A stretch of DNA of 64,000 nucleotides, taken from NCBI GenBank assembly GCA_002281535.1, contig NCGD01000001.1, forward strand, positions 106,231 to 170,230. Direction: 5' to 3'. The notes below the pieces were generated by a model. The model searched no databases. It had not been told where the DNA came from and was given only the letters and a program-made list of their open reading frames with translations. The position numbers and the translations under genes are program-made. The stretch comes from Sphingomonas sp. 28-63-12 (GTDB lineage Bacteria > Pseudomonadota > Alphaproteobacteria > Sphingomonadales > Sphingomonadaceae). This document shows positions 1 through 64,000 of the stretch, piece by piece. Position 1 is the stretch's first letter; every line of letters starts with the position of its first letter.

Positions 1-1906
1 GCAGATACGGCACCGGCGGGCGGAATTCCCACAGGGGCCTGATCTCGGCGGTGCGCTGCTGGCTCATTTTGACGATCAGGTTGCGATCATCGAGCGGATA
101 GACATTGTTGGCGCGCGCCGCCTTGTCCCATTTCGCCTTGAGCGAGGCCGCGATATCGGGGTGACGGGCCGACAAATCGGTCAGCTCGGTCGGATCGGTC
201 GACAGATCATAGAGCGCCCAGGCGTCACGATCGAAGCTGCCGCCGCGTTCATGCAGCGTCACCAGCCGCCATTTGCCCTCCTCATAGGCGCGGTAGCCGC
301 CCAGCTCATAATATTGCTCGCGCCGCGTAGCGGCGGCGGGGGAGGCAAAGGTCGCGGCAAAGCTCGCCCCGTCGACGGGCTTCTGGCGGCGGCCCTGATA
401 CAGCTCGGGTCGCTTCAGCTTGGCCGACTCGAGCAAGGTCGGGAACAGATCGATGACATGGACGAACTGCTGGCGGATCTCGCCCTTGGCGACGATCCCG
501 TTGGGCCAGCTGATGATCAGCGGATCGGCAACCCCGCCCAGATTGGTGAATTGCTTGTAGAGCCGGAACGGGGTGTTCGAGGCATTGGCCCAGCCCATCG
601 GATAATGCGGAAAGGTCGTCTTCTCCCCCATCTCGGGCAACAGCTTTGCGGCATCGGCCAGCGGCACGGCGCGGCCGAGCGCCGACGCAAAGATGTTGGG
701 CGTACCGCTTGAGGTCCCTTCCGGGCTGCCGCCATTATCGGAAAACAGCACGATCAGCGTATCATCCCGAACGCCGAGCGACTCGAGCTCGGCGGTCAGC
801 CGCCCGATATTCTCATCAAGCGAGGCAATGACGCCGGCATAGACCTCCATATAGCGCGCATAGACTTGGCGTTCTGCCGGCGAGAGGCTGTCCCAGGGGT
901 CAGCGCCCTTCGAGAGCGGCGGCAATTGCGTGGTCTGCGCGACGATGCCCAAACTGCGTTGCTTGCGAAGCCGCGCGCGGCGCACCGCGTCCCATCCCTG
1001 ATCATAGCGACCCTTGAAACGATCGCGCAGCTCGGGCTTGGCATGCAGCGGCGAATGCGCGCCCGAAAAGGCAAGCTGCAGGAAAAACGGCCGATCGGGG
1101 GCAATTGCGCGGTGGGTGCGCAAATAGGTGATCGCCTTGTCGGTCAGATCGTCGGTAACATAATAGGTCTCGGCATCTGGCCGCGCCGCGATATCGACCA
1201 GGGTGGTGCCGTCGAAGATCGCGCCAGGGCGGAAATAGTCGGTCGAATGGCCCTGAAACCAATAGGCATGGTCAAAGCCACGATTGGTCGGCCAGTTATG
1301 AAATGGCCCCGCCGGGCCATTGCTGGCCGACAGGTTCACATGCCATTTACCCGACAAATAAGTGCCGTAGCCAGCGTCCTTGAGCACTTCGGGCAAGGTC
1401 GCCGCGTCGCGGGTCAGATCGCCGCGATAGCCCGGATAGCCGCTATCGATATCGGCAAGCCAACCCATGCCAGCATTATGGTGGTTGAGTCCGGTCAGGA
1501 AGGAGGCGCGCGTCGGCGAACACATCGCGGTGGTGCGAAAATTGGCGTAGCGCAGGCCATGGGCGGCGAGCGCGTCGATCGCTGCGGTTTCGATCTCGCT
1601 GCCGTAACAGCCGAGATCGGCAAAACCGACATCGTCGAGGATGATCGCGACGATGTTGGGCGCACCGGCCGGTGGCTTTGGACGTTCGCCGCGCGCCGGG
1701 TGCGAATCGGCATAGGATTGCGCGATCTTGGGCGGATCGCCCGCCGCCACCGCCGTCGGCGCGATAAACGGGGTAAGCTGGCCCTTTATATACAGGCCGC
1801 CCGCCGCCAGCGCCGCCGCGCCGCCCGCCCCCGCCGCGCCGCCAATCAGGAGCGAGCGGCGATCAATGCCCCGTTTGCCCGCGCCGTCATCTGCCTGATC
1901 CGCCAT
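1..1906 (-). CDS. Arylsulfatase, Cys-type, Tat-exported (3' end outside window)
   Basis: Sulfate ester hydrolase of the formylglycine-dependent sulfatase family, probably periplasmic. The N-terminus has a twin-arginine signal (D-R-R-S-L-L followed by a Gly/Ala-rich segment, residues ~15-38). The metal-binding start I-L-D-D is at ~89-92 and the modified-cysteine motif C-S-P-T-R is at 129-133. About 635 residues are visible and the frame is still open at base 1 (a typical N-N-V-Y-P-L-D-D-R stretch lies near the edge), so it belongs to the large arylsulfatase group. ATG 1906 has a GAGGGGGG Shine-Dalgarno and lies 12 bp after the SCP2 gene, so the two likely form one operon. It needs the maturase encoded at 3320-4174. 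The natural substrate is not evident. Confidence 0.93.
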   Translation of the reverse strand, partial: MADQADDGAGKRGIDRRSLLIGGAAGAGGAAALAAGGLYIKGQLTPFIAPTAVAAGDPPKIAQSYADSHPARGERPKPPAGAPNIVAIILDDVGFADLGCYGSEIETAAIDALAAHGLRYANFRTTAMCSPTRASFLTGLNHHNAGMGWLADIDSGYPGYRGDLTRDAATLPEVLKDAGYGTYLSGKWHVNLSASNGPAGPFHNWPTNRGFDHAYWFQGHSTDYFRPGAIFDGTTLVDIAARPDAETYYVTDDLTDKAITYLRTHRAIAPDRPFFLQLAFSGAHSPLHAKPELRDRFKGRYDQGWDAVRRARLRKQRSLGIVAQTTQLPPLSKGADPWDSLSPAERQVYARYMEVYAGVIASLDENIGRLTAELESLGVRDDTLIVLFSDNGGSPEGTSSGTPNIFASALGRAVPLADAAKLLPEMGEKTTFPHYPMGWANASNTPFRLYKQFTNLGGVADPLIISWPNGIVAKGEIRQQFVHVIDLFPTLLESAKLKRPELYQGRRQKPVDGASFAATFASPAAATRREQYYELGGYRAYEEGKWRLVTLHERGGSFDRDAWALYDLSTDPTELTDLSARHPDIAASLKAKWDKAARANNVYPLDDRNLIVKMSQQRTAEIRPLWEFRPPVPYL

Positions 1907-1918
1907 CGTCCGCCCCCC

Positions 1919-2221
1919 TCAGAGCTTGATTTTCGCCGTCACGGCCTGAAGCTGCATGGCCAGCGCCATATCGCCCTCCAGTTTGATCTTGCCGGTCATG
2001 AACGCCATGGTCGGATTGAGCTTGCCCTTGGCAAGCGCCTTGAAATTGTCGAGCGTCATCTTGAGCGTGGTTTCGGCAGCCTCATCCGCATTGGTCACGG
2101 TCGCCGCCACGCCGTCGAGCAGGATCACCCCGTCAGCGCCGAAATCGAACTTGATCCGCCGGCCCGGGACAAAGGCTTCGTTTGCCGCCATGATCGCGGT
2201 AATGTCCCCCAGTTCGGCCAT
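1919..2221 (-). CDS. SCP2 sterol-binding domain protein
   Basis: A 100-residue single-domain protein of the SCP-2 sterol-transfer family: N-terminal helix, V-P-G-R-R-I-K-F-D-F strand, then the T-L-K-M-T-L-D-N-F and M-A-F-M-T-G-K-I-K-L-E-G-D signature near the C-terminus. Such proteins bind hydrophobic ligands (sterols, fatty acyl chains) in a cavity. There is no signal peptide, so it should be cytoplasmic. It is first in a two-gene operon with the sulfatase downstream and is divergent from the GST gene. The palindrome at 2238-2260 is in its leader. A role in presenting a lipophilic sulfated compound or its product is inference from context. Confidence 0.88.
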   Translation of the reverse strand: MAELGDITAIMAANEAFVPGRRIKFDFGADGVILLDGVAATVTNADEAAETTLKMTLDNFKALAKGKLNPTMAFMTGKIKLEGDMALAMQLQAVTAKIKL

Positions 2222-2237
2222 GATTGATCCTTTTATC

Positions 2238-2260
2238 TATCGGCATTATCAATGCCAATA
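2238..2260. promoter_or_regulatory. Palindromic operator candidate, site A
   Basis: Inverted repeat TATCGGCAT-N5-ATGCCAATA: the two 9-bp arms differ at one position. It lies in the 86-bp region between the divergent SCP2 and GST genes, 17 bp before the SCP2 start codon and 48 bp before the GST start. Near-identical or weaker copies are at 4181-4203 and 6826-6848, each in front of another unit of the same island. The spacing also fits a sigma-54 GG-N10-GC core, so a promoter reading cannot be excluded. Confidence 0.6.
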
Positions 2261-2307
2261 ACACCGGCGGGTGCCCACAATCAAGCCGGGGCAACAGGAA
2301 GCGCGCG

Positions 2308-3327
2308 ATGACAGACCCCATCCTGATCGCTGGTTCGCCGGGGTCGCCCTATACCCGCAAGATGCTGGCGGTGCTGCGCTATCGCCGGTTGCCCTATCGG
2401 TTCGTCCATAGGCGCACGGCGCTTGACTCATTGCCCGCGCCCAAAGTGCCGCTGCTGCCGACCTTCTATTTCCCGGACGATGCCGGCGCCCTGGCGCCGA
2501 TGACCGATTCGACGCCGATCATCCGGCGGCTCGATCACACGCATGATGATCGGCAGGTGATCCCCACCGATCCCGCGCTGGCGCTGATCGATGCGCTGAT
2601 CGAGGATTATGGCGACGAATGGCTGACCAAGGCGATGTTCCATTATCGCTGGTCGTTCGATGCCGACATCGCGAAATCGGCGACCGTACTGCCCAACTGG
2701 TTCGGCAAGCCACTGGCCGATGCCGCGCTTGCGACAATGGGCGACGGCTTTGCCAAACGCCAGATCGGTCGATTGGGTTATGTCGGCTCCAATGCCGTGA
2801 CCAGCGCCACGATCGAGGTCAGCTATAAGCGGCTGCTGGCCATCCTCGACCGGCATTTCGCGACACATCACTTTCTGCTCGGCGACCGGCCGGGGGCCTC
2901 GGACTTTGCCATCTATGGCCAGCTCACCCAATTGGCGCTGTTCGACCCCACGCCAATGGCCCATGCCACCGCCAATGCGCCGCGGGTGATCGCCTGGGCG
3001 CACGTCATGGAGGATTTGTCGGGCGAGGAGGGGGCCGACTGGTTCGACGCCGCCGACCTGCCCGCCACCACCACGGCGCTGCTGACCGAAATCGGGCATA
3101 CCTATGTGCCGCTGTTGCTCGCCAATGCCGATGCTGTGCACAACAGCATCGATATCGTCAGCACCGTGATCGACGGCCGGGTGTGGGAGCAGGCACCCTT
3201 TTCCTATCAGGCCAAATGCCTGGCGGCGCTGCGCAGCCAATATCGCACGCTCGACCGTGCCGCCCGGGCGCGCGTCAATCATGCGCTGGCCGGCACCGGC
3301 TGCGCCGCGCTGTTCACGGATGGCTGA
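2308..3327 (+). CDS. Glutathione S-transferase family protein
   Basis: A 339-residue cytosolic GST-like protein. The N-terminal thioredoxin-like domain (residues ~4-80) starts with a G-S-P-G-S-P-Y-T-R-K motif where the catalytic Ser/Tyr of GSTs sits, and has the cis-proline region before D-S-T-P-I. The C-terminal helical domain (~90-330) is longer than in classical GSTs of ~210 residues. The start at 2308 is chosen because AGGAAG precedes it at a good distance and the thioredoxin fold begins at once. The stop overlaps the next gene by 8 bp, so it is translationally coupled to the sulfatase maturase. The substrate is unknown. Confidence 0.85.
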   Translation: MTDPILIAGSPGSPYTRKMLAVLRYRRLPYRFVHRRTALDSLPAPKVPLLPTFYFPDDAGALAPMTDSTPIIRRLDHTHDDRQVIPTDPALALIDALIEDYGDEWLTKAMFHYRWSFDADIAKSATVLPNWFGKPLADAALATMGDGFAKRQIGRLGYVGSNAVTSATIEVSYKRLLAILDRHFATHHFLLGDRPGASDFAIYGQLTQLALFDPTPMAHATANAPRVIAWAHVMEDLSGEEGADWFDAADLPATTTALLTEIGHTYVPLLLANADAVHNSIDIVSTVIDGRVWEQAPFSYQAKCLAALRSQYRTLDRAARARVNHALAGTGCAALFTDG

Positions 3328-4174
3328 TCATTTCGTGACGATTGCGTCCGGGCGCTATCAGCGCGGCTCGGATCGCCATTATCCCGAAGAGCGCCCGGCC
3401 GTGACGATGCGGCTGCCGGGCTTCGCGCTGGCCGTTACCCCGGTCAGCAATGCCGACTTTGCCCGCTTCGTCTCGGCAACCGGCCATGTCACGCAGGCGG
3501 AATCGGCCGGCCGCCCCGGATCAGCGGTGTTCCTGCCAACCGACGGACCGGTCGACCTCACCACGCCTTGCTGGTGGCATTTTGTCGATGGCGCCTGCTG
3601 GCACGCGCCTGAGGGCCCGGGCTCATCGATCAATCATCGGCAGGACCATCCGGTGGTGCATGTCGCGCAGGCCGATGCGCAGGCCTATGCGCGCTGGGCC
3701 GACGCCCGCCTGCCGAGCGAAGCCGAATGGGAAGCCGGCGCGCGGGCGGGACTTGCTGATGCCGATTATGCCTGGGGCGATGAACTGATGCCCGATGGCC
3801 GGCTGATGGCCAATATCTGGACGGGTAGCTTCCCCTGGTATTTCGCGCGCGGCGCGCGCGCCGGGACCAGTGCAATCGGCAGCTTCCCGGCCATTGGCAA
3901 CGGCCTGTACGACATGATCGGCAATGTCTGGGAATGGACATCGACGCCGGCAAGGCCCGGCGCGACGCCCGAGCGCGGCTGCTGCGCCCCCGATGCCGGC
4001 GATGCCGGCGATGCCGGCGATGACCGACTGATCATCACCAAGGGCGGTTCCTTCCTCTGCGCGGCGGAATATTGCCAGCGTTACCGCCCGGCCGCCCGCA
4101 TCGCGGTCACCGCGAGCATGACCAGCGCGCATATCGGCTTCCGCCTCGCCCGCGATGGCCAGCCAGGCGACTGA
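3320..4174 (+). CDS. Formylglycine-generating enzyme (sulfatase maturase)
   Basis: Oxidises the sulfatase CxPxR cysteine to C-alpha-formylglycine using O2. The 284-residue FGE-sulfatase domain spans the whole protein: early P-V-S-N-A-D-F-A-R-F motif, D-H-P-V-V-H-V, L-P-S-E-A-E-W-E, G-N-V-W-E-W-T and the terminal G-G-S-F-L-C-A-A-E-Y-C segment. Both redox-active cysteines are present (C247 and C252, the C-x4-C spacing of characterised FGEs), which separates it from ergothioneine- or iron-oxidase-like relatives lacking them. The start at 3320 lies inside the end of the GST gene. Two sulfatases with cysteine motifs in the same island are the obvious clients. A loop holds three tandem D-A-G units. 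Confidence 0.93.
   Translation: MADHFVTIASGRYQRGSDRHYPEERPAVTMRLPGFALAVTPVSNADFARFVSATGHVTQAESAGRPGSAVFLPTDGPVDLTTPCWWHFVDGACWHAPEGPGSSINHRQDHPVVHVAQADAQAYARWADARLPSEAEWEAGARAGLADADYAWGDELMPDGRLMANIWTGSFPWYFARGARAGTSAIGSFPAIGNGLYDMIGNVWEWTSTPARPGATPERGCCAPDAGDAGDAGDDRLIITKGGSFLCAAEYCQRYRPAARIAVTASMTSAHIGFRLARDGQPGD
3992..4018 (+). repeat. 9-bp tandem repeat x3 inside the maturase gene
   Basis: Three exact copies of GATGCCGGC, in frame and coding (Asp-Ala-Gly)3. They sit in a surface-loop region between the G-N-V-W-E-W-T motif and the active-site cysteines, so copy changes would keep the frame. Confidence 0.95.
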
Positions 4175-4180
4175 CTGGAC

Positions 4181-4203
4181 TATTGGCATTCGTCATGCCA
4201 ACG
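4181..4203. promoter_or_regulatory. Palindromic operator or promoter candidate, site B
   Basis: TATTGGCAT-N5-ATGCCAACG, an inverted repeat that matches site A in both half-sites. It lies just after the maturase stop and ends 29 bp before the start at 4233. The position suits an operator or a promoter for the three-gene unit 4233-6382. TGGCAT...ATGCC also keeps the GG-N10-GC spacing of sigma-54 promoters, with a GC at the -12 element. Confidence 0.6.
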
Positions 4204-4232
4204 TATCGCCGACAAGATGCCGATCGGGGGGC

Positions 4233-4862
4233 ATGATGAACGGCTGGATCATCTGGGGCAGCGCGGCGCTCCTCTATGCACTGTTTCGCGCCTGGTATGA
4301 CAATTGGCGGGGCACGCTCAGGCCCGACGAGATCGCCCGCTACCTCCGGCTGCTCGATGGCCGCAGCGACACGACGCCAGAGGCGCTCGATCGGCTGCGT
4401 CTTTTCATCGAGGACGATGACGGCCGGGATTTCCTGATGTTCAATATCGTCAAGGCCAATCTGGCCCCGGTCGCCGATCCGGCCAGCGGCGCGATCGTCC
4501 CCGGCCTGTCGCTGCTGCAGCGATATGCCCGGCAATTTACCCCGGTGCTGATCGCCAATGGCGGGCACCCGGCGATCATCCGCCGCAAGATCGGCGGCTA
4601 TATGGACAGTTGGGGCACTGAAGACGACCCCGGCTGGAGTGTCATCGGCCTGATGCGCTATCGCAGCCGGCGCGACATGATGAATCTGGTGGTCGATCCG
4701 CGCTTCGAAGCAGCGCACCCCGACAAGCTGGCCGGTACGCTCGCCACCTTCTCATTCCCGACCATGCCGATGGCGGGCTTCTATGTCGGCCCGCGACTCT
4801 GGCTGGCGCTGGCCATCGCGCTGGCGGCGGCGATCACTCACCTGATCACCCTGTCGCGATGA
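4233..4862 (+). CDS. Membrane-anchored protein of unknown function, DUF1330/NIPSNAP-like middle
   Basis: 209 residues with a hydrophobic segment at each end (about 4-16 and 185-206). The middle (about 50-170) has a pattern seen in dimeric alpha/beta-barrel proteins of the DUF1330/NIPSNAP type: F-L-M-F-N-I-V-K, a G-G-H turn, G-W-S-V-I-G-L-M-R-Y-R-S and a following M-M-N-L-V-V-D-P-R-F. I recognise the fold only tentatively. The start (ATG 4233 or the adjacent ATG 4236) follows a GGGGGG Shine-Dalgarno. The stop overlaps the next gene by 4 bp. The palindrome at 4181-4203 is its likely control region. Confidence 0.75.
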   Translation: MMNGWIIWGSAALLYALFRAWYDNWRGTLRPDEIARYLRLLDGRSDTTPEALDRLRLFIEDDDGRDFLMFNIVKANLAPVADPASGAIVPGLSLLQRYARQFTPVLIANGGHPAIIRRKIGGYMDSWGTEDDPGWSVIGLMRYRSRRDMMNLVVDPRFEAAHPDKLAGTLATFSFPTMPMAGFYVGPRLWLALAIALAAAITHLITLSR

Positions 4863-5296
4863 ACCGGCTATTGCCGATCAGCACCAACCGCGATTATCGC
4901 GGCAGCCCGTTCGCCGCCTATTTTCTGCTGCTGTTGGGGATCGGCTGGGTGATCCCGGGGCTGATCCATGTCTTTCTGCCCGATGGCGGGGCCGGCGTCA
5001 TTGCCGGGATCGATCTGGGCAGCAATCCGGCCGCGCTGATCGGTGCCTTTGCCTGGGCGGGGTCGACCCAGATCGCGCATGGGCTGGTGATGATCGCGAT
5101 CGCCGCATGGTATCGGCCGCTGGTGCCGATGCTCCTCGCGGTGAGCCTGGTCGAGCGCGGCTTGCTGACACTGACGGCCTGGGTCACCAAATCCTCGCCG
5201 AGCGGCCATCATCCGCCCGAACATTATGCCAGCGCGCTGCTGGTGCCGCTAATCCTGCTGTTCCTGTGGCTCTCCTTGCGGCAAAAGCAGCGCTGA
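4859..5296 (+). CDS. Small integral membrane protein
   Basis: 145 residues with four predicted membrane segments (about 19-40, 59-82, 84-104 and 124-139). I do not recognise a family with confidence; it loosely resembles DUF4345-type four-helix proteins. The conserved-looking polar part is the loop around S-S-P-S-G-H-H-P-P-E-H. It overlaps the preceding gene by 4 bp (ATGA) and ends 12 bp before the DUF2855 gene, so it belongs to the 4233-6382 unit. Confidence 0.75.
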   Translation: MNRLLPISTNRDYRGSPFAAYFLLLLGIGWVIPGLIHVFLPDGGAGVIAGIDLGSNPAALIGAFAWAGSTQIAHGLVMIAIAAWYRPLVPMLLAVSLVERGLLTLTAWVTKSSPSGHHPPEHYASALLVPLILLFLWLSLRQKQR

Positions 5297-5308
5297 GGAG
5301 ACCCCGTC

Positions 5309-6382
5309 ATGACCACCAAACTGCTCGTCAATCGCACCCTGATCAGGGAAGCCAAGCTTGCCGAGCGCCCCCCGGTGCCGCTGGCTGCGGGCGAGGTCCG
5401 CGTCACCGTCGGCGATTTTGCGCTGACCGCCAACAATATCAGCTATGCGCTGTCGGGCGAGCAGATCGGCTATTGGCGATTCTTCCCCGATGAGGAAACG
5501 GGCTGGGGCAGCGTGCCGATCTGGGGTTTTGGGACGGTGACCGAATCGCAATTGGATGCGGTGCCGCTCGGTACGGAGATATGGGGCTTTCTGCCGATGT
5601 CGTCCGATCTGGTGATGCGGCCCGAGCGTGTTTCGGCAGGTGGTTTTACGGACGGCGCGCCGCACCGCCAGGAATTGCCCTATGTCTATAATCTCTACGC
5701 CTGCACCAATGACGACGCACCCGCGCTGGCGGCGATCCGGGACTTGCGCAGTTTGCTCTTCCCACTCTTCACCACCGCCTATGTGCTCGATGACTATATC
5801 GCCGACAATCGGGGTTTCGGCGCAGCACAGGTGATCCTGGGCAGCGCGTCGTCGAAAACCGCCTTTGGCCTGGCGCATTATCTCAAAAGTCGCGGCGCCC
5901 AGCGCGTGATCGGCCTGACCTCGCCCGGCAATATCGATTTTGTCGAGGCGCTTGGCTATTATGATCAGGTGATCGAATACGGGGGCATTGCCAGCCTCGA
6001 TCCGGCGATAGCGACGGTATTTGTCGATATGTCGGGCAATGGCGATGTCGTCGCGACCGTCCATCATCATTTCGCCGATCAGCTCAAGGCGAGCATCGGC
6101 GTGGGCGCAACGCATTGGGAAGCGCCGCGCGCGGCCCAGGCCTTGCCCGGCGCGCGTCCGGCCTTTTTCTTCGCCCCCGGCCAGATCGCCAAGCGCGATA
6201 CCGAATGGGGCCGCGGCGAGATGATGCGTCGCGCGCAAGCTGCCAATATCGCCTTTTGCGCCACGCTGGGTGACCGCATCATGATCATTCATGATCAGGG
6301 CAGCGAGGCGATTGCCGCTGCCTATCGGGCAATGTCATCGGGCCAGACTCCCCCTGATCACGGCCTGATCCTGCGTTTTTAG
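5309..6382 (+). CDS. DUF2855 family protein (MDR-superfamily-like oxidoreductase)
   Basis: 357 residues matching the DUF2855 family, which is related to medium-chain dehydrogenase/reductases. An N-terminal GroES-like beta part includes E-V-R-V-T-V-G-D-F-A-L-T-A-N-N-I and W-G-F-G-T-V. A Rossmann-like middle (about 165-250) carries A-A-Q-V-I-L-G-S-A-S-S-K-T-A, where a nucleotide-binding loop would be. Catalytic chemistry is not established for the family. It has a good Shine-Dalgarno (GAGGAG) and is last in the unit that starts at 4233. Next to sulfatases and SCP2 it may act on the desulfated product, which is inference. Confidence 0.85.
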   Translation: MTTKLLVNRTLIREAKLAERPPVPLAAGEVRVTVGDFALTANNISYALSGEQIGYWRFFPDEETGWGSVPIWGFGTVTESQLDAVPLGTEIWGFLPMSSDLVMRPERVSAGGFTDGAPHRQELPYVYNLYACTNDDAPALAAIRDLRSLLFPLFTTAYVLDDYIADNRGFGAAQVILGSASSKTAFGLAHYLKSRGAQRVIGLTSPGNIDFVEALGYYDQVIEYGGIASLDPAIATVFVDMSGNGDVVATVHHHFADQLKASIGVGATHWEAPRAAQALPGARPAFFFAPGQIAKRDTEWGRGEMMRRAQAANIAFCATLGDRIMIIHDQGSEAIAAAYRAMSSGQTPPDHGLILRF

Positions 6383-6410
6383 AGTCAGTTTTTTCCAGGC
6401 AAACGCTGCC

Positions 6411-6791
6411 CTAGCCGGGATTGTCCAACGCGTGCCTGGCCAGCAGCATCGCACCAAAGAGCACCGCCTCGATGGCCATCGGCGCGATGATGGCGGCATC
6501 GCCGGTCAAGGCGAAGCTATAAAGCCGGCCGACAAAGGCCAGACCGAGCAACAGCATCGGCATCAGCACAAAACGCGCCTCCCCCCGCCATGCCGCGAGC
6601 AGGGCGCCGATCGCCCAGGCGGCGAAGAAACCGCCGACATCCGCCCGCAGCGTTGCCGCGGCCAGCGGCGTCGGGGCGAGCGGCCCCAGCTCAGCCGCAA
6701 AACGCGTCTGGTCGAACCACACCAACGCCCAGAGCCCGATTGCCAGCACCCCGGCGAACGCCAGAAATCCCCGGGCTAGTAATTTCTGCAC
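6411..6791 (-). CDS. DUF4345-like membrane protein
   Basis: 126 residues with four membrane helices (about 7-27, 51-69, 73-92 and 97-118). The segment L-R-A-D-V-G-G-F-F-A-A-W fits the R-x-x-x-G-G pattern of DUF4345 proteins. The function of that family is unknown. It is transcribed away from the second sulfatase, sharing the ~106-bp intergenic region that holds site C. Confidence 0.75.
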   Translation of the reverse strand: MQKLLARGFLAFAGVLAIGLWALVWFDQTRFAAELGPLAPTPLAAATLRADVGGFFAAWAIGALLAAWRGEARFVLMPMLLLGLAFVGRLYSFALTGDAAIIAPMAIEAVLFGAMLLARHALDNPG

Positions 6792-6825
6792 TGTGTCATC
6801 CCCAATTGCTCCCCTGAGATAAAAC

Positions 6826-6848
6826 TATTGGCGTTTTGAGTGTCATTT
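6826..6848. promoter_or_regulatory. Degenerate copy of the island operator, site C
   Basis: A good left half-site TATTGGCGT (8/9 to TATTGGCAT) is followed after 5 bp by a poor right half (GTGTCATTT, 5/9). A second TTGGCA core begins 19 bp after the first in direct orientation. It lies between the divergent DUF4345 gene and the second sulfatase, 50 bp upstream of the latter's start. Support rests on location plus the left half-site. Confidence 0.35.
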
Positions 6849-6897
6849 GGCAATATGCAGCAGACCGTCGTGCGGCGGCATCGGCTGGAGAGATGGC

Positions 6898-8547
6898 ATG
6901 AAGCGAGTCGTGATCGGATTGATCGTCCTGGCCGCGGTGGCCGGCGCGGGCTACGCGACCTTCCAGCAGTATAAATATTACATCCCCGGCATCATTTCGC
7001 GCTGGCGCGATCCGATCGCTGCCAACCATCCGGTCGAATGGGCCAGGGGGCCGGTGGCGGCGCCTGCCGGCAAGCGCCCGCCCAACATCATCATCATCCT
7101 GGCGGACGATCTCGGCCATAACGATATCAGCTTTTTCGGCGGCGGCATTGCCGGAGGGTTGGTCAAGACGCCCAACATCGATTCGATTGGCGCGCAGGGC
7201 GCCAGCTACGCCATCGCCTATGCCGCCAATGCCACCTGCAGCCCGTCGCGGGCCGCGATCATGACCGGGCGCTACCCGACCCGGTTCGGCTTTGAATTCA
7301 CCGCCGTGCCGGTGGTGTTTGCGCGGGCGGTTGCGGCCGGCGCGCATGAAGGGCCGTATCCCCTGATCTTCCATGAGGAATATACCAAGGACCTGATCGA
7401 TTATCCCGAAATGGGCGTACCGCATGACCAGATCACGATCGCCGACCTGCTCAAGGGCGGCGGCTATCACACCATGCAGATCGGCAAATGGCATCTGGGC
7501 GAGGCTAAGCCGCTGCAGCCAACCGGCCAGGGCTTTGACGAGGCACTCGGCTTTCTGGCTGGCGGTGGCATGTATATGCCGCCCGAATCGCCAAATGTCG
7601 TCAACGCCAAACTGCCCTGGGACCCGATCGATCGCTTCCTGTGGCCCAACCTGCCCTATGCAGTGCAATGGAATGGCGGCCAGCGCTTTGCGCCCAAGGG
7701 GCATCTGACCGATTATTATACCGACAATGCGATTGCCGCGATCAAGGCCAACAAGAACCGGCCCTTCTTCCTCTATCTCGCCTATAATGCCCCGCACACA
7801 CCGCTGCAGGCGACCAAGGCCGATTATGACGCGCTCCCACAGATCAAAAACCATGTTCAGCGCGTCTATGGCGCCATGGTCCGCCAGCTCGATCGCGGCA
7901 TCGGCCGGGTACTGCAAACGCTGAAGGACGAAGGGATTGATGACAATACGCTGGTCATCTTCACCAGCGACAATGGCGGTGCCTGGTACACTGGCATCCC
8001 GGACAGCAACGCACCCTATCGTGGCTATAAGGCGACCTTTTTCGAAGGCGGGCTGCGGGTGCCGTTCTTCCTGCGCTGGCCGGGCAAGATTGCGCCCGGC
8101 ACCAAACTGCCCGGCCCCGCGCATCATCTCGATATCTTCGCAACCGCCGCCGCCGCCGCTGGGCTCCCGATCCCCACGGATCGCGTGATGGATACGGTCA
8201 GCCTGCTCGGCGCCGCCGAAGCCGGCACGCCGGCGGCACCGCATGATCTGCTGTTCTGGCGATCGGGCGATACCAAGGCGGTCCGCCAGGGCGATTGGAA
8301 GCTGCAGATCGCCAAGCGGCCGAACAAGGCCTGGCTCTATGATCTCGCGGTCGACCCGACCGAGCATCATAATCTCGCGCTCGCCGATCCCGCCCGGGTC
8401 GCCGCGATGCGTGCATTGCTGGCGAGCCATGACAAGGGCATGCCCAAACCCCTCTGGCCCGCGTTGATTGACGCGCCGGTGCGGATCGACGTGCCGCTCA
8501 ATGCGCCGTGGAAGAAAGGCCAGGAATATGTCTACTGGTCGAATTAG
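6898..8547 (+). CDS. Sulfatase, Cys-type, membrane-anchored or secreted
   Basis: 549-residue sulfatase. An N-terminal hydrophobic helix (about 3-20, no clear cleavage site) suggests a signal anchor or signal peptide. Family landmarks: I-I-I-L-A-D-D-L-G-H metal-binding start, C-S-P-S-R with the cysteine to be converted to formylglycine at 114, G-K-W-H-L-G, and F-T-S-D-N-G-G with the metal-binding Asp-Asn. ATG 6898 is used because of GGAGAG upstream and the signal sequence; an upstream TTG at 6847 only adds residues before it. It differs in size and N-terminus from the sulfatase at the left edge, so it probably has another substrate. The stop overlaps the convergent gene by 3 bp. Confidence 0.92.
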   Translation: MKRVVIGLIVLAAVAGAGYATFQQYKYYIPGIISRWRDPIAANHPVEWARGPVAAPAGKRPPNIIIILADDLGHNDISFFGGGIAGGLVKTPNIDSIGAQGASYAIAYAANATCSPSRAAIMTGRYPTRFGFEFTAVPVVFARAVAAGAHEGPYPLIFHEEYTKDLIDYPEMGVPHDQITIADLLKGGGYHTMQIGKWHLGEAKPLQPTGQGFDEALGFLAGGGMYMPPESPNVVNAKLPWDPIDRFLWPNLPYAVQWNGGQRFAPKGHLTDYYTDNAIAAIKANKNRPFFLYLAYNAPHTPLQATKADYDALPQIKNHVQRVYGAMVRQLDRGIGRVLQTLKDEGIDDNTLVIFTSDNGGAWYTGIPDSNAPYRGYKATFFEGGLRVPFFLRWPGKIAPGTKLPGPAHHLDIFATAAAAAGLPIPTDRVMDTVSLLGAAEAGTPAAPHDLLFWRSGDTKAVRQGDWKLQIAKRPNKAWLYDLAVDPTEHHNLALADPARVAAMRALLASHDKGMPKPLWPALIDAPVRIDVPLNAPWKKGQEYVYWSN

Positions 8548-9515
8548 GGGCGTGGTCGATCGGCTTGACCGTCAACCGGCACCGCGGGTTGTGTCGGCGC
8601 AGCCGGGCCGGACGGCGACGGCGGCACCGCAATCGGTAAGGGGGCAGTGCCAGCAATTCTGGTGCGACCGGTAACGCCAGTGATCGAAGCGGCGTCATTT
8701 GCCGCCGACGAGCCGACCGCACCGATCGGTTGGGACGATACCCGCTGATCAAGGGCGTCAACAGCCTGCCCATCGAACGACCGGGCGCGGCCGGCGTGTA
8801 TCATGCGATATCGGAGCATTTCCAGTCGCGGCGGCAGTGATCCGGCGGGCGCCGCCATCAGCGCGGCCTGCCATTGCGCCCGACGCTCCATCGGCGTGCC
8901 GCTGGGCAGATCGGTCTGGCCAGTGCGCGCCATGACCCGCGCGCGGATGATCGCGCGCGGCACATCAACGCCTCGCCAGGCCAGCCGCCGCTTGATCCGC
9001 GTCACGATCCGTTCGGTTGCCATCGCGCGAACCGGCATGGGCAGCGTGCGGAACCGCTCCAGCCGCGCCGCCCGGGCGATGGTCAGCGGCGCCGGCGCTG
9101 GATCAGGCGGCGGCACTATCCGTGGCGGTGCCAAAGGCCGCCTCGCCGTGTGCGGTTGACGGGGCGGCAACACAGCCACCCGAACCGGCGGCGCAACTGG
9201 CGCGAACAGCTTGGCGATCACCGGAATGTCAAAGTGAAAGCTGTCGAACACGCCGGCAGCAGCAGCCGTCGCGCTGGCCAGCCCAAAGGCAACCAGGCTA
9301 ATCACCGACCGCCGCAGCCACGGCCCGCGAACCGACCGGCGAAAGCGTCGGCGGGCGGGAGGCATCGAATGCTGCAGCGGCGGCGCAGCGGGAATCATTG
9401 CGAGACGGTCGAGGAAGTCCTCGCTTGGCGCGGGGACGATGTAGCGATCAAGCGCGCGCGCGACGGCCGGATCAAAGCCGCCGATATCGGACGGGGATGG
9501 GGGCAACGCGGTCAT
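8544..9515 (-). CDS. Single-pass membrane protein, candidate anti-sigma factor
   Basis: 323 residues: a cytoplasmic-looking N-terminus (1-66), one membrane helix (about 68-88), and a long Pro/Ala/Arg-rich periplasmic part. No HxxxCxxC zinc anti-sigma motif is visible. The start codon overlaps the ECF sigma gene by 4 bp (ATGA), the usual arrangement of sigma/anti-sigma pairs, and this is the main reason for the call. The C-terminal third (from about 190) has R/A-rich helices resembling unfolded or heavy-metal-sensor-type periplasmic regions, but I cannot name a domain. Confidence 0.6.
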   Translation of the reverse strand: MTALPPSPSDIGGFDPAVARALDRYIVPAPSEDFLDRLAMIPAAPPLQHSMPPARRRFRRSVRGPWLRRSVISLVAFGLASATAAAAGVFDSFHFDIPVIAKLFAPVAPPVRVAVLPPRQPHTARRPLAPPRIVPPPDPAPAPLTIARAARLERFRTLPMPVRAMATERIVTRIKRRLAWRGVDVPRAIIRARVMARTGQTDLPSGTPMERRAQWQAALMAAPAGSLPPRLEMLRYRMIHAGRARSFDGQAVDALDQRVSSQPIGAVGSSAANDAASITGVTGRTRIAGTAPLPIAVPPSPSGPAAPTQPAVPVDGQADRPRP

Positions 9516-10108
9516 GCGACCTGTCGCACCGACGGATCGACAAGACCGGCCTGCCGCAACGAACCGTGCAGGGTGCGGCGGGCGCGATGCAGCAGCGATT
9601 CGAACGCCTTGATGTTCATATCGAGCGCGTCGGCGGCCATGATGTTCGACAATCCTTCATAATAGGTCAGCACAATTGCTGCGCGCTGCCGGTCCGCCAG
9701 CGCGCCAACACAGGCTGCGACGGTTGCTCGCTGCTGCTCGGCATCAATCAGCGCATCGGCAATCGGCGCGTCGTCTGCCCGATCGGGCAGGTCGCCGCTG
9801 CTGACAAAGCGCCGCCGCCGGATCCGGTCGAGGCAGGCATTAACCGAAACCCGGTGCAGCCAGGCCCCAATGCCTGTCCCGCCCGGCCGCCAGCGCCCGG
9901 CATGTTCCCACAGCCGCGCCAATGCCTCTTGCGCGACATCCTCCGCCTCGCTCGGATCGCCGAGCATACGGTAGCCGATCCGCCGGATCATCAGCGCGTG
10001 ACGATCGACAACCATGCGAAACGCGACCGGGTCACGCGCGGCCAGCCGCGCCATCAGCGCGTCGTCGCTCGCGGCATCCGCGCCGAGGCTGGCAAAGTGG
10101 CGGTGCAA
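9512..10108 (-). CDS. RNA polymerase ECF sigma factor
   Basis: 198 residues. Region 2 (about 24-90) includes R-D-P-V-A-F-R-M-V-V-D-R-H and the E-A-E-D-V-A-Q-E-A-L-A-R-L-W core-binding/-10 segment. Region 4 (about 130-185) has L-A-D-R-Q-R-A-A-I-V-L-T-Y-Y-E-G-L-S-N and the helix-turn-helix A-A-D-A-L-D-M-N-I-K-A-F-E-S-L-L-H-R-A-R. The start is probably TTG 10108 (GGATCGGG upstream); an internal ATG at 10054 is the alternative. It is cotranscribed with the putative anti-sigma gene. No matching GGAAC/CGTC-type promoter of its own could be placed with confidence. Confidence 0.9.
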   Translation of the reverse strand: MHRHFASLGADAASDDALMARLAARDPVAFRMVVDRHALMIRRIGYRMLGDPSEAEDVAQEALARLWEHAGRWRPGGTGIGAWLHRVSVNACLDRIRRRRFVSSGDLPDRADDAPIADALIDAEQQRATVAACVGALADRQRAAIVLTYYEGLSNIMAADALDMNIKAFESLLHRARRTLHGSLRQAGLVDPSVRQVA

Positions 10109-10300
10109 CCCGATCCTATCCCGTCGCGACCTTCATGAGGACAGAACGTGGCACGGCCCGAAACCCTTCGCCACCCCGGATGATCAGCGCATACCCTGCC
10201 CGCGCCGCTAAAGTCGATTTCCGTTGGGATCAACCTGCGCTTCTACCCTAGCGAAACTTGGGGTCCAGGGCCACCGAGCACGGCGGTTGGAACGCTGGGT

Positions 10301-10316
10301 TCCCGCTTTCGCGGGA
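10301..10316. repeat. Short GC hairpin of REP-like type
   Basis: TCCCGC-TTTC-GCGGGA, a 6-bp perfect stem in the 236-bp gap between the FAD oxidase stop and the sigma gene start. It is preceded by a second small inverted repeat, GGAAC-N5-GTTCC, at 10289-10303. The combination resembles dispersed intergenic REP-like repeats of sphingomonads. No second copy was seen in this window, so the repeat status needs a genome comparison. Confidence 0.4.
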
Positions 10317-10344
10317 GCACGAATCCATCAACAGGCAAGCGACT

Positions 10345-12198
10345 CTAGCCCCTGCCCGGGGCAGCACCGGCAGCTGGATAGGGCGGCAGCGCCGTTGGCC
10401 GATCCAGCAGGCCATAGTTGATCAGCGCCTCATTCCAGAAAATCGCGCGCCCCAGCGGGCTGAGCAGCGCCTCACGGGTCTTGCGCCAGCGCCGGATCAT
10501 TGAATCCGATTCGCTCGGATTGCCGAAATCGGCATAGACTTTTGGCTTGTCGAGATCGCCCAGCTTTGCCCAGTGCATCGAATAAGGAATATGCGCCTTT
10601 TCCAGCGTCCGGCGGATCAGCGCGGCCCCTTTGGGCACGGTTTGCGCCAGCAGCGCGAGCATTTTTCGCAGATCGTCGATCTGCGGCGTCTCGGGGGGCA
10701 GTTGGGCAGCCTGCAGATTGCAGACGAACGGCGACAGACCATCAATCTCGATCACGGCATTTTCCTCGAAGCGCGTGAAGGCCAGTGACCCGCCGGGATG
10801 CGACACGAACCGCACCGTGAACACAAACGAGCCCGGCAAGTCCTTTACCGCTTCGCAGATCAGCGGGATCGCCTTGCGCAGGTCGCTGCGCGGCACCGCG
10901 AAAGAGGCGTTGTACAGCGCCCCCGGAATGCCGCCGGTGATGTCGTCGCCGTGCAGCTGCCCCCAAACATAACTGGTTGCGCCACCAGGGCCGGGCTTGA
11001 AGGGCATCAGCCCGGGCTCGAACATCCCCTTGCTGCGATAATAATCGAAGGCCGAGCTGTTTCCCTCCAGCAAGTAGCGGAGCACCGGGGCGGTCGGATC
11101 GGGCAGACTGACCGCCGGGCGAGCGGCGGCGCCAACAGCGGCCATCGTGGTCGCCATAGCGGCAACCGCGTCACCCGGGCGCATCAACCCGGCATGCGAC
11201 GTCGAGCCGATGGTCTTGGCGGTTGCGGCAAAATACATGGTGTGGAGGGCGTGCTTGCCGAAGGGCGCATGCGGATCGAAGGTGATCTCGTAAAAGGCGG
11301 GCGCCCCCGCGAAGCCAAGCCGCTTGGCAACCTTGGCGAACTGGCCACAGGAAATCTCTGCCAGCCAGTCGGCATTGACCGCGACATCACGCTTGAGCAG
11401 CCCAAAAGGCTGATTGTCGACCAGCTCGACAGCAACGCCGTTGACGATCCCCATCCCGCCGAGATGGACCAGAGCATCCTCGAACATGGCGTCGTCGCGC
11501 ACCACCCGCACCGGGTTGCCGCTGCCGATATCAAGCTGTTTGACGCCCGAATCGCTCAGCACGGGGTGCGAGCGGCGCTCGATCCAGACATGCTCGGACG
11601 CGCCACAGACAAGGTGCATGCCCAGCACCATATTCTGCAGACCGCCATAGCCGATCTTTGAGCCATGGCTTGCCGTCCCGAAGCCGCCCGCCAGTGTCGG
11701 ACCTAGATGGGTGCCGCTTGTCGGTACGGTCAGGCCAAAGCCTTCCGCCCACCGCACGAGTTCGCGCAGGCGGGTGCCGCCACTCGCAAAGGCAATCCGC
11801 TTGGCGGGGGTTTGGCAGTGCGGGTGAATGTCGCTCACGCTCGCCATCGAAAAGCCCGTCAATCCGTCGCACATCAGCTGCGACACCGGCGCACCGATCA
11901 GCGGTGCAAAGCTCCAGCCGCGCCCGACCAGTCCGGCGGCAAAGGGGTGAGCTAATGGGGGCGCAGCCTTGGCCTGCTTGTCCGCAAGGATCGCCGCGAC
12001 CCGGGCAACATGCTCGTGCAGCCGGACAGCCGTTGCCACGAACCGCTTCAGCCCTGTCATCCCTGCCGCATCCGCGGCATAGAGGCGGCCCTGATCCTCG
12101 ACGCGCATGACCGGAAACAACGCGCCCGCCGGCATCGGCGGTATGGTCAGGTGATAATTGGTCCACGGAACAAAGGCGTCATAACTGATGCTGGGCAC
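10345..12198 (-). CDS. FAD-linked oxidase (PCMH fold, cholesterol-oxidase/aldonolactone-oxidase-like)
   Basis: 617 residues. The FAD-binding PCMH domain spans roughly 95-290, with G-R-G-W-S-F-A-P, S-G-G-T-R-L-R-E-L and the P-T-S-G-T-H-L-G-P-T-L-A-G-G segment ending in G-T-A-S-H-G-S. The C-terminal half resembles substrate-binding domains of the vanillyl-alcohol-oxidase superfamily, including bacterial cholesterol oxidase type II. Where covalent flavoenzymes of this group have G-H-S, this protein has G-W-S, so the usual histidyl-FAD bond is unlikely here. The start is GTG 12198 behind GGGAGGAG. It follows the patatin gene after about 50 bp, likely the same operon. The substrate is not known. 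Confidence 0.8.
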   Translation of the reverse strand: MPSISYDAFVPWTNYHLTIPPMPAGALFPVMRVEDQGRLYAADAAGMTGLKRFVATAVRLHEHVARVAAILADKQAKAAPPLAHPFAAGLVGRGWSFAPLIGAPVSQLMCDGLTGFSMASVSDIHPHCQTPAKRIAFASGGTRLRELVRWAEGFGLTVPTSGTHLGPTLAGGFGTASHGSKIGYGGLQNMVLGMHLVCGASEHVWIERRSHPVLSDSGVKQLDIGSGNPVRVVRDDAMFEDALVHLGGMGIVNGVAVELVDNQPFGLLKRDVAVNADWLAEISCGQFAKVAKRLGFAGAPAFYEITFDPHAPFGKHALHTMYFAATAKTIGSTSHAGLMRPGDAVAAMATTMAAVGAAARPAVSLPDPTAPVLRYLLEGNSSAFDYYRSKGMFEPGLMPFKPGPGGATSYVWGQLHGDDITGGIPGALYNASFAVPRSDLRKAIPLICEAVKDLPGSFVFTVRFVSHPGGSLAFTRFEENAVIEIDGLSPFVCNLQAAQLPPETPQIDDLRKMLALLAQTVPKGAALIRRTLEKAHIPYSMHWAKLGDLDKPKVYADFGNPSESDSMIRRWRKTREALLSPLGRAIFWNEALINYGLLDRPTALPPYPAAGAAPGRG

Positions 12199-12249
12199 GC
12201 ATAGTCTCCTCCCGGGAATACAATGATCGGGGCTGGCCGCCGAACCGCA

Positions 12250-13710
12250 TCACTGATCACGATCCGCCCGCAGCGCGGCCTCGCGCGGGGCAGGCACCAG
12301 CGGGCTGAGGCTGATCCACGGGACAGTGGCTGCTTTTTCGCGTCCCCAGCGGACCAGACATTTCATGAAGAGCGGATCGAACAGCGTGTCCTCACCGCCC
12401 GTCTTGACGCATTTCTCGGATGCTTTTGAGGCGTAGCCATCGGCCGTGGCGACGTTGATCAGGCCGGTCGGATCGAGCAGCCGCAACCCGGCGATCGACA
12501 TCAGCTCATTCTGGTTGACGATGGTTGAATAGGCCCGCAGCGCGACAGCACCGGCATCGGGCTTGGCATCGACGCCGGCCGGCCCGCCCTCGGGGCTGGG
12601 CGTCGCTGGCCGCACCACTGTCGGGCCATTGCGAATTGCGTAAAGCGTGACATCGGCACCACCAACGCCACCACCAACGCCACCACCAGCGCCACCACCA
12701 GCGGCGGCAGTCGCCGGGGCCTGCATGGCGGCGGCTAGCTGGGCGATTCGGGCTTCGAACAAGGAATAGCGCACGCCACCGTCGAGATAGGTCTTATACT
12801 GGTTATTCGGGCCGGTGCGCAGCCGCACCGGGCGCTGAAAAACCGGCACGGCGGCCGACGCCATCGCCACGCCCACGACGCATTGGGCAACGCGCGCGAT
12901 CTGATCCTTTCGGGCGGGACCAGCGGCGGGATAGGCGCTGCGCGCGAGCCCGCTGATATCGATGGCCTTGAAGGCACCGCTGCTTGCCTCGACCATGCCG
13001 ATGAACATCCGCAAATCGGTATTGCGCGCGATCTTCTCCAGCATGGGGCAGATGCCCGGCCCCGTGCACAACAAGCGCGCCAATCGCTGTCGCAGCGGGT
13101 CGGTATCGAAGCGATAGCCCTTTTTGACGACGTCGAGATAATCGACCCGGTGGGCCAGCTCCTCTTCGGACTCGATCATATATTGCTGTTCGAGCGCCGG
13201 ATAATCATCGGCCGCCACCAGCAGCGCCTGCAGCGCCCCGGTGCTGACGCCGGTGACGATCTGAAAGGTCGGTGCGGCTGGACGATCGTGCAGCGTCCGC
13301 AGGAATCCCGCGCCAAAGGCGCCCCACCCGCCGCCGCCCGACAGCATCAGGATATTGATCCGGGGCCGGGCCAGGGCCTTGCTTTCCCGTTGCGGCACGA
13401 AGCTGGCCATTGCCCGGTAGATCGGGTCATCGCCCTCTACCAGAGCGGGTTCGGGCAAAGCGGCGTCGGGGCTTAGCAAGGACGCGGGCTGACGCTTGAG
13501 ATCGGCCCCGCGCGCAAAATCGGTCGCATCGCGCTGGATCTCGGGCAGGACGGGCGACACGCTATAGTCGGCCAGATAAGGCGACAGCTGGCTCCCCGTG
13601 CAGTCGAAATCGAGCGGCTCGGCGCCCAATTTGACGCAGCCGCCAAGCGACAGGCTGAGGATGACAAGAAGCGGCGCCAGGGACGCCCGCAGCTGCCAAT
13701 GCATCATCAT
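12250..13710 (-). CDS. Patatin-like phospholipase, lipoprotein
   Basis: About 486 residues. The signal peptide ends in the lipobox L-G-G-C (cysteine ~25), so it is an outer- or inner-membrane lipoprotein. Patatin catalytic parts: oxyanion loop S-G-G-G-G-W-G-A-F-G (~125-134), nucleophile elbow G-V-S-T-G (Ser ~156) and D-G-G in Y-L-D-G-G-V-R-Y, giving a Ser-Asp dyad. A low-complexity Gly/Ala/Val insert follows. The start is one of three consecutive ATGs (13710, 13707, 13704) behind a G-run. It is first in a unit with the FAD oxidase and divergent from the regulator at 13852. It probably cleaves acyl esters of lipids. Confidence 0.88.
   Translation of the reverse strand: MMMHWQLRASLAPLLVILSLSLGGCVKLGAEPLDFDCTGSQLSPYLADYSVSPVLPEIQRDATDFARGADLKRQPASLLSPDAALPEPALVEGDDPIYRAMASFVPQRESKALARPRINILMLSGGGGWGAFGAGFLRTLHDRPAAPTFQIVTGVSTGALQALLVAADDYPALEQQYMIESEEELAHRVDYLDVVKKGYRFDTDPLRQRLARLLCTGPGICPMLEKIARNTDLRMFIGMVEASSGAFKAIDISGLARSAYPAAGPARKDQIARVAQCVVGVAMASAAVPVFQRPVRLRTGPNNQYKTYLDGGVRYSLFEARIAQLAAAMQAPATAAAGGGAGGGVGGGVGGADVTLYAIRNGPTVVRPATPSPEGGPAGVDAKPDAGAVALRAYSTIVNQNELMSIAGLRLLDPTGLINVATADGYASKASEKCVKTGGEDTLFDPLFMKCLVRWGREKAATVPWISLSPLVPAPREAALRADRDQ
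12656..12702 (-). repeat. 12-bp tandem repeat in the patatin gene
   Basis: Three copies of GCCACCACCARC plus a partial fourth on the + strand, coding a (G-G-G-A/V) run in the lipoprotein. The period is a multiple of three, so length changes stay in frame. It sits in a non-catalytic insert after the D-G-G motif. Confidence 0.9.
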
Positions 13711-13851
13711 CACCCCCCGGCTTACGCTGCTGCCGGCGATTCGCCCGCTTCATGCCAGTCAACGCTACGAACCGCTGCGTCCAAAAAACGTGAAATTGTT
13801 TGTATTGCCGGTTAGGCGAGCTAACTTGTTGTACCGGGAGCACAACGATCA

Positions 13852-15588
13852 ATGGAGAAATACAAGCTCGACCTGATCGGCCCCTTCGGCTTGTTTACGC
13901 CGGACGGCCGTCGGATCGATGTTACCAGTAAGAAGTCGATTGCGTTGATCGCGCTGATCATCGTGTCGCCAAGCGGTGTCCGTTCGCGTCGGTGGCTGCA
14001 AAACATGTTGTGGGGCACGCGCGAAGATCTTCAGGCGCAGACCAGTTTGCGGCGCGAACTGTCCAATTTGACCAAGCAATTGGCGGCCTATGGCGCGGAT
14101 CATCTGCTCGTACGCGGCACCCAGCGGGTCAGCTTGGCGATCGAGCAGCTTGAGGTCGATATCTTTTCGCTGGGTCTGCAGGCCACCCGGCGCAAATCGT
14201 CGCTCTCCAGTGATTTTCTGGAAGGGATCGACCTGCGCGATTGCGAGGAATTCGAGGACTGGCTGCGCAGCGAGCGCGAGCGGGTCCGCGATATGATCGC
14301 GATCGACCTGCCCGATCCGCCCGCCGCCCTGCCCGCCGGGTACGAAATTCTCGGCATGGCGATGCCCAGTTCGGACGAGATCCTCACCAACCGGTCTCCC
14401 CGATTGCCGCCCAAGCCGTCGCTGGCGGTGCTGCCCTTTACCCAGTTGCCGCTTGACGATGGCTGGCTCGGCGCCGGCATTGCCGATGAGATTGGCGTGA
14501 TCCTGTCGCAGTTTCCGCAGCTGTTCATCGTTGCCAGCAGTTCCGCCCGCGCGCTCGCGGCCCAGCAATTGCCGCGCCCCGAGATCGCCGCCCGGCTCGG
14601 CGTGCGCTACCTGCTCGGCGGCACCGTCATGCGCGCCGGCGACAAATTGCGCCTGTCGGTCGTGCTGATCAACGGAGAAACCGGCGAGCAGGTCTGGGCG
14701 CAGGCATTTGACGGCTGCACCGACGATATCTTCGCCCTGCAGCGCGAAATTGCCGACCGGATCGCCCCGCAAATTTGGAGCACGGTCGATAGTGCCGAAC
14801 GTCACCGCGGCCTTCGGCTGATCGGCCCGCCCATGGGCGATTATGAAGTCTATTGGCGGGCCAATGCCTTGTTCCGCAGCGGCGACAAGGATCAGCTGTT
14901 CGAGGCGACGACGCTGGCCGAGCAATTGGTGGCGCAGGATCCAACCTGCCCCTGGGCGGCGTCGCTGGCGAGCTATTGCCATAGCATTGCCTATCTGCGG
15001 CGGCTTGTGCCGGATTATGAGGCCAGCCTGCGCCGGGCGATCATCCATTTCCAGTCGGCGATGCGGTTCGGCTCGGACAATGTCGAAGCGCTGGGCTATT
15101 CGGCGGGCACCCTGATCAACATCGGCGGCGATATGGCCGTGGCCGACCGGATCATTTCGCACGCGCTTCAGCTGTTGCCGGCGCACCAGCCTACCCTGTT
15201 CTGGGGCGGTTGGGTGGATGTCGTCAGCGGCAAGCCGGAGCGCGCACGGGACCGGCTCGAACTGGCGCTGCGGATCAACCCAGCCACCGGCGCGCGCGGC
15301 CAGACATTATGCGGGATTGGCCTGGCCTGGCTGCAACAGGGCAATGCGCAAAAGGCTTTCCGGTTCCTGCAGGAGGCGGCACAGGACGGCAACGGCTTCT
15401 TCCTCACCGATTTCGGGCTCTGCGTGGCGGCCAGTCTGGTTGGCGAGGCGGAGATTGCCCGAAACGCGGCACTGGCGCTTGGCGATGGCGATTTTTCCGG
15501 GGTTATCGGGATGTTCAAAAATCCGGAATATCGCGCCATGTTCGAACAGGCTCTGAAGGGCCGGGCGATCGATCCGCTATCGGCCTAG
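13852..15588 (+). CDS. Winged-helix transcriptional regulator with TolB/FlgO-like and TPR parts
   Basis: 578 residues. The N-terminal ~105 residues look like an OmpR/SARP-type winged helix: G-P-F-G-L-F-T-P-D-G-R-R-I-D-V, then S-L-R-R-E-L-S-N-L and a V-D-I-F strand. From ~180 a P-S-L-A-V-L-P-F motif opens a FlgO/TolB-like domain (with Y-L-L-G-G-T-V and E-T-G-E-Q-V-W-A-Q) often found in regulators linked to adenylate-cyclase-like proteins. From ~320 several helical repeats look like TPRs. No membrane helix is visible. It is divergent from the patatin/oxidase unit across 141 bp and is their likely regulator, by position. Only a weak GTTGT-N9-ACAAC repeat overlaps its ribosome-binding site. Confidence 0.8.
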   Translation: MEKYKLDLIGPFGLFTPDGRRIDVTSKKSIALIALIIVSPSGVRSRRWLQNMLWGTREDLQAQTSLRRELSNLTKQLAAYGADHLLVRGTQRVSLAIEQLEVDIFSLGLQATRRKSSLSSDFLEGIDLRDCEEFEDWLRSERERVRDMIAIDLPDPPAALPAGYEILGMAMPSSDEILTNRSPRLPPKPSLAVLPFTQLPLDDGWLGAGIADEIGVILSQFPQLFIVASSSARALAAQQLPRPEIAARLGVRYLLGGTVMRAGDKLRLSVVLINGETGEQVWAQAFDGCTDDIFALQREIADRIAPQIWSTVDSAERHRGLRLIGPPMGDYEVYWRANALFRSGDKDQLFEATTLAEQLVAQDPTCPWAASLASYCHSIAYLRRLVPDYEASLRRAIIHFQSAMRFGSDNVEALGYSAGTLINIGGDMAVADRIISHALQLLPAHQPTLFWGGWVDVVSGKPERARDRLELALRINPATGARGQTLCGIGLAWLQQGNAQKAFRFLQEAAQDGNGFFLTDFGLCVAASLVGEAEIARNAALALGDGDFSGVIGMFKNPEYRAMFEQALKGRAIDPLSA

Positions 15589-16100
15589 CAGCGGGGAAGC
15601 CGGCCCGCGACGGCAGCCGTGGCGATGAGCGTGATTGATGCCGTGGCGTGTCCCGGCATTTTTTTCACGCTTTTAGGACGCTGCATTCACAGCACCCGGA
15701 CGCGGCCAGCGTAGGAATCGGGTGCCGAATCTGGAAGGGATTCGGCACCCGATGGGGGGCACCAGCCTATGTTGCAAGACACGCACTATCTGCGTGGTGC
15801 GGCCGTTTCACGCCGCATCGATGCGTTGCGAATCGACCCAGCCGACCCGATGGCCGGTGGTGACGTGGATCCGCCGGCTGCCGGCAAGTCGGCATCGACC
15901 GGCACGGTCTTCGCGGCAAGGCTGATGCTGTTGCGATCTCAGGCGGCGGCGCGCCCTCGATCAGGGGGACGCCCGCGGATCGCGCTGCGCCCACGGGAAA
16001 TTTTGCGCGCGCGCGTTCTTCCACGGCCCCGCCTTGTGGCCCGGCTTCGCGGTCGCCTGCAGCAATGCCGCCCCAGTTTTGCAGATTAAGGCCATTTCAC
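15589..16100. other. 512-bp stretch without a convincing gene
   Basis: Between the TPR regulator and the permease. Short frames exist on both strands (for example 15769-16089 +) but none has a recognisable family, a good ribosome-binding site or convincing composition; they are Arg/Pro-rich as expected of non-coding GC-rich DNA. The only clear structure is the hairpin at 15717-15753. It may be leader DNA of the downstream cassette or the eroded remains of a gene. Confidence 0.6.
15717..15753. repeat. Perfect 15-bp inverted repeat with 7-base loop
   Basis: Arms ATCGGGTGCCGAATC (15717-15731) and its exact complement (15739-15753), loop TGGAAGG. It lies 129 bp after the regulator stop. No T-run follows on either strand, so it is not a standard intrinsic terminator. 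It may act as a transcript-end stabiliser, a regulatory RNA structure or a recombination site. Confidence 0.9.
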
Positions 16101-16913
16101 ATGTTCCTGGCTCGCCTCGCCGCGCCATTACTGTTCGTGCGATTCGTTCTCCAGCGCGACTGGCGGGCCCTGTCGATGACATTAATGGCGTGTGCGGCGG
16201 CGGCGGTGATCGGCAGCTTTCAATATAGCGTCTACGCCTCGTTCGTCCGCTCTTCGGCGATCACGCTGCTCCCGGTCGAGGGGCATGCCTGCGGTCAGGC
16301 ACTGGTCGGCGCATGCGGCCGGTCCGCCTTGCCATTCAGCCAGTCCTTCCCCCTGTCGGTCGCGCATTTTGCACCGCTTGGGCAGGCCCGCGATCTGGCC
16401 GTTGCTGCCCCGCGCGAGGCGATCGCGCTGCTGGTCAGCGATGAAGTGGCCGACTTGCGGCCCGGCCAATTGCCGGTGCCGAGCCGGCAGGCACCGGCAA
16501 GCGTGCCGGGGTCGGCGCGTTGGTCGGTATCCGGCGCGGATATCGCCATTGCGCTTGGATCGTGCCTGGCGGGGGTGTTGATGGCGGTGCTGATCGCCAA
16601 CGGCATCTTGCGGTTTCTGCAGCGCTACCGCCAGGATTTGATTGCGCTGATCGGTCATGGCGCGCAGCAGCGTGACATTGCACTGATTGTCTGCGGCATC
16701 GCCTATATGATCGTGCTGGTGACGATGGCGGCCGCTTTGCTGCTAACGCCCATTCTTGTCGGGCTTGTCCAGCCCTTGCTGCCCTGGGCCCAGTTCCACT
16801 GGGCCGATAGCGCCGTGCCGCTGGCGATCATGGACGCCAGCCTGGTGGCAGCGCTTGTCTATGTGCGCCGGACGATCAGGGGCTTCGGGCCGGAATTGAT
16901 GTTCGGCGTCTGA
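16101..16913 (+). CDS. Compact FtsX/DevC-like ABC transporter permease
   Basis: 270 residues. One membrane helix near the N-terminus (about 22-48), a small periplasmic part of ~85 residues, then three helices (about 148-172, 191-222 and 230-250) and a terminal R-R-T-I-R-G-F-G-P-E-L-M-F-G-V, like the tail of DevC/FtsX-type permeases. DevC and MacB-like permeases are ~380-650 residues; here the periplasmic domain is much reduced. The next ABC gene supplies the ATPase. No HlyD/DevB adaptor gene is adjacent. ATG 16101 follows AAGG by 9 bases. Family assignment rests on topology and the C-terminal motif, so it is moderately certain. Confidence 0.7.
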   Translation: MFLARLAAPLLFVRFVLQRDWRALSMTLMACAAAAVIGSFQYSVYASFVRSSAITLLPVEGHACGQALVGACGRSALPFSQSFPLSVAHFAPLGQARDLAVAAPREAIALLVSDEVADLRPGQLPVPSRQAPASVPGSARWSVSGADIAIALGSCLAGVLMAVLIANGILRFLQRYRQDLIALIGHGAQQRDIALIVCGIAYMIVLVTMAAALLLTPILVGLVQPLLPWAQFHWADSAVPLAIMDASLVAALVYVRRTIRGFGPELMFGV

Positions 16914-16990
16914 TGGACAGCAACAGCGCCCTCAGGCCGGCCCGAACCGCCAATCCGCGCCTGGTGGCAACGCCGGCCAGTCGGCCATGA
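16913..16990 (+). CDS. Possible 25-codon coupled micro-ORF
   Basis: ATG 16913 shares its A with the permease stop (TGATG), and its own TGA overlaps the ATPase start (ATGA). The peptide begins M-D-S-N-S-A-L-R-P-A and ends P-A-S-R-P, is basic and has no hydrophobic segment. There is no family match that I know. It may simply keep ribosomes moving between two genes, or be chance; the exact double overlap is the only support. Confidence 0.3.
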   Translation: MDSNSALRPARTANPRLVATPASRP

Positions 16991-17643
16991 CGGCCGTCGC
17001 AATGAAGCTGCAGGCGATGACTCATAATGTGGGGAGCGGTGCCAAACAGCGCTGCACGCTTGCACCGGTCACCAAGCGGCTTGATCCCGGTGTCTTCGTG
17101 GTGGTCGCCGGCCCGTCAGGGGCGGGCAAGACCACCTTGCTGTCGTTGCTGTCGCGGTCGGTCCGATCGGCGCAAGGCCAGCTTTTCTGGGGTCGCGAAG
17201 ATCTTTCCACCTTTACCGCGGCGCAGGCCGCGCGCTGGCGGCGCGACAATATCGGCCTGATTCTGCAGACGAGCAACCTCGTCGCCTTCATGACGGCGTT
17301 CGAAAATGTTCGCCTGGCCGGGCATGTTCGCGGCGTTGATACGCGTCGGCAGGGCCGCCGAATGATGGACTCGTTCGGGCTTGGCGACCGGCTGGACGAT
17401 CGACCGGCGCAACTCTCTGCCGACGAGAAGCAGCGGCTGGCCATTGCTCAGACATTGGCCTGCCGTCCCAACATCCTCCTCGCCGACGAACCGACCACCG
17501 CGCTGGCCCCCGCCAATGCCCGGTTCGCGGCGACGATGCTGGCTGACTATGCCCATCAAGCCGCCGCAATCGTGGTCTGCGTTTCCAATGACGATGCCGT
17601 GATCTCGGCGGCGGATCATGTTCTCCATCTCGAAAAACCGTGA
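16987..17643 (+). CDS. ABC transporter ATP-binding protein (DevA/LolD-like) with degenerate motifs
   Basis: 218 residues. Walker A G-P-S-G-A-G-K-T-T (42-50), Q-loop Q94 in L-I-L-Q-T-S-N-L, Walker B I-L-L-A-D-E (163-168). The length and the L-x-x-x-F/N-L-V-x-x-x-T-A-x-E-N-V pattern fit the DevA/LolD/MacB group, matching the FtsX-like permease upstream. Two motifs are unusual: the signature is L-S-A-D-E (143-147) rather than L-S-G-G-Q/E, and the switch histidine is replaced by Asn (V-S-N-D, N201). The D-loop is also altered (A-L-A for A-L-D). It may hydrolyse ATP slowly or differently. It overlaps the methyltransferase gene by 4 bp. Confidence 0.85.
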   Translation: MTAVAMKLQAMTHNVGSGAKQRCTLAPVTKRLDPGVFVVVAGPSGAGKTTLLSLLSRSVRSAQGQLFWGREDLSTFTAAQAARWRRDNIGLILQTSNLVAFMTAFENVRLAGHVRGVDTRRQGRRMMDSFGLGDRLDDRPAQLSADEKQRLAIAQTLACRPNILLADEPTTALAPANARFAATMLADYAHQAAAIVVCVSNDDAVISAADHVLHLEKP

Positions 17644-18524
17644 GAAACACCATGCAGAACCAGGCATTTTATGATCAGGCCCTCCGCTTGCTCGAGGCTG
17701 GGGATATCGAGGTTGCGGTCAACAGCGTGGCCGGCAGGCTCGCCGGGGAGCATGGATCGGGCGCGTGCTGGAAGGATGCACGGGCCGCGCTCCAGCAGCA
17801 CCAGCTGTTCAGCGTCTTGATGGAAGACCCGGCCACGGCCCGCTGCGTGACACGGCCGCGCGGCTTTCCGGGCGATGCGGCGCTGATCGATCTTTATTAT
17901 GATCGCCGGCCGCCGGTCGAAACCTCCCCGCTCGGGGCGGACATCTTCGCGGTTACGTCCGCCTTCCAGGCCGCCGAAGCAGTCCGCCAGCGGCGGCAGG
18001 ATGGGGAGATGATCATCGAACAGGCCTGGCATGACGGCAATCAGATTTGTGTGCTGGGATGCGGCCATTTGCGCGAGGCAGACGGGCTGATCGGCCAGGA
18101 TCTCAGCAATGTCGTTGCCGTCGATCAGGATCCCCTCGCCCTCGATGTCGTTCAGTCGAAGCATGGCGCCAGCATCAGCTGTGCCGAGAGCAGCGTGTTT
18201 CGATATCTCCGCAAGACGATCAAGGCCGGCCGGAAATTCGATCTTATCTATGCGCCGGGCCTGACCGACTATGTCGACAATTCGGCCATGCAATTGCTCT
18301 ATCGCTTGGCCTTGCCGTGTCTGGCGCCAGGGGGGCGGTTCCTGCTGGCCAATTTCGTCCCCGATCATCGCAGCGTGGGATGGATGGAAGGGGTGATGGA
18401 TTGGGCATTATTCTACCGGACCGAATCGGGTCTGGCCCGGATCGCCAATGAACGCGGCCTGCGCGCCAACACATGGCGGGACGCGACCGGCACCATTGCC
18501 TGGTGTGAGGTTCACAAGGGATGA
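17640..18524 (+). CDS. SAM-dependent methyltransferase resembling PhcB (3-hydroxypalmitate methyl ester synthesis)
   Basis: 294 residues. The N-terminal helical part contains T-R-P-R-G-F-P-G-D-A-A-L-I-D-L-Y-Y, which matches the K-P-R-G-Y-x-G-D signature of the family annotated as extracellular factor (3-OH palmitic acid methyl ester) biosynthesis proteins, as I recall it. The Rossmann part has motif I I-C-V-L-G-C-G-H-L-R-E-A (~136-147), acidic V-A-V-D-Q-D, A-P-G-L-T-D-Y, G-G-R-F-L-L-A-N-F and a terminal M-D-W-A-L-F-Y-R. PhcB of Ralstonia makes a quorum signal by methylating a hydroxy fatty acid. Start: GTG 17640 (overlapping the ATPase stop) or ATG 17652. Coupling to an ABC pair suggests that its product is exported, which is inference. 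Confidence 0.75.
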   Translation: MRNTMQNQAFYDQALRLLEAGDIEVAVNSVAGRLAGEHGSGACWKDARAALQQHQLFSVLMEDPATARCVTRPRGFPGDAALIDLYYDRRPPVETSPLGADIFAVTSAFQAAEAVRQRRQDGEMIIEQAWHDGNQICVLGCGHLREADGLIGQDLSNVVAVDQDPLALDVVQSKHGASISCAESSVFRYLRKTIKAGRKFDLIYAPGLTDYVDNSAMQLLYRLALPCLAPGGRFLLANFVPDHRSVGWMEGVMDWALFYRTESGLARIANERGLRANTWRDATGTIAWCEVHKG

Positions 18525-18598
18525 TTCCACCCCGGCCGCGATTACCCTTTAGCCGCTATGGCCCCTCGCAATATCAGGCTGGAATGGCGCACCCCGCC

Positions 18599-19393
18599 TC
18601 ATAATCGAACCGATGGTCCCAGCACGACCGCGAAGATCGTCAGCACGATCCCGCCGCCCAGGATCACTGCCCATTGCCGGCGCACGACAAAGGCCCGCGG
18701 CGCCTCTGCCCCACCGGCCGCGAAGCCGATCGAGATAAATCCCGCCAGCCCGCCAAAAGAAGAGGCCGCCGCCGACATGATCGTCACGAACAACCCCACC
18801 GGGTTGAGCAGGCCGACCACCACTGCCCCCAGCCCGGACGCTGCATAGAAAATATGGGCAATCCGCCGCCGCGCCGGGCGGGTTGCCGCGCCGGTGCCAA
18901 GCATGGTGCTGAGCGCGGCGACCGCTGCCCGCACCATCAGGATATACGCGCCGATGCCGATGCCGATCTCGCCCAATCGCCATCCCAGCGGCATTGGCAG
19001 GGCCGCCAGGCTGCCCTGCGCGCTGGTGCCGAGGTCGCCGACGCCGGTCACGCCCGAAAAACAGAAATAGCCCGCCGCGACGAACGCCTCGCTGACCCAC
19101 ACCAGCCACAGCATCAGCCGCGCGCCGTCGCCCGTCGCCCGCCGCCAACAGGCATAAGCGATGAGCGCCAGGACGATGTTCATCGCGACTCCGGCGCCCG
19201 CCACGACGATATCGGCCACGCCTGACAGGCCAGTGCACTCGACATAAAAGGCGCCGATCATGGCGACATGCCCCCCCTGCAGCGTGCAAGCCGCCGCATG
19301 CCCGGCAATCTCGTGCCACATGGTGAGCAGCGGCATCAGCAGCGCTCCCCAGCCGGCCATGGTCAGCCGGTCCACATCTTGTCGTACCGCCAC
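18599..19393 (-). CDS. Polytopic membrane protein with M50-like HE-x3-H motif
   Basis: 264 residues with about six or seven membrane helices. The first helix region contains W-H-E-I-A-G-H-A-A-A-C (H27, E28, H32), which resembles the zinc motif of intramembrane M50 metallopeptidases, but the spacing is H-E-x3-H instead of H-E-x2-H. I see no clear second metal-binding motif (N/D-x-x-P-D-G); N-P-V-G-L near residue 200 is the nearest. It may be a divergent M50B-like protein or a non-peptidase with a chance motif. It converges with the methyltransferase gene. The start ATG 19393 has no strong Shine-Dalgarno. Confidence 0.65.
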   Translation of the reverse strand: MAVRQDVDRLTMAGWGALLMPLLTMWHEIAGHAAACTLQGGHVAMIGAFYVECTGLSGVADIVVAGAGVAMNIVLALIAYACWRRATGDGARLMLWLVWVSEAFVAAGYFCFSGVTGVGDLGTSAQGSLAALPMPLGWRLGEIGIGIGAYILMVRAAVAALSTMLGTGAATRPARRRIAHIFYAASGLGAVVVGLLNPVGLFVTIMSAAASSFGGLAGFISIGFAAGGAEAPRAFVVRRQWAVILGGGIVLTIFAVVLGPSVRL

Positions 19394-19660
19394 CGCAGGA
19401 TCCTCCGCAGCCCTTGCCGTACGCAGCTTAGGCCAAGCCCCGATCGGGGCAAGGGCCGTCGCATCACGCGGCCCAGGCCCGATCAGGACGATGGCGGGGC
19501 TGCCTGCCGGGCGGTTCGATCAGGCGACTCCGCCGCTGCGCCGGCGCGCTCGCCTGTGGCGGAGCCCGCCGAGGATCGCCGACGGCGGCGGCGCACAACA
19601 CCAATTACACCCGCAACGCCGAGGGTTTCAGATCTATGCTATGGCAATGGAGCAAAAGGC

Positions 19661-19734
19661 TGGATGCCCCGTGAGGATTCGAACCTCAATTAACGGAGTC
19701 AGAGTCCGTAGTCTTACCATTAGACGACAGGGCA
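19661..19734 (-). tRNA. tRNA-Gln (anticodon CTG)
   Basis: 74 nt with the CCA end encoded. Acceptor stem TGCCCTG/CGGGGCA (one G-U pair), D-arm GTCT-loop-AGAC, anticodon stem ACGGA/TCCGT with loop CTCTGAC giving anticodon CTG, T-arm TGAGG-TTCGAAT-CCTCA. U1-A72 is typical of glutamine tRNAs. The discriminator base 73 is U, where G or A is usual for Gln. It is transcribed from the promoter at 19748-19776. Confidence 0.93.
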
Positions 19735-19747
19735 GTGCCGGGGCCGC

Positions 19748-19776
19748 GAGATAGGCGGCGCGCGATCCGCTGTCAA
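19748..19776 (-). promoter_or_regulatory. Sigma-70 promoter of tRNA-Gln
   Basis: On the minus strand: TTGACA (19776-19771), 17-bp spacer, TATCTC (19753-19748), followed by a GC-rich discriminator and the tRNA 5' end about 14 bases downstream of the -10 box. The consensus -35 and the GC-rich start region are typical of stable-RNA promoters under growth-rate or stringent control. Confidence 0.75.
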
Positions 19777-19881
19777 CGGGCCGGCTCGCTTGCCGCCGCT
19801 GCGCTGCTCGGCTAGGCTTGCGCCCAAGCACGGTGGGGGCGTCACGCCCCGGACCGCAGAACATAAGTGTGAGCAACGGCC

Positions 19882-20925
19882 GTGGGTGATCAATCCGCCC
19901 GAGTGCCGTACCGGCAGGGCGCAGGCCCGGCCCGTCCGGCCCCCCCCAAAGCAGCGCGCGCTCGCTGGCCGGAGGCGCGCCATTATGCAGCGCTTGATCT
20001 GGGCACCAATAATTGCCGGCTGTTGATCGCGCGGCCCGCGTCGCACGGCTTTACGGTAATCGACGCCTTTTCCCGAATCGTCCGGCTCGGCGAAGGGCTG
20101 GCGGCGACTGGGCGACTGAGCGATGCCGCAATCGATCGCACGCTGGCGGCGCTGTCGATCTGTGCCGACAAATTACGCCGCCGTAACGTCACGCTCGCCC
20201 GCTCGGTCGCCACCGAAGCCTGTCGGCGCGCCAGCAATGGCGCCGAGTTCATCGACCGCGCCTATCGCGAGACCGGGATCGCGCTCGACATCATCACCGC
20301 CGAGGAAGAAGCGCGGCTGGCGGTGCTTGGCTGCCATGTCCTGATCGAGCCCGGCGATGATCCTGCTTTGGTGTTCGACATTGGCGGTGGATCGACCGAG
20401 CTGGTGCTGATCGACACCACCACCACCGTGCCGACGATCATCGACTGGCACAGCGCGCCCTGGGGCGTTGTCTCGCTCACCGAGAGCGCTGGCGGCGGCG
20501 ATGGACCCGGCGGGCGGGCGGCGGCCTATGCCCGGATGCGCCAGATCGTGGCGGACAGTTTCGCCGGCTTTGCCGCGCGCCTGCCGACCGGAATCGCCCG
20601 GCCGCGGCTGCTCGGCACCAGCGGCACCGTGACCACGTTGGCCAGCGTCCATCTCGGGCTTGAGCGTTATGATCGCAACGCGGTCGACGGGCTGATCGTC
20701 CCCGCTCCGGCGATGCGGCAGATCAGCGCCGATCTGGCGAGCAAATCGATCGAGGACCGGGCGCTGCTGCCGTGCATCGGCAGCGAGCGCGCCGATCTGG
20801 TGGTTGCTGGCTGCGCGATTCTTGAGGCGATCATGGATATATGGCCCGCCGAACGCCTGGGGGTTGCCGATCGCGGCATCCGCGAGGGCATTTTGCGCCG
20901 ATTGATGAACGGACATGAACGATGA
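19882..20925 (+). CDS. Ppx/GppA family exopolyphosphatase / pppGpp phosphatase
   Basis: 347 residues of the ASKHA phosphatase fold. Phosphate-1 loop A-L-D-L-G-T-N-N-C-R-L-L (~37-48), S-V-A-T-E-A-C-R-R-A-S-N, catalytic-Glu region T-A-E-E-E-A-R-L, and phosphate-2 loop F-D-I-G-G-G-S-T-E-L (~164-173). It is the short one-domain form common in Alphaproteobacteria, hydrolysing polyphosphate or pppGpp. The first ~33 residues are a Pro/Arg/Ala-rich extension; the GTG start at 19882 is uncertain. The stop overlaps rlmE by 4 bp, an arrangement conserved in sphingomonads as far as I know. Confidence 0.92.
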   Translation: MGDQSARVPYRQGAGPARPAPPKAARARWPEARHYAALDLGTNNCRLLIARPASHGFTVIDAFSRIVRLGEGLAATGRLSDAAIDRTLAALSICADKLRRRNVTLARSVATEACRRASNGAEFIDRAYRETGIALDIITAEEEARLAVLGCHVLIEPGDDPALVFDIGGGSTELVLIDTTTTVPTIIDWHSAPWGVVSLTESAGGGDGPGGRAAAYARMRQIVADSFAGFAARLPTGIARPRLLGTSGTVTTLASVHLGLERYDRNAVDGLIVPAPAMRQISADLASKSIEDRALLPCIGSERADLVVAGCAILEAIMDIWPAERLGVADRGIREGILRRLMNGHER

Positions 20926-21593
20926 GCAGAGGCGGCTCCGGCGGCCGGGTCCGGGTGCGCACCTCGCGCGGGCGGACGCCGCAGTCCAACAAATGGCTCG
21001 AACGCCAGCTGAACGACCCCTATGTCCGCAAGGCCAAGGCGGAGGGTTATCGCAGCCGAGCGGCCTACAAGCTGATCGAGCTCGACGAGCGGTTCACGCT
21101 GTTGAAAAAGGCGCGGCGGGTGGTCGATCTGGGCATTGCGCCAGGCGGGTGGAGCCAGGTCATCCGGCGATTGAACCCTGCAGCGGCGATCGTCGGCATC
21201 GACCTGTTGCCGGTCGACCCGATCGACGGGGTAACGATCCACCAGCTCGACTTTACCGATCAGCGCGCACCCGCATTGCTGACCGAGGCGCTTGACGGCC
21301 CGCCCGACCTGGTCCTGTCGGACATGGCGGCCAATACCGTCGGCCATACCCAGACCGACCATCTGCGCACCATGGGCCTGGTCGAGGAGGCCGCCGCCTT
21401 TGCCTATGACGTGCTGACGCCGGGCGGGGCGTTCGTGGCAAAGGTCCTGGCGGGCGGCGCCGACAGCGCGCTGGTCGCGGAACTGAAGCGCAATTTCACG
21501 ACGGTCAAACATGCCAAGCCGCCGGCGAGCCGCAAGGATTCGTCGGAATGGTATGTGGTGGCGCAGGGGTTCAAGGGCCGGTCGGCGGAATAG
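20922..21593 (+). CDS. rlmE: 23S rRNA (uridine-2'-O)-methyltransferase RlmE (RrmJ/FtsJ)
   Basis: 223 residues. Methylates U2552 of 23S rRNA in the A-loop, a late step of 50S assembly. The FtsJ fold is clear: R-S-R-A-A-Y-K-L-I-E-L-D with the catalytic Lys, SAM motif V-D-L-G-I-A-P-G-G-W-S-Q, L-S-D-M-A-A-N (catalytic Asp), F-V-A-K-V (Lys) and S-S-E-W-Y-V-V (Glu), which completes the K-D-K-E tetrad. The basic N-terminus (G-G-S-G-G-R-V-R-V-R) is an extension usual in alphaproteobacteria. It is coupled to the ppx gene by ATGA. Confidence 0.95.
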   Translation: MSRGGSGGRVRVRTSRGRTPQSNKWLERQLNDPYVRKAKAEGYRSRAAYKLIELDERFTLLKKARRVVDLGIAPGGWSQVIRRLNPAAAIVGIDLLPVDPIDGVTIHQLDFTDQRAPALLTEALDGPPDLVLSDMAANTVGHTQTDHLRTMGLVEEAAAFAYDVLTPGGAFVAKVLAGGADSALVAELKRNFTTVKHAKPPASRKDSSEWYVVAQGFKGRSAE

Positions 21594-21620
21594 CCGGGCA
21601 ATACGGCGGCAAGCCGCTGT

Positions 21621-22715
21621 TCAACCCCCGTTACACGCCGCCATGCGCTTGGCCCAATCCAGCGTCGCAGCGCCAAGTGCCGGGGCATCCGCGGATGTTC
21701 CATAATCCTTGACCTTGCGGTAGCGATCGATGAACGCGGCGCCGGAACTTTGCCGGATGAGCGCGGCGATACCCGGTGGCCCGTCTTCGCGTTCGATCGT
21801 CTTGGCCATCACATAACCAAGCGCATAGAGAATCTCGTCGCCGTAGAAGCCCAGTTCATAGATGCTGTCGAAATCCACCGCCTTGCTCGCCACGGCATGA
21901 GTGGACAGGTCGAACAGGGTCACGCTGCGGCTGACCATGTTGACGTTGCGCTGCACCTTCTTTCGTTCGTCGCCGATAATGCCGGTTGCGTCCTTGGGCA
22001 GCGCGAGCACGTCGCCGACCGCACTTGCCGTGCCCTCGACGAACAGCGAATCGAACAGGTCGTCCATGTGTTCCGGCATGCCGATCCGCGTCAGGCATCG
22101 CTGTCGGGCATCGGATACCGCCTTGATAGGCCGGGCAGCCCCCTGCACCGCGTGAAAGAGTTCATGCTCCAGGATCGTCGTGGCGAGCACGGCATCGGGA
22201 AAATATTGAAGATTGAGGAAAAAGGTCGGATCGCCAAACGCAAAGCCGCCGGAGGTGCCGCCGACCACGAAATAACCGGTGATCGACCCTGTGGCAGTAT
22301 CGGGCGTGAACAGCGCGATCCGCTGCCGTGCCCCCTCGATCAGCCCGTTTTTGGGATTCTCGAGTTCGGCAATAACCTGACGCAGCGTTTCCGCTTGCTT
22401 GCGAACGACACCGAACTGGAACTGGCTGGGGTCAGGCGCCTTGTCATCGCCATGTGCGGTCGCGACCAGCGCCGCTGCGAAACTATCGACATCGGCGGTC
22501 CGGCCATAGCTGATCGCCTTGCGGATCAGACCCTGATTACCCGGCAGCTTGGCAACAACGCGCGCCTGATCAAGCGTCAGTGCCGGGTTGTCGAGCGCGG
22601 CCAATACAGCCTTGGCTGCGCTCGAATCGATCGTCAGGCGCAGCTCGGTCGCTGCTGCCGATGAGATCAGCAGCATCGAGACGACCAGCCCGGTCAAGCC
22701 ACGAACGATCTTCAT
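21621..22715 (-). CDS. Secreted DUF5700-like putative zinc metallopeptidase
   Basis: 364 residues with a signal peptide (L-V-V-S-M-L-L-I-S-S-A-A-A, cleavage near 23). The motif L-E-H-E-L-F-H-A-V-Q gives HExxH zinc ligands. A downstream F-V-E-G-T-A-S-A-V could supply the third, glutamate ligand, as in gluzincins. The general layout resembles DUF5700, a family of predicted zinc-dependent peptidases. The substrate is unknown; periplasmic or extracellular. It is monocistronic, converging with rlmE, and ends 28 bp after that gene's stop. Confidence 0.75.
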   Translation of the reverse strand: MKIVRGLTGLVVSMLLISSAAATELRLTIDSSAAKAVLAALDNPALTLDQARVVAKLPGNQGLIRKAISYGRTADVDSFAAALVATAHGDDKAPDPSQFQFGVVRKQAETLRQVIAELENPKNGLIEGARQRIALFTPDTATGSITGYFVVGGTSGGFAFGDPTFFLNLQYFPDAVLATTILEHELFHAVQGAARPIKAVSDARQRCLTRIGMPEHMDDLFDSLFVEGTASAVGDVLALPKDATGIIGDERKKVQRNVNMVSRSVTLFDLSTHAVASKAVDFDSIYELGFYGDEILYALGYVMAKTIEREDGPPGIAALIRQSSGAAFIDRYRKVKDYGTSADAPALGAATLDWAKRMAACNGG

Positions 22716-22781
22716 GCTTCCCCCTCAGAACCTTACCGGCATTCTGCGGGACGTTTCGTCGATGTCAATTCAGTTGGGTTC

Positions 22782-22822
22782 AGCCCCAGGATCGGCCCCA
22801 GAATCAGGCCCCAGGATCAGCC
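22782..22822. repeat. Short degenerate direct repeats after rpoZ
   Basis: Three near-copies of a 12-13-bp unit (CAGGATCGGCCC, CAGAATCAGGCCC, CAGGATCAGCCC) run from the intergenic gap into the last codons of rpoZ. They look like local slippage duplication. Confidence 0.6.
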
Positions 22823-23161
22823 CTCGTAGTCGCCGCCCAGATTCTGGTTGCGCGGCGGCGCGGCGGCGGTGAGGCGGAGCGCCTCGGCCGATGCCGACAG
22901 CGAGCCGATTTCATCGGGCGCATCATCGTCATCCGCCTGGATCCGCTGCAGGCTCTGCACAACGGATTCCTGCAGATGCTTGGGCTTAACGGTTTCCTCG
23001 GCGATTTCGCGCAGCGCGACAACGGGGTTCTTGTCGCGGTCACGGTCGATGGTCAATTCGGCACCGCCCGATATCTGACGCGCGCGTTGTGCGGCGAACA
23101 GCACGAGATCGAAACGGTTGGGAATCTTGTCGACGCAATCTTCGACGGTAACGCGCGCCAT
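22817..23161 (-). CDS. rpoZ: RNA polymerase omega subunit
   Basis: 114 residues, the alphaproteobacterial long form. The N-terminal [10 protein letters not shown] and [16 protein letters not shown] segment is the omega signature that clamps the beta-prime C-terminus. [10 protein letters not shown] follows. The acidic tail after residue 70 is variable. Start ATG 23161 with GAAGGAAG upstream. It stands alone, with a possible promoter at 23195-23223. Confidence 0.95.
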
Positions 23162-23194
23162 ACGAACGCTTCCTTCAATGTAACGGAAAGGCGG

Positions 23195-23223
23195 CGCCTA
23201 GGGGAACCCCGGGGTTGAGTCAA
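23195..23223 (-). promoter_or_regulatory. Possible rpoZ promoter
   Basis: On the minus strand TTGACT (23223-23218) is separated by 17 bp from TAGGCG (23200-23195). The -35 is good and the -10 poor. The spacer contains the perfect 12-bp palindrome AACCCCGGGGTT (23205-23216), which could be an operator. The leader to the start codon would be about 26 bases. Confidence 0.35.
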
Positions 23224-23270
23224 GAATTGAGCCTTGCTCCGCTGTTTGCAACCCCGCATGGACGACATTA

Positions 23271-24443
23271 ATGGCCGAACCCCAACCGCCTTTCATCGTT
23301 GACGACAATCGGCTGACCCTGCTCGATAAGGGCCCTGCCCGGCTTGAGGCACTGATCGCGCTGATCGATGCCGCGCAGGCGACGCTCAGGATCATCTATT
23401 ATATCTATGTCGATGATCGTGCCGGCAGCCGGGTCCGGGCGGCGCTGATCCGTGCAGCGGCGCGCGGCGTTGCGGTATCGCTGATCGTCGATGGCCTGGG
23501 CAGCGAGGCCGCAAGCCAGCGCCACTTTTTCGATCCGATGACGGCGGCCGGAATCAGCGTGTGCCGCTTCGTCCCGCGCTGGGGGCGCCGCTATCTGTTA
23601 CGCAATCACCAGAAGCTGGCGCTTGCCGACGGCGAAGGCGCTGCCCCGCGCGCGATCATCGGCGGATTCAATGTCGAGGATGCCTATTTCGGCACCCCCG
23701 CCGATCAGGCCTGGCGCGATCTGGGGCTGCTGGTCGAAGGGCCAGCGGCGATGCGGATTACGGGCTATTTCGATGCGCTTGCCCGATGGACGCGCCGGCC
23801 GCGCGCGCCGCTGCGAATCTTGCGCCGCTCGCTCGCGGCGTGGAGCGAACCGGGTGGATCGGTGCGCTGGCTATTCGGCGGCCCAACCCGTCGCCTGTCG
23901 CCCTGGGCGCATGCGATCAAGCACGATATCCAGCGCGCCGGGCGGCTCGATCTGATCAGCGCCTATTTCGCGCCCAGCCCGGCCATGCTGCGCCGGCTCG
24001 ATGCCGCCGGCATGCGCGGGCAGGTGCGGATCGTGCTGGCGTCGAAGAATGATCATGGCGCGGCGATCTGGGCATCGCGCTTCACCTATGCCGGACTGCT
24101 GCGCAAGCGCGTCGAAATTTACGAATATCAGCCGACCAAGCTTCACACCAAGCTCTTCCTGATCGACGATATCGTCTATATTGGCTCATCCAACTATGAT
24201 GTGCGCAGCCTCTTTCTGAACCTGGAAATGATGCTGCGGATCGAAGACGCCGGATTCGCCGCGCATGTGCGGGCCTATATCGACGGCGAAATCGCACAAT
24301 CGGAACGAATTACCGCGTCCTTGTACAAGGCCCGCACCGGCTGGTGGACCCGCCTGAAACAGGCTGTCGCCTTTTTCACCATGACGGTGCTCGATTATAA
24401 CGTGACCAAGGGCCTGAATTTCGGGCGGGAGCGGCGGCGTTAG
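23271..24443 (+). CDS. Phospholipase D / cardiolipin synthase-like protein
   Basis: 390 residues with two HKD motifs: N-H-Q-K-L-A-L-A-D-G (~115-124) and L-H-T-K-L-F-L-I-D-D (~285-294), each followed by G-F-N or G-S-S-N, the complete active site of the PLD superfamily. No N-terminal membrane helix is visible, so it is more like ClsB or ClsC than ClsA. It probably transfers phosphatidyl groups to make cardiolipin, or is a related transphosphatidylase. It is divergent from rpoZ. The start ATG 23271 has a weak ribosome-binding site. Confidence 0.88.
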   Translation: MAEPQPPFIVDDNRLTLLDKGPARLEALIALIDAAQATLRIIYYIYVDDRAGSRVRAALIRAAARGVAVSLIVDGLGSEAASQRHFFDPMTAAGISVCRFVPRWGRRYLLRNHQKLALADGEGAAPRAIIGGFNVEDAYFGTPADQAWRDLGLLVEGPAAMRITGYFDALARWTRRPRAPLRILRRSLAAWSEPGGSVRWLFGGPTRRLSPWAHAIKHDIQRAGRLDLISAYFAPSPAMLRRLDAAGMRGQVRIVLASKNDHGAAIWASRFTYAGLLRKRVEIYEYQPTKLHTKLFLIDDIVYIGSSNYDVRSLFLNLEMMLRIEDAGFAAHVRAYIDGEIAQSERITASLYKARTGWWTRLKQAVAFFTMTVLDYNVTKGLNFGRERRR

Positions 24444-24479
24444 GCTCGTTTCCCGTGAAACTGAGCCAGCCCCGCCAAT

Positions 24480-24566
24480 CCGGTCGCCCTGCGCTTGTCA
24501 AAGCGCTGCCTTCCTTCTCGGCTGTCGGCAAGACAAGCAGGGCTTCGACAAGCGCAGCCCGGACGG
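24480..24566. repeat. REP/MITE-like imperfect inverted repeat
   Basis: Two 37-bp arms (28 of 37 positions paired) around a 13-base centre. The best-matched core is CTGCGCTTGTC against GACAAGCGCAG, 11 bp perfect. The pattern GGCTTCGACAAGCGCAGCCC resembles a widespread intergenic repeat of proteobacterial genomes (REP-like, often written GCTTCGACAAGCTCAG). It fills most of the gap after the PLD gene and may stabilise mRNA ends. Confidence 0.65.
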
Positions 24567-24636
24567 CGATGATGATTCAATACATTGGAAAACAACGCCA
24601 CGCGCGTCCGCTTGCATCCAATGCGATTGCGCGATA

Positions 24637-24656
24637 TCTGTAGCGACCGCTACAGA
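24637..24656. promoter_or_regulatory. Perfect 20-bp palindrome, operator candidate
   Basis: TCTGTAGCG-AC-CGCTACAGA: two 9-bp arms, fully complementary, with a 2-bp centre. It ends 12 bp before ATG 24669, right next to the AAAGG Shine-Dalgarno, in front of the epoxide-hydrolase/monooxygenase/MFS unit. Size and symmetry fit a TetR-type repressor site. No TetR gene lies nearby; the closest regulator is the LysR at 26974. Confidence 0.65.
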
Positions 24657-24668
24657 AAGGCAGCTGCC

Positions 24669-25067
24669 ATGACCAATCCCACCGACCCCGGCGCTATTGT
24701 CGATCGCTTTCTCCGCTTGATGGCCGTCAAGGACTATGACGGCGCGCTGCCGCTGATCGCCGAGCATTGCCACTATCACAACATGCCGATGGAACCGGTA
24801 ATTGGCCCCGCCGCGGTCCGCGCCGTGCTCGAGCCCTTCTTCGCCCCGACGATCGAGAATGAATTCGTGATTCGGCACATGGTAACCGACGGTCCGCTGG
24901 TATTTGCCGAACGGCTTGATCGTCACCGGCTCGCGACAGGCTGGGTCGAACTGCCGGTGACCGGGATATTCGAAATCCATGACGGGCAAATCACGGCCTG
25001 GCGCGACTATTTCGATGCAGCGACACTGCTCAAGCAATGGCCGGCCTTGGGCGCCCTGTTCAGCTGA
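24669..25067 (+). CDS. Limonene-1,2-epoxide hydrolase family protein
   Basis: 132 residues of the SnoaL/LEH cone-like fold. LEH catalytic residues are in place: the R-x-D of E-R-L-D-R-H and the second Asp of W-R-D-Y-F-D (Asp-Arg-Asp triad of Rhodococcus LEH), plus V-T-G-I-F-E-I before G-Q-I-T-A-W. It hydrolyses small epoxides by direct water attack. ATG 24669 is preferred over an upstream in-frame start because the palindrome and Shine-Dalgarno lie between them. It is first in a likely three-gene unit with the monooxygenase-fold protein and the MFS transporter. Confidence 0.82.
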   Translation: MTNPTDPGAIVDRFLRLMAVKDYDGALPLIAEHCHYHNMPMEPVIGPAAVRAVLEPFFAPTIENEFVIRHMVTDGPLVFAERLDRHRLATGWVELPVTGIFEIHDGQITAWRDYFDAATLLKQWPALGALFS

Positions 25068-25105
25068 AGGCTTGCGCCCTGCCACCAACTGCCTAATCGG
25101 GCGAC

Positions 25106-25426
25106 ATGACCAATCGGGTGGGCCAGATTGCAGTGATCTTTCTGTCGGTGCGCACCGATCAGCATGGCGACGACTATGCGGCTGCTGCAGCGGCAATGGA
25201 TGGCCTGGCCGCAACCCAGCCCGGCTATTGCGGCATGGAGAGCGCGCGGGGCACCGATCAGCTCGGGATCACCGTCAGCTATTGGGCGGACGAGACGAGC
25301 GCCAAGGCGTGGCGCGATCACCCGGACCATCAGCGAATCCGCGATCTTGGCCGGGCGCGCTGGTATAGCCGCTACGAAGTCGTCGTCGCTGAGGTGACGC
25401 GCGATTATGCCTGGCAACGGTCATGA
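25106..25426 (+). CDS. Antibiotic-biosynthesis-monooxygenase (ABM) domain protein
   Basis: 106 residues of the dimeric ferredoxin-like ABM fold: I-A-V-I-F-L-S-V-R strand, Q-P-G-Y-C-G-M-E-S-A-R turn, V-S-Y-W-A-D-E-T-S-A-K-A-W-R-D-H-P-D-H pattern. Family members are cofactor-free oxygenases or heme-degrading enzymes; which applies here cannot be seen. The gap to the epoxide hydrolase is 38 bp and the stop overlaps the MFS gene by 4 bp. One could imagine epoxide formation and opening by the pair, but that is speculative. Confidence 0.8.
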   Translation: MTNRVGQIAVIFLSVRTDQHGDDYAAAAAAMDGLAATQPGYCGMESARGTDQLGITVSYWADETSAKAWRDHPDHQRIRDLGRARWYSRYEVVVAEVTRDYAWQRS

Positions 25427-26724
25427 AGCGCACTGCCCCCGATCGCGATTTCGTGCTGCTGTTCCTGGTGATGCTGACCATCGCGGCCGGCAACACGGCG
25501 CTGCAATCGGTGCTGCCGGCGCTCGGCCGATCGCTGCATGTCGCCGATAGCGGGGTGGCGGCGGCATTTTCGGTATCCGCGCTGCTTTGGGTATTGGCGG
25601 CGCCATTTTGGGCGCGGCGATCCGATGCGCATGGCCGGCGGGCGATGATCCTGCTCGGCATGGCCGGCTTTGCGGTCTCGCTCGGGCTGTGCGGCCTGTT
25701 CCTGATGGCCGGGATCAATGGCTGGATCAGCGGCAGCCTGGCCTTCATGCTCTTCATCATGGGTCGGTTGATCTATGGTGGCTTCGGTGCCGCCGCGCCG
25801 CCCGCAGTGCAGGCACTGGTGGCCGGGCGGACCAGCCGGGAAGACCGGACCAAGGCGCTCACCCTGCTCGCCTCGGCTTTCGGGCTCGGCACGATTCTGG
25901 GGCCGGCGATCGCGCCTTATCTGATTCTCGGCTGGCTGGGCCCGGTCCATATCGGGCTCGCCGGTCCCGCCTTCATCTTTTCGGCGTTCGGGCTGGCGAT
26001 GCTGGTCACCATCTACCGAATCCTGCCCGACGATCGCGGCAAGGCCATTGGCCATCATGCCGCCGTCAGCGCCTATCCGTCGATCGGCGGCCAGAGCAGC
26101 GGCGCCAGCATTACCGCGGCGACCGCTGCCGACACCGAACAGGTCGGTTATCGCGATCCCCGGATTCGCGGCTGGATGATCGCCGGCCTGGTGATGGGCC
26201 ATGCCCAGGCGATGACGGGTCAGGCAATCGGCTTTCTGGTGATCGATCGGCTGCACCTTGAGCCAGCGCTTGCCCTGCAACCGACCGGTCTGGTGCTGAT
26301 CATCGGCGCCGGTGCTGCCTTGTTGGCGCAATGGGGAATCATTCCCAACCTCAATCTCGATCCGCGCCGCCTGGTGCTGATCGGGCTGGTCATCGCCGCC
26401 ATCGGCACCGCGCTGACCGGGATGGCGACCTCGCTGTACAGCATTGCGCTTGCCTATGGCTTGGCGTCGCTGGGATTCGGCTTTACCCGGCCGGGCTTTA
26501 CCGCCGGGGCATCGCTGGCGGTGGGGCCGGAAGGCCAGGGATCGGTGGCGGGCAAGGTCACGTCGATCAATGGCGCCGCCTTTGTGCTTGGCCCCTCGAT
26601 CGGCGTCGGCCTGTATGAACTCTACAAGCCATTGCCCTATCTGATCGCCTCGGCCGCGTTGGTGACGATGCTGGTTTTCGCCTGGCAGCAGCTGCGCGAT
26701 CGCCCCACGCCTGCCATTGATTAA
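25423..26724 (+). CDS. Major facilitator superfamily transporter
   Basis: 433 residues with about 12 membrane helices and the MFS loop motif in F-W-A-R-R-S-D-A-H-G-R-R (motif A, between helices 2 and 3). The sequence G-F-G-F-T-R-P-G-F-T-A-G-A in the second half is a drug-efflux-like signature. The central loop (~200-250) is hydrophilic. It is coupled to the ABM gene by ATGA and is followed by the terminator at 26764. It is likely an exporter for the compound handled by the upstream enzymes, or an uptake carrier; direction not evident. Confidence 0.9.
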   Translation: MKRTAPDRDFVLLFLVMLTIAAGNTALQSVLPALGRSLHVADSGVAAAFSVSALLWVLAAPFWARRSDAHGRRAMILLGMAGFAVSLGLCGLFLMAGINGWISGSLAFMLFIMGRLIYGGFGAAAPPAVQALVAGRTSREDRTKALTLLASAFGLGTILGPAIAPYLILGWLGPVHIGLAGPAFIFSAFGLAMLVTIYRILPDDRGKAIGHHAAVSAYPSIGGQSSGASITAATAADTEQVGYRDPRIRGWMIAGLVMGHAQAMTGQAIGFLVIDRLHLEPALALQPTGLVLIIGAGAALLAQWGIIPNLNLDPRRLVLIGLVIAAIGTALTGMATSLYSIALAYGLASLGFGFTRPGFTAGASLAVGPEGQGSVAGKVTSINGAAFVLGPSIGVGLYELYKPLPYLIASAALVTMLVFAWQQLRDRPTPAID

Positions 26725-26763
26725 CGCCCTGCGCGTCGCGACAGGCCATTTCAGGCCAAAAAA

Positions 26764-26800
26764 AGGGCCGACCCCCGGAGGGATCGGCCTTGAAAGTTTT
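26764..26800 (+). terminator. Intrinsic terminator after the MFS gene
   Basis: GGCCGA (26766-26771) pairs with TCGGCC (26784-26789), extended inward by CCC/GGG past one mismatch around a CGGA loop. It is flanked by an A-run on the left and by GTTTTT shortly to the right, so it can work on either strand. Confidence 0.8.
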
Positions 26801-26973
26801 TAGGAGAGGATGCCTGAAAGGCCTGCTCTATGTGCAGTGCAGCAGATTATTGTGCAAGTGCGAAAAGAATAACCGCGATTGCAGAAAACGCATTTCATTG
26901 TGGCGCAAAACGCAACTTGCCTGTTATGCAATACCCAGTGAGCTTATGATGCAGCGCAACAGGGAGGAGCCCC

Positions 26974-27876
26974 TTGCGAAGATTGCCGCCACTGACCGCT
27001 ATTGAGGCCTTCGTCCAGGTCGCCAGGCTGGGCTCGGTGAAAGCCGCTGCCCAGGAGCTCGCTCTCTCGGCCCCGGCGCTCAGCCGCCGTGTTCAGGCGC
27101 TGGAGCGCTTTATCGGCCGGCCGCTGTTCGATCGCCGCCATCAGGCGATGCAACTCAACAGCGATGGCGAGCGGCTGATCATGCAAATCGCGCCCGCGCT
27201 CGAAAATATCTCCGATGCGGTCGAATCGATGACCAGCGGCGCCGATATGCTGCGGCTGCGGCTGGGTGTGCTGCCGCTGTTCGCGGCGCAGCGGCTGTTT
27301 CCCAAGCTCCCGGCGCTGCGGTTGCTCTACCCCGAACTCCATCTCGACATTGATACCGCCGGCCATAGCACCAGCCGGCTGGGCGAGGGGCTCGACGCCG
27401 CGATCGTGCTCCAGCGTGATGTCGATCCCGCGCTCTATGCCCGGCGACTCGATCGCAACAACATCTATGTCATCGGCGCCCGCACCCTGATCGAAGGCGA
27501 TTCGCCGATCACCAAACCGAGCCAGCTGGCGACGTTGACCGCGCTGGTCCACCGCGACATGCCCGATACGTTCACCAGCTGGCGCAACGCCGCCGGGCTG
27601 GCCGATCTGGAACCGCGCGCGGTCGATCATTTCGATTCGGGCGCACTGATGCTGGAGGCGGTCGCGCAAGGCCTTGGTGTCGCCTTCATGCACGCCAATC
27701 ATTACGAAGACGCGCATGATCCGCGGCTTGTCCGCCTGTTCGATATCGTCGTTGAGAGTCCCTACAGCTACTGGTTCGTCTGCCGCCCCCGCGCACTGCA
27801 ACAGCGCCCAGTCAAGCTGTTCCACGATTGGCTGATCGACGCGCTGGGCACATCCGAGGGCATTTCGGGCAACTGA
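26974..27876 (+). CDS. LysR-family transcriptional regulator
   Basis: 300 residues. The N-terminal winged helix (3-62) reads L-P-P-L-T-A-I-E-A-F-V-Q-V-A-R-L-G-S-V-K-A with the S-A-P-A-L-S-R-R-V-Q-A-L-E recognition helix. The effector-binding domain runs from ~92. The start is TTG 26974 with GGGAGGAG at a good distance. It is separated from the MFS unit by the terminator and a 180-bp leader, so it has its own promoter. LysR proteins usually control neighbours; the L-P-P-L-T-A form is typical of GcvA-like members. Its target is not evident. Confidence 0.92.
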   Translation: MRRLPPLTAIEAFVQVARLGSVKAAAQELALSAPALSRRVQALERFIGRPLFDRRHQAMQLNSDGERLIMQIAPALENISDAVESMTSGADMLRLRLGVLPLFAAQRLFPKLPALRLLYPELHLDIDTAGHSTSRLGEGLDAAIVLQRDVDPALYARRLDRNNIYVIGARTLIEGDSPITKPSQLATLTALVHRDMPDTFTSWRNAAGLADLEPRAVDHFDSGALMLEAVAQGLGVAFMHANHYEDAHDPRLVRLFDIVVESPYSYWFVCRPRALQQRPVKLFHDWLIDALGTSEGISGN

Positions 27877-27908
27877 CCCGGTTAGCCCGCGCGTCGATCG
27901 CGCCTCGT

Positions 27909-28364
27909 TCAGGCAGCGCGCATCGTCACGATCTTGCCCGGCGCACGCGGCGGCTCACCTTTGGGCAGCGCATCGATATGCTCCATACCGGCCGTCACCT
28001 GTCCCCAGACGGTATATTGGCCGTCGAGGAAGCGGGCATCGTCAAAGCACACGAAGAACTGGCTGTTGGCGCTATTGGGCGCAGATGACCGCGCCATTGA
28101 GCAAACCCCGCGCACATGCGGCTCCTTGCTGAATTCAGCCTTGAGATCGGGATTCTCGGAACCGCCCATGCCGGTGCCGGTCGGGTCGCCGCCCTGCGCC
28201 ATGAATCCGGGGATCACCCGGTGAAAGATGACGCCGTCGTAAAAGCCCTCATTGGCCAGCGAGCCGATCCGCTCGACATGGCCAGGGGCCAGATCGGGGC
28301 GCAGCTTGATCGTTACATCGCCGCTTTCCAGCGTCATCGTCAGCGTTTCGAATTGGTCGGCCAT
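27909..28364 (-). CDS. Peptidyl-prolyl cis-trans isomerase, cyclophilin type
   Basis: 151 residues, cytoplasmic (no signal peptide). Cyclophilin core: Y-D-G-V-I-F-H-R-V-I-P-G-F-M-A-Q-G-G-D-P-T-G-T-G with the catalytic Arg and F-M-A-Q-G-G, S-M-A-R (normally M-A-R/N), S-Q-F-F-V and L-D-G-Q-Y-T-V-W-G-Q-V. It catalyses proline isomerisation in protein folding. The start is ATG 28364 with GAGG upstream; a longer frame from 28430 adds an unlikely N-terminus. It is convergent with the LysR gene. Confidence 0.94.
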   Translation of the reverse strand: MADQFETLTMTLESGDVTIKLRPDLAPGHVERIGSLANEGFYDGVIFHRVIPGFMAQGGDPTGTGMGGSENPDLKAEFSKEPHVRGVCSMARSSAPNSANSQFFVCFDDARFLDGQYTVWGQVTAGMEHIDALPKGEPPRAPGKIVTMRAA

Positions 28365-28453
28365 GGGGAATCCTCGAATTGGCAAAAGATGAGGCGGCCC
28401 TAGCGAGCCGCGCGCGCGCTTGCAAATCATGTGCGATTGGCTTTGTTGATCGA

Positions 28454-28482
28454 GGCGGCTAGAGGGCGGTGCTATAGCCGCC
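28454..28482 (+). promoter_or_regulatory. Leader hairpin upstream of mgtE
   Basis: GGCGGCTA (28454-28461) and TAGCCGCC (28475-28482) form a perfect 8-bp stem with a 13-base loop, 19 bp before the mgtE start and just ahead of the GGGAGG Shine-Dalgarno. It does not resemble the ykoK Mg riboswitch. It could be an attenuator, or a TATAGC -10 box may lie in its right arm. Confidence 0.35.
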
Positions 28483-28501
28483 AGCGACGGGAGGTCGGAC
28501 G

Positions 28502-29902
28502 ATGAGCGAGACCGAACTCGACCAACACGAAGCCGAGAGCAACCAGCTCGACGAGGATGACCGGCTCAAGCCCGCATTCGTCTCCGCCGTGCTGGCCGCA
28601 CTCAATGACGGCGACGCCGAGGGTGCCCGGGCGCTGGTCGAGCCGCTTCACCCGGCCGACATCGCTGATCTGTTCGAGCTTGTTCCGGCCGATCAGCGCG
28701 CGCCGCTCGCCACCGCCATTGCCGACCTCCTCGACGGCGATGTGTTCGCCGAGATGAACGATTATGTGCGCGAGGCGCTGATCGACGCGCTCGAGCCGCA
28801 TCAAATCGCGACGATTGCCGCCGAACTCGATACCGATGATGCGGTCGCCATCATCGAGGACATGGAGGAGAGCGATCAGCGCGCCGTGTTGCGCGCGCTC
28901 GACCCCGATGATCGCGCCGCGATCGAAGAGGCATTGTCCTATCCGGAGGAGTCCGCCGGCCGCTTGATGCAGCGCGAACTGATCGCGGTGCCGGAACATT
29001 GGACCGTCGGCGACGTGCTCGATTATCTCCGCGGCAATGACGATTTGACCACCGATTTCTGGGAAATCTTCGTCGTCGATCCGGCACACAAGCCAGTTGG
29101 CGCCTGCCAACTGTCGTGGATCATGCGCACGCCGCGCACCGTCGCGATCGGTGACGTCATGAAGCGCGAGCAGACGCTGATCCCGGTCGAGATGGATCAG
29201 GAGGAAGTCGCGCTGCGCTTCCAGAAATATGCGCTGATCTCCGCCGCCGTCGTCGATCCCGCCGGCCGGCTGGTCGGCATGATCACCGTCGATGACATCG
29301 TCCACATCATCAGCCAGGAAGCGGGCGAGGATATCCTGCGGCTGTCCGGTGCCGGTGAAGGGGACATCAATGAACCGATTCACCTCACGGTGCGCACCCG
29401 CGTGACCTGGCTGATCGTCAATCTGGGCACCGCCATTCTGGCGGCGTCGGTGGTCGGCGCGTTTCAGGGCGAAATTGCCCGCTTCGCGCTGCTGGCCGTC
29501 CTGATGCCGATCGTGTCGGGCATGGGCGGCAATGCCGGCACCCAAACGCTGGCGGTGGTGGTCCGCGCCTTGGCCACCAATCAGCTGACCAGTTCGAACA
29601 CCCGCCGGATGATCTTCCGCGAATTGCGCATTGCCGCCGCCAACGGCGCGATGCTGGGTGTGCTGATCGGCACCGGTACCTATCTGATTTTCGGGCGCAG
29701 CGATCTGGCGCTGGTGATCGGCCTTGCGATGATCATCAACAATCTGGTGGCTGGCCTCTCCGGGGTTCTGGTGCCAGTGGCGCTGGAGCGCGCAGAGGTC
29801 GATCCGGCTGTCTCCTCTGCGGTTTTCGTGACAATGATGACCGATGTGATGGGATTTTTCTCGTTTCTCGGCCTTGCCTCGCTTTGGGGGCTGGGCGCCT
29901 GA
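28502..29902 (+). CDS. mgtE: Magnesium transporter MgtE
   Basis: 466 residues: MgtE_N superhelical domain (~30-150), paired CBS domains (~155-280, D-Y-L-R-G, V-D-P-A-G-R-L-V-G-M-I-T-V-D-D) and a five-helix transport domain (~300-466) containing P-I-V-S-G-M-G-G-N-A-G-T-Q-T, the pore signature, and a late Asp in T-M-M-T-D-V-M-G-F-F. It is a Mg2+ channel gated by cytoplasmic Mg2+ binding between the N, CBS and plug parts. Start ATG 28502 with GGGAGG. The leader hairpin at 28454 may matter for control. Confidence 0.95.
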   Translation: MSETELDQHEAESNQLDEDDRLKPAFVSAVLAALNDGDAEGARALVEPLHPADIADLFELVPADQRAPLATAIADLLDGDVFAEMNDYVREALIDALEPHQIATIAAELDTDDAVAIIEDMEESDQRAVLRALDPDDRAAIEEALSYPEESAGRLMQRELIAVPEHWTVGDVLDYLRGNDDLTTDFWEIFVVDPAHKPVGACQLSWIMRTPRTVAIGDVMKREQTLIPVEMDQEEVALRFQKYALISAAVVDPAGRLVGMITVDDIVHIISQEAGEDILRLSGAGEGDINEPIHLTVRTRVTWLIVNLGTAILAASVVGAFQGEIARFALLAVLMPIVSGMGGNAGTQTLAVVVRALATNQLTSSNTRRMIFRELRIAAANGAMLGVLIGTGTYLIFGRSDLALVIGLAMIINNLVAGLSGVLVPVALERAEVDPAVSSAVFVTMMTDVMGFFSFLGLASLWGLGA

Positions 29903-29941
29903 CTTGACGCGCGCTGGCGAAAAGCCAATTCGCCACTCACC

Positions 29942-30346
29942 ATGCCCCTCCATCTCACCAAGGTCGCGTTCGGCGCTACCGGCACCGATCATCTCGCAGA
30001 ACGACTCCTGGCGCGCGCCGCCGACGGGCCACTGTTCCTGACGACACGGTATCTGCCCAAACGACACGCCGAGATTGCCGGGCTGGGATCGCTGTTCTGG
30101 ATTCTCAAGCACCAGCTGATCGCCCGGTCGCCGATCACCGGCTTTGGCGAAGCAGAAGCGGGCAAAGTGGCAATCCTGCTTGATCCGCAGCTGATTCTCG
30201 TCAGCGCAATGCCCAAGCGGGCGCATCAGGGCTGGCGCTATCTTGAGGGCGGCGACGCCCCGGCCGACTTGGTTGGCGATGCCACCGACAGCGATCAGAT
30301 GCCGGCCATGCTGATGAGCAAGCTGACCGCCCTGGCGCTACTTTGA
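29942..30346 (+). CDS. DUF1489 family protein
   Basis: 134 residues, soluble. Matches the alphaproteobacterial DUF1489 family: opening L-H-L-T-K-V-A-F-G, then L-T-T-R-Y-L-P-K-R, G-S-L-F-W-I-L-K-H and a G-W-R-Y-L near the end. Function unknown. It lies 39 bp after mgtE in the same direction; its stop region overlaps the convergent GIN-domain gene by 9 bp. Confidence 0.85.
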   Translation: MPLHLTKVAFGATGTDHLAERLLARAADGPLFLTTRYLPKRHAEIAGLGSLFWILKHQLIARSPITGFGEAEAGKVAILLDPQLILVSAMPKRAHQGWRYLEGGDAPADLVGDATDSDQMPAMLMSKLTALALL

Positions 30347-31033
30347 CTGGCAGAGAATTGGCCCACCGCCCGAAGACTGCACACGGCAGGCGGGTTTGCC
30401 GGCAACCGTGATCGCACCGAGCCCGGTCGACGAGACATCAGCAGTGTAGCGCGCAGCGACATGCACTTCGCCATTGCCCTCGGATCGGCCGATCAGGTCT
30501 TTGGCGATCAGCGCCGTTGCCTCGATCGTGCCGGGGCCGGAAAGCTGATAGCGGGCGCGCCCCACGCGCCCGGCCAACGTCATCGTACCGGCACCGATCA
30601 CGGTGACGTTGAGCTGATCGGCATCGATGCCCTGCACGCTCAGGCCGCCCGCGCCATTGACCGACAGGTCGATCCGTTGGTTGACCATCGGTGCGATCAC
30701 CAGCCGGCCGCCGCCATTGACATTGGCGGCGCGCAGATCGGGGGTGGTCAGCGTGATCACCAGCGGGATTTTGGGCGGTGCCGGGCTTTCGCCAACCGCC
30801 AGCACCCGCGCGCGCACGATCATTGTCTGGCCTTCGACCGTGATCACCAGCGCATCGAGCGCGTGATCGTCGCCGCTTGCCCGCCCGCCCGGCGCCTTGC
30901 CGGTGGTCAGCTTGACCTCATAAGGCCCCTCGATCCGGATCCGGTCGAAGCTGCCGATCGAATAGGTTCGATCGGCCGCCTGCGCCGGAAATGCGGTTAG
31001 GACAAGCAACGGGGGTAGCAACAGACGGATCAT
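30338..31033 (-). CDS. GIN-domain (DUF2807) secreted protein
   Basis: 231 residues. Signal peptide M-I-R-L-L-L-P-P-L-L-V-L-T-A-F-P-A-Q-A. The body is a DUF2807 (head GIN) domain, a right-handed beta-helix with I-R-I-E-G-P-Y-E-V early and repeated G-A-G/G-P-G-T turns. The cysteines are near the C-terminus. Such envelope proteins have no known activity. The start ATG 31033 is chosen for the signal peptide; GTG 31078 is a longer alternative. It follows the GIN lipoprotein gene by about 50 bp, likely as an operon. Confidence 0.82.
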   Translation of the reverse strand: MIRLLLPPLLVLTAFPAQAADRTYSIGSFDRIRIEGPYEVKLTTGKAPGGRASGDDHALDALVITVEGQTMIVRARVLAVGESPAPPKIPLVITLTTPDLRAANVNGGGRLVIAPMVNQRIDLSVNGAGGLSVQGIDADQLNVTVIGAGTMTLAGRVGRARYQLSGPGTIEATALIAKDLIGRSEGNGEVHVAARYTADVSSTGLGAITVAGKPACRVQSSGGGPILCQSK

Positions 31034-31083
31034 CGACTGTGCATCGCACCGATTCGCCCCTGCCGACAAGCCCGGCACCGCGG

Positions 31084-31809
31084 TTACTTACCGCAGTTGA
31101 CCGTGCCCGACCCCATTTTGCTGGTAGTGCAGGTCGCCCCCTTGCCCATGTCGGCGTCACCCGATCCCATGATCGAAACCGTGGCGGGTCCGTTAACATC
31201 GGCCTTGACGCTGCCCGAGCCGGCGATCGAGGCATCTGCCCCGCGCGCCTTGACGCCGGCGGCATCGATATCGCCTGACCCCGCGATCGCCATCTTGAGC
31301 TTGTCAGCGCTGCCCTTGGCGGTGATGCCACCTGAGCCGGCGATCGAGAATCTAGCCGCCTTCACGCTGAGCGCGGCAATTGTGATATTGCCGGAGCCAG
31401 CGGTGGAGGCGTCGAGTGCATCGCCTTCGGCGCGGTCGATCGTCATGTCGCCCGAACCGGCAACGCCGGCATCGATCAGCCGCGGCATCGTCACGAAAAT
31501 CCGCGCATTCCCGCTATTGCCCCAATTGAAGCTGGGATCGGATTTGCGACCGATCTTGAGTGTGCTGCCATCACGCTCGATCTTGAGGCGGTCGAGCACA
31601 TCGCTCGGCCCTTCGGCGCGAACGCTGAAGCTGCTGCCCAGCTTGATGTCGACGTCATCGGAACCGCGCAGCGCAACGCCGGTGAAATCGCGCACCGCAT
31701 AATTGCGGGTGGTGCCGGAACCCGAACCGGCAACGTCACGCGAACTACCCAGGGCACCTGCCGAGCAGGCGGCGATCGGTAACGAAGCGAGCAGAATGAA
31801 CAGGCGCAT
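31084..31809 (-). CDS. GIN-domain (DUF2807) lipoprotein
   Basis: 241 residues. Lipobox L-P-I-A-A-C (Cys 15) marks a lipoprotein. The beta-helical GIN domain has many regularly spaced A-G-S-G-D/N turns. It is paralogous to the next gene. The Shine-Dalgarno AAGGGAG begins inside the right arm of the 12-bp inverted repeat at 31821-31852, so expression is probably controlled at that site. Two cysteines near the C-terminus may form a disulfide. Confidence 0.85.
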   Translation of the reverse strand: MRLFILLASLPIAACSAGALGSSRDVAGSGSGTTRNYAVRDFTGVALRGSDDVDIKLGSSFSVRAEGPSDVLDRLKIERDGSTLKIGRKSDPSFNWGNSGNARIFVTMPRLIDAGVAGSGDMTIDRAEGDALDASTAGSGNITIAALSVKAARFSIAGSGGITAKGSADKLKMAIAGSGDIDAAGVKARGADASIAGSGSVKADVNGPATVSIMGSGDADMGKGATCTTSKMGSGTVNCGK

Positions 31810-31820
31810 CGGTCAATTCT

Positions 31821-31852
31821 CCCTTGTGTGTTGTCAACATAACACACAAGGG
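31821..31852 (-). promoter_or_regulatory. 12-bp inverted repeat over promoter or ribosome-binding site of the GIN operon
   Basis: CCCTTGTGTGTT-N8-AACACACAAGGG, perfect arms. On the coding strand the second arm ends in AAGGG, part of the Shine-Dalgarno. A possible promoter TTGTCA-16-TATGTT on the same strand has its spacer in the first arm and its -10 in the loop. Two readings fit: an operator covering the promoter, or an RNA hairpin hiding the ribosome-binding site. Confidence 0.6.
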
Positions 31853-31865
31853 ACGCCTGACAAAC

Positions 31866-31891
31866 AAAAAAGGCGGCTGTTGCCAACCGCC
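31866..31891 (-). terminator. Intrinsic terminator of carD
   Basis: On the minus strand GGCGGTTG-GCAA-CAGCCGCC followed by TTTTTTG: an 8-bp stem with one G-U pair, a tetraloop and a U-tract, 41 bp after the carD stop. It separates carD from the GIN operon. Confidence 0.92.
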
Positions 31892-31931
31892 CTCTTGATG
31901 CTCGGACTTGCACCGGCCTGATCAGGGGTGA

Positions 31932-32465
31932 TCAGGCAGGTTCCTTGTCCTTGTTGTGGATTGCTGCGGCCTTGCGCAGGATTTCCAGGATCTTTTCCTG
32001 TGCGGTTGGCTCGTCGACCTGTTCCATCGCCGCCAGCTCACGGGCGAGGCGGCTGGTCGCCGCTTCAAAGATCTGGCGTTCGGAATAGCTCTGCTCGGGC
32101 TGATCATCGGCGCGGAACAGATCGCGGACCACTTCGGCGATCGACACCAGGTCGCCCGAATTAATCTTGGCTTCATATTCCTGGGCACGACGCGACCACA
32201 TCGTCCGCTTGACGCGCGGCTTGCCGGTCAGCGTGTCGAGTGCTTCACGCAGCGTCTTGTCCGACGACAATTTGCGCATCCCGACGCTTTCGGCCTTGTT
32301 GGTGGGGACACGCAGCGTCATGCGTTCTTTTTCAAAGCGCAGAACATAGAGCTCCAGCTGCATGCCGGCGATCTCCTGCCGTTGCAGCTCGATTACACGG
32401 CCAACGCCATGCTTGGGATAAACAACATAGTCACCGACGTCGAAGGACAGCGCCTTGGCAGCCAT
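31932..32465 (-). CDS. carD: CarD family transcriptional regulator
   Basis: 177 residues. The N-terminal RNA-polymerase-interacting Tudor-like domain (F-D-V-G-D-Y-V-V-Y-P-K-H-G-V-G-R-V, ~8-60) binds the beta subunit. The C-terminal helical part (~70-170; R-V-K-R-T-M-W-S-R-R-A-Q-E-Y-E-A-K-I) contacts promoter DNA near the -10. CarD/CdnL stabilises open complexes, especially at rRNA promoters. The start ATG 32465 has GGAAAGG upstream; a longer frame exists but adds a non-conserved leader. The intrinsic terminator at 31866 ends the transcript. Confidence 0.95.
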   Translation of the reverse strand: MAAKALSFDVGDYVVYPKHGVGRVIELQRQEIAGMQLELYVLRFEKERMTLRVPTNKAESVGMRKLSSDKTLREALDTLTGKPRVKRTMWSRRAQEYEAKINSGDLVSIAEVVRDLFRADDQPEQSYSERQIFEAATSRLARELAAMEQVDEPTAQEKILEILRKAAAIHNKDKEPA

Positions 32466-32782
32466 TCTGTTGAGCCTTTCCGTGATCATAGCCCCGGGGG
32501 AAGCGCGCTTGCGGCCTTGGCGGTCGGCGCGGTTAGGGCGGTGTGCGTGTGAGTCTCCGATAGCGGCGGTACCGATCGGCACCACCGTCACTCACTTGTT
32601 TAACATAGTCGTCACAAAATTACCAGTCGCCCGGGACGCGAACAGCCGCCGCCTGCCGGCGGCCCGCCGATCAATCGTTCACCCCGTGCACACGCCCGTC
32701 CCAAATCGGGCCCCATCTAGGGCAAGGCGTGCCACCGGCATTCCGGACCGCGCACCGTCGCGGCCGGCAAAAAGCCGTTCCG
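32466..32782. other. 317-bp intergenic region between fdxA and carD
   Basis: It holds the fdxA 3' region and the carD promoter region. A 7-bp hairpin GCCGCCG-N5-CGGCGGC (32645-32663) is present without a U-tract. No gene is supported. An AT-richer patch around 32595-32625 is the likeliest site of the carD promoter, though no clean hexamer pair was found. Confidence 0.6.
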
Positions 32783-33121
32783 TCAGTCGCCCTGGCCGGG
32801 CTCGGCCGAAAACAGATCCTCGAACTTGCCCTCGACGCCCTTGAACTCGTCGGCGTCGGCCGGGCTTTCGCGCTTGCGCGTGATGTTAGGCCATTCAGCC
32901 GAGAATTTGGTGTTGAGCTCGAGCCATTTTTCCAGCCCGTTTTCGGTATCGGGCAGGATCGCTTCGGCGGGGCATTCGGGTTCGCAAACGCCGCAATCAA
33001 TGCACTCGCTGGGATTGATCACCAGCATATTCTCGCCTTCGTAAAAGCAGTCGACCGGGCAGACCTCGACACAGTCCATATATTTGCAACGGATGCAGGC
33101 GTCGGTAACGACGTAGGTCAT
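32783..33121 (-). CDS. fdxA: 7Fe ferredoxin FdxA
   Basis: 112 residues. The first cysteine cluster (C9, C17, C21 with an extra C12) and the second C-x2-C-x2-C-x3-C-P ([11 protein letters not shown]) give one [3Fe-4S] and one [4Fe-4S] centre, as in Azotobacter FdI-type ferredoxins. The C-terminal extension (70-112; N-I-T-R-K-R) is family-typical. Soluble electron carrier. It lies in the helicase-S4-fdxA-carD block, all on one strand. Confidence 0.95.
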
Positions 33122-33177
33122 GCTCGGCTAACTCCCCGTGGATTACTGGCTTCTGCTATGCGCGCGTCTGTTGCCCG

Positions 33178-33471
33178 TCAACTGCGGTGTGCGGCATCGG
33201 CGAATAGCGCGGCGGCCTCGGCGGCTGGTCCGCGCCGTCCTGGCAGCGCCACGACTTGCAGCACGCGCACTCCATCGCCCTGGACAAAGGCGAGGACCGA
33301 GCCAGGGCGGACCAGCGCATGCGCCCGATCGACCCGGCGACCATCGAGCCGCAGCGTGCCGGCCTCGGCCAGCTTTTGTGCCGCGCTGCGCGACCCGGCG
33401 AGACGGGCATACCAAAGGAATTTATCGATCCGCATCGCCAACATGGCATCATCTCGCGCTATGCCGGGCAT
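33178..33471 (-). CDS. S4 domain RNA-binding protein (Hsp15-like)
   Basis: 97 residues. The S4 domain (~12-75) begins M-R-I-D-K-F-L-W-Y-A-R-L-A-G-S-R-S-A-A-Q and includes L-R-L-D-G-R-R-V. Hsp15 (HslR) homologues bind stalled 50S subunits carrying nascent chains. Start ATG 33471, or in-frame ATG 33444 or 33435 at the conserved M-R-I-D-K. It starts 6 bp after the helicase stop, so the two are cotranscribed. Confidence 0.9.
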   Translation of the reverse strand: MPGIARDDAMLAMRIDKFLWYARLAGSRSAAQKLAEAGTLRLDGRRVDRAHALVRPGSVLAFVQGDGVRVLQVVALPGRRGPAAEAAALFADAAHRS

Positions 33472-33477
33472 TGCGCT

Positions 33478-35982
33478 TCACCCATGGCGACCGGTCAACG
33501 GCGCGAGCGCCGCAAAGGCATTGTCGCGGGCCGGCGGCGCCGGTTTGGCCCGTGGTGGACGCCCCCGCCAGACCCAGCGGGGAAGCCCGGCCTCGGCCGG
33601 CGCGGCGCGAAAGCCGAGCTGGGTCATCAACCGGTCGACGGTCGCTTGGGTGATCCCAATCGACGTGGCGAGCGCCGAATCGGGCGCGAAAGGCGCCTTG
33701 CCGGCGCGGGCATCATGCGCAGCGCGCGCCAGCCGCTCGACCAGATCGACGCGAACTGCCTGCGCACCAATCTCGCGAAAGCCCAGCGTCGCGCCGGTGC
33801 CAGCCGTACCGTGCGCCAGCACCGTCGCGCCGGGCTGGGGCAATGCCGCCACTGCCTCGCCCGATCGCGCCGCCAGCAGCGCCCGGCGCCAGCGCGCCGC
33901 CGCCGGTTTCAGCAAGCGCGGATCGAACAGGTCGAGCGCGCCGATGATCACGCCAGCCTGGCGCAGCCGCTGCCGGTCATCGGCGACGAGCGCGTCGATC
34001 GCCTCGCCAAGCGGCAGCCGCGCGGCAATGCCAGCGCCCGCACCAAGCGCGGCGGCAATCACCCGCAACGCGGGCGGCGCAGCCGGATCGCGCGCCATCG
34101 ACTCGAGCGCGGCAATCGCCCCGGCATGGCGGGCAAGCTGGGCCGCAACCCACGCCTCCAGCCGCGTCCTGATTCGGTCACGGGTAGGCTTGTCGAGACA
34201 ATCGAGCGCGCGATCCAGCTCGATTCGGGGACGCGCGAGCATGGGCCCGGGATTGAGTTGCGCCACCTCATGCCCCGCCCAGATGATCGTCGGCCGATTC
34301 CCCTCGCCCAGGGCAAGCGTGGCATCCGGTGCAGCCTCCAGCGCAGCCGCGCGCCGCGCCCGCTCGGCCCCAAGCCGGTTTTCCGCCGCCGACAGGAGCA
34401 GCCTTTTGTCGCTGGCGCGGGCATCGGCGTCGACGACGAAGCGAAACCCCTCGAGCCGGCCGATCGCCTGATCCTCGACGAGCACCGCACCGTCATCGGC
34501 GACCGTTACCATCAGTGCATTGGCATCTGCCCCGATCTGCCGCATCAACACGGTGGTACGCCGATCGACAAAGCGTTGGGTCAGCCGATCATGCAGTGCA
34601 TCCGACAGCCGCTCCTCGAGAGCCCTGGTACGCTCGACCCAGTGCGCAGGGTTGGCCATCCAGTCGGGCCGGTTGGCGATATAGGCCCAGCTGCGCGCGG
34701 CGGCGATCCGGCCGGCGATCGTTTCGACATCGCCGTTTACATTATCGAGCCGGGCGATCTCGGTGGCGAACCAGTCGTGCGGAATGTGCCCGGCGCCGGT
34801 CGATAGATAGCCATAGAGCCGGGCGACAAACCGGGCGTGCGGATCGATCCCAAGCTTGCGAAAATCAGGCACGCCGCATGCCGCCCAAAAGCGCTTCACC
34901 ATCGCCGCACCACGCGTCCGCTCCCGAACCCCCTCTTCCTCGGCGAGCCGCTTGAGCACCGCCAGATCGAGGGCCTCGGGCGCGGCGCGCAGCACCGGGG
35001 ACAATGGGCGCTGTTCCAGATCGGCGATCAGATCGTCGATGTTCGCCGTCGCCGGCTCGCCCTCCCGCCAATAAAGGTGCTCGAGCCGGGGAAAGCGATG
35101 CTCTTCGATCGCCGCTATTTCCTCCGGCGCGAACGCCCCGGGCCCCGACTCGCTGAGCGCGCCGAAGGTGCCGTCGCGCTGATGTCGCCCGGCGCGGCCT
35201 GCGATCTGCGCCATTTCCGCAACCGTCAGCCGGCGCTGGCGATGCCCGTCAAATTTGCGCAATGAGGCGAAGGCGACATGGGCGACATCCATGTTGAGCC
35301 CCATGCCGATCGCATCGGTCGCGACCAGATAATCGACCTCACCCGACTGGAACATCGCGACCTGGGCATTGCGCGTGCGCGGCGACAGCGCGCCCATCAC
35401 CACTGCTGCGCCGCCGCGCAACCGCCGGAGCATCTCGGCGACCGCATAGACCTCTTCGGCCGAGAAGGCGACGATCACCGACCTTTTGGGCAGCCGCGAA
35501 ATCTTGCGCGCGCCGGCATAGCTAAGTGTCGAGAAGCGCGGCCTGTTGACGATCTCGGCATCGGGAATCAGCGCCCTGATCATCGGCCGCAGCGCTTCCG
35601 AACCAAGAATCATCGTTTCGTCGCGACCGCGCGCGCGCAGCAGCCGATCGGTAAAGACATGGCCGCGTTCGGGATCGCCGCCCAATTGCGCTTCATCGAT
35701 GCCAACAAAGGCGAGATCGCGATCGAGCGGCATGCTTTCGGCGGTGCACAGAAACCAGCGGGCATCGCGCGGGAGGATTTTTTCCTCGCCGGTGATCAGC
35801 GCGACCTGTGCCGGGCCTTTCAGCTTGACCACCCGGTCATAGACTTCGCGCGCCAGCAATCGCAGCGGAAAGCCGATCATGCCGCTCGAATGGCCGCACA
35901 TCCGTTCAATCGCAAGATGAGTCTTGCCGGTGTTGGTCGGGCCCAAAACGGCCGTGACCGGGCGGGTGGCATGTCCAGTCAT
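33478..35982 (-). CDS. Suv3-like superfamily 2 RNA/DNA helicase
   Basis: 834 residues. Motif I G-P-T-N-T-G-K-T-H-L-A (~14-24), motif II D-E-A-Q, then the helicase C domain with motif VI Q-I-A-G-R-A-G-R. The C-terminal ~450 residues are the large Arg/Ala-rich extension found in alphaproteobacterial homologues of mitochondrial Suv3, the degradosome helicase. The start ATG 35982 is chosen because it directly precedes the conserved T-A-V-L-G-P-T-N; an upstream in-frame ATG at 36135 would add ~51 atypical residues. A role in RNA turnover is inferred from homology. Confidence 0.9.
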   Translation of the reverse strand: MTGHATRPVTAVLGPTNTGKTHLAIERMCGHSSGMIGFPLRLLAREVYDRVVKLKGPAQVALITGEEKILPRDARWFLCTAESMPLDRDLAFVGIDEAQLGGDPERGHVFTDRLLRARGRDETMILGSEALRPMIRALIPDAEIVNRPRFSTLSYAGARKISRLPKRSVIVAFSAEEVYAVAEMLRRLRGGAAVVMGALSPRTRNAQVAMFQSGEVDYLVATDAIGMGLNMDVAHVAFASLRKFDGHRQRRLTVAEMAQIAGRAGRHQRDGTFGALSESGPGAFAPEEIAAIEEHRFPRLEHLYWREGEPATANIDDLIADLEQRPLSPVLRAAPEALDLAVLKRLAEEEGVRERTRGAAMVKRFWAACGVPDFRKLGIDPHARFVARLYGYLSTGAGHIPHDWFATEIARLDNVNGDVETIAGRIAAARSWAYIANRPDWMANPAHWVERTRALEERLSDALHDRLTQRFVDRRTTVLMRQIGADANALMVTVADDGAVLVEDQAIGRLEGFRFVVDADARASDKRLLLSAAENRLGAERARRAAALEAAPDATLALGEGNRPTIIWAGHEVAQLNPGPMLARPRIELDRALDCLDKPTRDRIRTRLEAWVAAQLARHAGAIAALESMARDPAAPPALRVIAAALGAGAGIAARLPLGEAIDALVADDRQRLRQAGVIIGALDLFDPRLLKPAAARWRRALLAARSGEAVAALPQPGATVLAHGTAGTGATLGFREIGAQAVRVDLVERLARAAHDARAGKAPFAPDSALATSIGITQATVDRLMTQLGFRAAPAEAGLPRWVWRGRPPRAKPAPPARDNAFAALAPLTGRHG

Positions 35983-36069
35983 CGTACGCCCAAGATCGCG
36001 TGGCGCACCGCGCAACGCAACCGGGGGACGTGCAAAAAATGTCCATTTACCAATTTCGTTGTTTAACCG

Positions 36070-36088
36070 CAGAAATCGGCCATTTCTG
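36070..36088. promoter_or_regulatory. Small inverted repeat between the helicase and M23 genes
   Basis: CAGAAAT-CGGCC-ATTTCTG, perfect 7-bp arms, in the divergent intergenic region about 88 bp upstream of the helicase start. It could be a repressor site. It is short enough to be chance. Confidence 0.3.
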
Positions 36089-36229
36089 TTGGTCCTTGGA
36101 GTCACACCATTCGTCGCAATTGGGACAATCGACACACCGGGTTAATTTGACTTTAGGGGTCCAGCGCCACAGTCGTCTCTTCACGAAGCGCAAAAGCATG
36201 TTGCGCATTCATAGTAGCGAGGGCGGCTG

Positions 36230-37720
36230 TTGTTTCTCCGCAGCGATCATGGCTTGGACGAAGGGGGTGGCTCAGCAACCCTGTCATTCGGCCGCACGCT
36301 CGCACCGCTCAACAGCCAGACCAGCCTCGAGGCATTGCGCGCCCGGCTCGCCGATATTGACTGGGCGCCCGATCTCGGCGCGCAGATCGGCACCGCCACC
36401 TGGTGGCGGGGGGCGGCGACTTGCACCGCCCTGATCGCGGCGACCTGCTGGCTGTCGCCCGGTTTCAATCGCCCGTTGATCGGCGCGACACCTGCGCCGT
36501 TGGAAGGAGCGGCATGGGAAGAGGCGCGTGCGCAAGCAATCGCTCCGCTTGGCTGGGGTGCCAATTCCGGCCGACGAATCGCCTCCAACGATCTTGTTGC
36601 CCCACTCGCCGAAACGCCCGAGCGGCCGATGATCGAGCTGGCGGCGACATTGGGCAGCGGCGATAATTTTTCACGCGTCCTTACTCGCGCCGGCGTCGCC
36701 CGCGACGAAGCTGAAAGCGTCACCCAGATGGTGGCGCGCGCGGTGGCGCTGTCGGCGATCAAGCCCGGCACGCAGCTGGCCCTCACGCTCGGCCGCCGGC
36801 CAAGCCGCGACGTCCCCCGGCCGCTCGACAACCTGAAATTCCGCGCACGTTTTGACCTGAACGTTGCCGTGGCGCGCACCGGCGGCAAGCTGGTGATGAC
36901 CCCGCAGCCGATCGCCATCGACAATACGCCGCTCAGGATTCGCGGGCTGGTCGGCCAAAGTCTTTACCGCTCGGCCCGCGCCGCCGGTGCACCCGCCAAG
37001 GCCGTCGAAGCCTATATACGCGCGCTGGCCAGCCGGATTTCGATTGGTCGCGATGTTCAGGCCGACAATATCTTCGATATCGTCGTCCGCCAAGCCCGCG
37101 CCGCCACCGGCGAAGTCCAGCTGGGCGAACTGCTCTATGCCGGGCTCGATCGCGGCGCGAAAAAAGTTCAATTGCTGCGCTGGGGTGGCGAAGCCGCTGG
37201 CGGCAAGGGCGGCCAATGGTTCGAAGCTTCGGGCGTTGGCGAGCGCCGCGGCGTGATGTCGATGCCGGTGTCCGGTCACCTTACCTCCAGCTATGGCATG
37301 CGCTTCCACCCGATCATGCGGATGATGCGCATGCACAAGGGCATGGATTTCGGTGCCGCCTATGGCACGCCGATCCATGCCGCAATGGACGGCATCGTCG
37401 CGCTGGCAGGCCGTAGCAACGGCTATGGCAATTTCGTCAAACTCACCCATTCGGGCGGCCTCGCCACAGGCTATGGCCATATGAGCCGGATCGCGGTGCG
37501 CGCTGGCACGCGTGTCGCCCAGGGCCAGATCATCGGCTATGTCGGTTCGACCGGCATGTCGACCGGCCCGCATCTTCATTATGAGGTATGGCGCAACGGT
37601 ATCTCGATCAATCCGCGCACCATCACCTTTACCCAGGTCGCCCAGCTGTCGGGTGACGCGCTGCGCGCCTTCAAGGCAAAACTGGCGTCACTGCTGTCGG
37701 TAAAGCCGGGCGCACACTAA
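36230..37720 (+). CDS. M23 family metallopeptidase (murein endopeptidase)
   Basis: 496 residues. An N-terminal cytoplasmic stretch, one membrane helix (~60-78), a middle region resembling OapA/LysM-associated parts, and a C-terminal M23 domain (~345-450) with H-P-I-M-R-M-M-R-M-H-K-G-M-D-F (zinc His and Asp) and G-P-H-L-H-Y-E-V (H-x-H). It cleaves peptidoglycan cross-links or activates amidases. The start is TTG 36230 with GAGGGCGG upstream; the lack of a nearby ATG supports it. It is divergent from the helicase. Confidence 0.9.
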   Translation: MFLRSDHGLDEGGGSATLSFGRTLAPLNSQTSLEALRARLADIDWAPDLGAQIGTATWWRGAATCTALIAATCWLSPGFNRPLIGATPAPLEGAAWEEARAQAIAPLGWGANSGRRIASNDLVAPLAETPERPMIELAATLGSGDNFSRVLTRAGVARDEAESVTQMVARAVALSAIKPGTQLALTLGRRPSRDVPRPLDNLKFRARFDLNVAVARTGGKLVMTPQPIAIDNTPLRIRGLVGQSLYRSARAAGAPAKAVEAYIRALASRISIGRDVQADNIFDIVVRQARAATGEVQLGELLYAGLDRGAKKVQLLRWGGEAAGGKGGQWFEASGVGERRGVMSMPVSGHLTSSYGMRFHPIMRMMRMHKGMDFGAAYGTPIHAAMDGIVALAGRSNGYGNFVKLTHSGGLATGYGHMSRIAVRAGTRVAQGQIIGYVGSTGMSTGPHLHYEVWRNGISINPRTITFTQVAQLSGDALRAFKAKLASLLSVKPGAH

Positions 37721-37770
37721 TCCGCTGACGACGCGGGCTGCCGACGCTTGCGCCAACGTTACTCAGCCGA

Positions 37771-39444
37771 TCAATGGCCCTGGGCGCGCCAGCGCTTGAT
37801 TGTCCGCGCGATAATCTGATCTTCCTGGCCGACTTCGCGCCAAAGCTGCGAAAACAGCGGATCCTCCGATGCAGGCCGCCGCTCATCCTCCAACGCATCG
37901 AACGAGACGCGAATCGGCACTCCGACGCCCTCGCCACAGACGATGCATTCGCGGTTGCGCAGCGCCGGGATAACATCGAGAAAGCCGCGCGCGCCTTCGG
38001 GCATCGCGGCGCGGACAAAGGCCTGATCGCGATCATTGTTGAGCCGCATCGCGATGATTGTACCGCATTGCGACAGCACGCCTTCGGCCAGATCCGATGG
38101 CCGCTGCGTGATCAGCCCCAACGATACGCCATATTTGCGGCCTTCCTTGGCGATCCGGCTGAGAATCCGACCGACCGACGACATCGATTCATTGGCAGGG
38201 ATGTAGCGATGCGCCTCTTCGCATACGAGCAGCACCGGCCGCTGCGGCTCGTTGCGCGACCAGATCGCAAAATCGAACACCATCCGCGCCAGCACCGCCA
38301 CAACCACCGACGTGATTTCCGATGGCACGCCGGACACATCGATGATCGAAATCGGCTTGCCCTCGCCCGGCATCCGAAACACGCGCTCAATAAAGCCGGC
38401 CATGGTATCGGCGACCAACATCCCTGAGAACATGAAGCCATAGCGCGGATCCGCCTTGACCTCGTCGATCTTGGTCTTGAGCCGGAGATATGGCGCGGTA
38501 TCGCCCGCGCGATCCATTTTGCCCATTTCCAGGCTGATCAGATTGGTGAGGTCGCTGAGCAGATAGGGGATCGGCGCATCGACTGTGAGTTTCGAGATTT
38601 CCTGGCCCAGCCTACCCTTGGCGCGCGCCATCAACAGGCATTTGGCAAGAATATCCGAGTCGATCTGGCGTTCGGAACCATGGCTGGTGACGAACACCTC
38701 GCAATGCTCCTCAAAATTCATCAGCCAATAGGGCATCTGCAGGTTCGACACGTCATAGGTTGCGCCATTGCCCTTGAAGGCAGCGGCGTATTCGCCGTGC
38801 GGATCGACCATCACGATATGCCCTTGCGGCGCGAGGTCGCAAATGCGGTGGAGAATCAGCGCGGCGGCGGTGGATTTGCCGGTACCGGTCGAGCCGAGCA
38901 GCGCGAAATGCTTGCCTAGCAATGCATCGATATACAGCGCAGCGCGGATGTCGCGCGTTGGATACACCGTGCCGATCTCGATATTGGCGCGATCATCGGC
39001 GGCATAGATTTGCTTGAGATCGGCGGTCGAAACCGGAAAAACGCCACACCCAGGCATAGGATACCGCGTAACGCCGCGGCGAAACTTATAGAGCTTGCCG
39101 GTCAGCCGCTCTTCATCGCCCTCGCCCAAAAAATCGATCGCCGCAGTAATTTGTCCGGTGCGGCCATCGGCGAGTTTGAGCGACCGAATATTGGCGATCA
39201 GCCATGTGGCACCGACTCGCATCTTCACCTGGCTGCCAACCTGTCCAGCTGCGACCACAACCGGGTCCGCGCTTTGACTTAATCGGTCGAGCGAGGTGGC
39301 ATCGAGCAGGATCTGGCTGCTCGATCCGGCAATATCGAGAACAACGCCGATTTCGCCGCCATGTGAATCGACCGCATCGACCATCGCCTGCACATCGAGA
39401 CGACGGTCAGAATCAAAGGCGCGGCTCTGGGCACTATCGGTCAT
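37771..39444 (-). CDS. HerA-like ATP-binding protein (DUF87)
   Basis: 557 residues. An N-terminal HAS-barrel-like domain (~20-120), then a FtsK/HerA-type ATPase: Walker A G-S-T-G-T-G-K-S-T, M-V-D-P-H-G-E-Y, Walker B V-L-L-V-C-E-E-A-H-R-Y-I-P, and G-L-I-T-Q-R-P-S-D, the arginine-finger region. HerA hexamers act in DNA end resection with NurA, or in some defence islands; no NurA or Sir2-like partner is adjacent, so this is probably a housekeeping form. ATG 39444 is preferred over an in-frame upstream start at 39477. Confidence 0.88.
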   Translation of the reverse strand: MTDSAQSRAFDSDRRLDVQAMVDAVDSHGGEIGVVLDIAGSSSQILLDATSLDRLSQSADPVVVAAGQVGSQVKMRVGATWLIANIRSLKLADGRTGQITAAIDFLGEGDEERLTGKLYKFRRGVTRYPMPGCGVFPVSTADLKQIYAADDRANIEIGTVYPTRDIRAALYIDALLGKHFALLGSTGTGKSTAAALILHRICDLAPQGHIVMVDPHGEYAAAFKGNGATYDVSNLQMPYWLMNFEEHCEVFVTSHGSERQIDSDILAKCLLMARAKGRLGQEISKLTVDAPIPYLLSDLTNLISLEMGKMDRAGDTAPYLRLKTKIDEVKADPRYGFMFSGMLVADTMAGFIERVFRMPGEGKPISIIDVSGVPSEITSVVVAVLARMVFDFAIWSRNEPQRPVLLVCEEAHRYIPANESMSSVGRILSRIAKEGRKYGVSLGLITQRPSDLAEGVLSQCGTIIAMRLNNDRDQAFVRAAMPEGARGFLDVIPALRNRECIVCGEGVGVPIRVSFDALEDERRPASEDPLFSQLWREVGQEDQIIARTIKRWRAQGH

Positions 39445-39519
39445 GTCTGTGGTTCCCCGCGCGCGTCGAGCGATCACCTTGCACGCGCGGCGTAAAGAAA
39501 ACGTTGCCGCGCGGGCGCC

Positions 39520-40275
39520 CTAGAACCGGCGCGCGATCCAGCCGGCGCCCCAGCCAAACAGGACAGACAGCGCAACGGCGGTCAGCCCATAGGCCAAAGA
39601 ATCGCGCTCGGCGGCGCGGGCGACAAACCGTTCGAATCCCGATTTCCGGATATCGATGTCGCGCACCGCCGCCGCCAGCACACGGCCATCGCGGATCAGG
39701 AAGGTTTCGGCAGTGAACCGACCGACCGGCACGCGCGCCGGGATCCGCACCCGGGCCCGATACAGCACGCCATCGGTGATTTCGACCGCGCGCGGTGCTT
39801 CATAATAGAGCGCATTGTGGCGTTTCAGTTCAACCAGCCCGTGCGCGAAACGATCCTGCTCGGCGGTCGGCGTGTTGCTGGCTGGCGACAGCTGCAGACT
39901 GTCGAGCCCTAGCTCAAAAATCGCCCGCGTCCGGCCATCGACGAGCTGATCGATCGGCTTGGAGGAGGCAATTGCGTAAAAGGACGGTGCCGACAGATAG
40001 CGCATTCGCGCGGCGTTGACCCAGATGCCGGCGATTTTCTGTTTTTCGCGCACCAGGATCGGTTGGGCAGGGCCCTTCACCACCACGACGATATCGGCAT
40101 CGCGCTCGTTCGGCACCCGGCCCCCGGGATATAGGATCGCCCCGAACAGCAGCAATTCGGCCCCGGTGAAGCTATAGGCAATCTCAATATCACGCTGTGA
40201 CACATCGGGCACCAGCACCGGCTTGGCCTGCCCCATCAGCAATGGCGCCCCCAGCAGCAGCCATCCGCGCTTCAT
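39520..40275 (-). CDS. TIGR02186 family protein, membrane-anchored
   Basis: 251 residues: an N-terminal signal (G-W-L-L-L-G-A-P-L-L-M-G-Q-A), a large periplasmic part (V-L-V-P-D-V-S-Q-R-D-I-E-I-A-Y-S-F-T-G-A-E-L-L-L-F-G early), and a C-terminal membrane helix (~228-247) ending W-I-A-R-R-F. This matches the uncharacterised TIGR02186 family that commonly pairs with TauE/SafE exporters. It overlaps the upstream tauE-like gene by 4 bp. Confidence 0.85.
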   Translation of the reverse strand: MKRGWLLLGAPLLMGQAKPVLVPDVSQRDIEIAYSFTGAELLLFGAILYPGGRVPNERDADIVVVVKGPAQPILVREKQKIAGIWVNAARMRYLSAPSFYAIASSKPIDQLVDGRTRAIFELGLDSLQLSPASNTPTAEQDRFAHGLVELKRHNALYYEAPRAVEITDGVLYRARVRIPARVPVGRFTAETFLIRDGRVLAAAVRDIDIRKSGFERFVARAAERDSLAYGLTAVALSVLFGWGAGWIARRF

Positions 40276-41186
40276 GACAGCTCGACCGAATAGAGCTCGT
40301 CGGGGCGGAAGCCTAAGCCGATCGCCACCCGGAATGCGACCAGCAGCACGATCACGGCCAGTGCGAGGCGGAGATATTCGGGCTTAACCCGAGTCGCCAG
40401 CCGCGCCCCGATTTGCGCGCCGACCACCGATCCGAGCAGTAGCAGCGCAGCAAGCACGATATCGACCGCCTTGGTCGTGGTCGCATGGACCATCGTCGCG
40501 ATCGCCGTGACAAAAAGCGTCTGGAACAACGACGTGCCGACCACGACCTGGGTTGTCATCCCCAGCAGATACAGCATCGCGGGCACCAGGATGAAGCCAC
40601 CGCCAATGCCCAACAGGATCGTCAGAATGCCGACGAAAAAACCGAGCAGCAGCGGCGCGAGCGGCGAAATATACAGTCCTGAGCGATAAAAGCGCGTCCG
40701 TAGCGGCAGCGCGGCGACAAGGGGATGGTGCCGCCGCTTGCGCGCCCGCATCGCCACCCCGGTCTTGATCGACCTGATACTTTGCAGCGATTCGCGCGCC
40801 ATCATTGTGCCGATCGAGCCCAGCAACAGCACATAGATGATCGCGATGACCGTATCGATCTGCCCGCTCGCCTGGAGCAATTGGAAAATCCATGCGCCAA
40901 CGAACGACCCCAGGATGCCGCCGCTGACCAGCACGCCACCCATCTTCACGTCGACCCCATTGCGTCGGAAATGCGCGAACACGCCCGATACGCTGGCGCC
41001 GGTCACCTGGCTGGCAGCGGAGGCAGCGGCAACCGTCGGCGAAATGCCATAAACGATCAGCAAAGGAGTCGTCAGAAACCCGCCGCCAACGCCGAACATA
41101 CCCGACAACAGGCCAACACCCCCGCCAAGCAGGATGATGACGAACGCGTTCACGCTCAGATTGGCGATGGGCAGATAAACGTCCAT
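40272..41186 (-). CDS. TauE/SafE (TSUP) family anion exporter
   Basis: 304 residues with about eight membrane helices. Two inverted TSUP repeats are marked by G-G-G-V-G-L-L-S-G-M-F-G-V-G-G-G-F-L and G-I-L-T-I-L-L-G-I-G-G-G-F-I. The family exports sulfite or organosulfonates, or takes up thiosulfate; which one is not visible. It is cotranscribed with the TIGR02186 gene. Sulfur handling is a loose thematic link with the sulfatase island, but it is 32 kb away. Confidence 0.9.
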   Translation of the reverse strand: MDVYLPIANLSVNAFVIILLGGGVGLLSGMFGVGGGFLTTPLLIVYGISPTVAAASAASQVTGASVSGVFAHFRRNGVDVKMGGVLVSGGILGSFVGAWIFQLLQASGQIDTVIAIIYVLLLGSIGTMMARESLQSIRSIKTGVAMRARKRRHHPLVAALPLRTRFYRSGLYISPLAPLLLGFFVGILTILLGIGGGFILVPAMLYLLGMTTQVVVGTSLFQTLFVTAIATMVHATTTKAVDIVLAALLLLGSVVGAQIGARLATRVKPEYLRLALAVIVLLVAFRVAIGLGFRPDELYSVELS

Positions 41187-41243
41187 GGGTCGCTACGCGA
41201 TATCCTGTTCAGGCGCGACGCGGAAGCACCGACTGGCGCGCCG

Positions 41244-42308
41244 TCAGAAATCCGTCCCGATCGACAGCGCCGGACCCGATCCGGGCCGGGCATTGCCGGC
41301 CAAGCGCTGCCGCCAGTCAACCGTCAGCCGCACTTGCTGCCCCCTCAGCGGCGCGCGAAGCGCAATTGAGGGGCCCAGGTCGAACCGCGCTGCACCCGGC
41401 TGGATCGCGCCCCAGCCGCCGGCCCCCAGATCAAGTCGGGCCTGCCCGAACATGGCGACCTCGCGAAATAGCCTGACACTGCCATCGGCATATCCGATCA
41501 CGCCATCACGGCGGATCACGCCTGCCTGGCCATATCCCTCCAGATTGAGTCCTTCCGCAATCGGCTGTGGCCCCAAGCCGCCGATGATGCCGATCGCCGG
41601 GCCGCCGCGCGCGCCATGGATGCCGATCCGCTGCTCGGCCGCGAGCCATATCGGCAGGCGAGTCGGGCGCCATTCGAGCCCAAGCGCTCCCTCCTGTCCC
41701 GCGCCTGACAGTGGCGTGGCGAAGCGCCCGACGATGGCCACGCGGCGTTCCTCGCCAAGCGCATAGGCCAGTCGCAGCCCGGCCTGGCTGCCGCCCAGTT
41801 GGCTATCAGCAAGGCTCGCGCCGATCCCGCGCCCGCCGCGCGCGATCAGCCAGAAACTCCCCGACCAACGCGAAGCGGACGATGGCATAGCGGGTGTGGG
41901 GGGGATTGGCGGCGCTAAGCCAAGGAGCGGTGTGGGGAAAGTTGGCGCCATCTCCGGTGGCAATGGACCTGTCCCAGCATCAGGCCCGGCTTGGTCGATT
42001 CCCGAAGGCCCAGCCATTGCCCTGTCTGAGCGCCGCGGATCGGGAGTGGCGCCCCTGATCATCGTAGCGGGCGGCCCGGCGATCGCAGCGGGCTGCGCCT
42101 CAAATCGCCATCGCTTGCTCACGACCGGGACGGTGCCCGCGCCAACATACCGGTGGAAATCGCGCCGCTCCTCCTCGCGCACTGGCGCGCGCGCTGGCGC
42201 CTTGGCCATTGGAGTTGCCGACGGCCCCCAGCCAACCCCGATCCGCAGCGCCAGCCAAAGGCCGAGGACAAGCGCCAGAAACCGCAACGGGCTGCCACGC
42301 CCACTCAC
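41244..42308 (-). CDS. NfrA C-terminal-like outer-membrane/beta-rich protein
   Basis: 354 residues. A membrane segment at the N-terminus (L-R-F-L-A-L-V-L-G-L-W-L-A-L-R-I), a ~130-residue Pro-rich linker, then a ~190-residue beta-rich domain beginning W-S-G-S-F-W-L-I-A-R-G-G-R-G and continuing L-G-G-S-Q-A-G-L-R-L-A-Y. This resembles the C-terminal domain of phage N4 adsorption protein A (NfrA). The TPR part of NfrA is absent. The start GTG 42308 overlaps the NfrB-like stop (GTGA); longer upstream frames lie inside the other gene and are rejected. Confidence 0.7.
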   Translation of the reverse strand: MSGRGSPLRFLALVLGLWLALRIGVGWGPSATPMAKAPARAPVREEERRDFHRYVGAGTVPVVSKRWRFEAQPAAIAGPPATMIRGATPDPRRSDRAMAGPSGIDQAGPDAGTGPLPPEMAPTFPTPLLGLAPPIPPTPAMPSSASRWSGSFWLIARGGRGIGASLADSQLGGSQAGLRLAYALGEERRVAIVGRFATPLSGAGQEGALGLEWRPTRLPIWLAAEQRIGIHGARGGPAIGIIGGLGPQPIAEGLNLEGYGQAGVIRRDGVIGYADGSVRLFREVAMFGQARLDLGAGGWGAIQPGAARFDLGPSIALRAPLRGQQVRLTVDWRQRLAGNARPGSGPALSIGTDF

Positions 42309-43708
42309 GATCCAGGCTGCGGCCCGACCGCCGGAAAGACGTGCGCCGTCTTGTCCCAGCGCAGCGTCGCTCCCTGCAACATGGCGATGTAGCGCAGCAA
42401 AGCGCGGCGCGCCGCAAGCAGCGCGATGATATTGCCGACCAACGCGCGCGGTACCGACCACAGTCCCTCGCGCGCGCCATACGCCGCCGCGGTGAAAGCA
42501 ACGCGCATCACCAGCCGCCACACCAACAAAGCGCCGTTAGCCAGCAGAACCAAAGGCGGGATGACGGCGGCGGCCATCGGCGACGCCAGCAACCAGTGGC
42601 CGACCCAGGACAGCGGCGTCGCTACCAGCGCCAGATAGGCAGCCGCTAGCACAAGGACGGCGATCGGCTGGCGGCGATCGCGCATGCGCATCCAGTGATC
42701 GCCCAGATCAAGCCGTCGTCCCCAGCCAATCCGGTCCCAGCCGGCCAGCGCGATGCCAATCATCCAGCGCGCCTTCTGGCGCACCGCATCGTCAAGGATG
42801 GCCGGGAAATAGGCCTGGATCGCTACGAGCGGTCCGCCAGGATATTCGCGGATCCTGGCGAACATCACCCGGCCGCCCAGCGCCGAGAGGTGCAGGCCGA
42901 GTTCATAATCTTCGGTGAGGCTGTCGGCATCGAACGGATCGCCCGCGCGCCGTGCCGCCAGCTCGGCCAGCGCCGCCCGCGCAATCGCGCATCCGACGCC
43001 CGCCAACGGCATGCCAACCCCAAGCGCTGCGCGAACGATCAGTTGTTTGCCATGCGCTTCGGCAAATTCGTCGCAATAATGTCCGGAAATGAACCGTGAA
43101 CCGGCCTGCACGAGCGGCCGCACCGGCAGCTGGACTGCCAGATTCGGGCCAATCAGCCGATCGAAGATCTTGAGTTCATAAGGGTGGAGCAAGTCTTCGG
43201 CATCATGCAAAACGATCGCCCGGGCGCGGACCTCGCCCGCTACCTCATCGCGCACCAGCGCCTGCCACAACACATTAAGGTTGGCGGCTTTGGTCGTTGG
43301 GCCGGGCACCGAGCCAACCACCAGCCGGACACGATCATCGCTGGCCGCCACTCGCGCCACAGCCTCAATCGTGGCCAGGTCATTCGGATATGTCCCGACA
43401 TAGATTTGGTAATCCGGAAATTCGAGCCTTGCGAGCGCTGAGGTCAGCATCGCCCCAATCACTGCCGACTCGTCCCACGCCGCCACGAAAATCGCGATCC
43501 GCCCTTGCGGTTCCGGCGCTGAAAAATCCGCCAGCATCGGTTCGTTCGCGCGCCGCCGCGTCAGTCTTCGCCAACCGCAGCCGGCCAGAAACAGCAGATC
43601 GACGACAAGGTCGTCCAACCCGCCCACCGCGATACCGATGGCAGCAAACAGCAATGCCTCTCGCGCCACGATATCAACCAGCGCGACACTGGCTTCCCAG
43701 CCGATCAC
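42305..43708 (-). CDS. nfrB: NfrB-like membrane glycosyltransferase (GT2)
   Basis: 467 residues: membrane helices at the N-terminus (~14-40), a GT-A domain (~70-300) with the D-A-E-D metal site, S-L-T-E-D-Y-E-L-G and Q-K-A-R-W (the Q-x-x-R-W of processive synthases), then C-terminal helices (~330-430). It matches the cytoplasmic/inner-membrane part of the NfrA/NfrB exopolysaccharide system (phage N4 receptor in E. coli). The c-di-GMP-binding MshEN part of full-length NfrB is not seen. The start GTG 43708 has GGGGGAA upstream. The divergent alpha-2-macroglobulin gene lies 146 bp away. Confidence 0.8.
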   Translation of the reverse strand: MIGWEASVALVDIVAREALLFAAIGIAVGGLDDLVVDLLFLAGCGWRRLTRRRANEPMLADFSAPEPQGRIAIFVAAWDESAVIGAMLTSALARLEFPDYQIYVGTYPNDLATIEAVARVAASDDRVRLVVGSVPGPTTKAANLNVLWQALVRDEVAGEVRARAIVLHDAEDLLHPYELKIFDRLIGPNLAVQLPVRPLVQAGSRFISGHYCDEFAEAHGKQLIVRAALGVGMPLAGVGCAIARAALAELAARRAGDPFDADSLTEDYELGLHLSALGGRVMFARIREYPGGPLVAIQAYFPAILDDAVRQKARWMIGIALAGWDRIGWGRRLDLGDHWMRMRDRRQPIAVLVLAAAYLALVATPLSWVGHWLLASPMAAAVIPPLVLLANGALLVWRLVMRVAFTAAAYGAREGLWSVPRALVGNIIALLAARRALLRYIAMLQGATLRWDKTAHVFPAVGPQPGS

Positions 43709-43801
43709 GTCCGATTCCCCCACGATTCGCCCAACCCCCCTTGTTCCGCAACGGCAGGATATGTGCAAGTCATTGCTTTATAGCGTGATTCGGCGCTGGA
43801 C

Positions 43802-43850
43802 CGCCCCCTCTGCGACCGGTAGCTTGCAGCATCATTTGAGCGAGGGGGCG
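43802..43850 (+). promoter_or_regulatory. Leader stem that would mask the ribosome-binding site of the macroglobulin gene
   Basis: CGCCCCCTC (43802-43810) is perfectly complementary to GAGGGGGCG (43842-43850), with a 31-base loop. The right arm is the Shine-Dalgarno, 4 bases before ATG 43854. An extended -10-like TGCTTTATA (43774-43782) would start transcription upstream of both arms. Confidence 0.5.
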
Positions 43851-43853
43851 ACA

Positions 43854-46800
43854 ATGAAGCTGGTAACCCGTTTGGCGTTTCTGGCCCTTGCGGTCGCACC
43901 GATTAGCGCTTCTGGCGACAATACACCGCAGGTCGTCGTGGCCACCCCGGGGATTGGCAATGGCGCGATCGAGCGTTTCACCGTTCGCTTCAGCCAACCT
44001 ATGGTCGCGCTCGGCGATCCGCGCGCCGCATCGCCATTCAAGGTAACCTGTTCGATCCCCGGCGAGGGTCGCTGGGTCGATCAGCAGACCTTTGTCCATG
44101 AGTTCAAGACGCCCTTGCCCGGCGGCACCGCCTGCAGCTTCGATTTGGTCGACGGGCTGAAGACAGTGTCGGGCTATGCGATCGGTGGACAGCATAGCTT
44201 CAAGGTCGATGCCGGGGGCCCGGTCGCGCGCGCGGTCCTGCCTGGCCAATATGGCGGCGAGATCGAAGAAGATCAGGTCTTCCTGATTGCCGCCAACATG
44301 CCGGCGACGACTGCCTCCGTCGCCGCCAACGCCTATTGCGCGGTCGACGGAATCGGCGAAAAAATCCCGGTCGACGTGCTCGGCGCTGACGTTGCGCCCA
44401 AGCTGCTCGCCGATCTCGGCACCGATCGTTATGAGGTGAGCAGCTTCCTGGAAAACGCCGGGTTGCCGGCAACCATCCCCGCCGCAGCTGCCGATCGACA
44501 GACGATGACGGCGGGGATCACTGCCCTGAAATGCCGGCGGCCATTGCCGCCCGGGCGCGACATGGCGATCGTCTGGTCGGGCAAGATCGCCGGTGCCGGC
44601 GGCAAGATCGCCGGCACCGACCAGCGGTTCGATTTTACCGTCCGCAAACCCTTTGCCGCACGCTTTGAATGCGGCCGGGTTAACCCGCAGGCCGGGTGCA
44701 GCCCGGTAGAAAAGGCGTGGGTGCGTTTCTCCGCGCCGATCGCCAAGGCGCTTGCCGAGCAGATCCGCCTGCAGACCACCGATGGTCGCAGCATCGCCCC
44801 GAAATTCGACGATGACGCCAAGAAAAGCGCGACGATCAGCGATATCAGCTTTGCGACACCATTGCCGTTTGCCACCAATGCCAAGGTCATCCTGCCTGCC
44901 GGCATCACCGATGAAAGCGGCCGGCGATTGTCCAACGCCGAGCGCTTCCCGCTCGACATCCGCTTTGACGAAGCGCCACCGCTGGTGAAGTTCGCCGCGC
45001 CCTTCGGCATTCTCGAAGCGCACGAGGGTGGGATCCTGCCCGTGACCGTCCGCAACGTCGAACCGGCGTTGCAGGGGCGCAACCTGTTGGTCGCAGGGCA
45101 GACGCTGAAGATCGACGGCAGCGATGGCGATATCGCGCGATGGCTGCGCACCGTCGACGCTGCCGATGATTATGACAGCCACGAGGAGCAGCGCGGCAAG
45201 GAGAAGGTGACGATCAACGACACCGGCTCGCGTCCCATCCTCGCTGCCAATCAGGGTGCCGCGATGACAGTCGGCCTGCCGGGCAAGGGCAAGGATTTCG
45301 AAGTCGTCGGCATTCCGCTGACCAAGCCGGGCTTCTACATTGTCGAACTTGCCAGCCCCAAGCTTGGCCAGGCCCTGCTCGGCCGCGCCGCGCCGCGCTA
45401 TGTTGCCAGCGCCGCGCTTGTTACCAACATGGCGGTGCATTTCAAATGGGGCCGGGATCGCAGCCTCGCGTGGGTGACTGCGCTCGACACCGGCAAGCCG
45501 GTCGGCAATGCCGAGGTGCGGGTGACCGACAGCTGCACCGGCAAGGTGCTGGCCCGCGGCGTCAGCGACAAGAGCGGCGGACTGTTCATTCCAGCAGGCC
45601 TGCCTACCCCTGAAACCTATGCCGATTGTGCCGGCGAAGGCTCAGCGCATGCGCTAATGATCTCGGCACGCAAGGACGATGATTTCAGCTTCACGCTCAC
45701 CGATTGGGGCGAAGGCATCCGCCCTTATGATTTTGATCTTCCCTACGGTTATTCGGCGCGCGACGACATCGTCCACACCGTTTTCGATCGGGCGCTTGTC
45801 CGCCAAGGCGAGACGATCAACATGAAGCACATCGTCCGCAAGCCGATTGCCAGCGGATTTACGACCAGCCCGGCCTTTACGGGGACGCTGCGCCTGTCGC
45901 ATCGGGGTTCCGATACGCAATTCGATTTGCCCCTGACAATCGACGCCAATGGCGTCGGGGAGACCAGCTGGAAGGCGCCACAAGGCGCGCCAATGGGCGA
46001 TTATGACCTGCAGGTGATCGTCAAGGACGCCAGCGGCGACAAAACGATCTTCACCGAACAATCCTTCAAGGTGGACGAATATCGGCTGCCGACCATGCGC
46101 GCCAGCGTGGCCGGCCCCAAGGAAGCGGCGATCCGCCCCAAGACGCTGCCTGTCGATTTGTTCGTCGGCTATCTCTCGGGCGGTGGCGCCGCCAATCTGC
46201 CCGTCGATCTGCGGATCGGCTGGTTCGGCACCGTTTCAAGCCCCAAAAATTACGACGGCTACAGCTTTGGCGGCAAGGCAGTGACCGAGGGCGTTAAGCC
46301 AATGAATGGCGACGGCGAGGAGGAGCAGAATCCGCTGCCACCGACCCAGACCTTGCCCGTCACGCTGGGTGCCGATGGCACAGCGCGGACCGCGATCGAA
46401 GTACCGCAATCACTCGACGGCCCCGCCAACATGCTGGTTGAAATGGATTACCAGGATGCCAATGGCGAAGTGCTGACTGCCTCGCGCAGCATCCCGATCT
46501 ATGATTCCGGCGTGCGGATCGGCATCAAGACCGACGGCTGGCTGATGAAGCAGGACGATTTGCGCCTCCGCCTCGTCGCGGTGGATACCGAGGGCAAGCC
46601 GATCCCCAACCAGAAGATCAGCGTCGCGCTCTATAACCGCGAGATATTGACAGCGCGGCGCCGGCTGATCGGCGGCTTCTACGCCTATGACAACCAGATG
46701 AAGACCACCAAGCTCGCCACCAGCTGCACCGCGACGACCGACGCGCAGGGACTGGCGCTGTGTGCGATCAATCCGGGCGTGTCAGGCGAGATCTATGCCG

Positions 46801-49604
46801 TGGCGACCACCACCGATGCCGCCGGCAATCTGGCGCGCAGCACCCAATCGGTGTGGCTCGTCGGCGATGAGGATTGGTGGTTTGGCGGCGACAATGGCGA
46901 TCGGATGGATTTGATCGCCGAAAAGCCCGAATATAAGGCGGGCGAGACGGCTAAATTCCAGGTCCGCATGCCGTTCCGCGAGGCGACCGCGCTGGTCACC
47001 GTGGAGCGCGAGGGCGTCCTGTCCAGCTTCGTGACGCATCTGAGCGGCAAGGACCCGGTAATCGAGGTCGCGATGCCGGGCAGCTATGCGCCCGACGTCT
47101 TCGTCTCGGTGATGGCGGTGCGCGGCCGTGTCCAGCCCGGATTCTGGGATTGGCTGCACGATATTGGCGCGATGATGGGGATCGTCGCCAAGACGGAACC
47201 AACGCCCGAGCCGACTGCGCTGGTCGATCTCAGCAAGCCTGCGTATCGAATCGGCATCGCCAAGGTCAAGGTCGGCTGGGACGCCTATCGGCTCGGCGTT
47301 GCGGTCAAGGCCGATCGCGCGCGGTACGCCCCGCGTGACGTCGCGCAGGTCGATGTTGATGTGAAAATGCCGGACGGCAAACCGGCAGCGAGCGCCGATG
47401 TCGCCTTTGTCGCGGTCGATCAGGCGCTGCTTCAGCTTGCACCCAATGACAGCTGGGACGTCCTGAGTGCAATGATGGGGGAACGGTCGCTATCGGTCCT
47501 CACCTCGACCGCACAGACCCAGGTCGTCGGCAAGCGGCATTATGGCAAGAAGGCAGTTGAGGCCGGCGGCGGCGGCGGCGGTGACCTCTCAGGGCTCAAC
47601 CGCGAGAACTTCCAGCCGGTCCTGGTGTGGAAGGGACATGTCGCCCTCGATGCCAATGGCCATGCCCGCGTGCCCGTCACGCTCAATGATGCGCTGACCT
47701 CTTTCAAGCTGGTCGCGATCGCCACCGATGGCGCGCAATTGTTCGGCACCGGTGAGACCGATATTCGGGCAGCCCAGGATCTCAGCATCTTTGCCGGGAT
47801 TCCGCCGCTGGTCCGTACCGGCGACAGGTTCGGCGCCGTGTTCACGCTGCGCAACGCTTCCGACAAGCCGATGACGGTTACGGCGAGCGTGGACCTGATG
47901 CCCCGAGTCGCGACAGGCAAGCCGCTGACGGTAACGATCCCGGCAGGCGGCGCCGCGCCTGTGGTGTGGAACCTCACCGCGCGCGAAGGGCTGAGCAGCC
48001 TGCGCTGGCAGGTCGCCGCCAAGAGCGCGGACGGCAAGGCGGTCGATCGGATCACGGTCGATCAGCAAGTCGTGCCGGCGGTGCCGGTCGAAGTCTGGGC
48101 GGCGACCTTGGCGCGCGTCGAGGCGGCAACGGCGATCCCGGTGACCGCGCCCGCCGGCGCGCTGCCCGGTCGCGGCAGCGTCGACCTTCGATTCACCGAT
48201 ACGCTCGCGCCACCGCTCGCCGGGGTGCGCAGCTATATGACGGCCTATCCCTATAATTGTTTCGAACAGCGGCTGTCGCGGATCATCGTGCTCGGCGATA
48301 TGCCGGGCTGGACCACATTGGCGGGCGATCTCCCGACCTATCAGGCACCCGACGGGCTGTTGCGCTACTGGCCATCTGATACACTGAACGGCTCCGAAGC
48401 GCTCACCGCCCATGTCCTGTCGATCACCGCCGAGGCCGGTCTGCCAATCCCCGACGGGCCCCGCGCGCGGATGATCGACGGGCTCAAAGCCGTCGTCGAT
48501 GGCCGCATCCGGCATGAGGATTATGGCGATGTCCGGTTGCAACGCCTCGCCGCCTTTGCCGCTCTCGCGCGCGCGGGTGCCGCCACCCCGGCGATGCTGG
48601 GGCAGATCGGGCTGTCGGCCGCTGAAATGCCGACCGCGCAGCTCGCCGACTATCTGGTTGCCCTCGACAAGCTGCCAGGGCTTGCCAACGGCGCGGCGCT
48701 GAAATCTGCCGCCCAGGCCGAATTGCGCAGGCGCCTGGTCTATGAGGGCACGCGGCTTGACCTGAGCGACCAGTCCAGCGCGGCCTGGTGGCTGATGTCG
48801 TCGGGCGACGAAGCGGCGATCAAGGCGCTGGTGTCGGTGTTAGGCAGGCCCGGCTGGCAGGATGATGCGCCGCGCATGATGGTTGGCGTCGCGCTGCGCC
48901 AGTCCCGCGGCCATTGGGATACGACCACCGCCAACGCCTGGGGGGCGATTGCCGCTCGGAAATTTGCCGGCGTCTATCCGGCCGAGGCGGTTGCCGGGGT
49001 TACCACGGCATCGCTCGGGAGTACCACGCTTACCCGCGCCTGGCCGCTCGCCGAACCGTCACGCTTCGTCAGCCTGCCGCTGCCGGGTTCTCCAGCGCCG
49101 CTCAAATTGTCGCAGAGCGGCGGCGCCGGGCCTTGGGCAATGGTCTCGGTCTCGGCGGCGGTGCCGCTGACCAAGCCACTCAATGCCGGCTACAAGATGA
49201 CCAAGACGATCGCCGTCGTGCAGGCGAAGCAGGGCAACAAGCTCACCCGCGGTGACGTGCTCAAGGTGACCATCACGGTCGACGCCGCTGCCGAGCGCAA
49301 CTGGGTAGTGGTCAGCGATCCGGTGCCGGCGGGTGCGACGATCATCGGCGACCAAGGCGGCCAATCATCGTTGCTGGCACAGGTGACGGGCAATGCCGGC
49401 GTCTCGCCCAGCTATGTCGAGCGCAGCGGGGCAACCTGGCGCGGCTATTTCGCCTGGGTGCCGCGTGGCAGCTTCACCGTCAGCTATACAGTGCGGCTCA
49501 ACGGTGCGGGGCGGTTCAACCTGCCGCCGACCCGGGTTGAGGCGATGTATTCGCCCGCGATCCGCGCCGCGCTGCCGAATGCCCCTGTGACGGTGCTGCC
49601 GTGA
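43854..49604 (+). CDS. Bacterial alpha-2-macroglobulin, thioester type
   Basis: 1916 residues. Signal peptide M-K-L-V-T-R-L-A-F-L-A-L-A-V-A-P-I-S-A-S without a lipobox, so probably soluble in the periplasm, unlike lipid-anchored YfhM of E. coli. Many MG domains; the bait region lies around the Gly-rich stretch near 1242. The thioester motif Y-N-C-F-E-Q has Cys 1469 and Gln 1472, the pair that forms the reactive thioester to trap proteases. It is larger than YfhM (1653). It is paired with pbpC downstream (32 bp), as in E. coli. Protects the envelope from invading proteases, by homology. It ends in a 14-bp tandem repeat. Confidence 0.92.
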   Translation: MKLVTRLAFLALAVAPISASGDNTPQVVVATPGIGNGAIERFTVRFSQPMVALGDPRAASPFKVTCSIPGEGRWVDQQTFVHEFKTPLPGGTACSFDLVDGLKTVSGYAIGGQHSFKVDAGGPVARAVLPGQYGGEIEEDQVFLIAANMPATTASVAANAYCAVDGIGEKIPVDVLGADVAPKLLADLGTDRYEVSSFLENAGLPATIPAAAADRQTMTAGITALKCRRPLPPGRDMAIVWSGKIAGAGGKIAGTDQRFDFTVRKPFAARFECGRVNPQAGCSPVEKAWVRFSAPIAKALAEQIRLQTTDGRSIAPKFDDDAKKSATISDISFATPLPFATNAKVILPAGITDESGRRLSNAERFPLDIRFDEAPPLVKFAAPFGILEAHEGGILPVTVRNVEPALQGRNLLVAGQTLKIDGSDGDIARWLRTVDAADDYDSHEEQRGKEKVTINDTGSRPILAANQGAAMTVGLPGKGKDFEVVGIPLTKPGFYIVELASPKLGQALLGRAAPRYVASAALVTNMAVHFKWGRDRSLAWVTALDTGKPVGNAEVRVTDSCTGKVLARGVSDKSGGLFIPAGLPTPETYADCAGEGSAHALMISARKDDDFSFTLTDWGEGIRPYDFDLPYGYSARDDIVHTVFDRALVRQGETINMKHIVRKPIASGFTTSPAFTGTLRLSHRGSDTQFDLPLTIDANGVGETSWKAPQGAPMGDYDLQVIVKDASGDKTIFTEQSFKVDEYRLPTMRASVAGPKEAAIRPKTLPVDLFVGYLSGGGAANLPVDLRIGWFGTVSSPKNYDGYSFGGKAVTEGVKPMNGDGEEEQNPLPPTQTLPVTLGADGTARTAIEVPQSLDGPANMLVEMDYQDANGEVLTASRSIPIYDSGVRIGIKTDGWLMKQDDLRLRLVAVDTEGKPIPNQKISVALYNREILTARRRLIGGFYAYDNQMKTTKLATSCTATTDAQGLALCAINPGVSGEIYAVATTTDAAGNLARSTQSVWLVGDEDWWFGGDNGDRMDLIAEKPEYKAGETAKFQVRMPFREATALVTVEREGVLSSFVTHLSGKDPVIEVAMPGSYAPDVFVSVMAVRGRVQPGFWDWLHDIGAMMGIVAKTEPTPEPTALVDLSKPAYRIGIAKVKVGWDAYRLGVAVKADRARYAPRDVAQVDVDVKMPDGKPAASADVAFVAVDQALLQLAPNDSWDVLSAMMGERSLSVLTSTAQTQVVGKRHYGKKAVEAGGGGGGDLSGLNRENFQPVLVWKGHVALDANGHARVPVTLNDALTSFKLVAIATDGAQLFGTGETDIRAAQDLSIFAGIPPLVRTGDRFGAVFTLRNASDKPMTVTASVDLMPRVATGKPLTVTIPAGGAAPVVWNLTAREGLSSLRWQVAAKSADGKAVDRITVDQQVVPAVPVEVWAATLARVEAATAIPVTAPAGALPGRGSVDLRFTDTLAPPLAGVRSYMTAYPYNCFEQRLSRIIVLGDMPGWTTLAGDLPTYQAPDGLLRYWPSDTLNGSEALTAHVLSITAEAGLPIPDGPRARMIDGLKAVVDGRIRHEDYGDVRLQRLAAFAALARAGAATPAMLGQIGLSAAEMPTAQLADYLVALDKLPGLANGAALKSAAQAELRRRLVYEGTRLDLSDQSSAAWWLMSSGDEAAIKALVSVLGRPGWQDDAPRMMVGVALRQSRGHWDTTTANAWGAIAARKFAGVYPAEAVAGVTTASLGSTTLTRAWPLAEPSRFVSLPLPGSPAPLKLSQSGGAGPWAMVSVSAAVPLTKPLNAGYKMTKTIAVVQAKQGNKLTRGDVLKVTITVDAAAERNWVVVSDPVPAGATIIGDQGGQSSLLAQVTGNAGVSPSYVERSGATWRGYFAWVPRGSFTVSYTVRLNGAGRFNLPPTRVEAMYSPAIRAALPNAPVTVLP

Positions 49605-49628
49605 CGGTGCTGCCGTGATGGTGCCGCC
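49587..49628 (+). repeat. 14-bp tandem repeat spanning the macroglobulin stop codon
   Basis: Two exact copies of GTGACGGTGCTGCC (49587-49614) and a third with two changes (49615-49628). The period is not a multiple of three, and the second copy supplies the in-frame TGA (49602-49604), so the repeat defines the C-terminus and the gap before pbpC. Confidence 0.92.
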
Positions 49629-49636
49629 GAATTGAG

Positions 49637-51829
49637 ATGAACCGGTTTCGCCGTCTGCAGACACTACTGGCCGGCCAGCCCGATCGGTCTTGGGCGGCCT
49701 TCGCCGCCTGGGTGAAGGCGCGGCGGCGGAGCGACTATGCGTTGGGCGGGCTGATCCTGCTTGTGCTGGCCGGCGTCATCCTGGATTATGCGACCCAGCC
49801 GCCGCCACTACCGGGCTACGCGCAGGTCCGCCGCGCCTGGCAGCCCTCGGAAGCCTGGCTCTATGCGCGCGACGGCACGCTGATTGACAGCGCGCGCGTC
49901 AATTTTGCGGTGCGACGCCTCGCCTGGACGCCGCTCAGCCGGGTCTCGCCAGCCACCCGCGACACCTTGCTCGCCGCGGAGGACAAGCGCTTCTACAGCC
50001 ATGGTGGTGTCGATTTTCTGGCGGTGGGCGCTGCCATTCGCGCGCGGCTGCAGGGCCAGCATGGGCGCGGGGCGAGTACGCTGTCGATGCAGCTCGCCGG
50101 CTATCTCAGCGCCGATCTCGCCGCACCCGGCGCGCGCGGCTGGCGCGACAAGCTCCGCCAGATGCGCGCCGCCTGGGCGCTCGAACGCGGCTGGGGCAAG
50201 GACCAGATCTTCGAAGCCTATCTCAACCTGGCAGGGTTTCGTGGCGAGGCGCAGGGGATCGGCGCTGTGGCGCTGGGCCTGTTCGGCAAGACTCCGGATG
50301 CGTTGTCGCGTGATGATTCGCTGCTGCTGGCGGCGCTGTTGCCCGATCCGCAGGCGCGTCCCGATCAGGTCGCGCGCCGCGCCTGTGCTTTGGCGCACGC
50401 CACTGACTGCAGCAGGTTCGACGCCGCCGCATGGTCGATGCTCGGTCCGGCGCGCAGCCTGGCGCTCGATCCGGGACTTGCCCCGCATCTGGCGAGCCGG
50501 TTGCTGACCAAGCCCGGCCTCAAGGTCATCACGACAATCGATGCCGAAACCCAGCGAATCGCGATCGCGGCGCTCGTCCGGCAATTGCGGGGGCTTGGTG
50601 GCGCGCGCGCGCGCGATGGCGCGGTAGTGGTGGTGGACAATCAAAGCGGCGATGTGCTGGCCTATGTCGGCGGCGTCGGCGGCGCCTCGACTGCTGCTGC
50701 CGTCGATGGTGCCAACAGCTATCGTCAGGCCGGGTCCACGCTCAAGCCGTTCCTCTACGCCGATGCGATCGAGAAGGGCTATCTCACCGCCGCCTCGATC
50801 CTTGATGATTCCCCGGTCCAGCTCGATACAGCGTCAGGCCTGTACGTGCCGCAAAACTACGATCGCGATTTCAAGGGCCCGGTCTCTGCGCGCAGCGCGC
50901 TGGCGGGGTCGCTCAACGTGCCAGCGGTGCGCACCCTGCTGCTCGTTGGCGTCGAACCGTTTCGCGACCGGCTGTGGGACACGGGCTATCGCGGCCTGAC
51001 CGAGGACGGGCAATATTACGGCTTTTCGCTGGCGCTCGGGTCGGCCGAAGTAACCCTGCTTGAGCAGGTCGCCGCGTTTCGCTCGCTCGCGCTGGGCGGG
51101 CGCTGGTCGGCGCTGCGGCTTACCCCCGCGGACAAGCCGGCGCCCCCCCGCGCCGTCACCACCCCGGCCGCTGCCTGGATCGTCAGCGATGTGCTTGCCG
51201 ATCCCAATGCCCGAGCCGGCACCTTCGGTCTCGACAGCGCGCTGCGGCTGCCTTTTTGGGCGGCGGTGAAAACGGGCACGTCAAAGGGGATGCGCGACAA
51301 TTGGTGCGTCGGCTTTTCGGATCGATTCACCGTCGGCGTGTGGGTCGGCAACTTGGAGGGTGACCCGATGCGCGCGGTGTCGGGCACCAGTGGCGCTGCG
51401 CCGGTGTGGCGCGACGTAATGCTGGCGATCAACGCACGCGGCAGCGGCCCGCCGCCGATGCCCAAGGGCGTCGAGAGCCGCCGGATCAACTTTGATGGCG
51501 GCATTGAGCAGCCCCGGCGGGAGTATTTTCTGGCGGGTACCGCGCAGGCCCGAATCGCCGGTGCACCCGATACCGCCCGGCGACCGCGAATCACCAATCC
51601 CGTCTCGGGCAGCGTCTATGCGCTCGATCCCGATATACCGGTCGGTCGTCAGCGGTTGGCCATCGGAGTATCGGGGGCGACGGGGGCGCACCGGATCGAG
51701 CTCGATGGCAAGGATCTGGGCGCTGCCGACGGGCACCCCTTGGTGCTGGCCGGCCCCGGCCGCCACCAGTTGCGGCTGATCGATCTTGGCGGGCGAGTCG
51801 TCGATCAGGCGATTTTCACGATGCGCTGA
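49637..51829 (+). CDS. pbpC: Penicillin-binding protein 1C
   Basis: 730 residues. One membrane helix (~35-52), GT51 transglycosylase (~85-250) with E-D-K-R-F-Y-S-H-G-G-V-D and G-A-S-T-L-S-M-Q-L, a transpeptidase domain with S-T-L-K (active Ser), S-L-N and K-T-G-T-S, and a C-terminal BiPBP_C domain (~640-725). It synthesises peptidoglycan and is thought to repair it; macroglobulin-PBP1C pairing suggests plugging of breaches and trapping of proteases. The ribosome-binding site is weak, consistent with coupling to the upstream gene. Confidence 0.94.
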   Translation: MNRFRRLQTLLAGQPDRSWAAFAAWVKARRRSDYALGGLILLVLAGVILDYATQPPPLPGYAQVRRAWQPSEAWLYARDGTLIDSARVNFAVRRLAWTPLSRVSPATRDTLLAAEDKRFYSHGGVDFLAVGAAIRARLQGQHGRGASTLSMQLAGYLSADLAAPGARGWRDKLRQMRAAWALERGWGKDQIFEAYLNLAGFRGEAQGIGAVALGLFGKTPDALSRDDSLLLAALLPDPQARPDQVARRACALAHATDCSRFDAAAWSMLGPARSLALDPGLAPHLASRLLTKPGLKVITTIDAETQRIAIAALVRQLRGLGGARARDGAVVVVDNQSGDVLAYVGGVGGASTAAAVDGANSYRQAGSTLKPFLYADAIEKGYLTAASILDDSPVQLDTASGLYVPQNYDRDFKGPVSARSALAGSLNVPAVRTLLLVGVEPFRDRLWDTGYRGLTEDGQYYGFSLALGSAEVTLLEQVAAFRSLALGGRWSALRLTPADKPAPPRAVTTPAAAWIVSDVLADPNARAGTFGLDSALRLPFWAAVKTGTSKGMRDNWCVGFSDRFTVGVWVGNLEGDPMRAVSGTSGAAPVWRDVMLAINARGSGPPPMPKGVESRRINFDGGIEQPRREYFLAGTAQARIAGAPDTARRPRITNPVSGSVYALDPDIPVGRQRLAIGVSGATGAHRIELDGKDLGAADGHPLVLAGPGRHQLRLIDLGGRVVDQAIFTMR

Positions 51830-51853
51830 TGGCAGTGCGATCAGACACGAAAA

Positions 51854-51882
51854 GGCCGGCGCAGAGGGCGTCCGCGCCGGCC
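51854..51882. terminator. Bidirectional terminator between pbpC and the rcnB-like gene
   Basis: GGCCGGCGC (51854-51862) and its exact complement (51874-51882), 11-base loop. On the minus strand it is followed by TTTTCG, serving the rcnB-like transcript; on the plus strand an AATT-rich stretch follows. It lies in the convergent gap. Confidence 0.8.
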
Positions 51883-51905
51883 AATTCATTGATGACTCGA
51901 GTCGT

Positions 51906-52412
51906 TTAGAAGAAAAATCCACGATAGACGTCAAGCACCACGCCGCGGCGCGTGTCGATCAACAGGGCGTCGTCATAATGGCGCACCCAGCGGGCATAGC
52001 CTCGAGCCGGCGGCAGGCGATACCGCCACGGATCGGCAATGAAATAGCGCGACCCGTAATAAGCCGGCGCGATCCGCACGCCCGTCCGGAAGCTTGTGTA
52101 ACGGAACGGCGCGCGCCACTCGCCCCGGGCATAAAGGCCGCGATTGGTGGCGCGATAATTGCGCCAATCGTTGCGGCCCCAGGCACGGTCGCGATCATAG
52201 CGGTCCTCGCGCAACTCCTGTCGCGCCTCGCGCACATCGCGGCGCTCGTCACGGATGTCGCGCGGGTCGCCCCGGCGATAGGCCTGGTTCAGCTCCCGCT
52301 GTTGCTCGCGCAGGTCCTGACGATCGCGCCGGACTTCCTGTTGCGATTGGGCATTCGCGGCGGCAGGCAGCATCGTGGCTGCCATCAACCCCATAATAAT
52401 GAATTTACGCAT
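51906..52412 (-). CDS. RcnB family periplasmic protein
   Basis: 168 residues: signal peptide to ~21 (A-A-A-N-A-Q), an Arg/Asp/Glu-rich helical segment of ~55 residues with R-R-D-x-R-D repeats, then an RcnB-like C-terminus with Y-R-A-T-N-R-G, A-P-A-Y-Y-G-S-R-Y and W-V-R-H-Y-D-D-A-L-L-I-D-T-R-R-G-V-V. RcnB helps nickel/cobalt homeostasis in E. coli; sphingomonad homologues are of unknown role. Start ATG 52412 with GGAGG upstream. Confidence 0.88.
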   Translation of the reverse strand: MRKFIIMGLMAATMLPAAANAQSQQEVRRDRQDLREQQRELNQAYRRGDPRDIRDERRDVREARQELREDRYDRDRAWGRNDWRNYRATNRGLYARGEWRAPFRYTSFRTGVRIAPAYYGSRYFIADPWRYRLPPARGYARWVRHYDDALLIDTRRGVVLDVYRGFFF

Positions 52413-52581
52413 GATGGACCTCCATTTTCTTGATCAGCGGACAACGCCCAAAGGGGATTCGGGTGCCGTCTGAAAATGGATTTGCCCGAGTCGGGCTGAA
52501 CGGTGCGCGAACGCGTCAGTCATCCTGGCGACAGGGTTACCGGTCGCAGGCGGCGGACTAATACCAATCAGGATCGCCGAA

Positions 52582-53085
52582 TTAAGGGGTCTCGCGCCCG
52601 CCTGGGTCGCCGCCCGGGGCCGTCCCGGCACCAACTGTGCCGATATTCCCGAACAGATCCTGGAAGAAGGTGCGGTGACGCCCAAGCGTCGGCGTCGTCT
52701 TGCCGTAGGGATTGATCGCGGCAACCTGTTCAATACCGGTGCGATCGACCGCCGTTACGACGCCCTTGTCGTTGAAGCGGACGCGCAGCACTGTCTGCGC
52801 GTTGGCGTGCGGGCTGCGATACGCGTAAAAGCGCGTGTCGCGCGACACGTAATAATATTCGCGGGCGTCGCCGGCCGAATCATGGTCAAACTGCCCGGTA
52901 AATGTCGGCTTGCCGAGCACCTGGACGACCGAGGCGCGGTTATCGACCCCGGGCTGGACCGAATTCACCAGATCGGCATCAATCACATAGCCCTGATGCC
53001 CTTTGAGCCGGGCGCAGCCTGAAAGCGCAGCGCCGGCAGCGCCGATCATCAGCAAAATCCCGATACGGCTGGATAAACGGCTCAT
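52582..53085 (-). CDS. bamE: Outer membrane assembly lipoprotein BamE (SmpA/OmlA)
   Basis: 167 residues. Lipobox L-S-G-C (Cys ~23). The SmpA/OmlA domain has V-Q-P-G-V-D-N-R-A-S-V-V-Q-V-L-G-K-P-T and Y-Y-Y-V-S-R-D-T-R, then V-L-R-V-R-F-N-D-K-G-V-V. BamE is part of the outer-membrane protein insertion machine. It has a ~40-residue extra C-terminus rich in Gly, usual in sphingomonads as I recall. ATG 53085 with GGGAGAG; divergent from the cytochrome chaperone gene. Confidence 0.92.
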   Translation of the reverse strand: MSRLSSRIGILLMIGAAGAALSGCARLKGHQGYVIDADLVNSVQPGVDNRASVVQVLGKPTFTGQFDHDSAGDAREYYYVSRDTRFYAYRSPHANAQTVLRVRFNDKGVVTAVDRTGIEQVAAINPYGKTTPTLGRHRTFFQDLFGNIGTVGAGTAPGGDPGGRETP

Positions 53086-53197
53086 TCGACTCTCCCAGGC
53101 GGGCACGCGGACAAAACGGCGCATTGCATCGCGCCGTTGGAGCCTCAATATGCCGGGGAGCGCCGCCAGACAAGGCGGCGCGATGAATGGAGTTGAG

Positions 53198-53707
53198 ATG
53201 GGGTTGATCGACAGGCTGTTCGGCGCCAGCCGCCCGGCGGCAACGGCACCGCTTTATACAGCGATCCTGGCGGAAGGACGCGCGCCACACTGGTATCTGG
53301 CCGGCGCAGTGCCTGACACGATGGATGGCCGGTTTGACATGATCGCGGCGATTCTCGCGCTCGTGCTGCTGCGGCTGGAAGACGATCCCGCCAGCGCGGC
53401 GGCAAGCGCGGAGCTCACCGAACAGTTTATCGAGGATATGGACGGCCAGCTGCGCGAAAGCGGGATTGGCGATGTCGGGATCGGCAAATATGTCGGCCAG
53501 ATGATGAGCATGCTTGGCGGGCGACTGGGCGCCTATCGCGCCGCGCTGGCAAGCGGCGAGCTCGCCCCGGCGCTGCGACGCAATCTCTATCGCGGCACCG
53601 ACCCCGGCGACCAGGCGATTGCCTATGCCGCCGGGCAGGTGCTGGCGCTGCGCGATCGGCTGGCCGAGCTGGATAGCGCAACGATCCTGGCCGGAACGAT
53701 CCGATGA
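53198..53707 (+). CDS. Ubiquinol-cytochrome c chaperone family protein
   Basis: 169 residues matching the Ubiq_cyt_C_chap (CBP3/UQCC1) domain: W-Y-L-A-G-A-V-P-D-T-M-D-G-R-F-D-M-I-A-A, F-I-E-D-M-D-G-Q-L-R-E-S-G-I-G-D-V-G-I-G-K and Y-R-A-A-L. It assists cytochrome bc1 assembly. Start ATG 53198 (GGAG upstream); ATG 53183 is possible. The stop overlaps the DUF177 gene by 4 bp, a standard alphaproteobacterial pairing. Confidence 0.9.
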   Translation: MGLIDRLFGASRPAATAPLYTAILAEGRAPHWYLAGAVPDTMDGRFDMIAAILALVLLRLEDDPASAAASAELTEQFIEDMDGQLRESGIGDVGIGKYVGQMMSMLGGRLGAYRAALASGELAPALRRNLYRGTDPGDQAIAYAAGQVLALRDRLAELDSATILAGTIR

Positions 53708-54234
53708 CCCTGCCCGAATTTCATCGGCCCGAACGGGTAGAGATGATCGGCGAAATGGAGCGTGTGATCAAGGTTTCCGCCAATGCGGGCGAGCGCGCGG
53801 CGCTGGCGGCGCGGTTCGCGCTGATCGAGCTAGTGCGGCTTGATGGCTCGTTTTCGGTTGCGCGTGGCCCGTCAGGGATCGTGGCGCATGGCCGGGTAAT
53901 CGCGGATGTCGTCCAGGCCTGTGTGGTGACCGGGGAAAAACTGGCGGTCCGGATCGACGAGACGGTCGCCCTGTGTTTCGTCGCTGATGCCGATCCGGCT
54001 GGTGCGGAGATCGAACTGAGCCTCGACGCGCTCGATATCATCGCTTTTGACGGTCATGCAATCGATCTGGGCGAAGCGGCTGCCGAGACGATGGCGCTCG
54101 CGCTCGCGCCATTTCCGCGCAGCGCCAATGCCGAAGCGGTGCTGCGCGACGCCGGCATCTTGCGTGAGGAGGATGTGCGGCCAGTCGGCGCGCTGGCCGG
54201 GCTCAAGGCTAAGCTTGAGGGGAAGAAACCCTAA
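53704..54234 (+). CDS. YceD/DUF177 family protein
   Basis: 176 residues of the DUF177 family, whose bacterial members are linked to 23S rRNA/ribosome biogenesis and usually sit next to rpmF. Visible marks are the short N-terminal F-H-R-P-E-R, the beta-rich core V-V-Q-A-C-V-V-T-G-E-K-L (usually C-x-R-C-L; here one Cys), the acidic D-L-G-E-A-A-A-E region and the L-A-L-A-P-F-P-R-S motif. No rpmF follows; a SixA-like gene on the other strand does. Confidence 0.88.
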   Translation: MTLPEFHRPERVEMIGEMERVIKVSANAGERAALAARFALIELVRLDGSFSVARGPSGIVAHGRVIADVVQACVVTGEKLAVRIDETVALCFVADADPAGAEIELSLDALDIIAFDGHAIDLGEAAAETMALALAPFPRSANAEAVLRDAGILREEDVRPVGALAGLKAKLEGKKP

Positions 54235-54242
54235 CTGGCCGG

Positions 54243-54785
54243 TTATTCGGTATCCGGTCCCAGGCCCGGATCAAGATCGCGCGGGCGGATGAAGCGCGTC
54301 AGCGTGGCGCGGTGCGCCGAGAGATCGGCCCAGTCGTCACAGGCAAAGACGAGTTCGGCAAGGCTGGCCGTCGGGAACTTGATCTCCACCTCGTCACGCA
54401 GCCCAGGATCGGCGCCTTCGGGCACCAGCATCAGCACCAGGTCTTCAAGCCCGGGATTATGCCCCACCAGCAATAGCCGCTCGACATCTGCCGGCACCGT
54501 ATTGACCAGATCGAGCAACGTGGCCGCCGACGCGAGATAGATTCGCCTTTCCCATTCGGGCGCAAGTTCCTGGCCATAGCCCGTTGCAAGATGATCAAGT
54601 GTCTCGATCACGCGAATGGCAGGGGAGGCAAGGATATGATCAAACTCGATCGCGTTGTCGCGAAGATAGTGCCCGATCGTCGCTGCCGCCCGCTTGCCGC
54701 GCGGGTTGAGCGCCCGGTCGAAATCGCGCGCAACGGGGTCGTCCCAACCCGATTTGGCATGCCGGAGCAATGTCAGCGTCTTCAT
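54243..54785 (-). CDS. SixA-like histidine phosphatase
   Basis: 180 residues of the branch-2-like small histidine phosphatase fold: L-L-R-H-A-K-S with the catalytic His (~8-14), L-A-S-P-A-I-R-V-I-E-T, L-L-L-V-G-H-N-P-G-L-E-D. SixA removes phosphate from HPt domains in E. coli; the substrate here is not known. ATG 54785 is chosen for its GGAG spacing; GTG 54791 is possible. It is followed on the same strand by nothing; upstream is the DinG-like gene with 12 bp between them, so the two are cotranscribed. Confidence 0.9.
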   Translation of the reverse strand: MKTLTLLRHAKSGWDDPVARDFDRALNPRGKRAAATIGHYLRDNAIEFDHILASPAIRVIETLDHLATGYGQELAPEWERRIYLASAATLLDLVNTVPADVERLLLVGHNPGLEDLVLMLVPEGADPGLRDEVEIKFPTASLAELVFACDDWADLSAHRATLTRFIRPRDLDPGLGPDTE

Positions 54786-54797
54786 GCCCACTCCGTA

Positions 54798-57506
54798 TCA
54801 GGCGTTGTGAATAGCCTCATGCCCCAGCGACGTGACGGATGAAAGACGTTGCGTGACCCTGATGATCGCTTCGTCGAGCGTGACACGCACAATTGGGACA
54901 CCCGGGGGGAAAGCGCTCAGCAGCCGTGAGGGCATTGCCGCCGACAGCAGCACGAACGCGCCACGATCATCGGCACGCCGGATCAGCCGGCCAAATGCCT
55001 GGGCCAGCCGCGCACGGACAAAGCGATCGTCATAGGCCGCCCCGCCCCCCGCCAGCCGCCGGGCACTGTGCAGCACGGTCGGCTTGGCCCAGGGCACACC
55101 CTCCATCACCACCAGTCGCAGCGACCGGCCAGGCACATCGACGCCGTCGCGCAGTGCATCGGTGCCGAGCAGCGAGGCACGCATGTCGTCGCGAAAAATA
55201 TCGACGAGCGTGCCAGTGTCGATCGGATCGACATGCTGGGCGTGGAGCGCCAGCCCCTCGCGCGCCAGCCGGTCGGCGATGCGGGCATGGACTGCGCGCA
55301 GCCGCCTGATCGCGGTAAACAGCCCAAGCGTCCCACCGCCCGCCGCCACGATTAGCTGGGCATAGGCGTTGGCGAGCGCACCGGTATCGCCGCGCTTTAC
55401 ATCGGTAACGATCAACACTTCGGCGGCATTGGCGTAATCGAACGGGCTGGGCGCGTCGAAATGGGCCGGCGCGTGCGCCAGGTGATGCGCGCCCGTGCGG
55501 GCGTCCGCGACCGACCAGTCGCCGCCGCCTTTCAGCGTCGCAGAGGTGATCAGCGCACCCTGCGCGGGCTTCAGCACGATCTCGGCAAAGGGGCGGGTCG
55601 GGTCGAGCCAGCGACGGTGTATGCCAATGTCGTACTCGCGGCCCTCAACTCGCTCGACCGCCAGCCAGTCCACAAAATCCGGGTCAGCCGGGCCGCCGAC
55701 GCGCGCCAGCAGCGCCAGCCAGGCGGCAACCGAATCGGCCCGCCAGGCCAGCGAGGCAATCGCACCCTCGATCCGCGCCCGCGCCGGCCCGTCCAGCCAG
55801 TCGGGGCCGTCGGTGAGCACCGCCTCGAGCCGTCGGCCGAGCGCAACCAGTGGGCGGTAGAGCGAATCCAGCGCCTGCCCCGCCTGCGCCGCCGCCTCAA
55901 TCAGCGCGGCATCGGGCTCGGCGAGTTCGGTTTCCAGTCCATAGCCGGCATCTTCCTTATTATCGTCGCGTGCATAGACAAGGCCACGCACCGCCGCGAG
56001 CAGGGCCTCAATCGCCCCAAAGGGCTGCCCCTCCCCGATCCGGCCGAGCCAGCCATCAGCAGGCAGCGCACGCACTGCGTCTGCCGCCTCGGCAATCGCC
56101 CGTGCGCCGGCTTCGTCATAGCTTGCCACGTCGGAAAGCCGCGCGGCGAGCCCGCGCCGTCGGCCGCGCGCGCCCGATTCGGGGCCCATTACCCAGCGCC
56201 GCAACTCGATCGTCTCCTGCCCGGTCAGCGCGGTGGCGAACATCGAATCGGCGGCATCGAACAGGTGATGGCCTTCGTCGAACACATAACGGCTCGGCCG
56301 TGTCGCGGTTTCACGCCCCCGCGCGGCGTTGACCATCACCAGCGCGTGATTGGCGATGACGATATCGGCCTCTGCACTCGCGCGCGCTGCTTTTTCGATG
56401 AAGCATTTGCGGTAATGCGGGCAGCCGGCATAGACGCATTCGCCGCGCCGGTCGGTCAGCGCGGTCGGGCCGTTGCGACGGAACAAGGTGGGTAGCCAGC
56501 CGGGCAGGTCACCGCCGACCATGTCGCCATCCGCCGTGTAGGCCGCCCAGCGCGCGACCAGCTGCGCCAGCACCGCCGCCCGGCCCTGGAACCCGCCCTG
56601 CAGCGCATCTTCCAGATTGAGCAGGCAGGCGTAATTCTCCCGCCCCTTGCGTGTGACCACCTTGGCTTTGCGCACCGTGGCATCGGGGAACAACCGCGCA
56701 CTTTCATGGCCCAATTGCCGTTGCAAGGTCTTGGTGAAGGTCGACACCCAAACCGCCCCGCCGGCCTGCTCGGCCCAGAGCGAGGCGGGCGCAAGATAGC
56801 CGAGCGTCTTGCCGATTCCGGTGCCGGCTTCGGCCAGGACAAGATTGGGCGAATCACGCATCATGCGCGGCGCGAAAGCAGCGCTGGCAGCATCGGCAAA
56901 GGCGCGCTGGCCGGGGCGCCGCTCCGCGCCGCTGCCAGTGAGAGTGGCGAGGCGGGCCTGCGTTTCGGCCGGATCGAGCGTCACCGTGCGTGGGGCGGCG
57001 CGAGGGGCGCCCTCATTCCATTCGGCGAGCTTGGCAAACAGCCAGCGCTCCGCCGTTTCAGGCTTGGCAATCCGGTCGGCCAACACTGGCACCCAGGGCC
57101 AGCGCAACCGGGCAAGCGCCTGCAATGACGTCCACGCGCCTTCACGCTCGGGCCAGTCGCCAGCGGTCTGCGCGATCAGCGCGGCAGCCGAGGCGCGCAG
57201 GAAGGGCGCAATCGCGTCGTCGCGCACCGGCTCCTCAAGCCCCGTTGCGCGGGCAATCCCGCGCGGCGTTGGCACCATGAACTGGGCAGGCCGCAGAAAA
57301 GCGAAGAGTTCAAGCAGGTCGAGCCCTGACAATTCGGCATAGCCAAGTCGTTGCCCAACCAGCGCCGCGTTGAGCATGATCATCGGCGTATCGGCGGCCA
57401 GCCGGATCGCCTCGCCGCGGCCGACCTGCCGTGTTTCGCCCTCATGCGCGATCCAGATGCCGCCATGGCTTGCGTGAAGTGCTGGATAGGGCAAAGAGGC
57501 GGGCAT
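54798..57506 (-). CDS. DinG/Rad3-like ATP-dependent DNA helicase with Fe-S motif
   Basis: 902 residues. Motif I A-E-A-G-T-G-I-G-K-T-L (~228-238), four candidate Fe-S cysteines (Y-A-C-L-L, G-E-C-V-Y, A-G-C-P-H and R-K-C-F-I), D-E-G-H box (motif II, F-D-E-G-H-H-L), and C-terminal motif VI region Q-A-F-G-R-L-I-R-R. The ~220-residue N-terminal domain is of the alphaproteobacterial type that precedes helicase domain I. It unwinds 5'-3' DNA or R-loops by homology. ATG 57506; divergent from lysK with only 39 bp between starts. Confidence 0.92.
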   Translation of the reverse strand: MPASLPYPALHASHGGIWIAHEGETRQVGRGEAIRLAADTPMIMLNAALVGQRLGYAELSGLDLLELFAFLRPAQFMVPTPRGIARATGLEEPVRDDAIAPFLRASAAALIAQTAGDWPEREGAWTSLQALARLRWPWVPVLADRIAKPETAERWLFAKLAEWNEGAPRAAPRTVTLDPAETQARLATLTGSGAERRPGQRAFADAASAAFAPRMMRDSPNLVLAEAGTGIGKTLGYLAPASLWAEQAGGAVWVSTFTKTLQRQLGHESARLFPDATVRKAKVVTRKGRENYACLLNLEDALQGGFQGRAAVLAQLVARWAAYTADGDMVGGDLPGWLPTLFRRNGPTALTDRRGECVYAGCPHYRKCFIEKAARASAEADIVIANHALVMVNAARGRETATRPSRYVFDEGHHLFDAADSMFATALTGQETIELRRWVMGPESGARGRRRGLAARLSDVASYDEAGARAIAEAADAVRALPADGWLGRIGEGQPFGAIEALLAAVRGLVYARDDNKEDAGYGLETELAEPDAALIEAAAQAGQALDSLYRPLVALGRRLEAVLTDGPDWLDGPARARIEGAIASLAWRADSVAAWLALLARVGGPADPDFVDWLAVERVEGREYDIGIHRRWLDPTRPFAEIVLKPAQGALITSATLKGGGDWSVADARTGAHHLAHAPAHFDAPSPFDYANAAEVLIVTDVKRGDTGALANAYAQLIVAAGGGTLGLFTAIRRLRAVHARIADRLAREGLALHAQHVDPIDTGTLVDIFRDDMRASLLGTDALRDGVDVPGRSLRLVVMEGVPWAKPTVLHSARRLAGGGAAYDDRFVRARLAQAFGRLIRRADDRGAFVLLSAAMPSRLLSAFPPGVPIVRVTLDEAIIRVTQRLSSVTSLGHEAIHNA

Positions 57507-57545
57507 CCCCGATACTCTGCCGATATGGGAACGAAAGGGCAACTT

Positions 57546-59120
57546 GTGACTGATCCGCGCGCCGCTGCACTCGCTTCAAAGGCCTGGCCTTATGAAGAGG
57601 CGCGCAAGCTGCTGAAACGCTATCCGGAGGGCAAGCCCGCCAGGAACGGACAGCCTGCCCCGATCATCTTCGAAACCGGCTATGGACCGTCGGGCCTGCC
57701 GCATATCGGCACCTTCAACGAAGTGTTGCGCACAACGATGGTCCGCCATGCGTTCCAGGCGATGTCCGACGCGCCGACGCGGCTCATCGAATTTTCCGAC
57801 GATATGGACGGCCTGCGCAAGGTGCCGGACAATGTGCCGAACCAGGCGATGTTGACCGAGCATCTCGGCAAGCCGCTCAGTCGCATTCCCGATCCGTTCG
57901 GCAAGTTCGAGAGTTTCGCTGCGCATAACAATGCGATGCTGCGCGATTTCCTCGATCGGTTCGGCTTCGACTATGAATTCATCTCCTCCGCCTCGCAGTA
58001 CGAGGCCGGGGTGTTCGACGATGCCCTGAAGGGCGTGCTGCGTCATTATGACGCAATCATGGGCGTCATGCTCCCCACGCTGCGCAAGGAGCGCGCCGCG
58101 ACTTATTCGCCCATTCTGCCGATCAGCCCCAAGACCGGCATCGTTTTGCAAGTCCCGGTCGAAGTGGTCGATGCGGACCTGGGCACGATCCGCTTCACCG
58201 ACAGCGATGGCGAAGTGCTCACCCAGAGCGTACTCGGCGGCCAGGCCAAGCTGCAATGGAAGGTCGATTGGGCGATGCGCTGGGTCGCGCTTGGCGTCGA
58301 TTATGAGATGTACGGCAAGGACCTGATCGACAGCGGCGTGCAATCGGGCAAGATCGCGCGCGTCCTGGGCGGCCGCCCGCCTGAGGCGCTGATCTACGAA
58401 ATGTTTCTCGACGAGAATGGCGAGAAGATCTCCAAGTCCAAGGGCAATGGCCTGACGCTGGAGCAATGGCTCGATTACGGCACGCAGGAGAGCCTTGCCT
58501 TCTTCGCCTATCGCGAGCCCAAAAAGGCTAAGCAGCTGCACATCGGCGTCATCCCCCGCGCCGTGGACGAGTATTTCCAGTTCCGCGGCAATTATGCGGC
58601 GCAACCACTGGAGCAAAAGCTCGGCAATCCCGCCCATCATATCCATAACGGCGCTGTCCCGGCCGCAAACCCGCCGGTAACCTTTGGCCTGCTGCTCAAC
58701 CTCGTCGGGGTCCTCGGCGCTGGCGCGACGCCGGCACAGGTGCGTGGCTATCTCGCCAATTATGTCGATGGCGAGATCACGCCGGAGCTCGACGCGCTGA
58801 TCGATCATGCGCTCGCCTATAATCGCGATTTCGTGGCACCCACGCTCGTTCGCCGCAAGCCGCAGGGCGTTGAAGTGGCGGCGCTCGAACGGCTGGATCG
58901 CGAATTGGCGCCGCTGCCTGCCGAGACATCGGCAGTGGATTTGCAGAACATCGTCTATGCGATCGGCAACGACGGCGGGTTCGAGAATTTGCGGGACTGG
59001 TTCGGCGCGTTGTATGAAACGTTGCTGGGCTCAAGCCAGGGCCCCCGGATGGGCAGCTTCATCGCGCTTTATGGTATCGACAATAGCCGCAAGCTGATTG
59101 CCGAAGCACTGGCGCGATAG
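57546..59120 (+). CDS. lysK: Lysyl-tRNA synthetase, class I
   Basis: 524 residues. Charges tRNA-Lys. Class I marks: P-S-G-L-P-H-I-G-T-F (HIGH-like) at ~45-54 and K-I-S-K-S-K-G-N-G. The class I enzyme replaces the usual class II LysS in Alphaproteobacteria and most Archaea. The start GTG 57546 gives M-T-D-P-R, with AAAGGG upstream; ATG 57525 is a possible longer form. No class II lysS is in this window. Confidence 0.93.
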   Translation: MTDPRAAALASKAWPYEEARKLLKRYPEGKPARNGQPAPIIFETGYGPSGLPHIGTFNEVLRTTMVRHAFQAMSDAPTRLIEFSDDMDGLRKVPDNVPNQAMLTEHLGKPLSRIPDPFGKFESFAAHNNAMLRDFLDRFGFDYEFISSASQYEAGVFDDALKGVLRHYDAIMGVMLPTLRKERAATYSPILPISPKTGIVLQVPVEVVDADLGTIRFTDSDGEVLTQSVLGGQAKLQWKVDWAMRWVALGVDYEMYGKDLIDSGVQSGKIARVLGGRPPEALIYEMFLDENGEKISKSKGNGLTLEQWLDYGTQESLAFFAYREPKKAKQLHIGVIPRAVDEYFQFRGNYAAQPLEQKLGNPAHHIHNGAVPAANPPVTFGLLLNLVGVLGAGATPAQVRGYLANYVDGEITPELDALIDHALAYNRDFVAPTLVRRKPQGVEVAALERLDRELAPLPAETSAVDLQNIVYAIGNDGGFENLRDWFGALYETLLGSSQGPRMGSFIALYGIDNSRKLIAEALAR

Positions 59121-59288
59121 GATATTGCAAGCGTCGCTGATGCCGATCCCGCAAGCGGCCGCCCAACGCTGGACGAGCCTCGGCCTTCACCGCCGAAGCC
59201 CAGCCGCATGGCAGCCTGTGCGGCGCAGGTTACTCGGCGTCGCGCGAAACCGGCGGCTATGGTAGGAACAACAAGACGTTAGGACATA

Positions 59289-60548
59289 ATGACTGAATCT
59301 CCGCCCCCGACTCCGCTCGAAACCCTGATCGACGTGCCCCAGCAGATCGTCCGTAAGACGCGGTCGGCGCTGCGCGATTTCCTGATCAGCGAGGCAGCGG
59401 GCGGGATCGTGCTGATCGCCGCAGCCGTGCTGGCCATGGTGGCGGCCAATTCGATCTTTGCCGACGATTATTTCACTCTGCTCCACTACCGGACCGGCCC
59501 GGTGCTGACCGACAAGCTCGGGCCGATGACCGTCCATCTGTGGATCAATGACGGGTTGATGGCGGTGTTCTTCCTGCTCGTCGGGCTGGAGATCAAACGC
59601 GAATTCGTCGACGGACGACTGGCGACCTGGGAGCGGCGCAGGCTGCCCTTTATCGCGGCAGCGGCAGGGATGGTGCTGCCGGCACTGGTCTATCTGGCGG
59701 TGACGGGTGGCGAAATGAGCGTGCAGCGCGGCTGGGCGATCCCGGCGGCGACCGATATTGCTTTCGCGATCGGCGTGCTCGCCCTGCTCGGCTCGCGCGC
59801 GCCACCGGCGCTAAAGCTGTTCCTGACGACGGTAGCGATCGTCGATGACATGGGCGCCGTCGGGATCATCGCGGTTGCCTATACCGATCACCTCAATTCG
59901 CTCGCGCTGGCGGGCGCGGCACTGGTTGGCGGCGGGCTTTATGCGCTCAATCGCAGCGGGGTCAGGCGGCTGACGCCCTATCTGATCGGCTTCGTGCTGC
60001 TCTGGCTGCTGGTACTGCTGTCGGGAGTCCATGCGACAATTGCCGGGGTCGTCACGGCATTTTTAATCCCGGTCACCAAATCGCCTGGTGCGCCCGACAA
60101 TGCCGAATCGCCGCTGCACAAGCTGGAACATGCGCTGCATCCTTATGTCGCTTATGCCATCGTCCCGCTGTTCGGCTTTGCCAATGCCGGCGTATCGCTC
60201 AAGGGCATGAGCCTGGCGTCATTGCTCGAACCGCTGGTGCTCGGCATCACCCTCGGGCTGTTTCTCGGCAAGCAGATTGGGATCCTCGGCAGCATCGCAC
60301 TCGCCGAGCGGCTGGGCATCGCCACCCGTCCCGGCGGCGCAAGCTGGCTGCAGATCTATGGGGTATCGCTGCTCGCCGGTATCGGGTTCACGATGAGCCT
60401 GTTCATCGGCGGCCTCGCGTTTCCAGGCAATGAGGTGCTGGTCGACGAAGTGAAGCTGGGGGTGTTGGCCGGATCGATTCTGTCGGGCGTCGCCGGCTAT
60501 CTCGTGCTGCGCTTCGCGCCGCAGCGAAAACGCGTCAGCGCGCGATGA
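59289..60548 (+). CDS. nhaA: Na+/H+ antiporter NhaA
   Basis: 419 residues with about 12 helices. The ion-binding Asp pair is in A-I-V-D-D-M-G-A-V, and the helix IV sequence A-T-D-I-A-F-A-I-G contains the pH-sensing Asp; L-E-I-K-R-E-F and a late G-F-T-M-S-L-F-I are also typical. It exports Na+ or Li+ for H+ at alkaline pH. The stop overlaps the next gene by 4 bp. The intergenic region before it (59121-59288) shows no clear regulator. Confidence 0.95.
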   Translation: MTESPPPTPLETLIDVPQQIVRKTRSALRDFLISEAAGGIVLIAAAVLAMVAANSIFADDYFTLLHYRTGPVLTDKLGPMTVHLWINDGLMAVFFLLVGLEIKREFVDGRLATWERRRLPFIAAAAGMVLPALVYLAVTGGEMSVQRGWAIPAATDIAFAIGVLALLGSRAPPALKLFLTTVAIVDDMGAVGIIAVAYTDHLNSLALAGAALVGGGLYALNRSGVRRLTPYLIGFVLLWLLVLLSGVHATIAGVVTAFLIPVTKSPGAPDNAESPLHKLEHALHPYVAYAIVPLFGFANAGVSLKGMSLASLLEPLVLGITLGLFLGKQIGILGSIALAERLGIATRPGGASWLQIYGVSLLAGIGFTMSLFIGGLAFPGNEVLVDEVKLGVLAGSILSGVAGYLVLRFAPQRKRVSAR

Positions 60549-61552
60549 TCCGGCGCTTCTTCGATCCTCGGCAGCTGGCGCATGCCCCGGTGCAGGAACT
60601 GCACAATGGCGGCTTCACGGCCTATGCCGAAAGCCCGTCGCGGGCTGCGGCGATGGCGGCGGCGCTGGAGGGTCTGGAAGAACCGAGCGACCATGGCGAT
60701 GCGGCGATTTGCGCCATTCACACGCCCGCCTATCTCGATTTCCTGAAGACCGCCCCCGCCAAATGGGCGGCGGCGGGGCGGCCCGGCGATGTGATGGGCT
60801 ATGTCTGGCCGGTGGTGGGCCGGCGGCCGCTCAATCTGTCGCGCATCGACGCGCTGGTCGGGCAGCACAGCTTCGACGCCTCCACCCCGCTCACCGCCGA
60901 CACCTACGACGCCGCCTATTGGAGCACGCAGAGCGCGCTGTCTGCGCTCGATGCGGTCCAGCGCGGCGAGTCGGCGGCGTTCGCGCTGTGCCGCCCGCCG
61001 GGGCACCACGCCGGGGCGGATTATCTCGGCGGCTATTGCTATCTCAATAGCGCGGCGATCACCGCGCAGGCAGCAATCGATGCGGGCGCGAAGCGGGTCG
61101 CAATCCTCGATATCGACTATCATCACGGCAATGGCACGCAGGATATATTCTATGAACGGGGCGATGTGCTGTACGCGTCGCTGCACGCCGATCCGGCGAC
61201 CGACTATCCGTTTTACTGGGGCCATGCCGATGAACGCGGGACGGGCGAGGGGCTGGGAACCACGCTTAACCTGCCGCTTCCGCAGGGGACGACGCTCGAG
61301 CGCTTCCGGGCGGCACAGACGACCGCGCTCGACGCCATCGCCGCCTTTGTGCCCGATCTGCTCGTGGTCAGCTTTGGCGCGGATACCTGGGCGGGCGACC
61401 CGATCAGCCACCTCAACCTCACCACGGGCGATTACCCCATCCTCGCCGCCGATATCGCCGCGCGCGGCTGGCCGACCGTTATCCTGATGGAGGGCGGCTA
61501 TGCGGTAGATGCGCTGGGCGCCAATGTTGCGGCGTTTCTAAAGGGGTTTTGA
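60545..61552 (+). CDS. Histone-deacetylase-family amidohydrolase (acetylpolyamine amidohydrolase-like)
   Basis: 335 residues of the arginase/deacetylase fold. Active-site marks: C-R-P-P-G-H-H-A-G (tandem His), D-I-D-Y-H-H-G-N-G-T-Q (zinc Asp and His), F-G-A-D-T-W-A-G-D-P (third zinc ligand Asp) and E-G-G-Y. It resembles bacterial acetylpolyamine amidohydrolases, which free polyamines from N-acetyl groups. Overlap with nhaA (ATGA) implies coexpression, possibly linking polyamine release to alkaline or sodium stress; that is inference. Confidence 0.9.
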   Translation: MIRRFFDPRQLAHAPVQELHNGGFTAYAESPSRAAAMAAALEGLEEPSDHGDAAICAIHTPAYLDFLKTAPAKWAAAGRPGDVMGYVWPVVGRRPLNLSRIDALVGQHSFDASTPLTADTYDAAYWSTQSALSALDAVQRGESAAFALCRPPGHHAGADYLGGYCYLNSAAITAQAAIDAGAKRVAILDIDYHHGNGTQDIFYERGDVLYASLHADPATDYPFYWGHADERGTGEGLGTTLNLPLPQGTTLERFRAAQTTALDAIAAFVPDLLVVSFGADTWAGDPISHLNLTTGDYPILAADIAARGWPTVILMEGGYAVDALGANVAAFLKGF

Positions 61553-61620
61553 CGGAAAGCTTGGCAGTCCTGCTCTTTCCTCTCTGCGGGGAAGGGAGCT
61601 ATGAATTGCCAACCCCATCC

Positions 61621-62862
61621 TCAGGGCCGGTCGATCGCATCCACCGGTGGCATCGCCGCCATCGACTTCGATATGACCTCGACCTGGTCCATCACCCGCA
61701 GGATATTGCCGCGCGCCAGTCCGGCTAGATCAGGATCGCTCCAGCCGCGCCGGGCGAGTTCGGCGAACAGCGCGGGGTAGCCGTCGACGCCGGTCATGTC
61801 CTTTGGTGACGTCCCGTTAATGCCGTCGAAATCGCTGCCGATGCCGACATGGTCCTTGCCGATGAGCCGGGCGATATGCTCGACATGGTCGGCGATTGTC
61901 GCCGACGTCACCAGCGGTTGCGGGTGCGCCGCTTCCCAGGCGAGCAGCGGTGCCGCCGCATTGGGACCGTAGACCTCCGCCGATGCGCCGACCGACTTGG
62001 CATAATCGGTCCGCGCCTTATCCCAGTCGCGCCAGGCTTGCGAGACGAAGCTGGGGTAGAAATTGACCATCACTACCCCGCCATTCGCGCCGATCTTCGC
62101 CAACAAATCGTCGGGAATGTTGCGCGGTGCATTGTCGAGCGCGCGCGCCGACGAGTGTGAGGCCATCACCGGCGCCGTTGTTGTCGCCAGTACCGCCGCC
62201 ATCGTCGCATCAGAGACATGGCTGATATCGACGATCATGCCGATGCGGTTCATCTCGGTCACCACCTGCTTGCCGAAAGCGGAGAGGCCATTGGCGCGCG
62301 GTTCGTCGGTTGAGGAATCGGCCCAGGCCAGGCTGCTGCCATGCGTCAGCGTCATGTAGCGCACGCCGAGATCATAATAGCGCCGCAGCACCGATAGCCG
62401 GCCATCGATCTGGTGCCCACCCTCCACCCCGATCAGCGAGGCGATCTTGCCGGCCTTGTCGCTACGCCGGATATCGGCGGCGGTGCCGGCCACTTCGAAC
62501 GTGCCCGGATTGGCGGCAACGAAGCGCCGCACAATATCGATTTCCTCCAGCGTCATCTCGACCGCGCGCGCGCCGAGCGTATCGCCCGGGATCCACACCG
62601 ACCAGAATTGCGCACCAACATGGCCCTTCTTCAGCCGGGGAATGTCGGTCTGGAGCGGCAGCGGAAGTGTCGACGTGTCCTTGGTCAAATCGAGCGCCTC
62701 TACCTTGGCCTCATGGTTCTTGCGGATTTCCCAGGGCAGGTCGTTATGGCCGTCGATCACGGGATTGGCAGTCAGCAGTTTCTCGACACGCTGCGCCGTG
62801 GCGCCATCGGCGGCTCCCGCGGTCGCCGCCTGTGCAATCATCAATGCCATCGGAATCAGCAT
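61621..62862 (-). CDS. Membrane dipeptidase (peptidase M19), secreted
   Basis: 413 residues. Signal peptide M-L-I-P-M-A-L-M-I-A-Q-A-A-T-A-G-A. M19 family: V-I-D-G-H-N-D-L-P-W (metal-binding His-x-Asp), V-E-G-G-H-Q-I-D, H-G-S-S-L-A-W, D-I-S-H-V-S and M-A-S-H-S-S-A-R (zinc His), plus I-G-S-D-F-D-G. It is a periplasmic renal-dipeptidase-like enzyme that cleaves dipeptides. The start ATG 62862 (GGGGGAC upstream) is chosen for the signal. It is convergent with the deacetylase-like gene and divergent from the SulP gene. Confidence 0.94.
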   Translation of the reverse strand: MLIPMALMIAQAATAGAADGATAQRVEKLLTANPVIDGHNDLPWEIRKNHEAKVEALDLTKDTSTLPLPLQTDIPRLKKGHVGAQFWSVWIPGDTLGARAVEMTLEEIDIVRRFVAANPGTFEVAGTAADIRRSDKAGKIASLIGVEGGHQIDGRLSVLRRYYDLGVRYMTLTHGSSLAWADSSTDEPRANGLSAFGKQVVTEMNRIGMIVDISHVSDATMAAVLATTTAPVMASHSSARALDNAPRNIPDDLLAKIGANGGVVMVNFYPSFVSQAWRDWDKARTDYAKSVGASAEVYGPNAAAPLLAWEAAHPQPLVTSATIADHVEHIARLIGKDHVGIGSDFDGINGTSPKDMTGVDGYPALFAELARRGWSDPDLAGLARGNILRVMDQVEVISKSMAAMPPVDAIDRP

Positions 62863-63076
62863 GTCATCGTCCCCCAATTATTGGGCGAAATGCTAGGCGG
62901 TCGGACGGGTGGCGACAAGGCGAACAGCGCCGGCCGGTCTGGCGAAACTTGCATTGCAGCGCAGCATTTGCCAAAGATCGAGCTTCGATGGACCCGGCAG
63001 GCCGGGTGGCTCGGCCCGGCGCCTATCCCCGGGATACTGTGACCGCCAGCGGCGGCGCCGATCAATCAGGTTTTTT

Positions 63077-64000
63077 ATGCAGATTTCCGCGACGCTACGC
63101 CGCGACTGGCTAGGCAATCCGCGTGCCGATATCCTCGCCGGGATTGTCGTTGCGCTGGCCTTGATTCCCGAAGCGATCGGCTTTTCGATCATTGCCGGGG
63201 TTGATCCCCGTGTCGGGCTGTATGCCTCGGTCGCGATCGCGATCGTCATTGCGTTCACGGGGGGGCGGACGGGCATGATCTCGGCCGCCACCGCCGCCGT
63301 CGCCGTGCTGGTCGGGCCGCTGGTCCGCAACCACGGCGTTGACTATCTCTTCGCCGCAACGATTCTGATGGGCGTGATCCAGGCGGTGGCTGGGCTGCTC
63401 AGGCTCGATCTGCTGATGCAGTTCGTCTCACGTTCGGTGATCACCGGCTTCGTCAACGCGCTCGCGATCCTCATCTTCATGGCCCAGCTGCCCCAGCTGA
63501 TCGGCTTGGGCTGGCAAACCTATGCGATGGTCGCGGGTGGGCTGGCGATGATCTATCTGCTGCCGCGCCTGACCAAGGCGGTGCCGTCGCCGCTGATCGC
63601 CATCCTGGTGCTGACGGCGATCAGCATCATCCTCGGCGCGCACGTCAACACCGTTGGCGATATGGGCAAACTGCCCGATGGCTTGCCCAGCCTGGCCCTG
63701 CCCCATGTGCCGCTGACCTTGGAAACCCTCCGGATCATTCTGCCCTATGCACTGACAATGGCAGCGGTCGGCCTGCTCGAATCGCTGCTGACGGCACAGA
63801 TCGTCGACGACATGACCCATACCGACAGCGACAAGCGCCGCGAATGCGCGGGGCAGGGCGGTGCCAATATCGTCTCCGCCCTGTTCGGCGGGATGGGCGG
63901 CTGCGCGATGATCGGCCAGTCGGTGATCAACATCAGCTCGGGCGGGCGCGGGCGCTTGTCGACCTTCACCGCTGGCGCATTCCTGCTGTTCCTGCTGACC
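63077..64000 (+). CDS. SulP family anion transporter (3' end outside window)
   Basis: 308 residues visible, all membrane core of the SLC26/SulP family: [29 protein letters not shown] near the N-terminus is the first-helix signature, and [12 protein letters not shown] and [12 protein letters not shown] follow. It transports sulfate or bicarbonate; a C-terminal STAS domain would lie beyond the edge. ATG 63077, AGG at 6 bases. The 200-bp gap to the dipeptidase holds the divergent promoters and a small GC hairpin. Confidence 0.93.

What the first reader, a model, noticed from the sequence alone, without database searches (positions are those of the whole stretch)
16101..18524. Cassette of mini-permease, DevA-like ATPase and PhcB-like methyltransferase
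The genes overlap or touch, so they are made together. The methyltransferase resembles PhcB, which produces a 3-OH fatty acid methyl ester quorum signal. The ABC pair belongs to the DevC/DevA, LolD group that moves lipids. Together they could make and export a methylated lipid signal or glycolipid. The permease is about 100 residues shorter than DevC and no HlyD-type adaptor is adjacent, so it would be a reduced exporter.
Basis: partly seen in the sequence, partly recalled or inferred. Interest (0 to 1): 0.7.

Follow-up and report, generated by a model that had tools for sequence, protein, structure and literature searches.

The report
Methyltransferase with a decaying exporter
A bacterial methyltransferase gene sits beside a membrane pump that has lost its adaptor, part of its outer domain and key catalytic residues, while its closest relatives lack the pump at this place but keep the enzyme, so this looks like an old make-and-export cassette whose export half is fading.

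Summary
The methyltransferase belongs to the PhcB superfamily, distantly: it matches the methyltransferase of a phcBSRQ-like operon (24% identity; profile E 3e-28). Linkage to ABC genes recurs: besides the window genome, 2 of 298 sampled family genomes (G119, G137) carry a tight four-gene cassette of DevC-like permease, HlyD adaptor, DevA-like ATPase and methyltransferase. The window has a degenerate form. The adaptor is gone. The permease is 103-113 residues shorter. The ATPase, alone among 24 ABC hits in its genome, combines LSGGE>LSADE, D-loop Asp>Ala and H-loop His>Asn. ATPase and permease evolved fast, the methyltransferase far less so. The two nearest relatives keep regulator, small ORF and methyltransferase (80% identical) with no ABC genes between them. 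I therefore doubt a working reduced exporter. The selected function is probably the methyltransferase, perhaps controlled by its upstream winged-helix/TPR regulator through a 21-bp motif found at both promoters. The ABC frames are still open, so an ATP-binding, non-transport role is not excluded. The substrate is unknown; a fatty-acid methyl ester is an untested guess.

The parts
13852..15588 (+). Probable transcriptional regulator (winged-helix-like N-terminus, middle domain, TPR C-terminus), 578 aa; in L008 and L009 it also precedes the small ORF and methyltransferase
   Evidence: ORF; dN/dS 0.09 against L008 and L009; TPR_2 just below cut-off, profile matches to TPR structures; Trans_reg_C weakly in 2 of 4 N-termini scanned, not in the window's own
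15661..15681 (+). Operator-like motif TTTTTCACGCTTTTAGGACGC upstream of the small ORF/ABC/methyltransferase genes
   Evidence: the same motif stands at the matching place in L008 and L009
13777..13797 (-). Second copy of the motif (2 mismatches) in the divergent region between patatin-like gene and regulator
   Evidence: 0 of 100 shuffled windows had any match within 3 mismatches; a copy also lies upstream of the regulator homologue in L008, L021 and L022
15717..15753 (.). Perfect 15-bp inverted repeat (7-nt loop) between regulator and small ORF
15769..16089 (+). Small coding ORF, 106 aa, Arg/Pro-rich C-terminus
   Evidence: conserved in L008 and L009 (about 50% identity) with in-frame constraint
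16101..16913 (+). Short DevC/FtsX-like permease, 270 aa; transmembrane core kept, periplasmic domain reduced
16913..16990 (+). 25-codon ORF in the place where homologous cassettes carry the HlyD adaptor gene; relic not demonstrated
   Evidence: of 9 comparisons with HlyD genes the best was 11 of 500 shuffles as high, not significant for nine tests
16987..17643 (+). DevA-like ABC ATPase, 218 aa; Walker A/B kept, signature LSADE, D-loop ALA, H-loop SND
17652..18524 (+). PhcB-superfamily class I SAM methyltransferase, 290 aa (alternative start GTG 17640)

Best explanation
The locus is a derived form of a four-gene cassette of the family: PhcB-superfamily methyltransferase plus a DevBCA-like (type VII ABC) exporter made of permease, HlyD adaptor and ATPase. 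In the window lineage the adaptor is gone, the permease's periplasmic domain has shrunk and the ATPase has lost residues needed for hydrolysis, so the pair no longer works as an ATP-driven tripartite exporter. The methyltransferase remains the selected function; it probably methylates a small carboxylic acid (a 3-hydroxy fatty acid by analogy with PhcB) and is made under the upstream winged-helix/TPR regulator together with the small basic protein. Shown: the cassette in G119 and G137, the missing adaptor and shortened permease, the substitutions, the faster evolution, the persistence of methyltransferase without ABC genes. Inferred: loss of transport, regulator binding to the motif, direction of change, substrate.
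For: Full cassettes in L068 (permease 383 aa, HlyD 340 aa, ATPase, methyltransferase 47% identical to the window's) and L069 (HlyD confirmed by Pfam). Window permease 270 against 373-383 aa. Motif changes; in 23 other ABC rows of the own genome SGG 22 of 23, D-loop Asp 23 of 23, H-loop His 14 of the 15 readable (two rows returned the same alignment). Relative-rate counts window:G119 with G137 as outgroup: ATPase 61:15, permease 83:27, methyltransferase 38:22. L008 and L009 lack the ABC stretch but keep the methyltransferase, dN/dS 0.03-0.14. Tree: window+L008+L009 98%, with G119 as next 99% SH-aLRT. Motif at both promoters.
Against: Both ABC frames are open: neutral decay since the split from L008/L009 would be expected to give about 13-15 stop codons and none is seen, so decay is either late or the proteins still do something. 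The methyltransferase is itself somewhat accelerated (p 0.04; L008 likewise, p 0.02). G137's methyltransferase sits in another clade than G119's, so the cassette may have formed twice. No biochemical evidence.
Confidence: 0.55

Rival explanations
1. The ABC pair has been re-used: an ATP-binding but non-hydrolysing membrane complex that regulates or anchors the methyltransferase, in the manner of FtsEX-type signalling, with no transport.
For: Open frames over 488 codons although fast evolving: 13-15 stops expected under neutrality since the split; Walker A and B kept; coding-like G+C by codon position; transmembrane core and coupling helix modelled well; nearest folds include FtsX and HrtB.
Against: L008 and L009 keep the methyltransferase without it; no conserved relative of the reduced pair was found to test constraint; the excess of missense changes alone gives only 2.8 expected stops, P(0) 0.06, so late relaxation fits too.
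Confidence: 0.25
2. One reading: a working, adaptor-less exporter of a methylated lipid signal or glycolipid made by the neighbouring methyltransferase.
For: Conserved linkage with an intact exporter in G119 and G137; DevA/DevC kinship; HrtB-like permeases work without an HlyD adaptor (recalled; HrtB is the best fold match, E 0.012).
Against: Signature, D-loop and H-loop changes in the only ATPase of the pair; missing adaptor and periplasmic domain; absence of the ABC genes at the same place in L008 and L009.
Confidence: 0.1
3. The ABC pair was inserted between small ORF and methyltransferase in the window lineage, and L008/L009 show the ancestral state.
For: Of the family genomes seen, regulator and small ORF occur with the ABC pair only in the window; methyltransferase linkage to ABC genes is patchy (G348 has none nearby).
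Against: The sister methyltransferase (G119) carries the exporter. About 25 nt at the right junction of L008 and L009 match the last codons of the window ATPase and the methyltransferase leader (2 of 500 shuffles each), though part of this may be leader conservation only.
Confidence: 0.1

Closest known systems
PhcB of the phcBSRQ quorum-sensing operon (Ralstonia and relatives)
   Same: Homologous methyltransferase domain with the shared blocks KP-G-aGD, GL-DYL, PGGR---N and ME--m-W-l-yR. PhcB makes 3-hydroxy fatty acid methyl esters (passages of PMC6989110 and PMC10653808).
   Different: 24% identity to the methyltransferase (468 aa) of a phcBSRQ-like operon of Paraburkholderia graminis (L132); the window protein is 290 aa and has no sensor kinase or receiver genes beside it.
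DevBCA of Anabaena, a MacB-type (type VII ABC) tripartite glycolipid exporter
   Same: DevA is the best ATPase family match; permease of the FtsX/MacB/DevC kind; G119, G137 and G102 have permease-HlyD-ATPase. DevBCA's role: passage of PMC5985334.
   Different: The window lacks the adaptor, most of the periplasmic domain and ATPase catalytic residues; a methyltransferase is attached to the cassette.
YbbAP-TesA, FtsEX-EnvC and HrtBA (type VII ABC without an HlyD adaptor)
   Same: FtsX-type permease with a partner enzyme or regulator in the operon or complex; HrtB and FtsX are top fold matches of the window permease (YbbAP-TesA from passages of PMC12646458).
   Different: The partner here would be a cytoplasmic methyltransferase; the ATPase motifs are degenerate; no sequence-level match to them beyond the superfamily.
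PilZ-methyltransferase with adjacent histidine kinase in Alphaproteobacteria
   Same: Same methyltransferase superfamily; histidine kinase adjacent in the 6 loci inspected of 26 such hits.
   Different: Two-domain proteins of about 480-520 aa; no ABC genes matched in the 4 tested with ABC queries (L104-L107); another clade.

Membership tests
PhcB-type signal methyltransferase | Homology over the methyltransferase domain to the enzyme of a phcBSRQ-type operon | tested here: met
   BLASTP 24% over 276 columns, E 4e-18; hhalign 99.8%, E 3e-28; the reference is a phcBSRQ-like operon by gene order and domains, not an experimentally proven PhcB
PhcB-type signal methyltransferase | Operon with PhcS-, PhcR- and PhcQ-like genes | tested here: not met
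   Neighbouring genes are a TPR regulator, small ORF and ABC genes; own genome: no match to the sensor part of an alphaproteobacterial kinase, an absence without positive control
PhcB-type signal methyltransferase | Makes a 3-hydroxy fatty acid methyl ester | not testable with these tools
   Needs chemistry
DevBCA/MacB-type tripartite exporter | FtsX-like permease with large periplasmic domain between TM1 and TM2 | tested here: not met
   About 90 residues between the first two long helices, pLDDT under 50 for 55-143; homologues 103-113 residues longer; Pfam FtsX below cut-off
DevBCA/MacB-type tripartite exporter | HlyD-type adaptor in the cassette | tested here: not met
   73 nt between permease and ATPase; present in L068, L069, L070
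DevBCA/MacB-type tripartite exporter | Hydrolysis-competent ATPase (Walker A/B, LSGGQ/E, D-loop Asp, H-loop His) | tested here: not met
   Walker A/B kept; LSADE, ALA, SND in the other three motifs; activity itself not testable
DevBCA/MacB-type tripartite exporter | TolC-like outer membrane partner | not tested
   -
OmpR/SARP-like winged-helix regulator with TPR | Trans_reg_C-type DNA-binding domain | tested here: inconclusive
   Below cut-off in 2 of 4 homologous N-termini, none in the window's own

The most novel reading that the evidence does not exclude
An ABC transporter caught in conversion to a non-hydrolysing, ATP-binding membrane complex that serves a PhcB-type methyltransferase instead of exporting its product: export is shed while signal-type methylation is kept, and in sister lineages the ABC part is then dropped.
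Probability: 0.25. Interest if true: 0.65.

Novelty: new variant of a known kind. Interest (0 to 1): 0.42.

Why it matters
Signals of the PhcB kind are usually discussed without a dedicated exporter. A cassette in which a PhcB-superfamily methyltransferase is built into a DevBCA-like exporter (G119, G137) makes the question of how such products leave the cell directly testable, and the window with its relatives L008 and L009 gives a natural series: exporter intact, degenerate, absent, with the methyltransferase kept throughout. I found no paper joining PhcB with HlyD-type exporters in the open-licence PMC library (search of PhcB + HlyD + methyltransferase: 0 papers; related searches gave nothing relevant in their listings).

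Tried and rejected
A conserved three-gene unit of exactly the window's kind was looked for and not found. In 298 family genomes the permease query gave 16 matches at E 0.01 or better, own included; only G102, G119 and G137 were strong (E 2e-20 to 6e-14), the next 1.3e-5. The methyltransferase profile gave 6 of 298, own included; of the other five I inspected G119, G137 and G348, not the weak G167 and G339. The regulator gave 8 of 298 at 1e-60; none of the eight stretches fetched around the seven other genomes' matches held a methyltransferase match.

Regulator homologues as a guide to the cassette: rejected for that reason. The small ORF as a widespread peptide: 11 of 298 at E 0.01, own included, next best only 9e-4 and partial, not inspected, so I treat it as local; its role is unknown. 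I considered, without any test, a secreted basic peptide or a leader/arrest peptide.

25-codon ORF as an HlyD relic: not significant. Left junction of L008/L009 against the permease start: not significant (257 and 299 of 500). Full-length comparison of the L008/L009 spacers with the ABC stretch: 35 and 7 of 500, mononucleotide shuffles.

Permease fold search: no match at E 0.001 or better; best HrtB at 0.012. Sigma-70-like promoters 13600-19800: 0 found; terminator-like sites 5 against 4.0 in shuffles. Plasmid collection with the G119 permease: no match.

Full report
What is there. The window lies in contig 16 of a 3.48-Mb genome in 54 contigs. On the + strand run a 578-aa probable regulator (13852-15588), a 106-aa small ORF (15769-16089), a 270-aa permease (16101-16913), a 218-aa ABC ATPase (16987-17643) and a 290-aa methyltransferase (17652-18524). 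Gaps after the small ORF are 11, 73 and 8 nt. The small ORF was not in the finding; it is coding by in-frame constraint against L008 and L009 (dN/dS 0.29-0.46, shifted frames 1.0-1.6).

Nearest relatives. A pattern-based scan of genome contigs found the methyltransferase at 80% identity in two records, L008 (Sphingomonadales bacterium Ga0077557) and L009 (a Sphingomonas MAG contig of 3.2 kb). Both have regulator, small ORF and methyltransferase in the same order, but only about 150 nt between small ORF and methyltransferase; no window DNA from the ABC stretch matches there. Whether L008's genome has the ABC genes elsewhere was not tested. The methyltransferase is under strong constraint (dN/dS 0.03 between L008 and L009, 0.12-0.14 to the window, synonymous sites near saturation). 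G530 in the order sample has the match at the coordinates of L008's contig and is very probably the same genome.

The cassette elsewhere. In 298 family genomes the methyltransferase profile matched 6 at E 1e-6, own included. Two of them also carry the permease match next door. In G119 (L068) permease, HlyD protein, ATPase and methyltransferase overlap by 20, 11 and 4 nt; in G137 (L069) methyltransferase and permease overlap by 4 and permease and HlyD by 20 nt, followed after 32 nt by the ATPase. G102 (L070) has permease, HlyD and ATPase; no methyltransferase match was found in that genome. HlyD domains were confirmed by Pfam in all three. G348 has a methyltransferase 53% identical to G137's and no ABC match within the 15 kb taken. 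The methyltransferase tree puts the window with L008 and L009 (98) and then G119 (99 SH-aLRT), G137 in another group with G348; the program warns of long branches.

What is wrong with the exporter. Against the three intact cassettes the window permease lacks two stretches in the part between the first and second transmembrane helices; its model has a confident helical core and no confident structure at 55-143 (pLDDT under 50, mean 66). The ATPase keeps Walker A and B and the Q-loop but has LSADE for LSGGE, ALA for ALD and SND for SHD; 37 of 100 columns identical in the three relatives are changed. As a control I read the same motifs in the 23 other ABC rows of the own genome: SGG in 22 of 23, D-loop Asp in 23 of 23, H-loop His in 14 of the 15 that could be read; two rows returned the same alignment, and the exceptions are L119 (signature) and L124 (H-loop, perhaps an alignment slip). 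That these residues are needed for hydrolysis, and that a single-gene ATPase acts as a homodimer so that both sites are hit, is established knowledge, not tested here. Relative-rate counts give 61:15 for the ATPase and 83:27 for the permease with G137 as outgroup (55:12 and 100:16 with G102), and 38:22 for the methyltransferase.

Against simple decay. The two ABC frames have no stop. If neutral since the split from L008/L009, with the branch taken as half of the pairwise synonymous distance, 13-15 stops would be expected; counting only the excess missense changes, 2.8 (P of none 0.06). G+C by codon position looks coding. The pair was thus under selection for much of its history; late relaxation or a changed, non-hydrolytic role both fit.

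The methyltransferase. Pfam gives only sub-threshold methyltransferase domains. A plasmid-borne operon of Paraburkholderia graminis (L132) has methyltransferase, histidine kinase, receiver and receiver-containing genes in the order of phcBSRQ (the operon is described in passages of PMC6989110 and PMC10653808). The window enzyme matches its methyltransferase at 24% (E 4e-18), the profile at E 3e-28. The model (pLDDT 85) is closest to 3ocj, an uncharacterised Bordetella protein (Foldseek E 9e-9, TM 0.63). Relatives sit in regulatory surroundings: beside a membrane histidine kinase in 6 of 6 loci inspected, of 26 such hits, and beside an EAL or GGDEF-EAL gene in 5 of 5 plasmid regions inspected, of 143 matching records. 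This makes a signal-type product plausible; the substrate is not shown.

Regulation. The motif TTTTTCACGYTTTTDGGACGC, taken from the promoter region of the small ORF, occurs once more in the window, in the divergent region between the patatin-like gene and the regulator, and in no shuffled window (0 of 100). With up to 4 mismatches it is at both places in L008, at the one place covered in L009, and upstream of the regulator homologue in L021 and L022, which have no methyltransferase match; L023, L024, L025, L068, L069 and L070 have none. L021 has a further 4-mismatch copy just beyond the regulator's 3' end. It can be read as a direct repeat about one helical turn apart, as winged-helix regulators bind (inference). 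A perfect 15-bp inverted repeat lies at 15717-15753.

Verdict. The claim of a reduced but working lipid-signal exporter is unlikely; a methyltransferase that is outliving its exporter fits best, with re-use of the ABC pair as the bold alternative.

Noticed in passing
window 10345-13713 (-); L021, L022: FAD-binding oxidase-like gene and patatin-like lipoprotein gene divergent from the regulator; both neighbours also stand beside the regulator homologues in L021 and L022 (assigned there by eye). In L008 no patatin-like ORF lies between oxidase and regulator.
   Followed up: partly
L002, L004, L104-L107: Pairs of methyltransferase and membrane histidine kinase in Alphaproteobacteria; in L002 the methyltransferase is fused to a PilZ domain, a possible c-di-GMP-responsive PhcB/PhcS-like system.
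   Followed up: partly
L047-L051: Rhizobium and Roseateles plasmids: methyltransferase divergent from an EAL or GGDEF-EAL gene in all five regions looked at.
   Followed up: partly
L132:6653-11028: phcBSRQ-like gene order on a conjugative plasmid of Paraburkholderia graminis.
   Followed up: partly
L011:2183-10794: Prosthecobacter methyltransferase followed by hybrid histidine-kinase and receiver genes, a phc-like arrangement outside Proteobacteria (by eye).
   Followed up: no
L069:5487-7241: Protein with a TIR-like start (by eye) two genes upstream of the G137 cassette region, on the other strand.
   Followed up: no
window 18599-19393 (-): Multi-helix membrane protein with an HExxH motif near its start, downstream and convergent; no Pfam family above threshold.
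   Followed up: no
window 15769-16089: Arg/Pro-rich C-terminus of the small ORF with repeated R-P-R steps, conserved in L008 and L009.
   Followed up: partly
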